Source: an uncultured Marinococcus sp. (GTDB lineage Bacteria; Bacillota; Bacilli; Bacillales; Marinococcaceae). Taken from it: a stretch of DNA of 48,924 bases. Each line of letters starts with the position of its first letter. Within the stretch, counting starts at the first letter, position 1. The stretch is taken from the NCBI RefSeq assembly GCF_947493875.1, contig NZ_CANLSU010000012.1, forward strand, positions 1-48,924, in the 5' to 3' direction. Position numbers and translations under genes: made by a program. The notes beneath the pieces were generated by a model. That model was not told the DNA's origin. It searched no databases and was given only the letters and a program-made list of their open reading frames with translations. Positions 1-48,924 of the stretch are shown in pieces.

Positions 1-75
1 GCTAACTTCATTCTACTAGAAAAGGACTTCCTTTTTTCGTGTTCGCTCGTTTACACAAAATATTTTACGCTCTCA
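1..75. repeat. Left copy of terminal inverted repeat, probable IS256-type IS end
   Basis: Bases 1-75 are the exact reverse complement of bases 48849-48923. The inner boundary reads GAGAGCGTAAAATATTTTG on the minus strand, followed by TGTGTAAACGAGCG. This A/T-rich, GTGTAAA-containing end resembles the ends of IS256/mutator-type elements, which is recognition by eye rather than a search result. No transposase is inside the window. The element body would lie to the left of base 1, so the contig probably stops where the assembler met a multicopy IS. Both window ends carry the same IS end, implying two copies in opposite orientation or a repeat-collapsed assembly. Confidence 0.7.
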
Positions 76-145
76 TAGAATAAGATAGGGTGAAAATAAG
101 AGAGACCTTAAAAGCTTTATCTTATTACAAAGGTTTCTTATAATT

Positions 146-697
146 CTACGCCTCTTTCTTTTGCTGAAGCTGGCGCACTTTGAACAGATAACCGAAATAA
201 GGTAATGCGGTAAAAATGAGCGGCATTAGCGCAAGCATTGTCGCAACAGTATCAATAATACTAAACCACGAAGAGGAAGGAAGCAGCGATGATAGAATCC
301 AAAGCACAGTAACAAGAAGCAGAAAAAATACCAGTGATACGAACGCGTATCGGCCAAGCTGCTGCTTTTGCTGTAGGTAGACGTCCTGCTTATCCTGCTC
401 TTTCGTATATAAAGGTTTCGTTTCAGGTGGAGCACGAAAAATATGTGTCGTTTCTTCGGCCGAGCACACATGCTCCCAGCCGGCATCCTGATACAGTTGA
501 AAATAATCTGAATCGGGGCGGACACGGTAATCCAGTTCGTAATGCATGCTTGCAGGCTGACCGCGTTTCAGCTTGTAGCCCATAAATCCAAACTGCTCCA
601 GATGCCAGCCTTTGCTGGACTGCTGCTCTAATTTTTGCATATCCTTGTGTTCCGAGAAGGCGAGACCGCCGCTCGTTATGTATTTTCGTTTCGCCAT
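146..697 (-). CDS. DUF2812 domain membrane protein
   Basis: This 183-residue protein begins at the ATG at 697, chosen because AAAGGAG lies about eight bases upstream; the longer open frame to 835 only reads through the neighbouring gene. Residues 1-105 match the DUF2812 pattern: a KRKY start, KGWHLEQFGFMGYKLKRGQP, then YELDYRV and an AGWEHV segment. Two hydrophobic segments follow at about residues 117-137 and 148-170, so the soluble domain is probably cytoplasmic and membrane-tethered. The start lies inside the end of the upstream PadR gene (22-base overlap), indicating translational coupling. PadR plus DUF2812 is a common pair in Firmicutes. The molecular role of DUF2812 is unknown; membrane-stress sensing or modulation of the PadR regulator are only guesses. 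Confidence 0.85.
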   Translation of the reverse strand: MAKRKYITSGGLAFSEHKDMQKLEQQSSKGWHLEQFGFMGYKLKRGQPASMHYELDYRVRPDSDYFQLYQDAGWEHVCSAEETTHIFRAPPETKPLYTKEQDKQDVYLQQKQQLGRYAFVSLVFFLLLVTVLWILSSLLPSSSWFSIIDTVATMLALMPLIFTALPYFGYLFKVRQLQQKKEA

Positions 698-1032
698 GGT
701 AAAGGCACTCCTTTCTGTTCCAATGCTTCTTTTCCGTGATATACCATCTGTTCCCGACGCTGGACCTCCTGCTGAAAGATGTCCATCCCTGTTTCTGTAA
801 TAATATAGACCTTTCGCTGCTCGGCTTCCTTCCATAGCTCGATATAGCCGGCATGCAGCAGCTTCTGGGTCATTGTATATACCGATCCCGGTCCCAGATT
901 GACCTTTCCCTCTGTTAAATCAGCAATGGTCTGCATAATGGCATAGCCGTGCTTTGGCTTCATCAGAGCTAAAAGAATATAATAGTGAGTATCCGTTAAG
1001 TCGCCGGAAGCCAGACTGTCTTTGCGTCCCAA
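676..1032 (-). CDS. PadR-family transcriptional regulator
   Basis: A winged-helix PadR-type repressor of about 118 residues. The DNA-binding part shows the family signature: DTHYYILLALMKPKHGYAIM, then LGPGSVYTMTQKL and the wing YIELWKE..RKVYIITETG. The in-frame ATG at 1050 is a poor start because its own first codons form the AAAGGAGG ribosome site; a TTG at 1032 sits nine bases after that site and is preferred. The gene overlaps the start of the DUF2812 gene, so the two are one operon. A promoter with two palindromic boxes lies directly upstream, suggesting autorepression as is usual in this family. The ligand is unknown. Confidence 0.88.
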   Translation of the reverse strand: MGRKDSLASGDLTDTHYYILLALMKPKHGYAIMQTIADLTEGKVNLGPGSVYTMTQKLLHAGYIELWKEAEQRKVYIITETGMDIFQQEVQRREQMVYHGKEALEQKGVPLPWRNENT

Positions 1033-1043
1033 AAAAAGGCCTC

Positions 1044-1103
1044 CTTTCATATCATTTAATGATAGGTTATAAAATATTATATCATTAAATAATATAAATG
1101 CAA
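1044..1103 (-). promoter_or_regulatory. padR promoter with two palindromic operator boxes
   Basis: On the minus strand TTGCAT (1098-1103) and TATAAT (1076-1081) are separated by 16 bases and make a good sigma-A promoter. Two similar palindromes overlap it: ATATCATTTAATGATA around 1049-1064 and ATATCATTAAATAATAT around 1079-1095. Paired A/T-rich palindromes over the promoter are typical of PadR autoregulation. Binding by this particular PadR protein is inferred from adjacency. Confidence 0.6.
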
Positions 1104-1179
1104 CTTGAAAGATTTGAAATGTTTGGAAATAGTATGTAGATGGGAAAAAAGTTGGTGATGGAATAAAGGAGGCAAACCA

Positions 1180-2166
1180 ATGAAACGTATTTCGAGATGG
1201 ATGCTCTCTACGATTACTGTTGCCGGTATGATCGTGACGCCGGCCGGAGCCCTGGCAACCAATGACGAATCAGAAGAACCAATGATGAATGTACATACTA
1301 CAATGGCATCGGAAATGGCGGTAACAAATGAGGACCCAGGAAAAAGCATAGCGATCATGCGGGCTGCCTTAAATGCGCATGGATATTTGATGGATATTGA
1401 GAGCATCCTTGGGAGGAATACATGGGACTTTCTCGTTGAACATCAACATACTGAGAATGAAAGCAAAAGCGGGAATGCTTCAGAGAGCGAAAAACAGAAA
1501 GCAGCAGTAGCTTCAGGGGAAGAAGCCATTGAAACAGTGAAGCAAAATGAAGACTTTGGCGAAGATATACGTTTTGATGATTTGGGCGGTGAATTGCAGG
1601 AAGACGGGCAGGGATCCTATTATACAGTTCAATTAACATCAAAAGAGCTTTCAGAAGCCGGTGGAACGGGGACCGTGGACCGGTTTAAAGTATATCAGAA
1701 CGGAGAGTATACCTCCGTCTACGGAGAGGAACAGAATACAAGCAGCAATCAAAATCAATCCTTGGCGGAAGACACCGACCGATATGTCAATGCCCGCTTT
1801 GGCTACCGGATCGATTATCCGTCTGACTGGGAGCCGCAGCAGGAAGCGGACAACGGAGACGGAAGGGTTTTACAGAATTTTGATGACAGCCATAATGCTC
1901 TGGTATTTGGAAGTCATGAGGACAGTAACAAGGCAGAGTATACAGAGAGCAGCTCATACAAAGAAATGGAACTAAAAGAGGGCGGCACGGGATATTATCA
2001 GCTATCCGAAGAGGAGGACAGCTTTACATTTTCCCTTCGGATGTTTGAAAACAATAATAGATATGGATTCGAAGCTGAAGTGCCGGAAGAACAGGGGGCC
2101 CCGTCGCAGGAAGAGATTCGGGAAATTGCCAGAACACTTACCGTGCTGGAATCCGAAGAAGAATAG
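1180..2166 (+). CDS. Exported acidic protein of unknown function
   Basis: A 328-residue protein preceded by AAAGGAGG with seven-base spacing. Residues 1-26 form a Sec signal peptide (positive KRISR start, hydrophobic core, cleavage probably after GALA), and no lipobox cysteine is present, so the protein is likely secreted or wall-associated. The mature part is strongly acidic, as expected for an extracellular protein in saline or alkaline conditions. Around residues 205-325 there is a domain starting RYVNARFGYRIDYPSDWEP, a pattern seen in several bacterial lipoproteins whose core begins with a Tyr-Pro-x-x-Trp motif (PsbP-like beta fold), but the family cannot be fixed by eye. It is monocistronic and followed by a clear terminator. 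Confidence 0.75.
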   Translation: MKRISRWMLSTITVAGMIVTPAGALATNDESEEPMMNVHTTMASEMAVTNEDPGKSIAIMRAALNAHGYLMDIESILGRNTWDFLVEHQHTENESKSGNASESEKQKAAVASGEEAIETVKQNEDFGEDIRFDDLGGELQEDGQGSYYTVQLTSKELSEAGGTGTVDRFKVYQNGEYTSVYGEEQNTSSNQNQSLAEDTDRYVNARFGYRIDYPSDWEPQQEADNGDGRVLQNFDDSHNALVFGSHEDSNKAEYTESSSYKEMELKEGGTGYYQLSEEEDSFTFSLRMFENNNRYGFEAEVPEEQGAPSQEEIREIARTLTVLESEEE

Positions 2167-2170
2167 AAAA

Positions 2171-2204
2171 AGCGGAGGTGGATTATTTCCATCTCCGCTT
2201 TATT
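2171..2204 (+). terminator. Rho-independent terminator of the exported protein gene
   Basis: Five bases after the stop codon AGCGGAGGTGG pairs with CCATCTCCGCT across a short A/T loop, followed by TTTATT. Confidence 0.8.
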
Positions 2205-2400
2205 AGGAATTTTCACAATGAGTATAAACTGTTTCTTCTAAGAGGTCTGGTAGCATTGCGGGCTGGTATTGCCAAAGCTTTTCCCATCCTGACATAATAA
2301 ATGGAGAAACCGGAGACCATGTCGAACGTAAAAATATATAGGCTTGATGAGCAGGAATAAAATTAAAGAATTTATTACGTCACAGGCGGGGAGATGAAAA

Positions 2401-2589
2401 ATGAAGGCTATGACATTATGTCACCAGGCGTTTTGTATTGTGTTTCTTATTTTAATGGGATTGGATTTTACAGGAGTTATTACTATCCCATTCTGGCTTT
2501 TTAATGGTTTGGTAGCTGTACTCCTTATATCTACAATTGTTATTTGGATAGACCAGAGAAAGAAAAAACAAGAAAGCATCGGGCGATGA
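2401..2589 (+). CDS. Small two-TM membrane protein
   Basis: A 62-residue protein after a GGGGAG ribosome site. Hydrophobic segments at about residues 8-27 and 31-50 are followed by a basic tail (DQRKKKQESIGR), giving a hairpin topology with the charged tail in the cytoplasm. No family is recognised. It heads a run of three consecutive short membrane-protein frames on the plus strand (2401-2863), which may be one transcript. Confidence 0.6.
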   Translation: MKAMTLCHQAFCIVFLILMGLDFTGVITIPFWLFNGLVAVLLISTIVIWIDQRKKKQESIGR

Positions 2590-2637
2590 AATTTTATATT
2601 AGTGCTGAATTAAGCATTATTGAGGTGGTGGCTACAG

Positions 2638-2721
2638 ATGAAAAATAAATCCATGCGGTTTTTGGCGTATTTTCTTATTGGCATGCTTGTAGGGGCGTTG
2701 CTGCTGCAGCTGATAAATTAA
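2638..2721 (+). CDS. 27-residue single-TM peptide
   Basis: The frame starts with MKNKSMRFLAYFLIGMLVG and ends ...LLLQLIN before a TAA at 2719-2721. GAGGTGG lies about nine bases before the ATG. It has a positively charged start and one uninterrupted hydrophobic helix of about 20 residues, the pattern of a bacterial membrane miniprotein or type I toxin-like peptide. It could be chance, but the ribosome site, composition and position between two similar frames favour a real gene. No antisense RNA promoter was evident. Confidence 0.45.
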   Translation: MKNKSMRFLAYFLIGMLVGALLLQLIN

Positions 2722-2773
2722 TCAGACGGAGTATTTGGATTTAGAGACAGCCTTGGTGATAAAGGATTGAAGC

Positions 2774-2863
2774 ATGGATGAGTATTTTTTCGTACTGGGC
2801 AGTATCACATCCGCAGTATTTCTCTTTTACTGGGACAAAAAATCGAATAAAAATAAAAGGTAA
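2774..2863 (+). CDS. 29-residue single-TM peptide
   Basis: MDEYFFVLGSITSAVFLFYW is followed by DKKSNKNKR and a TAA stop. An AAGGA motif lies about ten bases upstream of the ATG, which is acceptable but not strong. One hydrophobic helix is followed by a strongly basic tail, so the C-terminus is expected inside. It is the third member of a run of tiny membrane proteins beginning at 2401. Function unknown. Confidence 0.4.
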   Translation: MDEYFFVLGSITSAVFLFYWDKKSNKNKR

Positions 2864-2897
2864 AGGCTGGCCGTTAGTTAATAGAATTTCCGTTCTT

Positions 2898-3173
2898 TCA
2901 TTTCTTTATCATTTCATAAATAGCAATCCCTATCCATCCAAGCCCCGTACCTAACCAGATACAAAATGTTACAAAAGCTAAAGCAATCCCTGTAAAGGGA
3001 TCATCCGGCCCCAGAAAACTATAAATAATAATCCCTGTTCCTCCCAATACCAATAAAGCAGTCAAAGCATGCACAAATCTCTCTGTTTTCGGCAGCAGGT
3101 AGCTGAAAAATATTATGGGTGCGATAACAAGTAGGATAGCAATAAAGAATCCATACTGCGCTATAAACGTCAT
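2898..3173 (-). CDS. Small three-TM membrane protein
   Basis: A 91-residue hydrophobic protein with a GGAGGG ribosome site eight bases before the ATG. Three membrane segments are visible at about residues 8-27, 36-54 and 62-86, with a short basic end (EMIKK). No recognised domain. It converges on the tiny plus-strand membrane genes at 2401-2863 and has no obvious operon partner. Confidence 0.6.
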   Translation of the reverse strand: MTFIAQYGFFIAILLVIAPIIFFSYLLPKTERFVHALTALLVLGGTGIIIYSFLGPDDPFTGIALAFVTFCIWLGTGLGWIGIAIYEMIKK

Positions 3174-3376
3174 GAACTTGTCCCTCCAGCGTATGTGCTT
3201 TAATTATGCCAATGCTGATAATACCTAATTTTACCATAATAATAAAAGATCAGGTCTCGGCATTTAATTGTACTTTCAGCGCTCCAAAGCAATTTTGAAT
3301 GATGACAAGTTGGAATAATGTTAAAGTTCTCTCTTTTTCCTTATAATGAAAGAAAAGATACTAAAAGGGGAGTTAT

Positions 3377-4504
3377 ATGAATAAAAAACGGTGGTTTTTT
3401 AGTATAACGGCAATTCTTGTGCTGGCCGGCGGCTGGTATTTGTACCAGGCGTTTACGGCCTCAGAATATGAAGAAGTGGTGGCGACGGAACAGACGGAAC
3501 TGCAGGGGGATCTGGAAGGCATGGAGCAGGCGACGTTTGCCGGGGGGTGCTTCTGGTGCATGGAGCCGCCATTTGAATCCCGTCCCGGCGTCGTCAGCGT
3601 GATATCCGGCTATACGGGCGGCGAGGAAAAAAACCCTACGTATGATGAAGTGTCAAGCAAAGAAACAGGCCATCAGGAAGCAGTTCAAATTACGTATGAT
3701 CCGGAGAAGATCAGCTACGAAGACCTTCTGCAGATTTACTGGCGCCAGATTGACCCGACGGATGACGAAGGGCAGTTTGTGGATAAAGGAGAGCCGTATT
3801 TGTCGGCCATATTTTATCATGATGAGGCGCAGCGGCAGGCAGCGGAAGCTTCCTTAATGGAAATGGAGAACTCCGGCCGGTTTGATGGAGATATTGTGAC
3901 GTCCATTGAAGAATACGATACCTTTTACGAAGCAGAGGCCTATCATCAGGATTACTATAAGAAAAACCCGGGAAGGTATGAATATTACCGTAATAATTCC
4001 GGACGCGATGCCTATTTGAATGACGTATGGGGAGAGGATAAAAAGTATGAAGTCAGCACGGACTCCCCGTTTACCGTTGAAGATAAAGAAGCGGCCGTTT
4101 CAGAATTGAACAGCATGCAGTATGAAGTGACGCAGGAAGACGGCACGGAGCCTGCTTACGATAATGCTTATCATGATAATGAGCAGGAAGGAATATACGT
4201 TGATATTGTCTCCGGAGAGCCTTTATTCAGCACGCGAGATCAGTTTGACTCCGGTACAGGCTGGCCGAGCTTCACGAAGCCTCTGGAGCTGGGCAATATT
4301 ACGTATGAAGAAGACACTGGCATTTTAGGAACGAACGTGGAAGTGCGAAGCAAGCACGCAGATTCCCATTTAGGCCATGTGTTTCAGGACGGCCCGGAGC
4401 CGACAGGTCTTAGGTACTGCATGAATTCAGCAGCCATGGAATTTATTCCGGCTGATGAATTGGAAGGTACCGAATACGAGCAGTACGCGAAAAATTTTCA
4501 ATAG
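3377..4504 (+). CDS. msrAB: Membrane-anchored peptide methionine sulfoxide reductase MsrA-MsrB fusion
   Basis: A 375-residue bifunctional enzyme that reduces both S- and R-epimers of methionine sulfoxide in oxidised proteins. Residues 6-24 form an uncleaved signal anchor, so the catalytic part is probably outside the membrane. The MsrA domain spans about 50-215 with GCFWC at 57-61 (nucleophile Cys58). The MsrB domain spans about 232-370 with the GTGWPSF motif, HADSHLGHVF, and RYCMNSA carrying the catalytic Cys348. The CxxC zinc pairs of many MsrB proteins are absent. AAAAGGGGAG precedes the ATG. Gram-positive MsrAB fusions are usually cytoplasmic or anchored; this one is anchored and highly acidic. 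A possible -10 TATAAT lies at 3342-3347. Confidence 0.93.
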   Translation: MNKKRWFFSITAILVLAGGWYLYQAFTASEYEEVVATEQTELQGDLEGMEQATFAGGCFWCMEPPFESRPGVVSVISGYTGGEEKNPTYDEVSSKETGHQEAVQITYDPEKISYEDLLQIYWRQIDPTDDEGQFVDKGEPYLSAIFYHDEAQRQAAEASLMEMENSGRFDGDIVTSIEEYDTFYEAEAYHQDYYKKNPGRYEYYRNNSGRDAYLNDVWGEDKKYEVSTDSPFTVEDKEAAVSELNSMQYEVTQEDGTEPAYDNAYHDNEQEGIYVDIVSGEPLFSTRDQFDSGTGWPSFTKPLELGNITYEEDTGILGTNVEVRSKHADSHLGHVFQDGPEPTGLRYCMNSAAMEFIPADELEGTEYEQYAKNFQ

Positions 4505-4510
4505 CAGACA

Positions 4511-4543
4511 AAAAGCTCTCTTCGTTTGGAAGAGGGCTTTTTT
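4511..4543. terminator. Bidirectional terminator between msrAB and the MFS gene
   Basis: AGCTCTCTTC and GGAAGAGGGCT form a stem with a GTTT loop. A-tract and T-tract on either side allow termination from both directions, serving msrAB on plus and the MFS gene on minus. Confidence 0.85.
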
Positions 4544-4587
4544 GCTGCTATTTATTCTATCAGCATAGATAAGACAGCCGTATTCTG

Positions 4588-5811
4588 TTAATCCTTCTTC
4601 AGGGACTCCTGCATACGAACGAGCGTGACGGTGCCGGCGGCAAACGGAAGCACAGCCACGAGGCCGATGGCCCAGGAAACGTTCAGCGTGTCCACAAACA
4701 GACCGGCGAGTAAGGCCCCGAAGGCGTACCCGCTGTCCCGCCAGAAACGGTACACCCCGTTCGCTTTGGCCCTCCAGGGCGCAGGGGCTGAGTCGCTGAC
4801 CGCCGCGATGAGGACTGGATACACCATCGCGGTCCCGAGGCCGAGCAGAATGGAGCTGCCGAGCCACCATCCATAGGAAGCTCCGGCGAGAAGCGCACAC
4901 AGGGAAAAGGCCTGCAGCCAGAGGCCGCCGACGATGAGCCGCTTGCGGCCGATAACATCGCTCCAGGGACCGGTAAACAGCTGGGCCATGCCCCAGGTGA
5001 GGGGATACGCCGCCACGATCACACCGATTTGGCTGACGGATAATCCGCCGGACGCGAAGAAGAGGGGAAACAGGCCCCAGGCCATGCCATCCTTGAGGTT
5101 GGTCGTCAGCCCGGCAAAGCTGAAGCTCGAAAGGGCGGGCTGCTTCCAGGTTGTCTGGGCAAACGCCTGCCAAAAGGGTAGGGAGGATTCCCCGGAAGCC
5201 GTCTGACGGGCCACCTGCCTGCTCGTATCAGGTACGAACAATGAAAGCAGGAACCCGAGGCCCACGATGCCGAAGCCAAGAAAGAACGGCTCGGGGCGCA
5301 GGGACGTCGTCGAAGCCACGTAGCCGGAAACGGCGGCCATCATGGAAAGCCCCATATAGCCGGCAAACTCATTCAGGCCGACAGCCGTCCCGCGCTGAGA
5401 CGGTTTAGCCAGATCCACCTTCATATTGACGGTCATCGACCAGGTCAGCCCCTGATTGATGCCTAAGAAGATATTGGCGACGATGACCATCCACCAGGCG
5501 GAGGCAAAAATAATCAGGAGAGGGACGAAGAGGCCGAATGCCCATCCAATTAATAATATCTCCTTGCGTCCAAAGCGATCGGCAAGCGCACCGGCCAGGA
5601 GGTTGACCAGGGCCTTGGAAAATCCAAAGCTGACAATAAAGGAAAGGGCGGCACTGGCTGATGCGAGGCCAAACAGCTCTTCGCCGATCAGCGGGAGCAC
5701 GGTGCGTTCCAGTCCGACCATCGAGCCGACAAAGACGTTAATGAGTATTAATAGAAAAAAGGGAAGACGGTTTTCAACGATACCGAAGGAAGCCGCTTTG
5801 GATGTCATCAT
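4588..5811 (-). CDS. MFS transporter
   Basis: A 407-residue, twelve-segment major facilitator with AAAGGAGG upstream of an ATGATG start. The cytoplasmic loop 2-3 motif A is present as GALADRFGRKEI, with the pseudo-repeat GPWSDVIGRKRL in the second half. Substrate cannot be told from sequence; DHA1-type drug/solute efflux is the closest general class. It lies 56 bases downstream of the methyltransferase gene on the same strand and the two probably form a unit, set apart from the sulfur operon by a hairpin at 6462-6488. Confidence 0.85.
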   Translation of the reverse strand: MMTSKAASFGIVENRLPFFLLILINVFVGSMVGLERTVLPLIGEELFGLASASAALSFIVSFGFSKALVNLLAGALADRFGRKEILLIGWAFGLFVPLLIIFASAWWMVIVANIFLGINQGLTWSMTVNMKVDLAKPSQRGTAVGLNEFAGYMGLSMMAAVSGYVASTTSLRPEPFFLGFGIVGLGFLLSLFVPDTSRQVARQTASGESSLPFWQAFAQTTWKQPALSSFSFAGLTTNLKDGMAWGLFPLFFASGGLSVSQIGVIVAAYPLTWGMAQLFTGPWSDVIGRKRLIVGGLWLQAFSLCALLAGASYGWWLGSSILLGLGTAMVYPVLIAAVSDSAPAPWRAKANGVYRFWRDSGYAFGALLAGLFVDTLNVSWAIGLVAVLPFAAGTVTLVRMQESLKKD

Positions 5812-5867
5812 TTATTCCTCCTTTGCTTGATAAAATGTGGAGCCTTTACATGAATTCATTGGAGGTT

Positions 5868-6431
5868 TTACGTTTGCACCGCTTCCACCATATAATGGCC
5901 GTCATTCAGGACATGAATAGTGGTGGTAAATCCGTAGCTCTCGATGGTGCGGGCGAACGCCTCCGACGGTAACCGGATTTCAAGCGGCGGCCCGGATTCT
6001 GTTTCTGTGGCTTCCCATTCGTAAAAGAAGACCGTGCCTCCGGGCTTCAGAATACGCCGGAGCTCGGCGAACCCCTGGTCAAAATCATCAATTTCATGCA
6101 TCACGAAGGCGACGACGATTTTATCGACCTGGTTCTCTGTTAAGGCAATCTTCTCCAGGCCGGATAGGATCAGGGTGATATTGGAGGCGCGGGCTTGTTC
6201 GGCATAGGCTTTTAATTCGGTTAGCATCCGGTCCTCGATATCAACGGCGTAGAGGTGATGGGCCTGTTCGGCCATCGGGATCGTGAAGTATCCATTGCCG
6301 GCTCCGATATCTGCGATCCGATCCGTCTCCTGAATATGCATCAGGGGCAGCAGCTTCGTCATCGGAAGGGCCTGCTGCCGTTCGTCACTCCGGAGTTTTT
6401 GGGATTTGGCTGGGTCAAAGCGGTGACTCAT
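5868..6431 (-). CDS. Class I SAM-dependent methyltransferase
   Basis: A 187-residue protein with the Rossmann methyltransferase signature IADIGAGNGYFTIPMAE (motif I, about residues 38-54), an acidic residue ending strand beta-2 (YAVDIED) and LRRILKPGGTVFFYEW after beta-4/5. The ribosome site AAGGAGG stands seven bases before the ATG. It resembles the UbiE/arsenite-methyltransferase-like subgroup without its cysteine pairs, so the substrate is open. It is followed by the MFS gene. Proximity to the reactive-sulfur operon suggests, but does not show, a role in thiol or toxicant handling. Confidence 0.82.
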   Translation of the reverse strand: MSHRFDPAKSQKLRSDERQQALPMTKLLPLMHIQETDRIADIGAGNGYFTIPMAEQAHHLYAVDIEDRMLTELKAYAEQARASNITLILSGLEKIALTENQVDKIVVAFVMHEIDDFDQGFAELRRILKPGGTVFFYEWEATETESGPPLEIRLPSEAFARTIESYGFTTTIHVLNDGHYMVEAVQT

Positions 6432-6461
6432 ACAATCTCCTCCTTAAGTAAGCATCATAAA

Positions 6462-6488
6462 GGGGGCCCTGTATCGTACAGAGCCCCC
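6462..6488 (-). terminator. Hairpin terminator after cstB
   Basis: GGGGGCCCTGTA pairs with TACAGAGCCCCC (one mismatch) across a TCG loop, between the stop of cstB and the start of the methyltransferase gene. On the minus strand the tail is only TTTATG, so termination may be partial. Confidence 0.65.
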
Positions 6489-6515
6489 GGTATTTCGTTT
6501 GTTTTGTTCTCACAC

Positions 6516-7925
6516 TTAGCTGGTGGTTTCGAGCTGGTCCTTTTTCCATTTCATGAAGCCGCCCTCTACGTTAATCACGTCAAAGCCGTGGTTCTGGAGA
6601 ATGCTGGCGGCGATGGCGGAGCGTTTGCCCGAGGCGCAGTGGACGGCGACCGGCTGCTCCGTGGAAAGTTCATCGGTCCGGGTTGGCAGCTGCTGGAGCG
6701 ACACGTGCACCGCGTCCGGGACGTGGGACTGGTCCCATTCGTCCTGGTAGCGGACATCGAGAATCTGCACGTCCTGGTGGCGGCGACGCTCTTCGACCTG
6801 CTTCGGCGTTTCGTTCGTATACGTGCGCAGGTTCGAGGCGCTGGCTACCACCGACGTGGCAAAGAATCCTTTCAGCCGGTCCATGCCCATGCCGGTAAGA
6901 GTCCGGCGCAGCTGGTTTTGGTCGGCTGGATCAGCGATCAGGTAAATATCCGCGTCATAGTCGGCGAGCCGGCCCATCCATTCGGCAAACGAGCCCGGGA
7001 ACGGAAGGTTGATCGTGCCCGGAATGCTTCCCATTGCGAAGGCGGCGGCGCTGCGGGTATCAACGACCATCGTATGGTCCTGTCCGGCCAGGACGGCCAC
7101 GTCGTCGCCGGTGCCCTGCATTTCCACGGTCGCCGGGATCTCGGCGAGCGGCGTCATGGCCTGTTTGTTCACTTCTTTCATTTTGGCAAAATACGTTGGC
7201 GGCTCGCTCTGGCCGTCGAGGAGAAAGTCTACGAAGGCCTGCTCGTCGGTCGGCTGAAAGGCGGGATTGTACATCCGCTCGTAGCCGACGGTGCTTGTTG
7301 GTACGGCACCGAGCGCTTTGCCGCAGGAGCTGCCGGCACCGTGGCCCGGCCAGATCTGCATATAATCGCCGTATTCCTTGAACTGCTGGAGGGAATGAAA
7401 CATCTGCCGGGCGCCTGTATCCGCAGAATCCTTCACGCCGACGGATTTTTCGAGCAGGTCCGGACGACCGACATCGCCGACGAAGACGAAGTCGCCGGTA
7501 AAGACGCCCATGGGGCGATCGGCGGCGGCACCGTCGGTGAGTTCATAGGAGACATGCTCCGGTGTATGGCCCGGCGTGTGCAGAGCTCTCAGCTTGATGT
7601 TGCCAATATAAATGTCTTCGCCATGCTTCACGCCGTGGAGCGGCAGATCCTGATTCCACTCGTAGCCGCCATTGTCGGCGCCTTCCGTGGAATAATAGAT
7701 CGTGGCGCCGGTCCGGCGGGCAAGCTCGGTCACCCCGGAGACAAAGTCCGCATGAATATGGGTCTCGAACGCTCCGGTAATACGGAATCCCTGTTCGCGG
7801 GCGATCTGCAGATAGTCCTCAATATTGCGGGAAGGGTCAATGACGGCCGCCTCCCCGGTGGCCTGACAGCCAACCATATAGGAAGCCTGGGCCAACGACG
7901 TGTCATAAAAATATTTCAAATACAT
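6516..7925 (-). CDS. cstB: CstB-like persulfide dioxygenase-rhodanese fusion
   Basis: A 469-residue enzyme that oxidises low-molecular-weight persulfides and moves sulfane sulfur, yielding thiosulfate in the S. aureus CstB model. From the ATG at 7925 (AAGGAG nine bases upstream; an earlier TTG at 7928 is less likely) the metallo-beta-lactamase/ETHE1 domain covers residues 1-240 with THIHADF, LHTPGHT, TGD and PGHGAGSSCG. The first histidine pair and GHT/GHG supply the mononuclear iron ligands; Phe replaces the second-metal His, as expected in persulfide dioxygenases. A degenerate rhodanese domain lacking Cys spans about 270-360, and an active rhodanese with HCASGKRS ends the protein (Cys430). 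Cys201, in GSSCGK, matches the cysteine known to matter in S. aureus CstB. Last gene of the CstR-controlled operon. Confidence 0.92.
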   Translation of the reverse strand: MYLKYFYDTSLAQASYMVGCQATGEAAVIDPSRNIEDYLQIAREQGFRITGAFETHIHADFVSGVTELARRTGATIYYSTEGADNGGYEWNQDLPLHGVKHGEDIYIGNIKLRALHTPGHTPEHVSYELTDGAAADRPMGVFTGDFVFVGDVGRPDLLEKSVGVKDSADTGARQMFHSLQQFKEYGDYMQIWPGHGAGSSCGKALGAVPTSTVGYERMYNPAFQPTDEQAFVDFLLDGQSEPPTYFAKMKEVNKQAMTPLAEIPATVEMQGTGDDVAVLAGQDHTMVVDTRSAAAFAMGSIPGTINLPFPGSFAEWMGRLADYDADIYLIADPADQNQLRRTLTGMGMDRLKGFFATSVVASASNLRTYTNETPKQVEERRRHQDVQILDVRYQDEWDQSHVPDAVHVSLQQLPTRTDELSTEQPVAVHCASGKRSAIAASILQNHGFDVINVEGGFMKWKKDQLETTS

Positions 7926-7956
7926 CAATCATCGCTCCTTCAAATTAGAATAGATG

Positions 7957-8271
7957 TTACTCGGTTTTACCGGTCCATTCGTTCATGCCGCCGGCCATGC
8001 TGCGGACGGTAAAGCCCTGATCCTGCAGCGCTTCAGCTGCCCGGGCGCTGCGTTTGCCGGAGCGGCATACAGTCACATAGGGCTGCTTAGGATCGAGTTC
8101 GTTCATCCGATCGGTAATTTCACCGAGAGGGATATGAACCGACTCGGGAATGCGTCCTTCGTCGAGTTCTTCGTCCTCCCGGACGTCAATCACCTGAACG
8201 CCACTGTTGTTTTCGAGTTCCTGTTGAACGTCTGCCGGCTGGACTTCTTCAATACGCTTTTCCTCTGCCAT
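7957..8271 (-). CDS. Single-domain rhodanese sulfurtransferase
   Basis: A 104-residue rhodanese domain with the active loop VCRSGKRSA carrying the persulfide-forming cysteine, VIDVREDEEL near the start and GGMNEWTG near the end. The ATG at 8271 has GAGGTG six bases upstream and is preferred to the in-frame GTG at 8280, which is part of that ribosome site. In this operon it is a likely sulfur relay between the DsrE/TusA-type carriers and CstB. The gap to the DUF302 gene contains a possible CstR half-palindrome. Confidence 0.9.
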   Translation of the reverse strand: MAEEKRIEEVQPADVQQELENNSGVQVIDVREDEELDEGRIPESVHIPLGEITDRMNELDPKQPYVTVCRSGKRSARAAEALQDQGFTVRSMAGGMNEWTGKTE

Positions 8272-8346
8272 GTTATTCACCTCATAGTTATTGGTTATTT
8301 TCTATTCATGATACCTGCATTTGCGCTTTCATTTTCTAAATGTCAT

Positions 8347-8362
8347 TTACGGGGGAGGGTAT
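8347..8362 (-). promoter_or_regulatory. Possible weak CstR operator before the rhodanese gene
   Basis: TTACG-GGGGAG-GGTAT has the same half-site/6/half-site layout as the operator at cstR (TTACC-CTGTGG-GGTAT), with one strong half. It lies between the DUF302 stop and the rhodanese start. Speculative. Confidence 0.3.
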
Positions 8363-8380
8363 CAAGCGATTCAAAAAATT

Positions 8381-8764
8381 TTAGACGGTCTGATCGATGC
8401 CTTGTTTCAAGCGCTGTTCAATATCTTCAGCGGTCGCTGTTAATGCTGGTTCTTCGGCCAACTCCATTAACACAGAAGGGCGGGGCATGCTGATATACGT
8501 AGAGCCTGCTTCTTCGTACACGGTTATTTTACATGGAAGAAAATTGCCGACCAGCTTGTTTTTGTTTAATACCTGTTCAGCCTCTTTCGGGTTGCACACT
8601 TCAAGCACCCGGTGCTGATCCTGAAAGTCGATGCCCTTTTCCTGTAATTTGGCCTGCAGATCAAAATTCCAGAGCACGCCAAAACCGATGTCTTTCAGGT
8701 TGGCTTCGAGATCCTCGACGGCTGTACGGACAGGTTTCGACGTGGTGACGGTATAATGAAACAT
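8381..8764 (-). CDS. DUF302 family protein
   Basis: A 127-residue single-domain protein with GAGGAGG before the ATG. It has the DUF302 layout: FHYTVTTSKPVRTAVEDLE at the start, LWNFDLQAKLQEKG, then EVCNPKEAEQVL, LPCKITVYEE and the C-terminal helix. Conserved-looking cysteines stand in EVCNP and LPCKI. DUF302 proteins are small dimeric folds of unknown function often found beside redox and sulfur genes. Here the gene sits inside the CstR-controlled sulfur operon, between the sulfite-type exporter and the rhodanese, and has its own candidate operator upstream, so a role in sulfane sulfur or oxidised-sulfur handling is plausible. Confidence 0.87.
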   Translation of the reverse strand: MFHYTVTTSKPVRTAVEDLEANLKDIGFGVLWNFDLQAKLQEKGIDFQDQHRVLEVCNPKEAEQVLNKNKLVGNFLPCKITVYEEAGSTYISMPRPSVLMELAEEPALTATAEDIEQRLKQGIDQTV

Positions 8765-8799
8765 GGGAACACCTCCTCATTAGCTCTCTAGTTGTTGCT

Positions 8800-8815
8800 A
8801 TGCCCTGGGGTGTAT
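8800..8815 (-). promoter_or_regulatory. Candidate CstR operator upstream of DUF302 gene
   Basis: ATGCC-CTGGGG-TGTAT is a degenerate copy of the ATACC-6-GGTAT palindrome seen at cstR and dsrE. It stands about 36 bases before the DUF302 start codon and just after the exporter gene's stop, where an internal promoter could be controlled. Each half has one mismatch. Confidence 0.4.
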
Positions 8816-8828
8816 AAAATTAAACACC

Positions 8829-9611
8829 TTATCCGCTAAAGATCTGAATCCATATTTGAATGGCCGTAGCTAGAATGATGACCGCCAATATGCTTTGCAG
8901 CAGCCTGGTATTGACCTTCTGGCCGGCTTTGGCGCCGAGTGGCGCTGCGATCAGGCTGGCCACAATCATGATCAGGGCCGGACCGTACAGCACCTGGCCG
9001 GTCGCCACCTTGCCAACCGTTGCTCCAATGGAAGATATCAGGGTCACGGCGAGCGATGTCGCGATTGTCATGCGGGTCGGAATTTTTAACACGACGAGCA
9101 TGATAGGCACCAGAATAAACGCGCCGGCGGCCCCAACAATGCCTGACCCAATCCCGACCACAAAGGACAATCCAGCCGCGAGAGGCTTGTGGAACGTGAT
9201 CCGTGTAAGGTCCTGGTCGTCCAGGCCTTTTTTCGGTACAAACATCATCACCACGGCGATGGTCGCAAGCAGGGCGTACACCATGTTGACGCCAGCTTCG
9301 CTGAAGAAATTCGAGGCATAGGCGCCGATAAAGCTGCCGATCAGAATGCTTGTGCCCATGTAAAGAATCAGCTGGCCATTCAGATAACCGCCTTTGCGGT
9401 AGGCCCAGACCCCGCCGATGGTGGCGAAAAAGACCTGCACGGCACTGATGCCGGATACCTCATGAGCGGAAAAGGCTGCGACACCGAGCAGCGGGGGGAT
9501 ATATAACAGCATAGGGTACTTGATAATCGAGCCGCCGATCCCGACCATGCCGGACACAAAGGAACCGACAACCCCTAACAGAAAAATCACGACGATAAAT
9601 AGTAGTGACAA
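8829..9611 (-). CDS. TauE/SafE-family sulfite/organosulfonate exporter
   Basis: A 260-residue membrane protein with about eight hydrophobic segments arranged as two repeats, each opening with the family's glycine-rich stretch (FVSGMVGIGGSIIKYPML and VGIGSGIVGAAGAFILVP). The start is a TTG at 9611 with GGGAGG seven bases upstream. TauE/SafE proteins export or exchange sulfite, sulfonates and related anions. In CstR operons a TauE protein is thought to export sulfite or thiosulfate produced by persulfide oxidation, which fits its position beside cstB, tusA-like and rhodanese genes. Confidence 0.92.
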   Translation of the reverse strand: MSLLFIVVIFLLGVVGSFVSGMVGIGGSIIKYPMLLYIPPLLGVAAFSAHEVSGISAVQVFFATIGGVWAYRKGGYLNGQLILYMGTSILIGSFIGAYASNFFSEAGVNMVYALLATIAVVMMFVPKKGLDDQDLTRITFHKPLAAGLSFVVGIGSGIVGAAGAFILVPIMLVVLKIPTRMTIATSLAVTLISSIGATVGKVATGQVLYGPALIMIVASLIAAPLGAKAGQKVNTRLLQSILAVIILATAIQIWIQIFSG

Positions 9612-9668
9612 TGGAAAAACCTCCCTGGCAGGGAAGCAGATCCATCACTTCCCCGGGTGACGATATTA

Positions 9669-9896
9669 TTAGCCTTTTTGAATCCAGAATTTGTAGACGC
9701 CATTGTCTTCGGTGTGGTCGAGTAGTTCATGGCCGCCAGCCTTGGTCCAGGCCGTTAAGTCGCTCTGTGCCCCTTTGTCGGTTGCGTGCAGTTCAAGCAC
9801 CTCGCCGCTCTCCATATCTTTGATGGCTTTTTTGGTTTTCAGAATCGGCTGCGGGCAGGCGAGTCCTTTCGCATCAATCGTTGTTTTTGGTTCCAT
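9669..9896 (-). CDS. TusA/SirA-like sulfur carrier protein
   Basis: A 75-residue protein with the defining CPxP box in DAKGLACPQPILKTKKAI; the cysteine (residue 14) carries sulfur as a persulfide. The rest follows the two-layer alpha/beta TusA fold (LELHATDKGAQSDLTAWTKAGGHELL). AAAGGAG precedes the ATG. It probably accepts persulfide sulfur from the rhodanese or DsrE-type partner. In S. aureus the TusA-type and rhodanese modules are fused in CstA; here they are separate genes. Confidence 0.93.
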   Translation of the reverse strand: MEPKTTIDAKGLACPQPILKTKKAIKDMESGEVLELHATDKGAQSDLTAWTKAGGHELLDHTEDNGVYKFWIQKG

Positions 9897-9988
9897 ACAT
9901 CATTTCTCCTTTAAATTATTTTTTTTATGATTCATGCTGGTCAGAATTCATTTATGTTCTGATCCTTAGGTAATCCGGCGAGCGCTGC

Positions 9989-10468
9989 TTAAATAAACAG
10001 GTTCACGTTCCCATCGGAGGCTTCGCCCAGATAGGCTGCAACGCCGGCGTATTCAATGTCATCGCGTAGTTCTTTTTCATCAAGACCGAGAAGATCCATA
10101 GTCATGGTACAGCCAATCAGTCGTACGTCCTGTTCACGGGCCATATCGATCAGCTCCGGCAGCGGCATAGCATTGTGTTTTTTCATTACTTTTTTGATCA
10201 GCTTCGGTCCGAGGCCGAGAAAATTCATGTTGGAAAGACCCATGCGGTCAGCGCCGCGGGGCATCATTTTACCGAACATCGCTTCAAGTTTTCCTTTGGC
10301 GATGCTTTGCTTTTCCGGTTTGCGCAGAGCATTCAAACCCCAGAATGTATGGAAAATGGTGACTTCGTGGTCATACGCGGCTGCGCCGTTGGCGATAATA
10401 TACGCCGCCATGGCTTTGTCGTAATCCCCGCTGAATAGTACAATGGTGGTTTTTTTTGTTTCCGCCAT
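9989..10468 (-). CDS. DsrE/DsrF/DrsH-like family protein
   Basis: A 159-residue protein starting at the ATG at 10468, which has AAAGGAG ten bases upstream; the longer frame to 10495 runs across the promoter. It shows the DsrE-like fold pattern: TTIVLFSGDYDKAMAAYIIA, EVTIFHTFWGLNAL, and RLIGCTMTMDLLGLDEKELR, where the single cysteine before MTMDLLG is the expected sulfur-binding site. A stretch FGKMMPRGADRMGLSNMNFLG is characteristic of the large DsrE subgroup found with TusA and rhodanese genes. It probably relays sulfane sulfur with the adjacent TusA-like carrier. Confidence 0.92.
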   Translation of the reverse strand: MAETKKTTIVLFSGDYDKAMAAYIIANGAAAYDHEVTIFHTFWGLNALRKPEKQSIAKGKLEAMFGKMMPRGADRMGLSNMNFLGLGPKLIKKVMKKHNAMPLPELIDMAREQDVRLIGCTMTMDLLGLDEKELRDDIEYAGVAAYLGEASDGNVNLFI

Positions 10469-10493
10469 CCAATCAACTCCTTTTCTGATTTTC

Positions 10494-10523
10494 ATTATAC
10501 ATATACCTGTAAGGGTATAAAAG
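10494..10523 (-). promoter_or_regulatory. dsrE-like promoter with CstR operator
   Basis: ATACC-TGTAAG-GGTAT (10503-10518) is a CstR/CsoR-type palindrome lying directly upstream of a minus-strand TATAAT -10 box (10494-10499), so a bound repressor would block polymerase. This gives the dsrE-to-cstB genes a promoter separate from that of cstR. Confidence 0.75.
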
Positions 10524-10536
10524 AGGGTAAAAAATA

Positions 10537-10797
10537 TTAGCGGCTTTTCACGAGAAGGTTAACGGCTTCCTGAATAATCTTTTCGTCATTTTCCCCGTTT
10601 TCCGTCTGTTCCCGAACGCATTGTTCGAGATTGGAGCCGACAACCAGGCCTACGGCGCGGTCTAAAGCTGTACGGGCAGCGTTCATCTGGGAGACCAGCT
10701 GCTTACAGTCCTGCTCCTCGTCCATCATACGGAGAATACCACGTAGTTGACCTTCCACACGTTTGACCCGGTGCTTCATTTGATCCGTGTATTCCAT
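10537..10797 (-). CDS. cstR: CstR-type persulfide-sensing repressor (CsoR family)
   Basis: An 86-residue all-helical CsoR-family repressor. It contains the usual HRVKRVEGQLRGILRMMDE start. The metal/thiol site has Cys31 (EEQDCKQL) and Cys60 (NLEQCV), but the His that binds Cu(I) in CsoR is replaced by Asn56. Loss of that His with retention of both cysteines at positions 31 and 60 is the mark of CstR, which is released from DNA when its cysteines form di- or trisulfide bridges with persulfides. The gene heads the sulfur operon, and TACCC/GGGTA operators flank it on both sides, consistent with autorepression. Confidence 0.93.
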   Translation of the reverse strand: MEYTDQMKHRVKRVEGQLRGILRMMDEEQDCKQLVSQMNAARTALDRAVGLVVGSNLEQCVREQTENGENDEKIIQEAVNLLVKSR

Positions 10798-10824
10798 CAG
10801 GCGTTCCTTCCTTCGTAAAAAAAT

Positions 10825-10876
10825 ATTACCCTGTGGGGTATATTAATACTTTAAAACAAATTTATAAGAGTGTCAA
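10825..10876 (-). promoter_or_regulatory. cstR promoter and CstR operator
   Basis: A minus-strand TTGACA (10871-10876) and TAAAGT (10848-10853) are spaced by 17 bases. Just downstream lies TTACC-CTGTGG-GGTAT (10826-10841), containing the perfect TACCC-TGTG-GGGTA palindrome, the expected CstR operator. Position over the transcription start fits autorepression. Confidence 0.75.
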
Positions 10877-10975
10877 CTAATTTTCTAAAAAAATTTGGAA
10901 TCCGATATACGGGTACGTGTATGATAAAATAAAACAGCAGTATTTAGTGGTTCAGCAACAGAAGGGAATGAGTAG

Positions 10976-11278
10976 ATGCACAAAACGTATGCAGACAGCT
11001 ATCGGTGTCGTCGTTTAGGGAAGCTTAGCGCCCTCACGGTGCTTGGGGCGGTGGTTTTACTATGGAAATATCAAAAGGAAAAACGCCCCACGCGGGATGC
11101 CTGTACCGACTCGATTCTCCGTCACGTGATGGACCCGGAGCAGTCTCGTGAAGAACAAAAAGAGCAGATGAAGAAGGCATTCAGGCTCGCAGAAGCTGCC
11201 GGAACGAAAAAACAGGAGCTGGTTCAGGCCTACCAGCATATGGTCCAGAATGCTTCTGAGGACGAAAAACACCAATAA
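10976..11278 (+). CDS. Membrane-anchored hypothetical protein
   Basis: A 100-residue protein beginning MHKTYADSYRCRRLGKLS with a GAAGGGAATGAG ribosome region upstream. One hydrophobic segment at about residues 17-31 is followed by a charged, helical, probably coiled-coil tail (EQSREEQKEQMKKAFRLAEA). It is divergent from cstR. No family is recognised and its link to the sulfur genes is only positional. Confidence 0.6.
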   Translation: MHKTYADSYRCRRLGKLSALTVLGAVVLLWKYQKEKRPTRDACTDSILRHVMDPEQSREEQKEQMKKAFRLAEAAGTKKQELVQAYQHMVQNASEDEKHQ

Positions 11279-11298
11279 CACTTCTTCTGTTATTGGTG
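11270..11298. terminator. Perfect 11-bp hairpin across the stop codon
   Basis: CACCAATAACA pairs perfectly with TGTTATTGGTG across a seven-base loop. The stem contains the stop codon of the upstream gene. The T-tract that would complete a terminator is on the minus-strand side, while the plus side lacks one, so it may act on antisense transcription or as a 3'-end stabiliser. Confidence 0.55.
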
Positions 11299-11483
11299 TG
11301 CCAGCTTTGCGGGGCAGAAAATATAATGCAGTGATGTGATGTAAATTTTTTCTATGGGCCAAGCTGTAATTTAAGAAAGAAATTCTTTTTCTAGTAATTG
11401 TAAATCAAAGGTTGAAGTAGTACGATAATCATGAAATGCTTACAATAAGTTACAATAGATAACTGGAAGAAGGATGAATACAT

Positions 11484-12641
11484 ATGAAACGAAAACTGCT
11501 GTTAGGAAAAGAGCTTCTACTGATCGGGCTGACGGTAATACTTGTCGTATCGGCGCTCATTTTTATACAGCGGGAGCCGGAGATGATCTCGCATTCATCT
11601 TCTACGGATGAGGCTTCTCGTTCCTCTGCCAATGAAGAGAGTGATGGAACAGAGGAGACAGAAGCTGATGAACCAGAGGAAAAAGCAGAAGAAACGAAGC
11701 CTGAGCAGGTATATAAGCCTGTAGAACCAGAGAGTGACAGTATCCCGTTAAAGGATCAACTGGAGCAGGAAGAATTGGAATCGATGCCTGAATCTGAAGC
11801 AGGAACAGGAGAAAGTACAAGGATGGTTCCGTTTGGGGAAACACAAATTAAAGGCACGGAGGACCAAACGGATGGGCCGTTGAAGGAGCATCGGCTGGTT
11901 ACGTATTACGGGCATCCCAATTCCACCAATATGGGAATCCTCGGAGAAATGGAGCCTGACGCTTTAATGGAAAAATTAAAGGAACAGACCCAGGCCTATT
12001 CCAACGCCGATCCATCTCATCCAGCTGTTCCAACCATTGAACTCATAGCCACCGCTGCTCAGCGAGATCCCGGCTCGGACGGAAACTACGTTCGCATGAC
12101 CTCACCGGAGCAGATAGACAAGTATGCCAAGCTTGCCAAAGAAAATGACGCTTTATTGATGCTAGATGTCCAGTTGGGCAAGGATTCGGTGTTAAACCAG
12201 GTGAAATCCCTGGAGAAATGGCTGAAGCTTCCTTATGTTCAACTGGCAATCGACACGGAATTCCAAGTGGGTGAAGGAGAAACGCCGGGGGTCGAGCTTG
12301 GCCAGGTCAACGGAGCGGAGGTTCAAAAAGCCGTGGACTATCTTACGGAGATGGTGGAAGAGAACAATCTTCCGGACAAAATGGTGCTCGTTCACCAGTT
12401 CACCGATGCAGCTCTGACGAATAAGGAAGCCATTCAGCCAACTGATCACGTGGAAGTAGCTTTAAACTTCGACGGGTGGGGAGGCTCTGCTGTGAAAATG
12501 GCCAAATACAGAGACCTGGTGCGGAACGAACCTGTACAGTATGGTGGGTTTAAAGTGTTTTATGATAAAGATGAGCCGGTCATGAGTCCTGAAGAAGTCA
12601 TCCAGCTGGATCCCGCTCCAGCCGTGGTGAACTACCAGTAG
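11484..12641 (+). CDS. Conserved membrane-anchored hypothetical protein
   Basis: A 385-residue protein with an N-terminal signal anchor (about residues 8-27), an acidic low-complexity linker rich in E, T and S (about 32-125), and a folded domain from about 130. The domain runs LVTYYGHPNSTNMGILGE, PTIELIATAAQRDPG, LLMLDVQLGKDSV, YVQLAIDTEFQVG, KMVLVHQF and EPVQYGGFKVFYDKDEP, a conserved hypothetical family shared with actinobacterial lipoproteins and suggestive of a TIM-barrel with acidic residues at strand ends. Catalytic function is not established. The long acidic linker suits presentation outside the cell at high salt. It is monocistronic. Confidence 0.78.
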   Translation: MKRKLLLGKELLLIGLTVILVVSALIFIQREPEMISHSSSTDEASRSSANEESDGTEETEADEPEEKAEETKPEQVYKPVEPESDSIPLKDQLEQEELESMPESEAGTGESTRMVPFGETQIKGTEDQTDGPLKEHRLVTYYGHPNSTNMGILGEMEPDALMEKLKEQTQAYSNADPSHPAVPTIELIATAAQRDPGSDGNYVRMTSPEQIDKYAKLAKENDALLMLDVQLGKDSVLNQVKSLEKWLKLPYVQLAIDTEFQVGEGETPGVELGQVNGAEVQKAVDYLTEMVEENNLPDKMVLVHQFTDAALTNKEAIQPTDHVEVALNFDGWGGSAVKMAKYRDLVRNEPVQYGGFKVFYDKDEPVMSPEEVIQLDPAPAVVNYQ

Positions 12642-12750
12642 CAGGTCTTTAAGCTTGAAGCTCAGCATTTTCACAAGTTCGGCTGATTAAAACAGTAGTG
12701 TCGTTAAATTTGTCGGTTACAAAAAGCCAATACGTAATTATTTTATTGAA

Positions 12751-12782
12751 GAGAAGTCAATCTTTATAAAGAATGGCTTCTC
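12751..12782 (+). terminator. Weak hairpin, possible terminator
   Basis: GAGAAGTCA pairs with TGGCTTCTC (one G-T pair) followed by TATTTGTCT, about 110 bases after the stop at 12641. The long distance and broken T-tract make it uncertain. Confidence 0.4.
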
Positions 12783-12917
12783 TATTTGTCTATATCTTCA
12801 AAGCTGCAATTTTCATGCTGATAATGTTGTTCTGTTTTGAGGGTTTCCTTCTACCCTGATGCCCGGTAATAAACGTAAAATACGGTGACAAACTTCTTCT
12901 AGTGATTTTCCTGGCAA

Positions 12918-13892
12918 TTAAGAGACGGGAGAGGAGATCAATGTGATGACGACGCTTCCATGTTTATGGCCCGTTTCCACGTACCTGTGAGCCGCAGCAA
13001 CTTGATCCAGGGGATAACGTCTGTCGATGATGGAGTGAATATTCTCTGCCTCGATTAATTCCTTGAGGAACAGCAGATCTTCTTTACGCATCGATGCTAA
13101 GCCGCCTTTCAGCTTTTTACTGCCGATCAGGGACGTCACCATCATCTGCGCAAACTGAGGAGCTCCTGCCACGGCTGTTACATAAATCCCTTTGGTGTTT
13201 AAAAGGTTTTTGCATGTCGTAAAGGAGGTTTTGCCCACTGTGTCAAAAATAAGGTCGTACTTATGGTGGGACGCCGTAAAATCCTCCTGGGTGTAATCGA
13301 TCACTTGATCCGCTCCCAACGATTTTACAAGCGCTACGTGATTGGTGCTGCAGACACTAGTAACGTCTGTACCGAAGACTTTAGCCAATTGGACGGCATA
13401 GGTGCCCAGCGCTCCTGAAGCGCCGTAAATAAGCACTTTTTGGCCTTCTTTAATTCGTCCTTGATCCCGAAGAAAAAATAAAGAGGTAGTAGCACCGAAA
13501 GGAACAGAAGCCGCTTCATCAAATGTCATGTTAGTGGGTTTAGCGACGATCGCTTCCTTTTCTTTCACGCATACATATTCGGCATTGGCGCCTAGCTTCA
13601 CGCGTGTGCCGCAAAAGACAGCATCCCCCTTTTGAAATGACGTTACATTTTTTCCGGCCGCTTCTACCACGCCAGAAAACTCCGAGCCTAATATCCCGAT
13701 TTTGGGTTTTCTCAACCCGTAGAAGAGTCTGACAAGAAATGGATCCGCCTTCCGCACCCTGCAGTCTCCGGACGTTACTGTGGTCGCGTATACTTTTACC
13801 AGTACTTCATCGTCCTTGGGGATGGGCTGTTCTACTTCTGTCAGCTCCATAACCTCCGGGGGACCGTACGTTTTATGCATGCTGGCTTTCAT
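12918..13892 (-). CDS. NAD(P)-dependent MDR oxidoreductase (quinone reductase-like)
   Basis: A 324-residue medium-chain dehydrogenase/reductase. The ATG at 13892 has AAGGGAG eight bases upstream; the frame extends to 14015 but that part crosses a repeated hairpin. The GroES-like N-domain has GILGSEFSGVVEAAGKNV, and the Rossmann part has KVLIYGASGALGTYAVQLAK (about residues 145-165). The cysteine cluster of structural zinc is absent, so it belongs to the zinc-independent quinone oxidoreductase branch. It reads in the same direction as the decayed genes upstream at 14025-14891. Confidence 0.87.
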   Translation of the reverse strand: MKASMHKTYGPPEVMELTEVEQPIPKDDEVLVKVYATTVTSGDCRVRKADPFLVRLFYGLRKPKIGILGSEFSGVVEAAGKNVTSFQKGDAVFCGTRVKLGANAEYVCVKEKEAIVAKPTNMTFDEAASVPFGATTSLFFLRDQGRIKEGQKVLIYGASGALGTYAVQLAKVFGTDVTSVCSTNHVALVKSLGADQVIDYTQEDFTASHHKYDLIFDTVGKTSFTTCKNLLNTKGIYVTAVAGAPQFAQMMVTSLIGSKKLKGGLASMRKEDLLFLKELIEAENIHSIIDRRYPLDQVAAAHRYVETGHKHGSVVITLISSPVS

Positions 13893-13942
13893 AGGGAAAA
13901 CTCCCTTCTGAACATTTCTGCTGGTTATCGTTGTTTGCTTTC

Positions 13943-14037
13943 TATCATAAGAAAATACCTCCACCTGTCGGTATGACTGCGAATACGACATGGGAGGTGC
14001 TTTCATCTGTCTCATTTATTGAGGTCACTTCACTTCA
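13943..14037. repeat. Dispersed hairpin repeat, copy 1
   Basis: This ~95-base stretch is about three-quarters identical to 28559-28653, in the same orientation. Shared blocks include CATAAGAAAA, CTGTCG, CGAATACGAC and GAGGTGCTTT. On the minus strand AAAGCACCTCC pairs with GGAGGTATTTT around an inner TGTCG/CGACA stem, followed by a T-rich tail, so it could terminate the DUF4870-like gene whose stop lies inside it. Confidence 0.7.
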
Positions 14038-14361
14038 ACTTCTGGTGGGGCTTTTTTTGCTACCTGTATTGCCCAAATAACGTTATAAATCATAATCACG
14101 ATCTGAATAAATGAAATGGCCGAAAAGAGGAGCCAGAAGAGAAAGGAATACATAAATGTGCCGTTGGACAGGTACACCCAAAAGCTGAGACCCAAAAACA
14201 TCAGTGCAGGAATCAAGTGGGACGTCAGGGCCCTTCCGGCATGGAACCGGGAATAATCGTTCCCTGCGATCAATACAATCAAGGGGACAAGAACGGGAGC
14301 AAAAAAAAACACTAATATAGGAGATAATCGAAGAAATTTGGGGGCCAGTCAGCGAAATCAA
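14025..14361 (-). pseudogene. DUF4870/Tic20-like membrane protein, frameshifted in a poly-A run
   Basis: Two overlapping minus-strand frames join into one sensible protein: SLTGPQISSIISYISVFF in the first and FFAPVLVPLIVLIAGNDYSRFHAG in the second. They meet at a run of nine A's (14301-14309). The joined product of about 110 residues has three hydrophobic segments and an RFHAGRAL segment after the first helix, as in DUF4870/Tic20-like membrane proteins. AAAGGAG lies just before the first frame, whose start would be non-ATG. The frameshift may be a true mutation, slippage-based phase variation, or a sequencing error in a homopolymer. Confidence 0.6.
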
Positions 14362-14370
14362 CTCCTTTCG

Positions 14371-14891
14371 CTAAGCTAGAGGCAAGTTCTGTTCCTGCAT
14401 AGCTTTATGAAAAAGTTGAATTTCATCATTAGCTTCATGTATCTCATCAAACGACACCTCATGAAAACGTAGAGCACGAGGCGATCATACGATTTTATAC
14501 ATGATTGTTGGGCTGCAGCTGATGGTATTGACGAAACAAATGATAAACCCATTCTTCAAAGGGCATAACGGTGGGGTGGTCAGTGGGAAGAGGAGCGAGC
14601 ATGGACGTGCTGTAAAAAAAGCGTATGATAGAAGGATAGGCTTGCAGCGAAGGGACATCGACCGCAGTATAGGTGGCATGGTTAAGCATGACGGAAAAAG
14701 GGGGCCGCAGTAAGCAGCGTGTGTGTTTGCCATTCGTGTGGGCGAAACATATACATGTAAAAGGGAAGAACCAGAGCAACCGGCTGGTGAACCTGGGCAA
14801 CATGGATATATCGCTCAATACTGAAAGGCTGAGTGTCTTCCGTGGCGTGAGTCATGGCGTCTTCCACGGAACGCTTCATGGTATAGGGCAT
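14371..14891 (-). pseudogene. Decayed gene of unknown function, two disruptions
   Basis: A strong ribosome site (AAAGGAGAGTG) precedes the ATG at 14891, and the frame opens MPYTMKRSVEDAMTHATEDT. At the A5G5 run (14695-14704 on plus) the frame is lost, and the coherent continuation SVMLNHATYTAVDVPSLQAY proceeds in another frame to a TAA at 14495-14497. A third open stretch follows at 14484-14371 (RALRFHEVSFDEIHEAND, then EIQLFHKAMQEQ) and ends ten bases before the next gene. The combined length would be about 170 residues. No family was recognised. It reads as one gene with two lesions, but the last part could be separate. Confidence 0.45.
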
Positions 14892-14894
14892 CAT

Positions 14895-15570
14895 CACTCT
14901 CCTTTCCTTTGTTGGGGCATCGGCGGTCACCACGTGGAAGAGCAGGGACCTAAAAACACAGGGAAGGAGTGCTGGCAAACTATATGCCTTGAGAATATAA
15001 GAGGGTCTTCCTCCCTTATTAATTTCCAGTATACAGGGTTAAAAATGATTTTCATCCACCCAAAGAACGGGTAAGAGATCCCCCCTAAATGCTCAAACTA
15101 ACTATCTCTTTTTTAAAATTAGAACAACACTTATACCACTTGTCACATGCGTTAAAATAGGAAAAATGAGCTTGAAAGGGAGCGTGAGCCATTCGTTATC
15201 TAATGTTATCGTGTACCAACACTTTCCCCCCTAAGATCTAAAATCTCCATAGTAGTTTTCTTTTTCTTTTTTCTTCGACCATTGGACTTAGATTAATATC
15301 AAAAACTACTCGTTTGCCCAGGTGTTTTTCAATAAAAAAATTCAGGTAAGTGATATCGGTGCAAGGTTTATTTCCGCAAAGAATTGAACGCCAGCCGGAT
15401 GGCTTACGGATCTTCAATGGATTGGAGTCAAAATAACAATAAATCGCAAGAAAATAAGTGGGAGAAACGCAGGTTTATCTGAGCCTGGATATAAATTCTC
15501 TTAAATCAAGTGCAGTACTTGGTATAAAAACACCAACTCCGTATCATATAGGAGGAAACGACCTTGGATT
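14895..15570. other. Gene-free interval with no convincing coding
   Basis: No frame here has a ribosome site together with protein-like composition. The plus-strand frames visible are short and antisense to, or remnants of, the decayed genes. A GGAGG at 15550-15555 precedes the aldolase remnant. I see no hairpin terminator or repeat that I can defend. Confidence 0.5.
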
Positions 15571-15927
15571 ATGTATCGCCTTTTCCAGGCAGAAGATATT
15601 TTTCCATTCTATACGGGCAAAAACGGACCTGCGAAGATTGAACGAGTTCCCTATTATCATCCGGGAAGTCAGGAATTAGCAGAAGCTGTTGAGAACAAAG
15701 CAAAGGCAGCGAATATCATGCTTCTCGAAAATCACGGGGTCATCGTGTACGATAAAAATTTAAAGGAAGCACGAATGGCTTTACAAACGTTGGAATACAC
15801 GGCAAAGATGCATGTAACAGCAATGGGGAGCAGCGTTAATATAAAACAGGTCTCAAACCAAACTGAAAAAGACTTTCTTCAAAACTCCGGCTATAAGCCG
15901 AAAAGAAACTGGAATGAAACCGAGTAG
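15571..15927 (+). pseudogene. C-terminal remnant of a class II aldolase/adducin-family protein
   Basis: The 118-residue frame matches the C-terminal half of class II aldolases (fuculose-1-phosphate aldolase/ribulose-phosphate 4-epimerase type): VPYYHPGSQELAEAVENKAK, then NIMLLENHGVIVYDKNLKEA carrying the metal-binding His, and a tail ending NSGYKPKRNW. The N-terminal half with the HxH zinc motif and catalytic Glu is missing, and no homologous coding is visible upstream. The first ATG has no suitably spaced ribosome site. It is therefore a 5'-truncated remnant, in keeping with the decay seen just upstream. Confidence 0.75.
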
Positions 15928-16103
15928 CAGCTTAACCAAATACTATGAAAACACTCTACTTTATACTAGCTGCTGAAATAAACAGTGATAGCCAATTATT
16001 TCACACTGATTCCCCCAGCGAATTCATGATTCATTAAGTTTCTGAAAAAGCCATCGCTCCAAAAACTAAGAAAAGAACTACTTTTTCTGTTGATATCAAT
16101 TGA

Positions 16104-16130
16104 GACCCATCACTATGACGGTGATGGGTC
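16104..16130 (-). terminator. Terminator of the AtaL-like gene
   Basis: GACCCATCAC and GTGATGGGTC form a perfect 10-bp stem with a seven-base loop. It stands 17 bases beyond the stop at 16147 on the minus strand. Confidence 0.65.
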
Positions 16131-16146
16131 CCTTTGCAGGAAAAAA

Positions 16147-16602
16147 TTATAGTTTTCCCTCTTTGACAAACGTACGAATGGTAGCCAGAGTCGTTTCCAC
16201 TGCCGCTGTATAGTTCTTTTCCATGCGTTGTGCATAGTTCTGGGCGCTCAAGTATTCGTCTTTAGGCACTTCCAAAGCAAACGTAAAACGAATCGACAAG
16301 TGTCCATGCGCATCTTCTTCGATGTCGTTTCTAATGAGGCCATCGCTCTCCAAGGGTTCAAACACGACCATATGCTTTGGGAAAAAGGTAACTCGTTCCT
16401 GAGTCTTGGTGCCGTTGATTTCGATTTCGCGTCGTAAATACCGATCCCCACGTTCCAGCACACGACATTTGTCCATGACCTCCACAAATGGGGTGGCATC
16501 TTCCGCTTTCATGATCAACCCTTCCCAAATGTGGTCTCGAGTTAAAACAGTTTCCTGCTCTGGGGACGGATTGACCCATATACTTTTGGATAAGGTGAAC
16601 AT
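16147..16602 (-). CDS. SRPBCC/AtaL-like (DUF1857) protein
   Basis: A 151-residue protein starting at the ATG at 16602, which has TAGGAGG seven bases upstream; the frame extends to 16737 without a ribosome site. The pattern ...TRDHIWEGLIMKAEDATPFV, ...CRVLERGDRYLRREIEI, TFFPKHMVVFEPLES and a final amphipathic helix fits the START-like (SRPBCC) DUF1857/AtaL group, small ligand-binding or hydrolytic folds of mostly unknown function. It lies downstream of, and in the same direction as, the MarR regulator but 230 bases away, so co-regulation is uncertain. Confidence 0.8.
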   Translation of the reverse strand: MFTLSKSIWVNPSPEQETVLTRDHIWEGLIMKAEDATPFVEVMDKCRVLERGDRYLRREIEINGTKTQERVTFFPKHMVVFEPLESDGLIRNDIEEDAHGHLSIRFTFALEVPKDEYLSAQNYAQRMEKNYTAAVETTLATIRTFVKEGKL

Positions 16603-16836
16603 CTGATTTCCTCCTAGTTTAGAACGATCTTTTCCATTAATTGTTCGAAATGTTCTAAGCATAAGGCCGGCACACGGCTGAAAAAGCAGGCAGCCGGACA
16701 TGCTTATGTTCTCTGCAATCAAATAGGCTAAAAGCAACCACTAAATCGCTGTGCCAGTCCCCGTTCTGGATTTGCTTCCAAAACCAAGCATTCGTAGGAC
16801 GAACTCTATAATTTGATAATTGTAAAAGAAACAATT

Positions 16837-17271
16837 TTATTCTAAGTTTATTTTTTCATTTACGCTTTGGTTGTATTTTTGTAACATCTCACCAAAAACC
16901 GCTTTTTCTTCTTCATTCCAATCATCAAGAATATCAGCTAATCGATTATATCTGCGTATTTTGTTTTCCGCTAATTCTTTTAATCCAATCTCTGTAATTT
17001 TATAAAAATAGGCCCTTTTGTCTTCCGGGTGTGGGACTTTTTCTATATACATTTTTTGTACCAACACACGTGCTTGACGGCTAACGGTTGAAATATCTAA
17101 ATGCAAATCTTCGGCTAACTTTTTCACGCCAGAAGGTCCGTATGTTGATAAATGGCGTAATAAAATATACGTAGAGCGATCGAGAGCGTCGTGGCTTTTT
17201 TCTGTAAGAACAATGCGTCGAATGAAATCCGTCACTTGTTCTTCGATTAATTCGAGAGAGTCATCATTCAT
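16837..17271 (-). CDS. MarR-family transcriptional regulator
   Basis: A 144-residue winged-helix regulator; the ATG at 17271 follows AGGGGTG. The DNA-binding part reads LRHLSTYGPSGVKKLAEDLH, then LDISTVSRQARVLVQKMYIE and the wing HPEDKRAYFYKITEIG, typical of MarR proteins. Flanking helices form the dimer. The gene is divergent from asnO, and palindromes in the shared region overlap the asnO -10 box, so it probably represses asnO and itself. The effector is not evident. Confidence 0.9.
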   Translation of the reverse strand: MNDDSLELIEEQVTDFIRRIVLTEKSHDALDRSTYILLRHLSTYGPSGVKKLAEDLHLDISTVSRQARVLVQKMYIEKVPHPEDKRAYFYKITEIGLKELAENKIRRYNRLADILDDWNEEEKAVFGEMLQKYNQSVNEKINLE

Positions 17272-17326
17272 GCTTTTCACCCCTGTATATAAGAAATCTT
17301 TTTTGATGATATCATATTTCTTGCCA

Positions 17327-17376
17327 TTGACACTTATTTTACTTAGTTGTATTATACAATAATCAAGTTGTATAAT
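17327..17376 (+). promoter_or_regulatory. asnO promoter with MarR-type operator
   Basis: TTGACA (17327-17332) and TATTAT (17350-17355) are 17 bases apart, a near-ideal sigma-A promoter. TTGTA-TTA-TACAA (17347-17359) is a perfect palindrome lying over the -10 box, and a further arm TTGTATAAT (17368-17376) gives a larger inverted repeat with ATTATACAA. A MarR dimer bound here would block initiation. Confidence 0.75.
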
Positions 17377-17449
17377 GAAACTACTTGATGAATTGGGTGC
17401 CAAAAACACAGGAAAACTAGATTTACATCAGAAAGAAGGATTTTTCATC

Positions 17450-19276
17450 ATGTGTGGAATAACTGGATGGGTGTCTTGGACACAAAACCTAAGTAAACAG
17501 CATTCTATTTTAGAAAATATGACAGATGCTTTGACACATCGAGGTCCTGACCGTGACGGCATGTGGCTGACGAAGCATGCAGCTTTAGGACATCGCCGGT
17601 TGATCGTTATTGATCCCGATGGGGGAAAACAACCGATGATCTATCGTGATGGTTCGTATGAGATCGCTTTAAGTTATAACGGAGAAATTTATAATTTTGC
17701 AGCCTTAAAAAAAGAGCTGATGGATAATGGCCATCAGTTTATGAGTTCAAGTGATACTGAAGTACTCCTTCACGCTTATTTGGAATGGGGAGAAGCTTGT
17801 ATAGAACGATTAAATGGTATCTTTGCTTTCGCTGTTTGGGATGAGCGTAATGAACAATTGATGCTTGGTAGAGATCACCTTGGTGTGAAGCCTCTTTATT
17901 TTGCCAATCGAGGGGAAGACATTATTTTCGGTTCTGAGTTAAAAGCCATGTTTGCCCATCCAGAGGTGGAGCCGGTAGTTGATCAACAAGGACTTTCAGA
18001 AATTTTTGGCCTTGGCCCGATTCGGACACCAGGCCAGGGAGTGTTTAAAGACATCGAAGAGGTGCGGGCGGGGCATTATGTCACATTTAAGAAAGACACA
18101 CGAACGGAAGAATGCTACTGGGTGCTGGATAGTCATCCACACCCAGATGATCTCGAGACGACGGTATCGACCATTCGGTCCTATTTAGAGGACACCGTCA
18201 AGCAACAGCTTGTGGCTGATCGGCCGGTCGTATCCATGCTTTCAGGAGGGCTTGATTCCAGTGGGTTAACCGCGATTGCCGGAGACGAATTTTCAAAAGC
18301 AGGAAAAACGATGCACACATATTCCATAGATTTTGAAAACAATGAGAAGGATTTTGAAAAGGATTTTTTAAGAGGAGATTTAGATGAGCCCTGGGTGAAA
18401 AAAGTTTCCGAAGAGGTTGGAACGAATCATAAATCTGTCGTCCTGGACGGGGATGAGCTTGTAGAGAATCTGCTGGTGCCGATGAGAGCACGGGATCTGC
18501 CTGGGGTAGGAGAAATTGAAACTTCTCTTTACTTACTTTTTAAAGAAATGAAAAAAGAGGCCACTGTCGCATTATCTGGAGAATCGGCGGATGAAGTGTT
18601 TTCAGGATACCCATGGTTTCATCAGGAAGAGTTTTTAGATGCGGATACCTTTCCATGGCTTATGAATATGAGTGGCATCGGCGACATTTTATCTGATGAA
18701 TTGAAAGGGCGACTAGATCTTTCAAATTATCAAAAAGAACGTTACCAAGAGGCATTAGATGAAGTACCCGTTTTAGCGGGAGAGACAGAGCTTCAAGCGA
18801 AGCAGCGCCGAATGTCTTATATGTTCATCACCCGTTTTCTTCCTTTTATGCTTGATCGCAAAGATCGCGCAAGTATGATGACAGGATTTGAGGTTCGTGT
18901 TCCTTTCTGTGACTATAGACTTGTACAGTACTTATGGAATGTGCCGATTGAGATGAAAAATGTAGACAACATTGAAAAGGGAGTATTGCGGCGAGCGTTT
19001 GAAGGCTATCTATCTGAAGACGTGCGTTATCGCAAAAAAAGTGCGTATCCAAGCACCAAGGATAAGGAATATTTAAAAAGAGTCCAGGAATGGATGCTGC
19101 AAATATTGAATGATCCAAATTCTCCGATTCTTCCTTATATCAATGTAGAAAAAACCCGTCTTATCGCTGAAGGAAAAGATGAAAACCTACAAGATTCCAG
19201 TGCCAAAGGATTGCTGGACTACTTGATTCAAGTTAATGCCTGGCTTGTGGAATACAATATACGCGTTACCTTATAA
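17450..19276 (+). CDS. asnO: Glutamine-hydrolysing asparagine synthetase, AsnO (YisO) type
   Basis: A 608-residue enzyme converting aspartate, glutamine and ATP into asparagine and glutamate. The ATG at 17450 is required because the protein must begin Met-Cys: Cys2 in MCGITGW is the glutaminase nucleophile. The class II glutaminase domain occupies residues 1-205 with HRGPDRDG and SYNGEIYN. The synthetase domain holds the PP-loop SGGLDSS at 265-271 and SGESADEVFSGYPWF. Overall order and length closely match B. subtilis AsnO, which is used in sporulation. A GAAAGAAGGA site precedes the start. It is monocistronic, divergent from a MarR regulator, and ends at a terminator. Confidence 0.93.
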   Translation: MCGITGWVSWTQNLSKQHSILENMTDALTHRGPDRDGMWLTKHAALGHRRLIVIDPDGGKQPMIYRDGSYEIALSYNGEIYNFAALKKELMDNGHQFMSSSDTEVLLHAYLEWGEACIERLNGIFAFAVWDERNEQLMLGRDHLGVKPLYFANRGEDIIFGSELKAMFAHPEVEPVVDQQGLSEIFGLGPIRTPGQGVFKDIEEVRAGHYVTFKKDTRTEECYWVLDSHPHPDDLETTVSTIRSYLEDTVKQQLVADRPVVSMLSGGLDSSGLTAIAGDEFSKAGKTMHTYSIDFENNEKDFEKDFLRGDLDEPWVKKVSEEVGTNHKSVVLDGDELVENLLVPMRARDLPGVGEIETSLYLLFKEMKKEATVALSGESADEVFSGYPWFHQEEFLDADTFPWLMNMSGIGDILSDELKGRLDLSNYQKERYQEALDEVPVLAGETELQAKQRRMSYMFITRFLPFMLDRKDRASMMTGFEVRVPFCDYRLVQYLWNVPIEMKNVDNIEKGVLRRAFEGYLSEDVRYRKKSAYPSTKDKEYLKRVQEWMLQILNDPNSPILPYINVEKTRLIAEGKDENLQDSSAKGLLDYLIQVNAWLVEYNIRVTL

Positions 19277-19310
19277 TATATGGAATTGAGAATTATAATA
19301 TAATAGAGAG

Positions 19311-19342
19311 AAGGGTGGTCTGAAATAGGACTGCCCTTTTTT
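19311..19342 (+). terminator. asnO terminator
   Basis: AAGGGTGGTC pairs with GGACTGCCCTT, allowing G-T pairs, and is followed by TTTTTT. Confidence 0.75.
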
Positions 19343-19665
19343 ATGCTTGTCCGATGGTGTTCGTGCCTGTCACCTTTTAGATAAAGATGCGATAACAGCC
19401 GGCTTCTTCCAATACCTAGTGGGAATTAAAATCCTGGTGATAGGTGGGGACGCGTGCGTAACCAATACATTACGTCATAGGTGCCTCTCTTTAGAGATTT
19501 TAGATTTATGACTCTTGTTACAAACCAAGGGTTATTGACTGGCGATAAGCCGATGACTTCTTCGAAACGTTACTCTTTTTTGAAAATAGTGCTTTTACAA
19601 ATGTTTTTATAATGAATATCTTTACTAAAATTTGAACATATTATAGTTATCTTTATAGTGCGCCG
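19343..19665. other. Interval before the IS30 element with no gene found
   Basis: No frame with a ribosome site or protein-like composition. The hexamer AGTGCG at 19657-19662 recurs on the far side of the IS30 element (20724-20729), but its spacing from the two inverted repeats differs by one base, so it is not a clean target duplication. Confidence 0.5.
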
Positions 19666-20719
19666 ATTGTAAAATTAAGCTAGACAACGAAAAAGATCAC
19701 TCGTGATACACTCAAAATGAATTTCCGACCAAAGAAATCACAGGAGTGATCACGAATGACCTACACCCATCTTAGCACGAATGAAGTTGTCCTCATAGAA
19801 GCGTATAATCAGAATGAGTTCTCAGTTTCCCGGATTGCCAGGCAACTCGGGCGCGCCCGTCAAACGATCCACAACGTCGTGAGTTACTTACGGGAAGGGC
19901 ATCGGGCCCTTGATTATGTTCAGCGGTATCAAGCCAATAAACAGCGTTGTGGTCGAAGACCGACGGTCTTATCGGCAACCGATCAAGCCTATGTCACTGA
20001 CAAAGTCGGGGACGGATGGACGCCTGATGTCATCATTGGCCGGCAGGAGCGCCCCCTGCCTTGTTCCGCGCGCACCCTGTACCGCCTATTCGAGCGCCGA
20101 GTGCTGGATCGAAGCTCCCTGCCGATGAAAGGAAAGCGAAAACCGAACGGGCATCAGGAACGCCGGGGAAAGCAGTCGTTTCGGCGGACCCTTTCAGACC
20201 GAGCGCAGGATTACCCGGCCTTTCCACAGGAATTTGGCCACCTGGAGGGAGACACCATTGTCGGCCGTCACCACAAGAGTGCCGTGATTACCCTGGTCGA
20301 ACGCTTATCGAAAGTGATTATTACCCTTCAGCCAGCCGGTCGTACGGCCGGAGATATTGAAACCACGCTGCGCCGGTGGTGCAGCCGCTTTCCCAAGCAC
20401 CTGTTCAAATCCATCACTTTCGACTGTGGCAAGGAGTTCTCCAACTGGCGGTCAATCAGCAACAAGCATGACCTTGCCATTTATTTTGCGGATCCGGGAA
20501 CCCCTTCTCAGCGCGGGTTAAACGAGCATTCAAACGGTCTGCTCCGAAAAGACGGCCTGCCCAAGCACATGGATTTTAACGACGTGGATCAGCCGTATGT
20601 TTCCGCTGTGGCCTCCCGAAGAAATCACATCCCAAGAAAATCGTTAGATTATTGCACCCCGTTGGAAGTATTCATGAGGTACATGGAGAATGATATGGTG
20701 TCTAACTTAATTTGACGAT
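19666..20719 (+). mobile_element. IS30-family insertion sequence
   Basis: A complete element of about 1.05 kb bounded by imperfect 21-base inverted repeats: ATTGTAAAATTAAGCTAGACA at 19666-19686 and, on the minus strand, ATCGTCAAATTAAGTTAGACA at 20719-20699 (18 of 21 match). One intact transposase gene fills it. The length and single-ORF design are typical of IS30. No gene is evidently split by it. Confidence 0.88.
19756..20715 (+). CDS. IS30-family transposase
   Basis: A 319-residue DDE transposase. An N-terminal helix-turn-helix reads FSVSRIARQLGRARQTIHN. The catalytic triad is visible as HLEGDTIVG (Asp166), ITFDCGKEF (Asp223) and RGLNEHSNGLLR (Glu257), the order and context used in IS30. 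CAGGAG stands ten bases before the ATG. The frame runs unbroken to within four bases of the right inverted repeat, so the element may be active. C-terminal RRNHIPRKSLDYCTPLEVF is the family's usual end. Confidence 0.95.
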   Translation: MTYTHLSTNEVVLIEAYNQNEFSVSRIARQLGRARQTIHNVVSYLREGHRALDYVQRYQANKQRCGRRPTVLSATDQAYVTDKVGDGWTPDVIIGRQERPLPCSARTLYRLFERRVLDRSSLPMKGKRKPNGHQERRGKQSFRRTLSDRAQDYPAFPQEFGHLEGDTIVGRHHKSAVITLVERLSKVIITLQPAGRTAGDIETTLRRWCSRFPKHLFKSITFDCGKEFSNWRSISNKHDLAIYFADPGTPSQRGLNEHSNGLLRKDGLPKHMDFNDVDQPYVSAVASRRNHIPRKSLDYCTPLEVFMRYMENDMVSNLI

Positions 20720-20934
20720 TTAAAGTGCGAAATAATGGAATCGCGAAAATTTTTTACTGAAGAGGGTAAGGTTTTGTGTCTTATCCAGGATAAACCGATT
20801 GGATATGTCGCAGAGTCATCAGCAATTTTTATATACTTCAGCCCCATGGTTCTGCAAATTGAAATAGGCAGTATAGCGACTCTATATGATACAATAAATG
20901 GAAATTTAACTCTTTATTAGGAGGTTTGCTATAG

Positions 20935-21543
20935 ATGGTGACCGAGGTGGCCTCGATTCGCGAATATCGAGAGCGATTTCCAATCACTTGGGGGATCGCC
21001 GTTCTATTATTAGGAATCATGGTATTGGACGTGGCGGGGAAAATCATTACTGGAGCTGAAAGCTGGAATCCTTGGATTGGCGTTGGCCAGGAGGTTTCTT
21101 TATCTGATGACCCCTATCGGGTCGTAACCTACGCATTTTTTCATTTTAATTGGCTCCATCTGGCTGCAAATGTAATGGCCATTCTTGTCATGGGGGCATG
21201 GATGGAAAGCTGTTTCCCACTTCGCTGGTATCTCGGATTATTCCTGGGCGGTATTGTGGGAGCCGGTCTTGCAGTATGGATCTGGCAGACCGGAACTGTT
21301 GTGGGATCTTCTGGTTTTGGCTTTGCTTTATTAGGGGTAGGTACGATGTTCTTTCTTTGGGACCGGACCATGATAGAGCCTCCGGTACAGTCATTCATGA
21401 TAGGGCTTTGTATCGTTGGATGGCCTTTAACGTTTTTGACTCCGTTTGCTTCTATTGCCGGACATGTGGGCGGTTTTTTAGCAGGAATTTTGGTAGGCGG
21501 TCTTTATATCATAATTCAGCCAGACAAGAAAAGTGCTGGCTGA
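20935..21543 (+). CDS. Rhomboid-family intramembrane serine protease
   Basis: A 202-residue, six-segment membrane protease that cleaves substrates inside the bilayer. AGGAGG lies nine bases before the ATG. The family motifs are all present: YAFFHFNWLHLAANV with Asn79 of the oxyanion region, the GSSGFGF loop with nucleophile Ser126, and AGHVGGFLAG with catalytic His177. Substrates are unknown; in Bacillaceae such enzymes act on membrane-protein quality control. It is alone on its transcript just after the IS30 copy, so its original upstream region may have been altered by the insertion. Confidence 0.9.
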   Translation: MVTEVASIREYRERFPITWGIAVLLLGIMVLDVAGKIITGAESWNPWIGVGQEVSLSDDPYRVVTYAFFHFNWLHLAANVMAILVMGAWMESCFPLRWYLGLFLGGIVGAGLAVWIWQTGTVVGSSGFGFALLGVGTMFFLWDRTMIEPPVQSFMIGLCIVGWPLTFLTPFASIAGHVGGFLAGILVGGLYIIIQPDKKSAG

Positions 21544-21707
21544 ACGTCTTAGCCTCGTAAAGCTAAAAATTATTATCGTTCTGCAGATTCGCCCCAAACA
21601 TAATGTAAATTAAGTAGCGGGGATATTAAACATGTCTATGCGACTGAGCATTAGAAGAAACTAACAGCACCGCGTTTTTAGAAGGCAGTAATCATGGAGG
21701 CTCTTGA

Positions 21708-22718
21708 ATGATTAAACCAGAGAAATTAGAACATGGAGATACCATAGGTGTTATTTCTACATCGCTGCCGGCAGCTGCTACATGCCCGAGAAGGTTTCAG
21801 CGTGGCATCGATGAACTAAAGAAGCTCGGATTCAATGTCAAGCAGGGAAAGCATTGTCAAAAAAACACAGGGCATCTGGCGGGAACGGTGGAAGAGCGAT
21901 TACAGGATTTTCACGAATTCATTGCAGATAGGGAAGTCAAAGCGGTTATCAATACTGTCGGCGGATATAACTCCAACCAATTATTAGAACAATTAGATTA
22001 TGAATTAATTCGTAAGCATCCGAAAATTATCATGGGGTATAGCGATTTTACGGCGATGTTATTGGCCATTCATCATGAAACTGGATTGGTCACCTATTTG
22101 GGTCCGTCGCTCCTTCCTCAATTTGGTGAATACGGAGGAATGATGGACTATACGCTGCATGCTTTTCAAAGTATCTTAATGCACACAGATACGCCCAAAA
22201 TCCTTTCGTCCAGCGATTATTGGTCGAGTGAATTTTTGGCATGGGATCAAGACGATCAACGGGAACGAACATTGATCGAAAATAAAGGCCCATTCATTTT
22301 AAAAAAAGGGCAAGCGGAAGGAAATATTCTATCCGGGCATCTGGGAACCATACTTTCGTTGGCTGGGACGGCGTTCTTTCCAGATTTCACTGAAAAAATT
22401 GTATTTATCGAAGACGACCATGATCATCCGGGCACTTTTGATCGCTACCTATATCATTTGAGGCATCTGGGCATCTTCGATAAGATTAATGGCATGGTGA
22501 TCGGCCGATTCCATGCGGACGCTGCTTTATCGGATCCGGCTCAATTGCAGTCGGTAGTGGAATGGGCAACGAAAGGTTATCATTTTCCTATTGTTTCTAA
22601 TGTGGATTTCGGGCACACCGATCCCATGATGACGATTCCTAATGGGATACATGCGAGGATTCGTATGACAGGTAACGACGTTCAACTTGTTTTAGAGGAA
22701 CAGGCAGTAGAAAAATAG
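21708..22718 (+). CDS. S66 LD-carboxypeptidase/MccF-like peptidase
   Basis: A 336-residue member of peptidase family S66, which trims tetrapeptides in murein recycling (LdcA) or inactivates microcin C-type peptides (MccF). It starts after TGGAGG. Visible landmarks are GDTIGVISTSLP, VKAVINTVGGYNSNQLL, the nucleophile Ser112 in MGYSDFTA, the acidic partner in IVFIEDDHDHPG and the His in NVDFGHTDPMMTIP. The long, MccF-like insert around residues 160-200 favours the MccF subgroup over LdcA. Probably cytoplasmic because no signal peptide is present. Confidence 0.9.
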   Translation: MIKPEKLEHGDTIGVISTSLPAAATCPRRFQRGIDELKKLGFNVKQGKHCQKNTGHLAGTVEERLQDFHEFIADREVKAVINTVGGYNSNQLLEQLDYELIRKHPKIIMGYSDFTAMLLAIHHETGLVTYLGPSLLPQFGEYGGMMDYTLHAFQSILMHTDTPKILSSSDYWSSEFLAWDQDDQRERTLIENKGPFILKKGQAEGNILSGHLGTILSLAGTAFFPDFTEKIVFIEDDHDHPGTFDRYLYHLRHLGIFDKINGMVIGRFHADAALSDPAQLQSVVEWATKGYHFPIVSNVDFGHTDPMMTIPNGIHARIRMTGNDVQLVLEEQAVEK

Positions 22719-22891
22719 AATTTGCCCTTTAGAATGCGCAAATTAATTCCTATGATACCTATTACTGGCCAGGGGGCGTTACAACGTTTCATTGAAACAG
22801 AGGAAGATTCCTATCATTAACCTGTTTAATAATGGAAGTAGCGAAGGGTCATTTGCAGCCACTGTTTGGCATCAAGAAAGGGGAGAGTTCG

Positions 22892-23653
22892 ATGAAATTG
22901 GGCATCATCGCCGACATTCACGGCAATGCCCCGGCGTTACAAGCGGTCCTTCAGGAGCTGGACGCCCGGCAAGATGTGGACCATATGTACTGTCTGGGGG
23001 ACATGATTGCCATTGGGCCAGATACGAATCAAGTGCTGGAGATGTTGTTCACCCGGAAAGACGTATCATTGGTGAGTGGCAACCACGACGAAGCGGTCCT
23101 TGCCCTGGCACAAAACAATCCCTATCCCGCCAGTCACGTTCATGCGAAACGTCACCATCAATGGGTAGCTGATCATATTGATCCCGCGTTTATCTCCCAA
23201 CTTCAACAATTGCCGCGCCAGATTCATCAAACCATTCACGGCCATACATGCTTATTTACGCATTACCATATCGAGAAACAAAAGGTTGATGCGCCGATCC
23301 ACGAAGATCCCTTCAGCAGCATTGTACCCGCTGCGCTGGAAAAAATGCAGGCTCTTTTTCAGGACTGCCGGGCAGATGTGATTGGTTTTGGACACCATCA
23401 TCCGGTACATGATTTCCGGGATCGCGATACGGTTTACATTAATCCAGGGTCGCTTGGCTGCCAGCCCTCGTCGTTCGCTCCGTATACGATCCTCACCATC
23501 GAGCAGGAGCATCTATCCATCGACCGGCAAGAGGCGGTCTATGACAAAACGTCTTGGATGGCTTCCTACGAGACCTACCAGGTGCCGGAACGTGATTTTC
23601 TTCTTTCGGCCTTTCACGGACAAGAGAAAGCTGTTTTAAGGAGGGGGATATGA
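22892..23653 (+). CDS. Metallophosphoesterase (YfcE/MJ0936-like)
   Basis: A 253-residue calcineurin-like phosphoesterase starting at the ATG at 22892, with AAGGGGAG seven bases upstream. The metal-binding motifs occur in order: GIIADIHGNAPAL (Asp, His), YCLGDMIAIGP (Asp), VSGNHDEAV (Asn, His), CLFTHYH and GFGHHHPVH, then INPGSLGCQP. This is the arrangement of bacterial YfcE-like phosphodiesterases, whose physiological substrates are often unknown. Its stop overlaps the start of the HIT gene, and the GrpB-like gene follows closely, so the three form an operon. Confidence 0.9.
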   Translation: MKLGIIADIHGNAPALQAVLQELDARQDVDHMYCLGDMIAIGPDTNQVLEMLFTRKDVSLVSGNHDEAVLALAQNNPYPASHVHAKRHHQWVADHIDPAFISQLQQLPRQIHQTIHGHTCLFTHYHIEKQKVDAPIHEDPFSSIVPAALEKMQALFQDCRADVIGFGHHHPVHDFRDRDTVYINPGSLGCQPSSFAPYTILTIEQEHLSIDRQEAVYDKTSWMASYETYQVPERDFLLSAFHGQEKAVLRRGI

Positions 23654-24093
23654 TGACATCCTGTGTGTTTTGTGATTGGAGCCTGGAACCCCGGCAGCAT
23701 GTCGTCATTGAACATGATACGTGGGCTTTTCTACAGCTGGAGGAAGCTGATCGCAAAGGAGCGGTGTTAGAGGGAGCCGGGGTGCTTATTCCCAAAGCTC
23801 ACCTGGAAACGGTATTTGATCTTACGTCCGAAGAGTGGAACGCGATGCACGCATTGCTTCAGGATGTTTATCAGTATATGAATGATCGTTACGAACCGTC
23901 GGGATATACCATTGGATGGAACAGCGGCGAGATTGGGGGCCAGCATATCCGTCATGCACATATGCATGTGCTTCCACGCTATCAGGATGAACGACTGGCT
24001 GGTAAGGGCATACGATATATGTTTAAGGAAGGGCGCAATGCACGAGCATTGGAAAACCATATTCGGTCATTTTCCTACAGGGAAGATTCTTAA
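23650..24093 (+). CDS. HIT-family protein
   Basis: A 147-residue histidine-triad nucleotide hydrolase or transferase. The triad HAHMH (His102, His104, His106) in HIRHAHMHVLPR is intact; the middle-to-last histidines handle the nucleotidyl intermediate. Cys5 and Cys8 near the start (CVFCDW) resemble the zinc-binding pair of HIT proteins. The ATG overlaps the stop of the metallophosphoesterase (ATGA) and AAGGAGG lies upstream, a clear sign of translational coupling. Confidence 0.92.
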   Translation: MMTSCVFCDWSLEPRQHVVIEHDTWAFLQLEEADRKGAVLEGAGVLIPKAHLETVFDLTSEEWNAMHALLQDVYQYMNDRYEPSGYTIGWNSGEIGGQHIRHAHMHVLPRYQDERLAGKGIRYMFKEGRNARALENHIRSFSYREDS

Positions 24094-24106
24094 GGAGGTC
24101 AGCACC

Positions 24107-24625
24107 ATGAACCAGGAGGTCCATATCGAGACTTACGATGCTGCCTGGGCCGACCAATACGCTGCGGAAGCCATGAATATTTGCTCCGCTCTCGAGAATG
24201 CTGAGCTTTTGCTTGAACATATTGGTAGTACTGCTGTTCCGGGCTTGTCGGCGAAGCCCGTGGTGGATATGATGCTGGGGGTCGAGAAACTGTGCCAGAT
24301 CGACGAGTGGAAAGGGCAGTTAGAGGCCATAGGCTACGAAGAGGTCCATCACCCCGACATGCCCGAGCGGCGATTTTTTCGAAAGGGGCCAAGAGGGGCC
24401 GGAACGCATCATCTGCACATCTATGTGTACCAGAGCGAGGCATGGAACAATCAGTGGCTGTTTCGAGAGGAGCTGCGCAGGTCCCTAGCCAAGCGAAAGG
24501 ATTATGAACGGTTAAAACAGACGTTGGCTCGTTTGTATCCGCATGACCGAAAACGTTATACGGCAGCAAAAGCGCCTTTCATTCAGCGAACCATCAAGCA
24601 GGCCCAACGCTGTCGATTACCATAG
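24107..24625 (+). CDS. GrpB family protein (UPF0157)
   Basis: A 172-residue protein with TAAGGAGG ten bases before the ATG at 24107, 13 bases after the HIT gene. The GrpB hallmarks are seen: an N-terminal EIETYDAAWADQYAAEA-like helix, LLEHIGSTAVPGLSAKPVVD (the nucleotidyltransferase-like motif around residues 37-56), then FFRKGPRGAGTHHLHIYV. The family has a nucleotidyltransferase fold related to dephospho-CoA kinase fusions, but its reaction is unknown. The operon with a HIT protein and a phosphodiesterase suggests nucleotide metabolism or repair. Confidence 0.92.
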   Translation: MNQEVHIETYDAAWADQYAAEAMNICSALENAELLLEHIGSTAVPGLSAKPVVDMMLGVEKLCQIDEWKGQLEAIGYEEVHHPDMPERRFFRKGPRGAGTHHLHIYVYQSEAWNNQWLFREELRRSLAKRKDYERLKQTLARLYPHDRKRYTAAKAPFIQRTIKQAQRCRLP

Positions 24626-24647
24626 AAACATCCAATATGGACGAAGA

Positions 24648-24692
24648 AACAAGCATTTCGGATTCGGAAGAACCGGAAATGCTTGTTTTTTT
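24648..24692 (+). terminator. Terminator of the phosphoesterase-HIT-GrpB operon
   Basis: AACAAGCATTTC pairs with GAAATGCTTGTT (12 bp), followed by seven T's, about 25 bases after the GrpB stop. Confidence 0.9.
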
Positions 24693-24746
24693 AATGCTAC
24701 TAGATAATCATGATTATGTTAAGAATGGATAGGGAGTAAAAATATC

Positions 24747-24777
24747 AGACCGAAAAGCATAAACGATTTTTCGGTCT
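24747..24777 (-). terminator. Terminator of the LysR gene
   Basis: AGACCGAAAA and TTTTCGGTCT form a 10-bp stem just beyond the LysR stop; the minus-strand tail is GATATTTTTA. Confidence 0.75.
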
Positions 24778-24783
24778 TTCTCC

Positions 24784-25647
24784 CTATATTGATGCTTGCA
24801 TCGAATGAATAAACGCCTGCATCGCTGGGGTCAGATGCTTATCTTTGTGCCAGCATATCGATACCTGAAGGGGGGCCAATGCCGGTGTTAGCGGAAACGA
24901 TTGAAGCTCTCCCGTGTGCAATTCATCCTTAACGACCAGGCGGGGGAGGAGGGAAGCTCCCAGGCCGGCCAACAGGCACTGCTTAATGGCTTCTGCACTT
25001 GGCAGTTCTACGGTGGTTGTATGCTCATACGCTTGATGGCGAAGGAGGTGTTCAAACACCGGACGCCAGCTGCAGGCATGACTGGTCATCAGCATCAGAT
25101 CGGAGAGACTCGAATGCTCTTTTGTTGTGGAGGAAGCCTGAACCAGCTGAAGCGGCTCATCGGCTAAGGCACGAACCGTTAATTCAGGCGGATGCCAGTC
25201 CGGGGATTCTATCAGTAACGCCAGATCATACATGCCTTGCTGCAACTGTTCGGGAATACGGAGGTAATCAACGCCTGTGACCGTAGGGAAGATCTCTGGA
25301 TAATCGGATAAAAATACCCGCAAGCTGGTGGGGAGCCAATAACTCATCATGGTATCGGTGACCCCGATCGTCAACGGACCAGCCGGTGTTTGGTTGTCTT
25401 GAACCATCTCGTAGGCCTGTCGGTGACGACGGACCAGATCCAGTGCATACGGATAAAAACGGTGACCACTGGTGGTCAGCAAGACCGTTTTGCCCAGCCG
25501 ATCGAACAGGTTGACTCGCAGCTCGTCCTCGAGCCGCCGAATGTGGGCAGTGATGGAGGACTGGGCGTAACCCAGGCGATCGGCTGCTCGTTGAAATCCA
25601 TGTTCCTGTACGACCGTGATAAAGGAAACCAATTGACGATATTCCAT
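24784..25647 (-). CDS. LysR-family transcriptional regulator
   Basis: A 287-residue regulator with TAGGAGG seven bases before the ATG at 25647. The N-terminal winged helix is standard: MEYRQLVSFITVVQEHGFQ, RAADRLGYAQSSITAHIRRL, EDELRVNLFDRLGKTVLLT. The effector domain begins GPLTIGVTDTMMSYWLP. It is divergent from the NAD(P)H oxidoreductase gene, the usual arrangement in which a LysR protein activates its neighbour. A/T-rich dyads around 25660-25730, including ATCGATA repeats, are probable binding sites. Confidence 0.92.
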   Translation of the reverse strand: MEYRQLVSFITVVQEHGFQRAADRLGYAQSSITAHIRRLEDELRVNLFDRLGKTVLLTTSGHRFYPYALDLVRRHRQAYEMVQDNQTPAGPLTIGVTDTMMSYWLPTSLRVFLSDYPEIFPTVTGVDYLRIPEQLQQGMYDLALLIESPDWHPPELTVRALADEPLQLVQASSTTKEHSSLSDLMLMTSHACSWRPVFEHLLRHQAYEHTTTVELPSAEAIKQCLLAGLGASLLPRLVVKDELHTGELQSFPLTPALAPLQVSICWHKDKHLTPAMQAFIHSMQASI

Positions 25648-25758
25648 ATATATCCTCCTATCGATAATTATGATCGTTTGAACGAAAAACATTCATTTTA
25701 CCTATCGATAGTTTATCGCTATCCTTAACAGGAAGCAATATAACAAGGAGGAAGCAAG

Positions 25759-26331
25759 ATGAATATTTTAGTCACGGTCGCCCACCCCAGGGAGGAATCA
25801 CTAACGTTTTCACTGATGCATGCGCTGCTTCGGGGATTAGCCGATGCCGGCCACACCACAGAAGTGTTAGATCTTTATCGGAGTAATTTTTCTCCGGTCC
25901 TGGAGGAAGTAGACGAGCCAGCGTGGAATCAGGAGAACCAAACCTATTCCCGAAAAGTGGATGAAGAAATGCAGCGGATGAATCGCCATGACGCCCTCGT
26001 ATATGTGTTTCCTTTATGGTGGTGGAGCATGCCGGCCATGTTGAAGGGGTACATTGACAGGGTCTGGAATTACGGGTGTGCGTATGGACCGTCCCGACTG
26101 CCGCATCAAAAGGTGTTATGATTAACAATTGCCGGTGCTCCCCAGGAGCGATTTGAAAAACGACACTATGATCGCATGATGGAGCATTATTTCAACGTCG
26201 GTTTGGCTAATTACGTCGGCATCTGCGAGTCCCAATTTCATCTATTAGTGCAGGGGATCGATCCTTCTGCAGAGCATGTGGACCATCTCCTGCAGGAAGC
26301 ATACGATCAGGGACGAAATTTTGATTCATGA
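25759..26331 (+). pseudogene. Flavodoxin-fold NAD(P)H oxidoreductase interrupted by one in-frame TGA
   Basis: The first 120 residues are a good NQO1/KefF-type (Flavodoxin_2) reductase: MNILVTVAHPREESLTFSLM, DLYRSNFSPVL and the FMN/active-site segment VYVFPLWWWSMPAMLKGYID. After ...LPHQKVL a TGA occurs at 26119-26121, and the same frame then continues LTIAGAPQERFEKRHYDRMM to a second TGA at 26329-26331, giving a normal-length protein of about 190 residues. The expected residue at the TGA is Trp (family form KVLWLxTAG-like), so a TGG-to-TGA change is likely. Either the gene is inactivated, or UGA is partly read through. AAGGAGGAAG precedes the ATG; it is divergent from the LysR regulator. Confidence 0.85.
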
Positions 26332-26519
26332 TTTCAATCATATAGACAAATGGTCGAAAAAATTTTCTTGTTGAAAGCCTTTCGTGTGCGTAAAAAAAGA
26401 GAACCAACTTGTTTTCCCGCTGGCTCTTGAAAGAGCTGCCATCCGGTAGTGGATAGATCCTTTAATAAAGATTTTATGTCTGGGTGCAATGTACATTACT
26501 ATACGTTAAAAATATTAAA

Positions 26520-26553
26520 AGCACCGTTCTCCTTAAGAAAAGGGAACGGTGCT
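26520..26553 (-). terminator. Terminator of the MDR gene
   Basis: AGCACCGTTCTCC and GGGAACGGTGCT pair across a short loop, with TTTTAATATTTTT following on the minus strand, eleven bases beyond the stop at 26564. Confidence 0.9.
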
Positions 26554-26563
26554 ACAGTTACTT

Positions 26564-27598
26564 TTATTTGAAAGGACCTTCCAGAACTACTTTGCCAATT
26601 GTACTTCCCTTTTGAATCTGATTGTAAGCTTCCTTCAACGTTTCCACTGAAATAGGGTGAAGGGTTTTCGTTACTGTGGAGTGGATTTTCCCAGCCTCCA
26701 CCCAATCGGCCAGCTCGTTCAACAGGCTATGCTGCTGCACCATATCCGCCGTCTGGAAAAGAGAGCGGGTGAACATCAATTCAAAAACGAAAGTGACACT
26801 TTTGCTGAACAGCGCCGTGTCCAACGGTTTTTCAGTCGGCAGAATAGAACAAATTTTTCCCTGCGGCAAAATAACGTTTGCCATTTCTGCCATATGATCA
26901 TCGACATTATTTAAACAGAAGATGTATTCAACACCATTCAGGCCAAGATTCTCCAGCTGGGGGCCAAACGGCTCGTGATGATTGATGGTTTGATCTGCAC
27001 CATGGTCTTTAACCCACTCTACCGTTTCAGAACGGGAGGCAGTGCCAATGACTGTTAGTCCGGCCAGTTTGGCAATTTGTACAGCAATAGAGCCTACTCC
27101 GCCTGCGGCCCCGATAATGAGAATGCTCTTCCCAGCATTTTCAGCAGCGTCTTTTGAAATGCCCAGACGGTCAAAAAATGCTTCATACGCAGTAATGCTG
27201 GTCAGAGGCAGAGAAGCAGCTTGAGGGAAATCAAGATTTTTTGGCTTCCTTCCTACGAGTCGCTCATCCACCAGATGAAATTCGCTTTGGCCGCCCGGAC
27301 GATCGGTCGCCCCGGCATAAAATACCTCGTCCCCTTCTTTAAATAGCGAACTGTCTTCACCAGTCGCTACAACAACTCCTGCAACATCACGGCCAACCAC
27401 TGTAAATGAATCATCATCTTCCTGTTTTCCGTCACGTGTCCGAATATCAGTCGGATTACCGGATATCGCTTTTACTTCTATAAGTAGATCGTGTCCTGCT
27501 GGTGTCGGCTTCTCCTGCTCTATCTGTTCAAAATCAGGTGCCCCTTCTTTAGAGCCCGGCTTATAAAATCCAAAGGTTTTCATTGTTTCCGACTTCAT
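26564..27598 (-). CDS. MDR zinc-type alcohol dehydrogenase-like protein
   Basis: A 344-residue medium-chain reductase. The N-domain shows VVGRDVAGVVVATGED, and the nucleotide-binding motif is KSILIIGAAGGVGSIAVQIA (about residues 151-170), followed by VIGTASRSETVEWVKDHGAD, where basic residues after the beta-2 strand suggest NADP. Zinc-binding cysteines are absent. It matches the 'zinc-type alcohol dehydrogenase-like' group of Firmicutes (YogA-like). The start at 27598 uses AAAGGAGAGG; a second ATG at codon 6 is possible. Alone between terminator and the argS remnant. Confidence 0.88.
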   Translation of the reverse strand: MKSETMKTFGFYKPGSKEGAPDFEQIEQEKPTPAGHDLLIEVKAISGNPTDIRTRDGKQEDDDSFTVVGRDVAGVVVATGEDSSLFKEGDEVFYAGATDRPGGQSEFHLVDERLVGRKPKNLDFPQAASLPLTSITAYEAFFDRLGISKDAAENAGKSILIIGAAGGVGSIAVQIAKLAGLTVIGTASRSETVEWVKDHGADQTINHHEPFGPQLENLGLNGVEYIFCLNNVDDHMAEMANVILPQGKICSILPTEKPLDTALFSKSVTFVFELMFTRSLFQTADMVQQHSLLNELADWVEAGKIHSTVTKTLHPISVETLKEAYNQIQKGSTIGKVVLEGPFK

Positions 27599-27869
27599 TT
27601 CAAATCGCCTCTCCTTTAATGCATGTATTATTGAGAAAACACTATTTTTATACTACACATTGGAGTCAGATCTTACAAAATATTGGATTTTGAAAGCTGT
27701 AATCTCTATCTACCGCCACTCAGAAAAAATATTGTACTTACTTATAGTGCTTATTAACTTCCGATAAGGGCCGTTATGTTTACAGTAATTAATACAAAGT
27801 AATTGTTTAAATCAAATTTTATTTTAAGAATGATTTTTTCATCTTTCACGTATATATTTCATCATTATT

Positions 27870-28085
27870 AAATCATAGTTGGGGAAGATGAGAGTAATTA
27901 TGCGAACGCTCTGCATCGACTCAGGGGCGGTGGAAGGTTGGAAGACAGCGCATGATGAAGCGTACTTTGGTGGAACGATCTGAAAGCAAAAAGGGGCCGT
28001 CGGGTCATGGGCAAGAAGGTTCTTCGGAACAAGTGAAGTAGTACCGCGGGTGATATTTCGTCTCTAATCAGAGGCGGAATTTTTT
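27870..28085 (+). ncRNA. Degenerate arginine T-box leader
   Basis: The T-box layout is retained: a stem I with GATGAA-GCG-TACTT in which the proposed Arg specifier is CGU (27961-27963), the T-box core ACCGCGGG (28043-28050) and a terminator CGTCTCT/AGAGGCG with T-tail (28059-28085). The UGGU that pairs with the tRNA acceptor end in the intact copy is UAGU here (28039-28042), which should abolish recognition of the CCA end. It probably no longer regulates. Confidence 0.8.
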
Positions 28086-28110
28086 ATGCTTTATTTAGAA
28101 AGACAAGCAG

Positions 28111-28229
28111 ATGAGGCAATATAAAAAGCAGTATGCCGAAGCCATTATAATCCACATTCAGCACATGTTGGAGGTGAAGGAGGCCCAGACGTTAATTGAA
28201 AAACCAAAATATGACGGACCGGGAGAACC
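28111..28229 (+). pseudogene. argS 5' fragment
   Basis: The frame reads MRQYKKQYAEAIIIHIQHML and continues EVKEAQTLIEKPKYDGPG, matching the first ~38 residues of the intact ArgS at 43158 (MMEYEKQYAEAILPHIQHVL). Homology stops at the GEP/GDL boundary and no further ArgS sequence follows. The ribosome site is lost. Protein-level changes outnumber what a recent duplication would give, so the copy is old. Confidence 0.88.
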
Positions 28230-28558
28230 TACTAATAATCACAATGATATAAAGTACAGAAAAAAGAAAAAATTATTTTTCCATAAGGAAAGGACCAACA
28301 AATCATAGCACTACATCTGCTTCTGAAACCGGTCGATGTCGCTATTCTGCGGGTCTTGACTGTAGGTTTACTGCTGACTAATTGGATAAAGAAGGCGATA
28401 TTCCTCTCCGTTCTGGACCCGCCTGGCCCATTACTTGATTGGTGATACGTTCTTAATGCCGAAGGTAGCCATGAGTAAGTGCCGGGTTGCTCTATCTTTC
28501 TTCCCATTTGTTCCAAAGGACTTCCCGTTTCACTTCTGCTGGATATCTTCGTTTCTTT
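28230..28558. other. Interval without a supported gene
   Basis: A short plus-strand stretch around 28296-28443 can be read as hydrophobic (ALHLLLKPVDVAILRVL), possibly a remnant of another protein, but it has no start or ribosome site. Nothing else in this stretch is defensible. Confidence 0.45.
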
Positions 28559-28653
28559 TCTCCCATAAGAAAAACACCTCGATCTGTCGATCCTACTACG
28601 AATACGACGTGAGAGGTGCTTTTATCTGTTTTCTTTATTTAGGTTACTTCATT
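28559..28653. repeat. Dispersed hairpin repeat, copy 2
   Basis: About three-quarters identical to 13943-14037 in the same orientation. On the minus strand AGCACCTCTC pairs with the later GATCGAGGTGTT region around an inner CGTCG/CGACAG stem, ending in a T-run (GGTGTTTTTCTTATGG). It begins right at the stop of the histidine kinase gene, so it may serve as its terminator, as copy 1 does for the DUF4870-like gene. Confidence 0.7.
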
Positions 28654-30074
28654 CACTCCGGAAGAATGTCTTTGATTTGATAGTCGGTAAATGGAAAATA
28701 GATATAGAAAACAGTTCCTTTTCCTATTTCACTTTTCACGTCGATGGTTCCCCCGTGTAGATGAACCAGTTGCTTCACAATGGTAAGACCAAGACCGAAT
28801 CCTTTCCCTGCTGCACCACTGCGCGAATCATCCTCCTTGTAAAAACGTTCCCATATCATTTCCAGCGTCTTAGCACTCATCCCTATGCCTTCGTCCGCTA
28901 TTTCGAACATAGTGCCTTCAGAAAAAGGAAAAGCATGGAGAGAAACGGTGCCTTGAGAAGTGAACTGCAAGCTGTTTTTAGTAATATTCAATAGAACCTG
29001 TAGAAGCCTGTCATAATCAGCGTAAACTGATACGTCTGATTTAATGTCGGACACTAGCTGAATATTCTTTTGGGCGGCTTCTTCGGTGAAATGATCTTTC
29101 ACGGTCTGTAGAACGTCTGCTGCAGGCATCCATTCCTTTTTGAGGTCAATTTGATTAGAACGTATTTTTTCGTAATCGAGATTATCATTCACAAGTCGCG
29201 TCAGGCGGTTTGTTTCTTTTCCTGCAAGCTCAAGTCCTCTACTGTAGCCAGAAGCATCTATCATCCCGCTTTGAATACCTTCAATAATGCCGTTTATGGT
29301 AGTAAGCGGTGTGCGCATCTCATGAGCTACATCCGCCATGAATTGTCTTCTGCGGCTTTCAAGCTGTTTAATTTCCTCTCTGGATACCTGGAGTTTTTCC
29401 GCCATATAATGAAAATCACGTGATAAATCCCCGATTTCATCCAAAGAAGACTCCGGGACTTCGACCTTGTAATCTCCGCTTGCAATCCGATTTGCTGCGG
29501 TCTGCAGGCGCTTGATGCGTTTGACATGGAGTCTGGCAAGCAGCCAGCTCACAAGTCCGGAAACGAGAAAGGCAACCAGGGCTGTCCATAAAAGCATCTG
29601 GTTAATTTGACGAATAATCTCAGCTGTGCCGCTCACGGGAGAAGTTAAAATAATCCCTCCCGCAAACGAATCACCTTGAAAATTTGGAATAATAACAATC
29701 GTCGACGTTTGATTAAAACGTTTGTCATCACGACGGACTTCAATGGTTTCTCCCTGCTGCAGTCGATCAAGTTCGCTGTCACTCAGACGGAGAGGGGGAG
29801 CATTTGTACCGCTGGTAGGGTGAGTTGCATTAAACTGCTGATCAAACACACTGAAGCGAATGTTTTGGGACGCTAGCAATTCGTCAGAGTTACTAAGCTG
29901 TGCAGACGACTTGTCACGTAAAATAGCATCGCCGTAATCATTCAATTCATCGACTTTGTAATCATAAATAAATTGTTCTACATAATAAGTGAATGCTGGC
30001 GTTAGAATGAGAAACGCCAACAGCAGGATACCGATGTGACTGGCGAGCAATTGGTAAACGTATTTAATTTTCAT
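28653..30074 (-). CDS. Sensor histidine kinase
   Basis: A membrane-bound kinase of about 473 residues. The start at 30074 is taken because it overlaps the upstream regulator stop; an ATG at 30086 is possible. Counting from the 30086 ATG, two TM segments at about 13-35 and 163-186 enclose an extracytoplasmic sensor of some 125 residues; then a HAMP domain (RLHVKRIKRLQTAANRI), the phosphoacceptor His255 in FMADVAHEMRTPLTTI, the N box NITKNSLQF, and ATP-lid motifs DEGIGMS and GKGFGLGLTIV. It phosphorylates the regulator encoded immediately upstream. The neighbouring ABC transporter suggests sensing of cell-envelope agents or peptides. Confidence 0.93.
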   Translation of the reverse strand: MKIKYVYQLLASHIGILLLAFLILTPAFTYYVEQFIYDYKVDELNDYGDAILRDKSSAQLSNSDELLASQNIRFSVFDQQFNATHPTSGTNAPPLRLSDSELDRLQQGETIEVRRDDKRFNQTSTIVIIPNFQGDSFAGGIILTSPVSGTAEIIRQINQMLLWTALVAFLVSGLVSWLLARLHVKRIKRLQTAANRIASGDYKVEVPESSLDEIGDLSRDFHYMAEKLQVSREEIKQLESRRRQFMADVAHEMRTPLTTINGIIEGIQSGMIDASGYSRGLELAGKETNRLTRLVNDNLDYEKIRSNQIDLKKEWMPAADVLQTVKDHFTEEAAQKNIQLVSDIKSDVSVYADYDRLLQVLLNITKNSLQFTSQGTVSLHAFPFSEGTMFEIADEGIGMSAKTLEMIWERFYKEDDSRSGAAGKGFGLGLTIVKQLVHLHGGTIDVKSEIGKGTVFYIYFPFTDYQIKDILPE

Positions 30075-30766
30075 TGCGTTTCCCATTCGTCAAATTTATA
30101 GCCGACGCCCCAGACCGTGTGCAGATAGTCATTGGCCTCAGTACTAATTTTTTTGCGCAGTCGTTTCATGTGTACGTCCACCGTCCGCTCGTCGCCGATG
30201 AATTGATACCCCCACACTCGTTCAATCAACTGTTCACGGGAAAAAACCTGCTTGGGACGGGCAACAAAAAAAGATAGCAACTCAAATTCTTTTGGGGTTA
30301 AATTATTTATCGACTGCCCGTCCAATCGAACTTCACGAGTAGAGAGGTTGATGTAAAAATGACGGCTCTCGAGAACAGAAGTGGAAGGATCCGCTGCCGG
30401 CTTTTTTTCGGCTCTTCTTGTCACAGCCCGTATTCTGGCCATTAATGCTAGAGGACTGAACGGCTTTGTCACATAATCATCTGCGCCAAACTCAAAGCCG
30501 AGGACCTGGTCCGACTCAGAATCCTTAGCTGTAAGCATGATAATAGGCACTTCATTTCCGCTTTCCCGGATAGAACGACAAAGGGTGATGCCGTCCATTC
30601 CCGGCAGCATCCAGTCGATGATCAGCAGATCCCACTCCTGCTGCTGGGACATTTTATATCCTTCGGATCCATTGAATACAAATGTTCCGCGTATATTTTC
30701 TTTCAGGAAAAAAAGCTCGAGCATAGAGCTTACACTTTCATTATCTTCCACCACAAGTACATCCAT
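30071..30766 (-). CDS. OmpR/PhoB-family response regulator
   Basis: A 231-residue regulator; the ATG at 30766 follows GAGGAG by ten bases, while the earlier ATG at 30790 has no ribosome site. The receiver domain holds the acidic pair VVEDNE, phosphoacceptor Asp51 in LLIIDWMLPGMDG, the switch Thr in IIMLTAKDS, and Lys in YVTKPFSP. The C-terminal winged helix reads LTPKEFELLSFFVARP and GDERTVDVHMKRLRKKI. It overlaps the kinase gene by four bases and is divergent from an ABC transporter it probably controls. Confidence 0.94.
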   Translation of the reverse strand: MDVLVVEDNESVSSMLELFFLKENIRGTFVFNGSEGYKMSQQQEWDLLIIDWMLPGMDGITLCRSIRESGNEVPIIMLTAKDSESDQVLGFEFGADDYVTKPFSPLALMARIRAVTRRAEKKPAADPSTSVLESRHFYINLSTREVRLDGQSINNLTPKEFELLSFFVARPKQVFSREQLIERVWGYQFIGDERTVDVHMKRLRKKISTEANDYLHTVWGVGYKFDEWETQ

Positions 30767-30807
30767 ATGAGCATTACTCCTCTTTTTCATATATCAGCTA
30801 TCCCTAA

Positions 30808-30867
30808 TTTATAGGGGACTTCCTTTCAGGTGCAAGGAAATTTATCAGATGTATAAAAAGTTTATAC
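30808..30867. promoter_or_regulatory. Divergent promoter region with palindrome
   Basis: For the regulator gene (minus) TTGCAC (30830-30835) and TATAAA (30808-30813) are 16 bases apart. Between the two operons lies the perfect palindrome GTATAAA-AAG-TTTATAC (30851-30867), upstream of the transporter gene, a plausible binding site for a regulator dimer. Confidence 0.55.
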
Positions 30868-30957
30868 CTTTGACTTTGTCCTGTCATAGTTTTTTCATAT
30901 TTGTTATTTATATTTGTCGATGAGCAGGTTAGAAAAAATACGAGGAGGCAGATACAT

Positions 30958-32382
30958 ATGCGTGTATGGAAAAGAGCGTTGCTCAGTATGAAGGAAAAGA
31001 AAGGAAAAACACTGATGCAACTATTGATATTTACCGTTATCTGCGTGCTGATCCTGTCAGGTCTATCAGTCAAAACGGCGGCAAATGCATCAGCAGACTT
31101 AGCTAAAGAATCCCTGGGAGGAGAAGTCACACTTGCAGTGGACCGGGAAGCAGCGATGGAAGAAGGTGGAGGAAACGGGCCGCCGGAAATAGCTAGCTCT
31201 CCCGTAGCAGTAGAAGAAGCTGAAACAATCGCGGAGCTTGAACAGGTGCGCGGATACAATTATCTAACGTCGACATTAGCTGAAGCTGCCGATTTTGACG
31301 CGGTGGAAGAAAGTAGCGACACTTCGGAAAGCGCGGAGGAGGGAGCTGGCTTCGGAGGCGGAGGAATGATGCAGGGAGATGTAAGCCTGCAGGGTGTTCT
31401 TTATTCGGATGCTGTTGATGATTTTATGAACGGGGATGCTTCCCTAGTTGAGGGACGGCATATTACGAAAGAAGATCAAGGTAGTCAGGTAGCGATGATT
31501 GAAGAAACCCTTGCCGAAGCGAATGATTTAGAAACTGGGGATACTATCTCATTGGAAAGTACAGAAGAAGATGCTAGCACAGAGGTGGAAATCATAGGTG
31601 TCTACGAATCGGGCAGCACTACAAGCTCTTCAAACCCCGGTATGAACATTGCAGCACAGGATCCATCGAATACTATTTATCTTCCTTATACAGAAGTGAA
31701 TACGTTAACCGGGGAAGAAGCGACGGTCGATAGTGCGGTTTATTATTTGAACGACGCAGAGGAGGCCGAAGCCTTTACCGCAGACGCAGAAGAAGCCAGT
31801 GACCTGGACTTCGATACGTATGCGTTGACTTCAAATATTTCTTTGTATGAGCAGATGATTGGACCAATCGAAAATGTAGCTTCGTTTTCCACGAATATTG
31901 TTTATATCGTTACGGCCGCAGGGGCTTCCATTCTTGGTTTGATTGTCATGCTGTCCATCCGTGAGCGAAAATACGAAATGGGCGTTCTGATGGCCATTGG
32001 GGAGAAAAAATCGAGATTGGCCGGCCAGTTTCTGGCGGAGATTTTAATCGTTGCTGCTGTCGCTGTAGGGCTTTCTGTTTTAATCGGCAATGTAGTCGCA
32101 GATCAATTGGGTACACAGCTGTTGGAGCAGCAGGTGAGCGCTACAGAAAATACTGAAACTTCACCGGAATCCTTCGGACCCCCTGGTGGCATGGGTGAAG
32201 GCAATGCCGGTATGGGAGGAGAACAGGCAGAAGTAGTGGATAGTCTGGATGTGAGTGTGACCTGGTCAGATATCGGTGTGCTTGCTGGATTAGGTGGTCT
32301 GATTGCGGTAGTGGCTGCTCTGCTCCCGTCTGTTTCTATCCTGCGTATGCAGCCGAAGCAAATACTAACCAAACAGGAATAG
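30958..32382 (+). CDS. FtsX/MacB-family ABC transporter permease
   Basis: A 474-residue permease with CGAGGAGG before the ATG at 30958. Residues 18-42 form the first TM segment; a large acidic extracytoplasmic domain (about 45-315) with glycine/methionine-rich stretches (EGAGFGGGGMMQGDVSLQGV) follows; three further segments occur at about 318-340, 363-387 and 442-463. The ERKYEMGVLMAIGEKKSR motif after TM2 is the coupling region of MacB/FtsX permeases. It pairs with the ATPase gene ten bases downstream. Such mechanotransmitter pairs export or sense peptides, antibiotics or lipoproteins. Confidence 0.9.
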   Translation: MRVWKRALLSMKEKKGKTLMQLLIFTVICVLILSGLSVKTAANASADLAKESLGGEVTLAVDREAAMEEGGGNGPPEIASSPVAVEEAETIAELEQVRGYNYLTSTLAEAADFDAVEESSDTSESAEEGAGFGGGGMMQGDVSLQGVLYSDAVDDFMNGDASLVEGRHITKEDQGSQVAMIEETLAEANDLETGDTISLESTEEDASTEVEIIGVYESGSTTSSSNPGMNIAAQDPSNTIYLPYTEVNTLTGEEATVDSAVYYLNDAEEAEAFTADAEEASDLDFDTYALTSNISLYEQMIGPIENVASFSTNIVYIVTAAGASILGLIVMLSIRERKYEMGVLMAIGEKKSRLAGQFLAEILIVAAVAVGLSVLIGNVVADQLGTQLLEQQVSATENTETSPESFGPPGGMGEGNAGMGGEQAEVVDSLDVSVTWSDIGVLAGLGGLIAVVAALLPSVSILRMQPKQILTKQE

Positions 32383-32392
32383 GAGGAGCATT

Positions 32393-33085
32393 ATGGAAAA
32401 AATTATCAATCTAGAGCATGTGGGATACTGGTACAATGAAAATGAAGAGAACAAGGTGTTATCGGACATAACGGTTGGTTTCGAACGGGGGCGTTTTTAC
32501 GCCATTACTGGTCCCTCAGGTGCCGGGAAAACCACATTGCTGTCCATATTAAGTGGTCTCGATGTGCCGAAGCAGGGGGAAGTACAGTGGGAAGAAATAA
32601 ATATTCAGCAAATTGGTCTGCAGAAGTTTCGAAGCCAGTATGTATCGATGGTTTTTCAAGGATACAATCTGCTGCCATATATGACTGCGCTTCAGAATGT
32701 CCGCACAGCGATGGACATTACAGGAAACCGGCCACGTAAAGAGCGCCGGGCGTTGGCCTTGGAACAACTCGAACGCGTAGGGTTGAGCAGGGACCAGGCA
32801 TTGCAGAAGGTACTCACGTTAAGTGGAGGACAACAGCAGCGAACGGCAATAGCGCGAGCACTGTCATGCGAAACAGAAGTGATTATTGCAGATGAGCCGA
32901 CGGGAAATCTTGACGAAAAAACCGCTGAAGAGATTATTAATATCTTTAAGTATTTGGCATTTAAAGAACGAAAATGTGTGATTTTAGTGACCCATGATCC
33001 TTCTGTGGCAGAAAAAGCAGACGTACGTGTGCAACTGGCCAAAGGTCACCTTCAAGTAAATGAAAAAAATTCATTATCTATATAA
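32393..33085 (+). CDS. ABC transporter ATP-binding protein (MacB/LolD type)
   Basis: A 230-residue ATPase with GGAGGAGC before the ATG. Walker A is GPSGAGKT at 40-47, the Q-loop VFQGYNLLPYMTAL around 88-101, the signature LSGGQQQR at 143-150, Walker B VIIADEPT at 163-170, and the switch VTHDPSVAEKAD near the end. It belongs to the MacB/LolD/BceA class that partners FtsX-like permeases. It forms an operon with the permease and lies opposite a two-component system, an arrangement typical of envelope-stress or antimicrobial-peptide detoxification modules. Confidence 0.93.
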   Translation: MEKIINLEHVGYWYNENEENKVLSDITVGFERGRFYAITGPSGAGKTTLLSILSGLDVPKQGEVQWEEINIQQIGLQKFRSQYVSMVFQGYNLLPYMTALQNVRTAMDITGNRPRKERRALALEQLERVGLSRDQALQKVLTLSGGQQQRTAIARALSCETEVIIADEPTGNLDEKTAEEIINIFKYLAFKERKCVILVTHDPSVAEKADVRVQLAKGHLQVNEKNSLSI

Positions 33086-33092
33086 TGTTAAG

Positions 33093-33224
33093 ATGATGGA
33101 TTTGAACAGATATTTCGAGGAACGGCTGCGCCACCGTGGTAGTGATGTTGAAAATGATCACGGCACTTTTATGATGAGAGCCAACAATGATATTCCTTTT
33201 AGGAGACAAAGCAAATTAGATTAA
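33093..33224 (+). other. 43-codon open frame, possible gene remnant
   Basis: MMDLNRYFEERLRHRGSDVE continues NDHGTFMMRANNDIPFRRQS to a TAA. Codon composition looks protein-like, but there is no clear ribosome site. It lies between the ABC operon and the IS1182 copy. It may be the tail of a gene displaced by the IS. No family is recognised. Confidence 0.3.
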
Positions 33225-33274
33225 TGGAGCCGTCATTCCGATTGATAATAGCTTTACAGCAGTATAAAAAGCAG

Positions 33275-35005
33275 GGGGCTGTCCCAAAAATCGAATGAGC
33301 GCTCTTTTAGGCGGAAGCTGGAGACTTTTCTCCGGCTTCTTTTTTTATGGTTTCCGCTTTTTTTCGCAGATTATGGGCGACGGCCAACAACCCAAATTCC
33401 GTGGTCACCTTGGCGGTGCCCCGCAGGGCAAACCGGCGAAAGCGGCGGTTCGCTTTCAAGTGCCCAAACACGCTTTCGGCTTCGATCTTGCGACGGGCAT
33501 AGGTGGACGCTCCCTCGTCACTCGTTAACGCCCGGCGGGCGATCGCCTTGCCCTCTTCATATACCGGGTTGATGCGGACCTGCCGGTTGCCCTCCGCGCT
33601 GGTGCACTGGGGTTTCAACGGACAGTCGCTGCAGTCTTCGCTTTCATACCGTTTGAGATCCCGCTGGTAGCCATAGCGGTCGGTGCGCCGCTCATAGGCT
33701 TGAAACCGCACTTTTCGGTGGTTCGGGCACCAGTACAGGTCGTCCTTTTCGTCATAGGTCCAGTTCTGCACCGGATGGATGGCCTGCTGAAAGGCCCGGG
33801 TCTGCTCCTGGCGCATGCGGGGGTACGGAATCAAAAACGGAAGGCCTTCCTCGATCAGGGTCAGGTAGTTGGGTTCACTGCCATACCCGGCATCGGCAAT
33901 GATTTGGCCCGGAAACGGCAGGGACCGCTCGTCCAGCATCGTCAGATGCGGACGCAAACACCGGGTGTCCGTGGGATTGGGGTGCACTGTATAGCCCACA
34001 ATGTACTGGTTTTCCGTGCCCATCTGGATATTGTAGCCCGGTTTTAGCTGGCCGTTGCCCATGTGGTCGTCTTTCATCCGCATAAAGGTGGCATCCGGAT
34101 CGGTTTTCGAAAAGCTGTTCCGCCCGTCGAAGGTTGCCAGGTACCGCTCGTATTTGACCAGGCGGGGCAGATAATCCCGCTCGATCCGGCGATGACGCTT
34201 CCGCCACCACTTCATCTCGGTTTTGGCTTCCCGGCGTTCGCCGGGAGACGCCGCGTCGGCCTGACGCTGCTCGGCCTCCTGCTGACGCCCGGCCATCTGG
34301 ACCGCCACCGCCCGAAGCGTGTCGGCGTCGATCCGTTCCTGCCCGTCGGGCAGGGAAAGAAACGGGATTACTTCCTGCCAAAGCGCGGCCAGCTGCTCCT
34401 GAAGACGCTGTTCGTACCGGACTGTGGACTTGCGCCACACAAACGTATACCGGCTGGCATCCGCCTCGATTTTGGTGCCGTCCAGAAAATAATGCTCTCC
34501 GGTGATCAACTGCTCATCGAGCAGTTCCTGGACCACATGGTGAAACAGCGGGGCAATGTGTTCCTGCATCTGTTCGGAGCGAAACCGGTTAATGGTGCGG
34601 AAGTTGGGCGTTCGCCCCCCGGCCAACCACGCCATACGGAGGTTTTCCTGCAGGGCCTGTTCGATCGCCCGGGCCGAATACCACGCCCGGGCATAGGCAT
34701 AGATGACAATTTTGGTCATGGTTTGAGGCGGATAGGCCGGCCGTCCCGCCGAAGAAGCTTGGGGGCCCCAAAACGACTCGGACAGCCGATCAATGGTGTC
34801 GTTGACGATCCGCACCAGATCCCCATCGGGGATCATGGGTTCCAGGCTCGTTAGTATCGGGAAACGCTGTGTGTTATCATTAGTAAACATAAGAAATCAT
34901 CCTTTTCGTATGGCGGTTGTGGTGACTTAACCATATCATCGAAGGATGATTTCTTTCTTTATTTGCACACAGAAAAGGGGCTGTCCTATTTTTGGGACAG
35001 CCCCT
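33275..35005 (-). mobile_element. IS1182-family insertion sequence
   Basis: An element of about 1.73 kb bounded by inverted repeats GGGGCTGTCCCAAAAAT (33276-33292) and its complement (34988-35004). It carries one intact transposase on the minus strand. Its right end additionally forms a strong hairpin (34974-35008). Size, ends and transposase fit IS1182. No target-site duplication could be fixed by eye. Confidence 0.9.
33307..34890 (-). CDS. IS1182-family transposase
   Basis: A 527-residue DDE transposase, full length. The N-terminal DUF772-like domain is visible (FPILTSLEPMIPDGDLVRIV ... YPPQTMTKIVIYAYARAWYS), then FLDGTKIEADASRYTFVWRK, which supplies the first catalytic Asp, a long basic insertion, a second region FPGQIIADAGYGSEPNYLTL, and the C-terminal ARRKIEAESVFGHLKANRRF containing the final Glu. 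AAGGATG precedes the ATG. A cysteine group (CSDCPLKPQC) typical of IS1182 is present. The intact frame suggests recent or ongoing activity. Confidence 0.95.
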   Translation of the reverse strand: MFTNDNTQRFPILTSLEPMIPDGDLVRIVNDTIDRLSESFWGPQASSAGRPAYPPQTMTKIVIYAYARAWYSARAIEQALQENLRMAWLAGGRTPNFRTINRFRSEQMQEHIAPLFHHVVQELLDEQLITGEHYFLDGTKIEADASRYTFVWRKSTVRYEQRLQEQLAALWQEVIPFLSLPDGQERIDADTLRAVAVQMAGRQQEAEQRQADAASPGERREAKTEMKWWRKRHRRIERDYLPRLVKYERYLATFDGRNSFSKTDPDATFMRMKDDHMGNGQLKPGYNIQMGTENQYIVGYTVHPNPTDTRCLRPHLTMLDERSLPFPGQIIADAGYGSEPNYLTLIEEGLPFLIPYPRMRQEQTRAFQQAIHPVQNWTYDEKDDLYWCPNHRKVRFQAYERRTDRYGYQRDLKRYESEDCSDCPLKPQCTSAEGNRQVRINPVYEEGKAIARRALTSDEGASTYARRKIEAESVFGHLKANRRFRRFALRGTAKVTTEFGLLAVAHNLRKKAETIKKEAGEKSPASA

Positions 35006-35008
35006 TTT
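34974..35008. terminator. Hairpin at the right end of the IS1182 copy
   Basis: AAAAGGGGCTGTCC and GGGACAGCCCCTTTT pair across TATTTTT. The stem includes the terminal inverted repeat, so the IS end doubles as a strong hairpin that can stop transcription entering from outside. Confidence 0.75.
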
Positions 35009-35161
35009 CAATGCTAGAAACAATATATCATTGATGCAATAATACCTTGTCGTTCATCTTTATATACTTAAAATCAATTTGTAAAAATTCAAGGAAATAT
35101 TCTAATTCTTGTGGAATATAATTTATAAATGAGTAACTGCTTATAATCGCGATTATGTTAA

Positions 35162-35198
35162 GGAAGCATCAGCGTGCCAACTGGCGCCTGATGCTTCC
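35162..35198 (-). terminator. mqo terminator
   Basis: GGAAGCATCAGCG pairs with CGCCTGATGCTTCC just beyond the mqo stop; stems are strong while the T-run is short on both strands. Confidence 0.75.
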
Positions 35199-35228
35199 TT
35201 TCTGTCGTGATTCTATTGATGGTCTTTT

Positions 35229-36725
35229 TTATGCTTTAAGAGCCGTTAACTTCAGGGTGCGCGAGGTGGAGTCGTGCACCATATCAAGCAGCTCAGGGTT
35301 ATCCTCAAGGGACTTGCCGTAGGACGGAATGATTTCCTTCAGCTTCGGCTCCCACGCCTCCAGGTGCTCGGGGAAGCATTTGTTCAGCACTTCAAGCATA
35401 ATCGACACAGATACGGAAGCGCCCGGCGATTCACCGAGAAGAGCCGCCATCGTGCGGTCTTCGGCATGAATCAGCTTGGTGCCGAATTGCAGGGCGCCCC
35501 GGCCGCCTTCCTCGGTATCCTCAATCAACTGAACGCGCTGGCCGGCGACGAGAAGCTCCCAGTCCTCACTCGACGCATTTGGGACGAAATTGCACAGCTC
35601 CTCCATCCGGTGTTCCTTGGACATGCTCAGCTGCTGGGCCAGGTACTTGAGCAGCGGCGTATTTTTCGCGCCGGCTGCGAGCATCGTCAGCACGTTTGTC
35701 GGTTTGACCGAGCCGAACAAGTCCATCGGCGATCCCTGCTTCAGGAACTTGGGCGTAAATCCGGCGAACGGACCGTACAGGAGCGTATCCTTTCCTTCGA
35801 TATGGCGACGGTCCAGGTGCGGAACCGTCATCGGCGGAGTGCCTGCCGGTTCTTTGCCGTACACCTTGGAATCGTGCTGGCGGACGACCTCCGGATTGTC
35901 GCAGACGAGGAATTCGCCGCTGATCGGGAAGCCGCCGATACGCCTGCTTTCGGGAATCCCGGTTTTTTGCAGCAGCGGCAGGGCCCCGCCGCCGGCGCCG
36001 ATGAAGGCGAAGGACGCCGTATGTTCTTCGAGCGTTTCCTGTTGATGGTTTCGGACCTTTACTTCCCACGTGCCGTCTGGTCGCTGGGCAATATCGTCGA
36101 CGGAATGATTGTAGCGGATCTCGACGTTATGCTGCTTCTCCAGGTTGGCAAGCATCTGGCGGGTGAGTTCCCCGAAATTGATATCGGTGCCGTGATCGAC
36201 CTTCGTGGCCGCGATCGGCTCGCCGGAGTCACGCCCCTCCATCATTAACGGAATCCACTGCCTGATTTGTTCGGGATCGTCGGAAAACTCCATTCCCTGA
36301 AACTGGGGATGGCCGTCGAGGGCCTCGAACCGTTTCTTCAGAAAATTTACGTGATCCTGTCCGTACACAAAGCTGATGTGGGGCAGGGGACGGATAAATT
36401 CTTCCGGGTTTTTAAGGTCGCCCTGATCCACCAGATGCGCCCAGAGCTGTCTTGAAATCTGAAACTGTTCATTAATTTCAACCGCCCGGCTGGTCTTCAG
36501 AGAGCCGTCCGGCTGCTCGGGGGTATAGTTCAGCTCACAGAGAGCTGCGTGGCCGGTCCCGGCGTTGTTCCATTCATTCGAGCTCTCCTGTCCGGCGGAA
36601 TCGAGCTTTTCGAACAGAGTAATGTGCCATTCGGGCGCTAACTTATTTAACAGTGTCGCAAGGGTGGCGCTCACGATGCCGGCGCCGATCAGAATGACGT
36701 CGGTCGTTGTGTCATGATTACGCAT
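35229..36725 (-). CDS. mqo: Malate:quinone oxidoreductase
   Basis: A 498-residue FAD enzyme that oxidises malate to oxaloacetate and passes electrons to menaquinone at the membrane face. AAAGGAGG is seven bases before the ATG at 36725. The FAD-binding motif is [20 protein letters not shown] (about residues 10-29), followed by [20 protein letters not shown]. Other Mqo landmarks include [49 protein letters not shown] and [17 protein letters not shown]. There is no membrane segment; it is peripheral. The GntR regulator and lactate permease upstream suggest joint use in organic-acid catabolism. Confidence 0.95.
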
Positions 36726-36913
36726 CGTTTTCCTCCTTTGGATAATGCCACAAGTTGAGTTTATACAGAAAATAAAGCTTGCATGTGTTTGTGATGCTGA
36801 GAATGAACGTATTTGTTGGGTTATCAATTGTCGAGCCAATCCTATCTCTTGATGGCTGTGATTGGCTTTCCGCTGAGCCCAAGCAATGAAGGGAGAAGCT
36901 TATGGTAGATCAT

Positions 36914-37639
36914 CTACTCGTTTCGGTGTTTCGTTCCTTTAGACAGCACATCTTCCACATTGATGAGGTGTCTGCTCATGGCTTCGATAGCTGCTTGGGC
37001 CTGGTGGTCTTCGATGGCATGAAGGATTTGTTGATGTTCGTCAATCAGGTGTTGAAAGGAGCGTTGTTCGAAAAATAGCCATACCTTTCTGGTTTCATAC
37101 ATGGTTTTTTGCAAGGTGTCAGAAAGTCGACTCATCATTTGTTGGAGGAGGTGATTTCCGGAGGCTTCAGCAATGGCTAGGTGGAAACGAACATCGCCCT
37201 GTTCGCCGAGATCCCCCGAACCGTTGGACGCCTGCGTCATTTGTTCCAGCGCGACACGCATCTGTTCCAGATGACTATCTGTCCGTCGAAGCGCAGCCAG
37301 TTCGGCAGCTCCTTTCTCCAGCACATGACGGACTTCAAATAGCTCCTTCATGGTTTGCGTCGAAAGAAGGGAAGGACTGTTCATCATTTCCGTGATGGTG
37401 GAAGCATCGTACTGGTTCACAAAAGTGCCTTCTCCCTGGCGAATCGTGATAATGCCGACGGCTCGTAACGCACTTAACGCTTCCCGAACGGCGGAACGGC
37501 TGACATCGAACTGTTCCGAAAGCGCAACAACAGAATCCAGTTTATCCCCGGGTTGTATTTCTCCACGTTTGATCATGTCTTCAATTTTTTCTCGAACCAC
37601 TTCAGCGATTTTTTTCGTTTCAATCCGTTCGATAGGCAC
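36914..37639 (-). CDS. FadR/LldR-type GntR-family regulator
   Basis: A 241-residue regulator. The best start is a GTG at 37639, nine bases after GAGAGGAG; the ATG at 37678 would place that site within the protein. The winged helix reads IKRGEIQPGDKLDSVVALSE, QFDVSRSAVREALSALRAVG, and the all-helical FCD effector domain (about residues 85-225) shows FEVRHVLEKGAAELAAL, DVRFHLAIAEASGNHLL and a DEHQQILHAIEDHQ metal-binding segment. It is divergent from lctP; palindromes built on GGTCATCAGATGACC-type halves between the genes are its likely operators. Lactate or a related acid is a likely effector, by analogy with LldR/LutR. Confidence 0.9.
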   Translation of the reverse strand: MPIERIETKKIAEVVREKIEDMIKRGEIQPGDKLDSVVALSEQFDVSRSAVREALSALRAVGIITIRQGEGTFVNQYDASTITEMMNSPSLLSTQTMKELFEVRHVLEKGAAELAALRRTDSHLEQMRVALEQMTQASNGSGDLGEQGDVRFHLAIAEASGNHLLQQMMSRLSDTLQKTMYETRKVWLFFEQRSFQHLIDEHQQILHAIEDHQAQAAIEAMSRHLINVEDVLSKGTKHRNE

Positions 37640-37768
37640 TAATAGCTTCTCCTCTCGTGAATACTGGGATGAGATCATCCTATGCTCTTGATCATTGGTA
37701 TGTCAGCGTTGGACGCACTCCGTCACCTTAAGCAAAGCAAAAAAAGCTACCTATTTTATTTTCTATAG

Positions 37769-37787
37769 ATATGGTCATCAGATGAGA
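37769..37787. promoter_or_regulatory. GntR operator, incomplete copy
   Basis: ATGGTCATCAGATGAGAAG matches the left half and centre of the perfect palindrome at 37921-37945 but loses the outer right arm. It is nearer the regulator gene and may be a weaker autoregulatory site. Confidence 0.55.
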
Positions 37788-37920
37788 AGCATGCATTCAT
37801 TGTATCATTAGTAGAAACCGCTTTCAATTATTAAGCTGTTTTTTGAACAGAGAACCATAAAAAAGCATCTTTTGGTCATAAAATATATTGCAATTATGAA
37901 TGTAAGCGGTTACGATATGG

Positions 37921-37945
37921 AATATGGTCATCAGATGACCATATT
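37921..37945. promoter_or_regulatory. Perfect 25-base palindromic operator upstream of lctP
   Basis: AATATGGTCATC, a central A, and GATGACCATATT form a perfect dyad. FadR-subfamily regulators bind sites of the form TGGTnnnnnACCA, which this contains (TGGTCATCAGATGACCA). It stands 60 bases before the lctP start codon. Confidence 0.8.
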
Positions 37946-38004
37946 GCCTCATCCTTGGGAGCGGTAATAGCGAAAACATCATGATATCAAGAGGAGGGAA
38001 TCAA

Positions 38005-39591
38005 ATGTTAATGATCGTGGCCTTAAGCGCCGTAATTGTTCCATTTTTGCTATTGGTCCTGCTGCGAATGCCAGCAATTAAAGGGATGTCCATTAGTGCC
38101 GTTATTGTCATTCTATTAGCGATCACCGTGTGGGGGATGGAAAGCCAAGTGATTGCTTCGTCGATCCTCCAGGGCGTACATAAAACGTTGACTATTTTAT
38201 TCATTTTGTTTGGAGCTCTGGTTCTTTTGAATACTCTCCGGAACACGGGGGCGGTGAATCGCATTAATCAGGGATTCCAAAGTATTTCTCAGGATATGAG
38301 GGTCCAGGTGATCTTTGTCGCCTTTTTGTTCGGGTCGTTAATTGAAGGAGCAGCAGGGTTTGGCACCCCGGCGATGGTGACGGCGCCGTTAATGCTCGCG
38401 CTAGGTTTTAAGCCCCTGGCGGCGGTGGCGACAGCTCTCATTGCTGACAGCACTGCCGTTGCCTTCGGAGCGGTAGGAACGCCCGTGTTGGTCGGCTTAA
38501 GCACGTTACCCGAAGCGGATGCTGCCTTTTATCAGGATGTCGGTTTTACGGTCACCCTCATTGATTTATTCGCGGGCACGTTTATTCCTTTTATCCTGAT
38601 GCTCGTTTTGACGTTGTTTTTCGGTAAAGGGAAAGGTATCAAGGACGCTATGGTAATGCTACCTTGGACCCTGCTTATTGGGATCACCTATAACGGATCC
38701 GCACTAGTATACGCCTATTTGTTTGGCCCGGAATTTGTAGCAATTCTTGGTTCGTTAACGGGCCTCGTGGTGGCCGCAGTGACCGCTAAAAAAGGTTGGT
38801 TGCTGCCGACGTCTACATGGACCGATGCTATGCAAGAGAATTTCGAGGTGAGTCACGAGCGATCCGAGATGGGATTAATCCGGGCGTGGTTTCCGTATAT
38901 CATAGTGGTTCTCTTATTGCTTCTCACCCGTATTGTTCCTTGGTTTCAGGAATTCACCCAGACCGCCATCGATTTAACCTGGACGAATATTTTGGGGGTG
39001 GAAGGGGTCACGTCGGAGTGGGAGCTACTTTATTCTCCCGGCACCGTCCTCACGGTCGCGGCCATCTTGGCCGTCGCCGTTCAGCGAAAATCGCTGGGCC
39101 ACTTTGGTCGGGCGGCCACACAGTCGTTGGCTACGATTAAAATTACCGCTGTGACCCTGGCAGCCACGCTTGCCATGGTTCATGTGTTCAGTAATTCCGG
39201 GATGAATGCGAGCGATTTGATGAGTATGCCGGAGTACATCGCGCAGGGGATGGCAGCCGCCTTCGGCCCGATGTGGATCTTTGCTGCTCCGTTTCTCGGG
39301 GAGCTGGGGTCTTTTATCACCGGAAGCGCTACCGTTTCCACGCTTACGTTCTCCCCAATTCAGTACAATATCGCAGAGGCCACGGGCGCGAATGTCCACG
39401 TGGTGCTTGCTGCCCAGCTAGTGGGAGCCGGCGCGGGAAATATGATTTGTGTGCATAACGTGGTTGCTGCAAGTGCAGTGGTGGGCATGCAGGGAGAGGA
39501 AGGAAACGTTATCCGAAAAACCTTGGGACCGGCACTCCTGTACGGGATCCTGGTGGGTATTGGTGGATTCATTTTGATGAACATTTTATAA
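38005..39591 (+). CDS. lctP: L-lactate permease
   Basis: A 528-residue multi-span permease of the LctP family importing lactate with protons. GAGGAGGG precedes the ATG at 38005. Around fourteen hydrophobic segments are visible. Family landmarks include [20 protein letters not shown] (about residues 108-127), [40 protein letters not shown] and [20 protein letters not shown]. It is divergent from a GntR regulator with a perfect palindrome in its promoter region, so expression is probably repressed until lactate or a related acid is present. With mqo it forms a lactate/malate utilisation block; no lactate dehydrogenase is in the window. Confidence 0.95.
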
Positions 39592-39599
39592 AACGACCA

Positions 39600-39640
39600 A
39601 TGGGTTGAAGTTGGACACTAATACCAACTTCAACCCATTT
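39600..39640 (+). terminator. lctP terminator
   Basis: TGGGTTGAAGTTGG pairs perfectly with CCAACTTCAACCCA, nine bases beyond the stop codon, followed by TTTATTATC. Confidence 0.85.
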
Positions 39641-39933
39641 ATTATCTCCTAATACATCTTAAAATAAAGAAAATCATGCTTCGGAGGTGGTTCCGGATCA
39701 TTCTTAAAAACATAAAAGCACGGCTAGCCGATGTCCCAACACAGAACTTCTTTAGGGGAGAACTGTGGTTTTTTACCTTCTAAGGAACAAATCAGGATCC
39801 GTAGCGTTCGCCGGGAACAAAGGCGTGCTGAACATATAAACAAGCTCCTACAGATTCGGATCCTTATTTCCTATAATCCAATGGTCAATTACGGAAGAAA
39901 ATCGTTAAACGTTACATCGAGCAGGGGGGATGA

Positions 39934-40098
39934 ATGTTGTTTACATTTGATGCTTCGATGACGCTGCAGTCATTTTTTGACACAAACAAACAGCTGTTTG
40001 AACAGACGCTCGTGGCGGAGGAAGTAGAGATTCGCTCGGATATCCGTCTCATCTTGCAAGAGGAAGGTGTCTTTTCAAAACGGGAAGATCGTCAGTGA
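39934..40098 (+). CDS. Small 54-residue protein, possibly a truncated RsbR-like N-terminus
   Basis: The frame MLFTFDASMTLQSFFDTNKQ continues LFEQTLVAEEVEIRSDIRLI and ends SKREDRQ at a TGA. A strong GGGGGGA ribosome site lies six bases before the ATG. The sequence resembles the first helix-rich ~45 residues of RsbR-type sigma-B regulators (LTFD...FFxxNKxxFExxLLxEAVNVRDKI), but then stops, so it may be a truncated relic or an independent small protein. The identification is tentative. Confidence 0.45.
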   Translation: MLFTFDASMTLQSFFDTNKQLFEQTLVAEEVEIRSDIRLILQEEGVFSKREDRQ

Positions 40099-40303
40099 TT
40101 ATAGAGGAGAGCATTATAAAAGGTAGAATTTGGTTTAGTAGGTTTGGATAGAAAACAAAGTCGATTAGTGTTCTTTGATTAGAAAATTTCAGGTACCATA
40201 ATGATAAATAATAAGAAATAGCTTTTACAATAGCAGGGCAAATAATAGAGTATTTTACCACCCTCTCAAAAAGTACGCTTTTTGATACAATTCCTCGACA
40301 TGC

Positions 40304-40339
40304 AAAAAAGCTTCCTGGAAGGGACCAGCAAGCCTTTTT
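40304..40339 (-). terminator. Terminator of the yefM-yoeB operon
   Basis: AAAAAAGCTTCCTGG and CCAGCAAGCCTTTTT form an interrupted stem; on the minus strand the hairpin runs into TTTTTT, about 40 bases beyond the yoeB stop. Confidence 0.7.
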
Positions 40340-40378
40340 GTTCGCTAAATTATAAGGATATTTCTCGACAAACTTCAT

Positions 40379-40645
40379 CTAATAATGATATCGGCAGGCA
40401 ATAATGCTAATTTGCTGTTCATCGACGGTATACACCAATCGATGTTCGATATCGATGCGACGACTGTAAAAACCAGCTAAATTGCCTTTTAATTTCTCTG
40501 GTTTCCCAATGCCATCTAACGCCCCGTCTCGTTCAATGCTTTTAATCAATTGATTAATGCGTTTGAGCGTTTTTTTGTCCTTGGTTTGCCAATACTGATA
40601 ATCCTGAAACGCATTGTGAGTGAATAAGACGTTCAACTTACTCAT
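40379..40645 (-). CDS. yoeB: YoeB-family ribosome-dependent mRNA interferase toxin
   Basis: An 88-residue toxin of the Txe/YoeB family, which cleaves mRNA in the ribosomal A site. GIGKPEKLKGNLAGFYSRRI, EHRLVYTV and the C-terminal CRYHY are diagnostic. Catalytic residues align as Glu50, Arg69 and His87, four positions later than the known Glu46, Arg65 and His83 of E. coli YoeB. The start overlaps the antitoxin stop by eight bases, so the two are translationally coupled. All active residues are intact, so the toxin is likely functional. Confidence 0.95.
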   Translation of the reverse strand: MSKLNVLFTHNAFQDYQYWQTKDKKTLKRINQLIKSIERDGALDGIGKPEKLKGNLAGFYSRRIDIEHRLVYTVDEQQISIIACRYHY

Positions 40646-40886
40646 CGATATCGACGGTCGTGGTTTCTTCCTGGTTCAATTGATTGATGGATTCCGATAG
40701 ATGCTTGGCGTTGCTCGGGTTGTTCAAGAGATAGATGGTTTCAAGGTATTGATTGTATTCGTCTTCTGAGATGAGCACCGCATTTCGTTCTTTGGTTGTG
40801 ATGGTGACGGATTCCTGGTCATCGTTGACTTTATCAATCAATCCCTTAAAGTTCTTTCGCGCATTGGAGTAATTCATGACAGTCAT
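40638..40886 (-). CDS. yefM: YefM-family antitoxin
   Basis: An 82-residue Phd/YefM antitoxin starting at the ATG at 40886 with AAGGAG ten bases upstream. The N-terminal dimer/DNA-binding fold reads TVMNYSNARKNFKGLIDKVN, VTITTKERNAVLISEDEYNQ, and the flexible C-tail that wraps the toxin is LNQLNQEETTTVDIDE-like and acidic. It should repress the operon, more strongly in complex with YoeB. Two TGTACA boxes directly upstream match the known YefM operator design. Confidence 0.95.
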   Translation of the reverse strand: MTVMNYSNARKNFKGLIDKVNDDQESVTITTKERNAVLISEDEYNQYLETIYLLNNPSNAKHLSESINQLNQEETTTVDIDE

Positions 40887-40907
40887 CGTTATCAGCTCCT
40901 TTTTTAT

Positions 40908-40929
40908 ATTGTACAATTAAATGTACAAT
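40908..40929 (-). promoter_or_regulatory. YefM operator with paired TGTACA boxes
   Basis: TGTACA occurs at 40910-40915 and 40922-40927, exactly 12 bases centre to centre, within ATTGTACAATTAAATGTACA. The E. coli yefM-yoeB operator uses the same hexamer with the same spacing. The site lies 24 bases before the antitoxin start. Confidence 0.8.
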
Positions 40930-41163
40930 TTGTCGATGATTTGCTCATGCTGTTTTCGTTTGAAAAAAAGTGTTAAAAAAAGTAGACCTTTTTAGTCATT
41001 CTATATACCAACCTGAAAAAGTACCAATACGTTTCAAAAGGTTTTAAATTATTTTTGGGGTGTTTGAAAACGGACCTGGACCTTTTGGGACGCTATTAAA
41101 CTATTCTGTCATTAATTTTTAATAATATTTGAATTCACTTAGTGCACGTTCGGGATTGTACTC

Positions 41164-41352
41164 TTAGAAATTAGTGGTAATTCCATAAATCAGCTGAACT
41201 AAAGAAGCTACTAGTAAAAAGCATATTGATATAGTGAACTTTGGCTGTCGGCTTACCTTTTTCGATTTTCTGTACTCTTTGAACATAATAATGCCGGCGC
41301 TTATGATTAATAGAAAGCAAACCGCATAAACAATCACGTCAACTGCATTCAT
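41164..41352 (-). CDS. Small two-TM membrane protein
   Basis: A 62-residue protein with GAAAGGAG seven bases before the ATG at 41352. Two hydrophobic segments (about 5-23 and 40-58) flank a strongly basic loop (KEYRKSKKVSRQPK), which by the positive-inside rule is cytoplasmic. No family recognised. Confidence 0.6.
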   Translation of the reverse strand: MNAVDVIVYAVCFLLIISAGIIMFKEYRKSKKVSRQPKFTISICFLLVASLVQLIYGITTNF

Positions 41353-41403
41353 TAAAATTCTCCTTTCTAATATACAATATGAAAAATTTATTTGCTTCAA
41401 TAC

Positions 41404-41443
41404 AAACAGCAGCGCCCTCTAAATACAGAAAGCGCCGCTGTTT
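41404..41443 (-). terminator. Terminator of the MFS gene
   Basis: AACAGCAGCGCC and GCGCCGCTGTT pair around an A/T-rich loop, starting right at the MFS stop; the minus-strand tail is TTTGTATT. Confidence 0.7.
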
Positions 41444-41446
41444 ATT

Positions 41447-42682
41447 TTAAATAAAGAGTTCTTCCTCTTCGGCAGACGTCGACAATACATTTCGGTGCCG
41501 TACATATATCAGCCCGCTGATAGTCAAAAGGAGCGAAGCGATGACAAATACGCTGCGCACTCCCGCTACTTCCGCCAAGCCACCAACCAGCAGCGAAGAG
41601 AAACCAAAAAAACTGGTCAAAATTACGTCTCTGGCGGAAAATACCTTTGCCAGCTGTTTTTCCTCCGTATGGGATTGAATCAGAGAAATCTGCGTAACCT
41701 CCTGAACCTGCGTCGGAATACCGATCAAAAGGGAAATGAGCAGGGCGAAAACGCTGAAAGCTGGAAACGCGAACCAAAAGGTGAAGATTGCAACACAAAA
41801 GGAGGCGCCGATTAAAAAATACCGCCCGTTTGCCTGAAGAGCTTTTTCAAACCGGAAGCAGAGCATGCCCCCAATTATCAGTCCGGCGAAAAACGAAGCA
41901 TTGATGTATCCCCACCACGGTTCATTTTCCTGTAGCACCTCGGCAACATAAACATACAATAAAGCGGCGATCCAGATGGCACCTGTTAAAGAAGTGATGC
42001 CATCGACGATAAACATGGTGCGCAGCGGACGATGCTTCCAAACATACCTCCATCCCGATTGAAGGGTTGCTGCCATTGATGGTACCGCCGGGGCTTGAAA
42101 AGAAGCATCGCTATCCTCAATACGAACACCCAGAAGCAGAAAAGAAATCATCATAAAGGTAAGGGAGGTGCCCATAAGCACCGCGCCTGGTGGAAACAGT
42201 ACGATGAACAGAGCGCCGACAGGCCATCCGGCCAATTGAATCGATTGATCCGACATGGCCATCAGGCTGTTTGCCCGAACCAGCGAATGCCGGGGGACGA
42301 TTCTGGGAAGAGAAGCATTCCGGGCTGGCGTGATCCAGCTGTCCAGTACGGCAATTAGGCCTACAACCGTCAGCGCCCACCTTAAGAATGAAGACCCGAC
42401 GTCTGCCAGTAGAAGCATGGGCAGGATCATCAACAGCAGCCCTTTGCCTGTCGAGGCTGCAGCTAAAATCGTTCTCAGGTCCCCTTTTTCCAGTATCCAG
42501 GGAGCGAACAGCCCGCCAAGAAACCGGGAAAATGTATTGATAAAAGGGATAAGAGAAACGAGAAACACGGAAGAAGTACGCTCGTAAACGACACTAATGA
42601 TACTTACAAGGTAAAAAATATCGCCGGCACTGGCGATAGACTGATTACTCAACAACAAAAAGAACGAACGCTTATGGCTCAT
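41447..42682 (-). CDS. MFS transporter (MFS_3/macrolide-efflux-like)
   Basis: A membrane protein of about 411 residues with twelve predicted segments. The ATG at 42682 is taken; a GTG at 42694 is in frame, and the ribosome site (GGGTGATG) is weak for either. The sequence SFFLLLSNQSIASAGDIFYL followed by NTFSRFLGGLFAPWIL and the mid-protein SWITPARNASLPRIVPRHSL, RANSLMAMSDQSIQLAGWPV is typical of the MFS_3/MefA-like group. A drug or siderophore efflux role is possible; substrate unknown. The C-terminus is acidic (SAEEEELFI). Confidence 0.85.
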   Translation of the reverse strand: MSHKRSFFLLLSNQSIASAGDIFYLVSIISVVYERTSSVFLVSLIPFINTFSRFLGGLFAPWILEKGDLRTILAAASTGKGLLLMILPMLLLADVGSSFLRWALTVVGLIAVLDSWITPARNASLPRIVPRHSLVRANSLMAMSDQSIQLAGWPVGALFIVLFPPGAVLMGTSLTFMMISFLLLGVRIEDSDASFQAPAVPSMAATLQSGWRYVWKHRPLRTMFIVDGITSLTGAIWIAALLYVYVAEVLQENEPWWGYINASFFAGLIIGGMLCFRFEKALQANGRYFLIGASFCVAIFTFWFAFPAFSVFALLISLLIGIPTQVQEVTQISLIQSHTEEKQLAKVFSARDVILTSFFGFSSLLVGGLAEVAGVRSVFVIASLLLTISGLIYVRHRNVLSTSAEEEELFI

Positions 42683-42863
42683 CACATCACCCACTAGTAT
42701 TTAGTTTTATATGGGAAAGATGAGCTGCCTACATGAGCTTTCGTCCTTTCGTGAGCATGCTATATTTGATAGAAATTTTGTATACTTTTAATATGGTTGC
42801 TATTAAAATATCACAATTTATGGAAAAATCACAGTCTCGAAAGCCATATTTGTGATTTTAAGG

Positions 42864-42892
42864 TTGATTTTTCCATCCTTCACGTATATACT
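42864..42892 (+). promoter_or_regulatory. argS promoter
   Basis: TTGATT (42864-42869) and TATACT (42887-42892) are separated by 17 bases, a good sigma-A promoter upstream of the T-box leader. Confidence 0.7.
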
Positions 42893-42899
42893 TCATCAT

Positions 42900-43132
42900 T
42901 AATAAATCATATCCGGGAAAGAAGAGAGTAATGATGCGGCCTGTCTGCAGCGACTCAGGGACGGTGGAAGCCTGGGAGACAGCGCATGATGAAGCGCACT
43001 TCGGAGGAACGGTCTGAAAGCAAGTAGGAACCGTCGGGTCATTTCGTTATCAATGGACAAGAAGGTTCTTCGGAACAATCGGAGTGGTACCGCGGGTCAT
43101 ATCTCGTCTCTAATCAGAGGCGGGATTTTTTT
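42900..43132 (+). ncRNA. Arginine T-box leader of argS
   Basis: A tRNA-sensing leader that allows argS transcription when uncharged tRNA-Arg accumulates. Stem I begins GAAGAGAGTAATG; its 3' side holds GATGAAGCGCACTT with CGC (42995-42997) as the likely Arg specifier. AAGAAGGTTCTTCGGAAC forms the stem III-like hairpin, and the T-box GGAGTGGTACCGCGGG (43081-43096) contains UGGU (43085-43088) that pairs with the tRNA acceptor end. The terminator CGTCTCT/AGAGGCG plus T-run is at 43105-43132. Confidence 0.92.
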
Positions 43133-43157
43133 ATGCCTTATTTAGGAGGAAAAGCAG

Positions 43158-44849
43158 ATGATGGAATATGAAAAGCAGTATGCCGAAGCTATTTTACCGC
43201 ACATTCAGCACGTACTGAAGATGGAGGAAATCCAGGCGTTAATTGAACACCCAAAACGTGACGGACAGGGAGACCTGGCCTTTCCCTGCTTTGTGCTGGC
43301 CAGGCATTTCCGAACCAGCCCGAAGGAAATCGCTGCCTGGCTCGCCGACAGCATCCACAGCCCATTGTTTGAAAAAGTGGTGGCCGATGGACCGTATGTG
43401 AATGGGTTTTTAGACAAAGCAGCCGTCAGCGGGCAGCTTCTTCAGCGTATTCAACAAGAAAAAAGCCATTACGGGACGCAGACATGGGGCGAAGGAAAAA
43501 CGATTACGCTGGATTTTTCGTCACCCAATATCGCAAAGCCGTTTTCCATGGGGCATTTACGGTCAACAGTAATCGGTAACGCTATGGCGAACATTGTAGA
43601 AAAGTGCGGCTACACTCCGGTTAAAATTAACCATGTAGGTGACTGGGGAACCCAGTTCGGAAAATTAATCGTAGCCTATTCACGCTGGGGATCGGAGGAG
43701 CAGGTACAGCGGAATACGATTAAAGAGCTGCTGGACTTGTATGTGCTGTTTCATAAAAAAGCGGAGGACGAGCCGCATCTGGAAGAGGAAGCACGGCAAT
43801 GGTTCCGAAAGTTGGAGCAGGGGGACGAAGAAGCAGCCCGTCTCTGGCGGTGGTTTCGGTACGAATCCCTGCAGGAATTTTCGAAGATTTACGATCAGTT
43901 GGGTATTCAATTTGATACGTATCAGGGCGAAGCCTTTTATAACGATCAGATGGAGGGCGTGGCGCAGCTGATTCAAGAAAAGGGGCTGCTGGAAACATCT
44001 GAAGGAGCAGAGGTTGTCGATTTGAGCGATCATCAGCTGCCACCGTGCCTGATTCGAAAATCCGACGGGGCTACATTGTACGCCACGCGGGATCTGGCTG
44101 CAGCAATTTATCGGCATCAGCAGTACGGGTTTGATCAATCGTACTACATTGTCGGAGACGAGCAGCGTCTGCATTTTCAACAGCTGTTTCTGGTGCTGGA
44201 AAAAATGGGCTACGACTGGGCGAAGGGGATGGTCCATATCCCGTTTGGCTTTATACTGCAAAACGGAAAGAAAATGTCGACGAGAAAAGGAAAAGTGATT
44301 TTACTGGATGAAGTGATTCAGGAGGCTATTGATCTGGCTCAGCGAAGCATTGAGGACAAAAACCCGGAGCTTGGGCAGAAGGAAGAAACCGCTCGTATGG
44401 TCGGTGTAGGGGCGATTATTTTTCATGATTTAAAGCACGAACGGCAAAATAATATCGAATTTCAGCTGGAGGATATGCTGCGGTTTGAAGGAACGACAGG
44501 GCCGTATGTACAGTATACGCATGCGAGAGCCTGTTCGATCTTAAGGAAGGCCGGTTATCACCCGTCGTCGGTGAAGCAGGGGCTAGCGGATGCTCCGAGC
44601 TGGAATGTCATCAAAACGCTGGCAGCTTTTCCGTCGGTTATTGAAAGAAGCTATCACCAAAGTGAACCTTCGGTCATCTCCAAGTATTTGATTCACTTAA
44701 GCCAGAGCTTTAACAAATACTACAGCCAGGTCCGCATACGGACGGAGGACGAGGAACTACCAGCCAGACTGGCCCTGGTACATGCAGTGGCGATTGTTTT
44801 ACAGGAAGGGCTGCGTATTCTTGGTGTTCAGGCACCCGAAGAAATGTAG
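43158..44849 (+). CDS. argS: Arginine--tRNA ligase
   Basis: A 563-residue class I synthetase charging tRNA-Arg. AGGAGG precedes the ATGATG start. The N-terminal Add-1 tRNA-elbow domain is at about 1-110; the HIGH motif is SSPNIAKPFSMGHLRST (129-137 FSMGHLRST); GDWGTQFGKLI and YVNGFLDK are family landmarks; the degenerate KMSKS equivalent is KKMSTRKGK; and the C-terminal anticodon-binding helix bundle ends LGVQAPEEM. It is controlled by the T-box directly upstream. It is the only complete synthetase here; the 28 kb copy is a 5' fragment. Confidence 0.95.
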   Translation: MMEYEKQYAEAILPHIQHVLKMEEIQALIEHPKRDGQGDLAFPCFVLARHFRTSPKEIAAWLADSIHSPLFEKVVADGPYVNGFLDKAAVSGQLLQRIQQEKSHYGTQTWGEGKTITLDFSSPNIAKPFSMGHLRSTVIGNAMANIVEKCGYTPVKINHVGDWGTQFGKLIVAYSRWGSEEQVQRNTIKELLDLYVLFHKKAEDEPHLEEEARQWFRKLEQGDEEAARLWRWFRYESLQEFSKIYDQLGIQFDTYQGEAFYNDQMEGVAQLIQEKGLLETSEGAEVVDLSDHQLPPCLIRKSDGATLYATRDLAAAIYRHQQYGFDQSYYIVGDEQRLHFQQLFLVLEKMGYDWAKGMVHIPFGFILQNGKKMSTRKGKVILLDEVIQEAIDLAQRSIEDKNPELGQKEETARMVGVGAIIFHDLKHERQNNIEFQLEDMLRFEGTTGPYVQYTHARACSILRKAGYHPSSVKQGLADAPSWNVIKTLAAFPSVIERSYHQSEPSVISKYLIHLSQSFNKYYSQVRIRTEDEELPARLALVHAVAIVLQEGLRILGVQAPEEM

Positions 44850-45051
44850 GAGGCATTCAGCTAAGGAATATTCCGTTAAACCACTGGATCGATCAACCGA
44901 CCGGGGGAGGAGTGGAAGAAGGCTAGACGTTTCTTTCTTTTGGCTGCCTCTCCATCAGCAACAAGTATTATTGCCGGGAGATAGTGATTACATTTATCGT
45001 CTGTAATAGTTTTCTCAAGCTTCTATAAGTAAACAAGGAGATGTCACTAAG

Positions 45052-45495
45052 ATGATTCATTGCCGAATGATCAGGAAACGGGACTATATTTCTCTACCGT
45101 TGCTTTTTGACGTATTGGGGTACCCCAGCACGCCAGAGGATATCGTTAATCGCATGGATCACTTAATGCAGCTGCCGCAATACGAAGCAATTGTCGCTGT
45201 GAATGATAAAGAAGAAATTTTCGGGTTTGTTGGCTTGGGGCATATGCATTACTTTGAAAAAACAGGCACATATGGAGCTATTTTAGCTATGGCAGTGAGA
45301 GGAGATAAGCAGCGCCAGGGCATTGGGACAATTTTAATCGAAGCCGCAGAGGCCTGGGCGAACAACCTTGGATGTGATGATGTAGTAGTCTCGAGCGGCA
45401 ATCGAAATGAGCGGAAGGCGGCACATCAGTTTTATCAAAAGCATGGATACCTTCACGAAGGCTCGAGCTTTGTGAAATGTTTGGGTGAGAGCTAG
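45052..45495 (+). CDS. GNAT-family N-acetyltransferase
   Basis: A 147-residue acetyltransferase with AAGGAGATG before the ATG. The acetyl-CoA motif is AMAVRGDKQRQGIGTILIEA (pattern Q/R-x-x-G-x-G), followed by VVVSSGNRNERKAAHQFYQK and HGYLHEGSSFVKCL, which is a typical GNAT C-terminal strand. The acceptor is unknown. It lies 50 bases before the alpha/beta hydrolase and may be cotranscribed with it. Confidence 0.9.
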   Translation: MIHCRMIRKRDYISLPLLFDVLGYPSTPEDIVNRMDHLMQLPQYEAIVAVNDKEEIFGFVGLGHMHYFEKTGTYGAILAMAVRGDKQRQGIGTILIEAAEAWANNLGCDDVVVSSGNRNERKAAHQFYQKHGYLHEGSSFVKCLGES

Positions 45496-45545
45496 AGCAA
45501 AAAATGATGATTCGTCTGGACTTCAGCAAAAAGGAGGAGCTATCG

Positions 45546-46274
45546 ATGCAAGAATACTGGGTCCCTCACGATAATACGGTTTTACACTGCCTGGACAGCT
45601 GTCCGGATAATGGGGAGGCAGCCCCCTTACTTATCAGTCCGGGGTTGTCGGAACCAGCGGAAAGCTATATTGATACGATCCGGGCGTTAGAGCCCAGGCG
45701 GTGTATTGTTTTTGCCCATCGGGGAAGAGGGAAAAGCAGTGCACCGTCGTCAGGGTATACCCTGGAGGACCATGTGGAGGATATCGAGGCAGTTGTGAAA
45801 TTTTTTGACCTTCAGCGCTTTTATCTGATGGGGTATTCGCGCGGCGTGTCCTATGCCCTGGGATATGTGATGCGAAATTCTTCCAGGCTGGAGGGATTAA
45901 TCCTGGCCGAATATCCCGCAGTCCATAAACAAATGGGAGCGGGATGGGCCGACCATTACCTGCAGAGTTCATGGGGAAACCAAAGAGGGAGCGATCTCAT
46001 GGATGAGCAGGTTGTTCGAGGAATCGAACGAGATGCCAGAGAGCGCTCGTTTCGTTCTTCTCTTCATCAGATTTCCTGCCCGGTGCTTGTCCTGCGGGGG
46101 ACAGGAAAAGAATCGCTACTATCCGAAGAAGAGGTAAGAGAATACCAGCAAAAAATGAAAAACGTGCAAGTGGTGGTGTTTAACCAGGCAGGGCACACCT
46201 TAAAAGAAACAGAATTCCATAGGTTTGTCCGTGTACTCAAGACATATTTACACAGCGGGAATAAGGAGAAATAG
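45546..46274 (+). CDS. Alpha/beta hydrolase
   Basis: A 242-residue alpha/beta-fold enzyme starting at the ATG at 45546, after AAAGGAGGAG. The nucleophile elbow is LMGYSRGVSYALG (Ser in GYSRG), an oxyanion-type segment is PLLISPGLSEPAESYID, the acid follows VLVLRGTGKESL, and the catalytic His is in NQAGHTLKE. The esterase, peptidase or lactonase substrate cannot be told. Confidence 0.9.
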   Translation: MQEYWVPHDNTVLHCLDSCPDNGEAAPLLISPGLSEPAESYIDTIRALEPRRCIVFAHRGRGKSSAPSSGYTLEDHVEDIEAVVKFFDLQRFYLMGYSRGVSYALGYVMRNSSRLEGLILAEYPAVHKQMGAGWADHYLQSSWGNQRGSDLMDEQVVRGIERDARERSFRSSLHQISCPVLVLRGTGKESLLSEEEVREYQQKMKNVQVVVFNQAGHTLKETEFHRFVRVLKTYLHSGNKEK

Positions 46275-46338
46275 GAGGAGCTCAATCGATATCAAATTAA
46301 AAATTTGGCTTGAATTATTATGTGGGTTGAAGTATTAT

Positions 46339-46354
46339 TTGATTAACCGATCAA
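46339..46354. promoter_or_regulatory. Operator-like palindrome before the TetR gene
   Basis: TTGATTAACCGATCAA is a palindrome with TTGAT/ATCAA arms, followed by AATAAAAAAC. The same arrangement recurs at 47982-47997 before the unknown membrane protein. It lies 43 bases before the TetR start codon. Confidence 0.7.
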
Positions 46355-46396
46355 AATAAAAAACATACGATCAATATTTATAAAGGTGGTTCGAAA

Positions 46397-46996
46397 ATGA
46401 CCAATAAACACTATCTCATTGCTGATGCACGAAAGGAGCAAATCATAAAAGCTGCCGTAGCAGTGCTGACGGAAACAGGATACATCAATACCAGTCTTGC
46501 CAAAATAGCAAAAAAAGCAAATATCAGCACCGGCTTGATTTCGTATCACTTCTCTGGGAAAGAAGATTTAATGAATAATACGCTGGCTTTTTTGGTAGAG
46601 GAAGAGAAGGCTATGATTAAGGAAAAAGTAGAACAAAAACAAACATATCAGGACCAATTAACGGCTTTTATTGAAGCCAGCTTGGCCTACCAGGTTATTC
46701 ATCGGGATAACACAAAAGCATTACTCGAAATCGTTTTTAATGCCCGCACGCCTGACAATATACCCTACTATCTGGTAGAAACGGATACAGATAATGAGCT
46801 ACACGATTTATTAAAAGTTATTCTCCATGAGGGGCAGCAATCTAATGAATTCGGTGAGTTTGACCCCCAGGTTGTTGCGACAATTATTCGCGGTGGTATA
46901 TCAGGGTCCGTATCCTTGCCTCAGTATGACATTGATCTAAACCTTGAAGATTACAGTGAAAAAATGATCTCGAGCATTTTAAAGATGATTAAGTAA
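46397..46996 (+). CDS. TetR-family transcriptional regulator
   Basis: A 199-residue regulator with AAAGGTGG eight bases before the ATG. The helix-turn-helix is NTSLAKIAKKANISTGLISY, HFSGKEDLMNNTLAFLVEEE, typical of TetR; the C-terminal domain is a helical ligand pocket (QVIHRDNTKALLEIVFNART). A TTGAT...ATCAA palindrome upstream of this gene, and a second upstream of 48043, suggest that it represses itself, the CPBP gene behind it and the membrane protein after that. The CPBP gene starts 23 bases after the stop. Confidence 0.92.
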   Translation: MTNKHYLIADARKEQIIKAAVAVLTETGYINTSLAKIAKKANISTGLISYHFSGKEDLMNNTLAFLVEEEKAMIKEKVEQKQTYQDQLTAFIEASLAYQVIHRDNTKALLEIVFNARTPDNIPYYLVETDTDNELHDLLKVILHEGQQSNEFGEFDPQVVATIIRGGISGSVSLPQYDIDLNLEDYSEKMISSILKMIK

Positions 46997-47019
46997 TCTT
47001 ATGAATAGGAGGAGGTTGG

Positions 47020-47985
47020 ATGATGAAGCATACTAAACAAGGAGTACGAGCTGTACCGGCAGAGGTGCCGTATCATCGTGTGCTGGTGAGCAGTAAACGT
47101 CGGATCTTGCGCGGACTTCTAGCTTTTTTGCTGCTTATCGGCGGGATGTATCTTTTTGTTATAGCGTTCTCGTTGCTTGGTCGTGAAATTGACATTCGCG
47201 TGTTTGGGCGGGTTAATCCAGCGGGAGGGGGCAATGACTACACTCCTGTCTATATGGCAAGCAACTTTCTTGCGATTGCCATGCTTATTCCGTGGAGCAT
47301 GTTTATACAACGATGGCTTTACGGAATGAAAGGGTCTGTCCTTCACTCGGTGCGGTCAATTTTTCGTCCCGATGTCTTTGGACGTGCAGTGCTGCTTATT
47401 CTTCCCATCATGACCGTATGTTTAGTTATTTTTAATTGGTTTGCTCCTTATACGACTACGACATGGAATGTTAATGATCTGCTTGTTATTTTCGCTTTGA
47501 GCGTATTGATTGTCCCCCTTCAAAGTGCGGGCGAGGAGTACGGCTTTCGTGGACTTGTCTTTCAGATTGCTTCCAGCTGGGTTCGCAGTCCTCGTGCATC
47601 GCTAGTTACCGGTATTACTGTCTCCAGCATATTGTTTGCCAGTATTCATCTGTCACCCGATCCATGGTTCAACCTGTATTACATGGTTCTCGGTGTTACT
47701 TTTGCCTTGCTGACCTGGCGTACAGGAGGCTTGGAGTACGCGATTGTGATTCACGCAGCAAATAACGCACTTACCTATGTTTTAGCAACGGTCCTGCGCA
47801 CAGATTTGCTGGCCGATGTCGATCGATCAGCCGGAATGACAGGATCGAAAATCATTCTTCTTCCTTCTATTGTAATTATTTTTATCACGATTGTCGTCTG
47901 TTATCAAACGCGCCGTAAAAGTCCTGAATTGACGCCCGGAAGCCCGTATAAAGAAAATGATCAAATCAGCTCGGCTGAAAATTGA
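47020..47985 (+). CDS. CPBP-family intramembrane metalloprotease
   Basis: A 321-residue polytopic protein with the Abi/CAAX-like (CPBP) motifs intact: motif 1 SAGEEYGFRGL with Glu172, Glu173 and Arg177; motif 2 FASIHL with His210; motif 3 IHAANNAL with His245 and Asn249. GAGGAGG precedes the ATGATG. An unusual N-terminal extension of about 35 residues and two early TM segments stand before the core domain. CPBP proteins process prenylated or signal peptides, or give immunity to bacteriocins. Here it is cotranscribed with a TetR regulator. Confidence 0.9.
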   Translation: MMKHTKQGVRAVPAEVPYHRVLVSSKRRILRGLLAFLLLIGGMYLFVIAFSLLGREIDIRVFGRVNPAGGGNDYTPVYMASNFLAIAMLIPWSMFIQRWLYGMKGSVLHSVRSIFRPDVFGRAVLLILPIMTVCLVIFNWFAPYTTTTWNVNDLLVIFALSVLIVPLQSAGEEYGFRGLVFQIASSWVRSPRASLVTGITVSSILFASIHLSPDPWFNLYYMVLGVTFALLTWRTGGLEYAIVIHAANNALTYVLATVLRTDLLADVDRSAGMTGSKIILLPSIVIIFITIVVCYQTRRKSPELTPGSPYKENDQISSAEN

Positions 47986-47997
47986 TTGGTTAATCAA
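47982..47997. promoter_or_regulatory. Operator-like palindrome before the last gene
   Basis: TTGATTGGTTAATCAA is a palindrome with TTGATT/AATCAA arms followed by AATAAAAAAT, matching TTGATTAACCGATCAA plus AATAAAAAAC at 46339. It overlaps the stop codon region of the CPBP gene and stands 46 bases before the next start. Confidence 0.7.
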
Positions 47998-48042
47998 AAT
48001 AAAAAATGATTTATCAAATTTAAATAGAAAGGAAAATATCTT

Positions 48043-48687
48043 ATGCTTACGTTTAACAATCGTAAAAGACGTCTGAAAAAAGTGACAGAAGGGGATGGGC
48101 ACATACTTAAACCATATCGATTCTGGCATGTTTTTACTCATTCGTTGTTTCATATTCACATCATAAATGATGAAAATGAGAAAACGAATTACGCCTTAAA
48201 ATCTAGATATTTTGCGGAAAATGCCAGTGTTGATTTGTATTATGAGAATAAGCATATTGCCTCTTCCACACTTCCAGCCGCTATTCCCATGGAAAACGGC
48301 ATTTTGGAGGTGAAAAGTGGGGGAAGCGGGATCAATAAAATCAATTATATTACGGATAAAGATGAAATGTTTTTTGTCTATCCAGACAAACGTTCTGTAA
48401 GAGGTTTACGTTTGGGGCTTCATCAGCGCTTTCCGAAAATCAGTTCTTTCATTGCTCTCCTGGCGACTCTTGTCCTATTAGTTTCCATTGTTTTAAGTTT
48501 ATCTCAATTATTGGAACCGATAGCCCAAATTCCGTGGGTGGCTGAAAATTTAGGCACCATTGAATCTCCCATCAAGCTGTCCGTTTGGGCTAATATTGCC
48601 GTCGGCATTGCAGCAGCAATAGCTGCAACAGAGCGAGCTCTTATGCTGCGCAGTCACTGGATAATTGACATGGGGGCGGGTGGTTAA
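48043..48687 (+). CDS. Unknown membrane protein with two C-terminal TM segments
   Basis: A 214-residue protein with AAAGGAAAA before the ATG. Residues 1-120 appear soluble and beta-rich with a basic start (FNNRKRRLKKVTEGDGHILK, SRYFAENASVDLYYENKHIA, NKINYITDKDEMFFVYPDKR). Two hydrophobic segments follow at about 134-156 and 180-199, separated by an amphipathic loop. No family is recognised. The matching palindrome upstream and the position after the CPBP gene link it to the TetR unit. Confidence 0.7.
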   Translation: MLTFNNRKRRLKKVTEGDGHILKPYRFWHVFTHSLFHIHIINDENEKTNYALKSRYFAENASVDLYYENKHIASSTLPAAIPMENGILEVKSGGSGINKINYITDKDEMFFVYPDKRSVRGLRLGLHQRFPKISSFIALLATLVLLVSIVLSLSQLLEPIAQIPWVAENLGTIESPIKLSVWANIAVGIAAAIAATERALMLRSHWIIDMGAGG

Positions 48688-48848
48688 GGAAAGTTCGATT
48701 CAATTGTTTGCCCCATTGTTAGAATCAATGACGTTTTAGGAATTTCATTTCAGACTATCGAGTTAGTAGAGCAAGCTGATAGAAGTATTTCAACATAGCC
48801 ATTAGTATCGGAATTTATTAATTAATGTCTCAATATAATAAGTAGTCT

Positions 48849-48923
48849 TGAGAGCGTAAAATATTTTGTGTAAACGAGCGAACACGAAAAAAGGAAGTCC
48901 TTTTCTAGTAGAATGAAGTTAGC
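48849..48923. repeat. Right copy of terminal inverted repeat, probable IS256-type IS end
   Basis: The exact reverse complement of bases 1-75. GAGAGCG at 48850 marks the probable element boundary, and the sequence runs into the IS toward the window end. The preceding 160 bases (48688-48848) hold no gene. Confidence 0.7.
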
Positions 48924-48924
48924 C

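Follow-up and report, generated by a model that had tools for sequence, protein, structure and literature searches.

The window (the whole stretch of 48,924 nucleotides that was analysed) carries what is most likely an autoregulated local TetR regulon. Judged from the sequences of ten tetR-M214 loci including the window, hereafter called pairs, the constant part of the module is the tetR gene together with the gene for a 214-residue membrane protein, for which we use the working name M214, and the CPBP protease gene is variable cargo. M214 is an undescribed family, and the module is probably a small, self-controlled membrane unit. The following features were assigned.

46310..46338, + strand: putative tetR promoter (-35 TTGAAT, 17-bp spacer, -10 TATTAT; 9/12 consensus positions)
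46339..46374, no strand assigned: putative operator 1, made up of the imperfect palindrome TTGATTAACCGATCAA, an AATA linker and a second half-site with ATCAA as its last bases (46370-46374)
46397..46996, + strand: tetR, TetR-family regulator of 199 aa (Pfam TetR_N)
47020..47985, + strand: CPBP / type II CAAX-like (Rce1-like) intramembrane protease of 321 aa (PF02517)
47982..48017, no strand assigned: putative operator 2, made up of the imperfect palindrome TTGATTGGTTAATCAA, an AATA linker and a second half-site with ATCAA as its last bases (48013-48017)
48043..48687, + strand: M214, undescribed membrane protein family, 214 aa (predictions: beta-rich domain at 33-111, TM helices at 131-161 and 181-212)

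Two candidate operators in the window

The initial annotation had described two palindromes of the same type, each followed by the same short sequence, before tetR and the M214 gene with a CPBP gene in between. These positions were confirmed. TTGATTAACCGATCAA lies at 46339-46354 and TTGATTGGTTAATCAA at 47982-47997, both are directly followed on the 3' side by AATAAAAAA, and the palindromes start 58 bases before the tetR ATG (46397) and 61 bases before the M214 ATG (48043). The CPBP gene (47020-47985) lies between the sites, with an overlap of its stop codon and the second one. Each site also has one more half-site, overlooked earlier, 20 bp downstream of the first: ATCAA occurs at 46350 and 46370 in operator 1 and at 47993 and 48013 in operator 2. 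At this 20-bp offset, TCAA was found in 13 and ATCAA in 9 of 14 aligned sites, with a degenerate left arm of the downstream half-site in most of them. Because TCAA recurs so regularly, AATAAAAAA is best read as the linker inside one conserved 36-bp element.

Seen in the window alone, the two sites are barely more alike than chance would make them. The two 27-mers are identical at 20 of 27 positions, where the best match in eight shuffles reached 17-18, and a search with up to three mismatches returned 5 matches vs 3.8 expected. The palindromes are imperfect, their arms pairing by reading at 5/8 and 6/8 positions, and better pairing, at 7 or 8 of 8 positions, is seen in 35 other 16-mers of the window. 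The match count and the better-paired 16-mers speak against a regulatory reading of the sites.

The element in related genomes

A first contig scan for M214 relatives with a single protein as query found nothing; an alignment-based scan of the genome contigs returned 26 M214 loci, to which the window and the loci L106 and L107 are additional. TetR relatives at 43-51% identity (L108-L114) were kept separate from the ten close pairs and do not enter the pair count. The 36-bp element was present at tetR in all ten pairs, with a second copy before M214 in seven, as expected for control by TetR; its lack in the other three counts against such control at M214. With a 40-column matrix from which each locus was left out in turn, the first 14 sites collected scored 32-53 bits (operator 1, 37.0; operator 2, 44.5) and the best of 80 shuffled sequences 18.4 bits. 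The remaining three of the 17 sites (L106, 44.5 and 37.2; L107, 49.7) were recovered with a matrix built from the other 14. The element is missing from all 19 tetR-less loci among the scanned M214 loci, whose top score of 9.4 falls inside the shuffled range. With the relatives included, the similarity of the sites is, on this sequence comparison, far above chance, and what is near noise within one sequence becomes clear with ten loci.

Whole genomes were then covered by scoring, in each, 150 candidates from a loose first pass. In the window's genome (G000) operators 1 and 2 (38.0 and 36.3 bits in the whole-genome model) were the only strong sites found, the next site elsewhere scoring 16.0; the simple palindrome TTGAT-N6-ATCAA occurs there at nine places, seven of them outside the locus. 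Across eight whole tetR genomes, all 14 strong sites (at least 31.7 bits) lay at a tetR-M214 locus and the next best site scored 17.0. The genomes of three tetR-less M214 loci and the same-species genome G061 gave no score above 18.4. Weak partial matches count against a strict link to TetR, the best in G018, where no close tetR was found (22.5 bits, 28/44 columns), and another in G051 (20.3 bits), although both fall below the 31.7-45.6 bits of the real loci. Among 397 genomes of the order, seven have a close tetR, and in all seven M214 lies within about 1.1 kb of it, which again favors a TetR-M214 unit. These comparisons support the proposal of the initial annotation that the sites behave as operators of the window's TetR.

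Promoter context of the two sites

In all ten pairs a promoter-like -35/-10 pair with 17-bp spacing precedes tetR, and the element starts 0-5 bp after the -10 box, consistent with repression of tetR by its own product. These putative promoters match the consensus at 9-12 of 12 positions, which 44 of 2000 random positions also do. In the window the putative promoter ends one base before operator 1; in the window region taken alone, promoter-like sites are at chance level (9 vs 7.2 expected). By sequence, then, an imperfect palindromic candidate operator sits at its own gene's promoter at 10/10 loci. Operator 2 in the window has no promoter at the usual position (5/12), and a clear one is missing at the second site in six of seven loci, the window included (5-8 of 12, where 235/2000 random positions reach a score of 8), which weakens the case for control at M214. 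The exception is L022, with an 11/12 match at its second site. A second operator that is conserved without a recognisable promoter is an unusual arrangement.

The explanation that survives best beside the regulon is that function is confined to the operator at tetR. The second copy would be a relic of an operator-tetR duplication, with CPBP and M214 carried on the tetR transcript. The six second sites with no clear promoter fit such a history, as does a tetR fragment between the second operator and M214 at L023 (E 1.4e-7; 43 nt, 88% identity to the intact copy). The window genes are also close together (gaps of 23 and 57 bp), and no terminator-like site lies between them; two were found inside CPBP, with 2.4 expected in the region by chance. 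However, second and first copies have comparable scores across diverged loci (37-45 and 32-53 bits), which argues for selection, and the second site of L022 retains its promoter match. On balance, we judge a relic unlikely.

The TetR regulator

The regulator matched PF00440 (TetR_N) with 49.5 bits (E 3.5e-13; cut-off 24). Its predicted model is all-helical and matches TetR-family chains, the nearest being FadR and QacR, with FadR of Bacillus subtilis as the best fold match. It scored under the cut-off of every one of the 25 NCBIfam models listed, and the best matches include the BetI model TIGR03384 (81.2 bits vs a cut-off of 201.3) and the Bacillus FadR model NF053878 (55.4 vs 200). QacR of the QacR/qacA system of Staphylococcus aureus shares the TetR fold (TM about 0.7 for the window model, with about 21% identity in the fold match), and a long 28-bp operator bound by two dimers is described for it in PMC4150764. 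The window element is likewise long and, with its second half-site 20 bp downstream, may also hold two dimers. It differs in spanning 36 bp, in its asymmetric second half and in its place at tetR's own promoter, and whereas QacR regulates a drug pump, the putative targets here are a two-TM protein and a protease or lipoprotein.

The divergence of TetR correlates only in part with that of M214 (r 0.45, reached by 43 of 5000 permutations), which does not favor a tight pairing. In Peribacillus, Metabacillus and Salibacterium, tetR is 90% identical and M214 56-70%.

TetR could instead be a metabolic regulator, FadR- or BetI-like with an acyl-CoA or osmolyte as ligand, and the module would then tune membrane lipids or the osmotic state rather than confer resistance to toxic compounds. 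Several carrier genera are salt- or alkali-tolerant, in keeping with such a role. FadR and QacR as the nearest structures, and BetI and FadR among the best NCBIfam matches, point the same way. The TTGA/TCAA arms of the window element are also common to the betI box given in PMC12442346 (ATTGACG-CGTCAAT). Against a metabolic role, both NCBIfam scores are far under their cut-offs, and no choline, betaine or fatty-acid gene was recognised in the module itself (the outer genes were read by eye). A further difference from FadR and BetI is that strong sites were found at just one locus per genome in the genomes scanned whole. This alternative comes next in order and is likewise unlikely.

The M214 membrane protein

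As the initial annotation had claimed, the 214-residue protein has two predicted TM helices (AlphaFold2 model, mean pLDDT 79). The profile searches and structure prediction that had been suggested for it placed it in no family of Pfam or NCBIfam at E<=1 and gave no match of the model in PDB or BFVD at E<=0.001. A PH-like fold, considered because of the order of strands and helix, is not supported, since no fold relatives were found in these two databases. The search for relatives returned 26, and the family is present in Bacillota and Actinomycetota; in the order it occurs in 18 of 397 genomes (E<=1e-20). Two remote relatives are on plasmids, in Streptomyces and Prescottella records.

YqeB-like bPH_10 proteins (PF23494) have a TM hairpin that can be aligned with the one in M214 (hhalign probability 80, E 1.3e-5), and genes for bPH_10/YqeB-like membrane proteins adjoin tetR in three of the seven more distant TetR relatives. 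In the YqeB-like proteins, however, the soluble beta domain follows the hairpin, and in M214 it precedes it. M214 falls outside PF23494: the window protein has no match, the best relative reaches 19.6 bits vs a gathering score of 27, and one of six M214 proteins scanned gave a weak sub-cut-off match (E 6e-4).

No tetR of the window type accompanies 19 of the 26 scanned M214 loci, which counts against an obligatory unit and implies that M214 can work without the switch. A tree was built from the window plus 25 of the scanned loci, 26 rows in all; L045 was dropped for its broken frame, and L106 and L107 are not included. On it the eight tetR-linked M214s need three label changes compared with 7.1 in shuffles, none of 500 being as low, which favors a TetR-M214 unit. 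Locus L030 has a different TetR (36% over 56 residues) about 2 kb from M214 and was left out of the pair count.

CPBP and other variable cargo

The protein encoded between the operators matched PF02517 (E 1.5e-17, 64.1 bits, cut-off 22.4) and carries the motifs EEYGFR (172-177), FASIH (206-210) and HAANN (245-249), whose key residues are invariant in 3/3 homologues. HxxxN is a CPBP / Rce1-like motif beside EExxxR and FxxxH, and the window protein, with all three and the PF02517 match, belongs to this family. The initial annotation had paired the protease with a dedicated membrane protein. The survey did not support this: a CPBP of the window kind is present in three of the ten pairs (window, L023 and L029) and in 2/397 genomes of the order (E<=1e-60), compared with M214 in 18/397. 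The condition that the initial annotation had set as refuting, absence of the palindromes or of the gene trio from relatives, thus had a mixed outcome: the tetR-M214 duo with its operators recurs, and the proposed trio is rare. One pair has a small-multidrug-export-like gene in CPBP's place, and in five of the ten a TraB/PrgY lipoprotein gene lies 3' of M214; elsewhere in the window's genome no TraB/PrgY gene was found at E<=1e-10. The Arthrobacter locus L044, with a CPBP-like gene of 34% identity about 5.4 kb from M214, was left out of the count.

The same annotation had suggested that CPBP and its membrane partner could be a processing or immunity module, which would here mean a pair dedicated to a bacteriocin. 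In three genomes the two membrane proteins do belong to one unit, the window CPBP shares the EExxxR and FxxxH motifs with the CPBP / type II CAAX-like proteases of bacteriocin loci, and bacteriocin immunity is described for some CAAX proteases in PMC9298176. Unlike those proteases, however, the window CPBP is an optional member of a TetR unit, missing from seven of ten pairs, and a reading by eye of the neighboring ORFs of at least 60-80 aa revealed no bacteriocin-like or precursor gene. Such a pair is improbable. A chance origin of the palindromes, as inverted repeats with no relation to TetR, could be argued from the loose matches and imperfect arms in the window alone. It is extremely improbable, given that 10 homologous loci carry 17 conserved elements and the 19 tetR-less loci carry none.

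Proposed mechanism

At the level of sequence, comparison of the loci established that the element exists, that it accompanies tetR and sits at the tetR promoter, that tetR and M214 are linked and that cargo is exchanged. The model that we consider well founded as a whole, though short of certain, is that TetR is an autorepressor of an exchanged module with M214 as constant and other membrane or envelope proteins as variable cargo. As long as no ligand is bound, the 36-bp element would be covered by TetR, probably in the form of two adjacent dimers. As the element begins 0-5 bp after the tetR -10 box, bound TetR would block tetR and the genes behind it; binding and repression by TetR are very probable. 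The copy before M214 probably gives TetR separate control of that gene, either through an internal promoter that it blocks or through a stop to readthrough. TetR would be released by a ligand, for which a membrane-active or lipophilic compound is the likeliest candidate, and M214 and its partners may then protect or remodel the membrane.

The class of ligand and the protective role are put forward tentatively. The cargo types, the bPH_10/YqeB-like neighbours of the three distant TetR relatives and an analogy to YdbST were counted in their favor; the window module itself has no efflux pump or known resistance gene, which counts against them. The YdbST membrane proteins of Bacillus are described as protecting against amylocyclicin (PMC8144471, PMC10311245). 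The likeness to these envelope-defence proteins of B. subtilis is one of function only, and YdbST is SigW-controlled, whereas the M214 module is putatively controlled by TetR.

A bolder and doubtful extension is a mobile inducible envelope-defence cassette. A TetR lineage with a 36-bp two-dimer operator would recruit two-TM partners (M214, and YqeB-like proteins in related lineages) and swap CPBP, TraB/PrgY and small export cargo, and the internal promoterless operator would be a roadblock uncoupling the membrane protein from upstream cargo within one transcript.

In the open-access literature, where M214 has no name to search by, we found no account of a TetR-M214 unit. The family gains a candidate regulator, a precise candidate operator and a recurring set of partners, so that its function can be tested via what TetR senses.

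Genomic setting

The module lies in a stretch that is not shared with a genome of the same species.

44848..48924, no strand assigned: stretch after argS that holds the tetR module as well as GNAT and alpha/beta hydrolase genes; no counterpart found in G061
48850..48924, no strand assigned: 75-bp repeat at the contig end, with an inverted copy at window 1-75

When positions 43000-48924 were compared with G061 by BLAST, 43000-44847 matched at 92% identity, and beyond 44847 just a 38-bp piece of the end region did. The tetR-M214 module looks mobile and horizontally exchanged. Rfam gave no RNA element at gathering score in 44800-48924. The 75-bp repeat may belong to an insertion sequence, as one ORF beside another copy of it could be an IS30-like transposase, but Pfam gave no match for that ORF. 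Further copies of the repeat were found at the end of contig C8, at the starts of C3 and C11 and in other places, as well as in the genomes G001 and G003.

Candidate Operator Element of the TetR Protein

The window, which is the whole contig C12 of genome G000, carries the following module near its end.

46397-46996, + strand: tetR, 199 aa
47020-47985, + strand: CPBP protease gene, 321 aa
48043-48687, + strand: M214 ORF, 214 aa

The TetR helix-turn-helix (HTH) domain and the Rce1-like domain of the window proteins were both confirmed by Pfam. M214 was assigned to no family by Pfam or NCBIfam, and among the NCBIfam matches listed for TetR (25 of 27) none was over the cut-off.

Palindromic sequences had been noted in the initial annotation before tetR (46339) and before M214 (47982), and both were present at these positions. 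Judged from the window only, the sites are weak evidence, and their strength comes from relatives. They are identical at 20 of 27 positions (best match in eight shuffles, 17–18); the window alone contains five loose matches to the site versus 3.8 expected, and 35 other 16-mers in it are better palindromes. Relatives of M214 were collected at 26 named loci, in seven of which a close tetR (57–73% identity) lies upstream of M214. These seven, two loci from the genome survey (L106 and L107), and the window make up ten pairs. Gapless alignment of the sites yielded a single 36-bp element (46339-46374 and 47982-48017 in the window): TTGATTgatCgATCAA, then AATA, then a second half that ends in TCAA. 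This second half, 20 bp past the end of the first palindrome, shows TCAA in 13 of 14 sites and ATCAA in nine. The shared AATAAAAAA that the annotation had placed after each palindrome is present but forms the linker of this one element.

Scored against matrices that excluded their own locus, the 14 initially collected sites reached 32–53 bits, and 80 shuffled sequences gave a best score of 18.4 and a mean of 4.1. Three later sites were recovered by the 14-site matrix (L106, 44.5 and 37.2; L107, 49.7). The element was found at tetR in 10/10 pairs and before M214 in 7/10, the second copy being missing in L021, L107, and L029. It was not found in the 19 tetR-less loci among the 26 with M214 relatives or in L013, L017, and L018 (best score, 9.4). 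In whole-genome searches, which scored a capped number of candidates from a first look at each genome, G000 contained two strong sites (38.0 and 36.3 bits; next, 16.0); eight tetR genomes contained 14, all at the tetR-M214 locus (next, 17.0); the background was at most 18.4 bits in four genomes, one of the same species (G061) and those carrying L027, L030, and L035; and weak partial matches in a 61-genome search reached 22.5 bits, in G018. Among the background genomes, the whole-genome tetR search covers G061 only. Comparison of the ten loci bears out the observation of matching sites, and a local TetR regulon is well supported by the sequences.

Predicted Promoters and Possible Origin of the Second Site

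At all ten tetR genes, a −35/−10 pair with 17-bp spacing ends 0–5 bp ahead of the element. The matches cover 9–12 of 12 consensus positions, that of the window being the weakest; nine was reached by 44 of 2000 random positions. A general promoter scan of the window region found nine versus 7.2 expected, which is not above chance. The position of the element, close behind the predicted −10 box, is that expected for a repressor of its own promoter, and TetR would repress this promoter from there. The second half-site, two helical turns off, suggests two dimers as in QacR; this we infer, because most sites show a degenerate left arm in that half-site. QacR and related proteins are described as reading 22–32 bp as two dimers (PMC4150764).

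Among the seven second sites, a promoter before M214 was recognized in L022 only (11 of 12). The other six reached 5–8 of 12 (window, 5), and eight was reached by 235 of 2000 random positions. Because the intergenic gaps of the window module are short (23 and 57 bp, tetR-CPBP-M214) and no terminator-like site lies between its genes, readthrough is one possible target of the second site, which may also act on an unrecognized promoter or be a relic. In L023, the second operator and M214 flank a decayed fragment of a second tetR (2641-2730, E = 1.4e-7); the equivalent gaps in L022, L024, L029, and L041 yielded no such fragment. This one locus suggests that the twin sites stem from duplication: the operator and tetR would have been copied in tandem, and one tetR lost afterward.

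Constant and Variable Genes of the Module

A close tetR (at least 340 bits; next, 241) occurs in 7 of 397 genomes of the order, always with M214 within ∼1.1 kb. M214 occurs in 18 of the 397 (19 copies, 12 without a close tetR), and CPBP in two, both times inside the module. Of the ten pairs, three (window, L023, and L029) have CPBP and six lack it; in L022 a small-multidrug-export-like gene takes its place. The proposal that CPBP is a dedicated partner of M214 in a processing or immunity module is not supported by this distribution. A TraB/PrgY/GumN lipoprotein gene directly follows M214 at five loci.

L021: 6637-7635
L022: 6700-7683
L023: 3655-4638
L024: 6742-7704
L041: 6676-7647

The carriers represent five species and four genera, and the Pfam scan covered four of the five genes. 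L107 retains a remnant, and a search of the window's genome for such a gene found none at E ≤ 1e-10. Because the CPBP, export-like, and TraB genes vary across pairs, M214 is the constant partner of tetR and the remaining genes are cargo. G010, G013, G018, and G023 likewise have TraB-like genes, no more than ∼8 kb from M214.

On the M214 tree (26 rows, eight tetR-linked), the tetR label needs three changes versus 7.1 in shuffles (0/500 as low), a pattern that fits a single gain and two losses. Identities of tetR and M214 correlate partially (r = 0.45; 43 of 5000 permutations as high), so parts were probably exchanged. M214 copies with a broken reading frame were seen in L017 (7045-7700) and L045 (5962-6626). 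Macrolide 2′-phosphotransferase-like genes were seen in L014 (5935-6831), L017 (10398-11228), and L112 (2641-3546, − strand), in the neighborhood of M214 or of a related TetR with a YqeB-like protein; their best NCBIfam models, MphL or MphB, were below cut-off.

M214 Protein and Possible Function

An undescribed membrane-protein family is attached to the putative local regulon. The AlphaFold2 model of M214 (26 sequences, mean pLDDT 79, pTM 0.64) comprises a beta domain (33–111) and a short helix, plus two helices of TM length joined by a loop of ∼20 residues. Basic residues at the N terminus and before TM1 suggest, by the positive-inside rule, a cytosolic beta domain. No fold match was found in PDB or BFVD at E ≤ 0.001. 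With hhalign, the M214 hairpin could be aligned to the corresponding part of three YqeB-like bPH_10 proteins (probability 80, E = 1.3e-5).

More distant TetRs (43–51% identity) occur in 7 of 397 genomes. They adjoin bPH_10 proteins in L111, L112, and L114, follow a ∼150-aa ORF, small-membrane-protein-like by reading, in L108, L109, and L110, and follow a ∼360-aa ORF in L113. From these neighbors, the lineage seems to regulate membrane proteins. The composite element scores 29–39 in L108, L109, L111, and L113 and 17–21, near the shuffled maximum, at the other three. The bPH_10/YqeB-like proteins of L111, L112, and L114 also match Pfam CysS_C (cysteinyl-tRNA ligase anticodon binding domain) C-terminally, which is odd in a membrane protein.

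By structure, FadR and QacR come closest to the TetR model. Bacillus YdbST is described as guarding against amylocyclicin (PMC8144471), related PH-domain proteins are reported from bacteriocin clusters (PMC10311245), and CAAX proteases are assigned roles in immunity, processing, and signaling (PMC9298176). By analogy with these, the module might, rather tentatively, serve inducible membrane protection.

Genomic Surroundings

G061 matches the window up to 44847 (argS end) at 92%; beyond that, the query matched over just 38 bp near the window end, and close tetR, M214, and CPBP were all not found. A 75-bp repeat at the contig end has copies at the contig's other end, the C8 end, the C3 and C11 starts, and elsewhere. 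Paenibacillus, Shouchella, Jeotgalibacillus, and the window are intermixed in the M214 tree. The absence from G061, the repeat, and the mixed tree together point to horizontal transfer of the module.

Upstream of tetR, the genes for a GNAT and an alpha/beta-hydrolase protein (45052-46274) have a second copy at G000:C3:494461-495832, 73–74% identical over the matched parts. Window 27910-28226 is ∼80% similar to the argS start plus preceding DNA (about 42944-43274). The stretch 40379-40916 (− strand) includes a toxin gene of the YoeB type (PF06769, E = 7.6e-26 over 69 of its 88 residues), with a 92-aa ORF upstream as candidate antitoxin by position; a perfect palindrome, TTAATCAATTGATTAA at 40542, falls inside the toxin gene.
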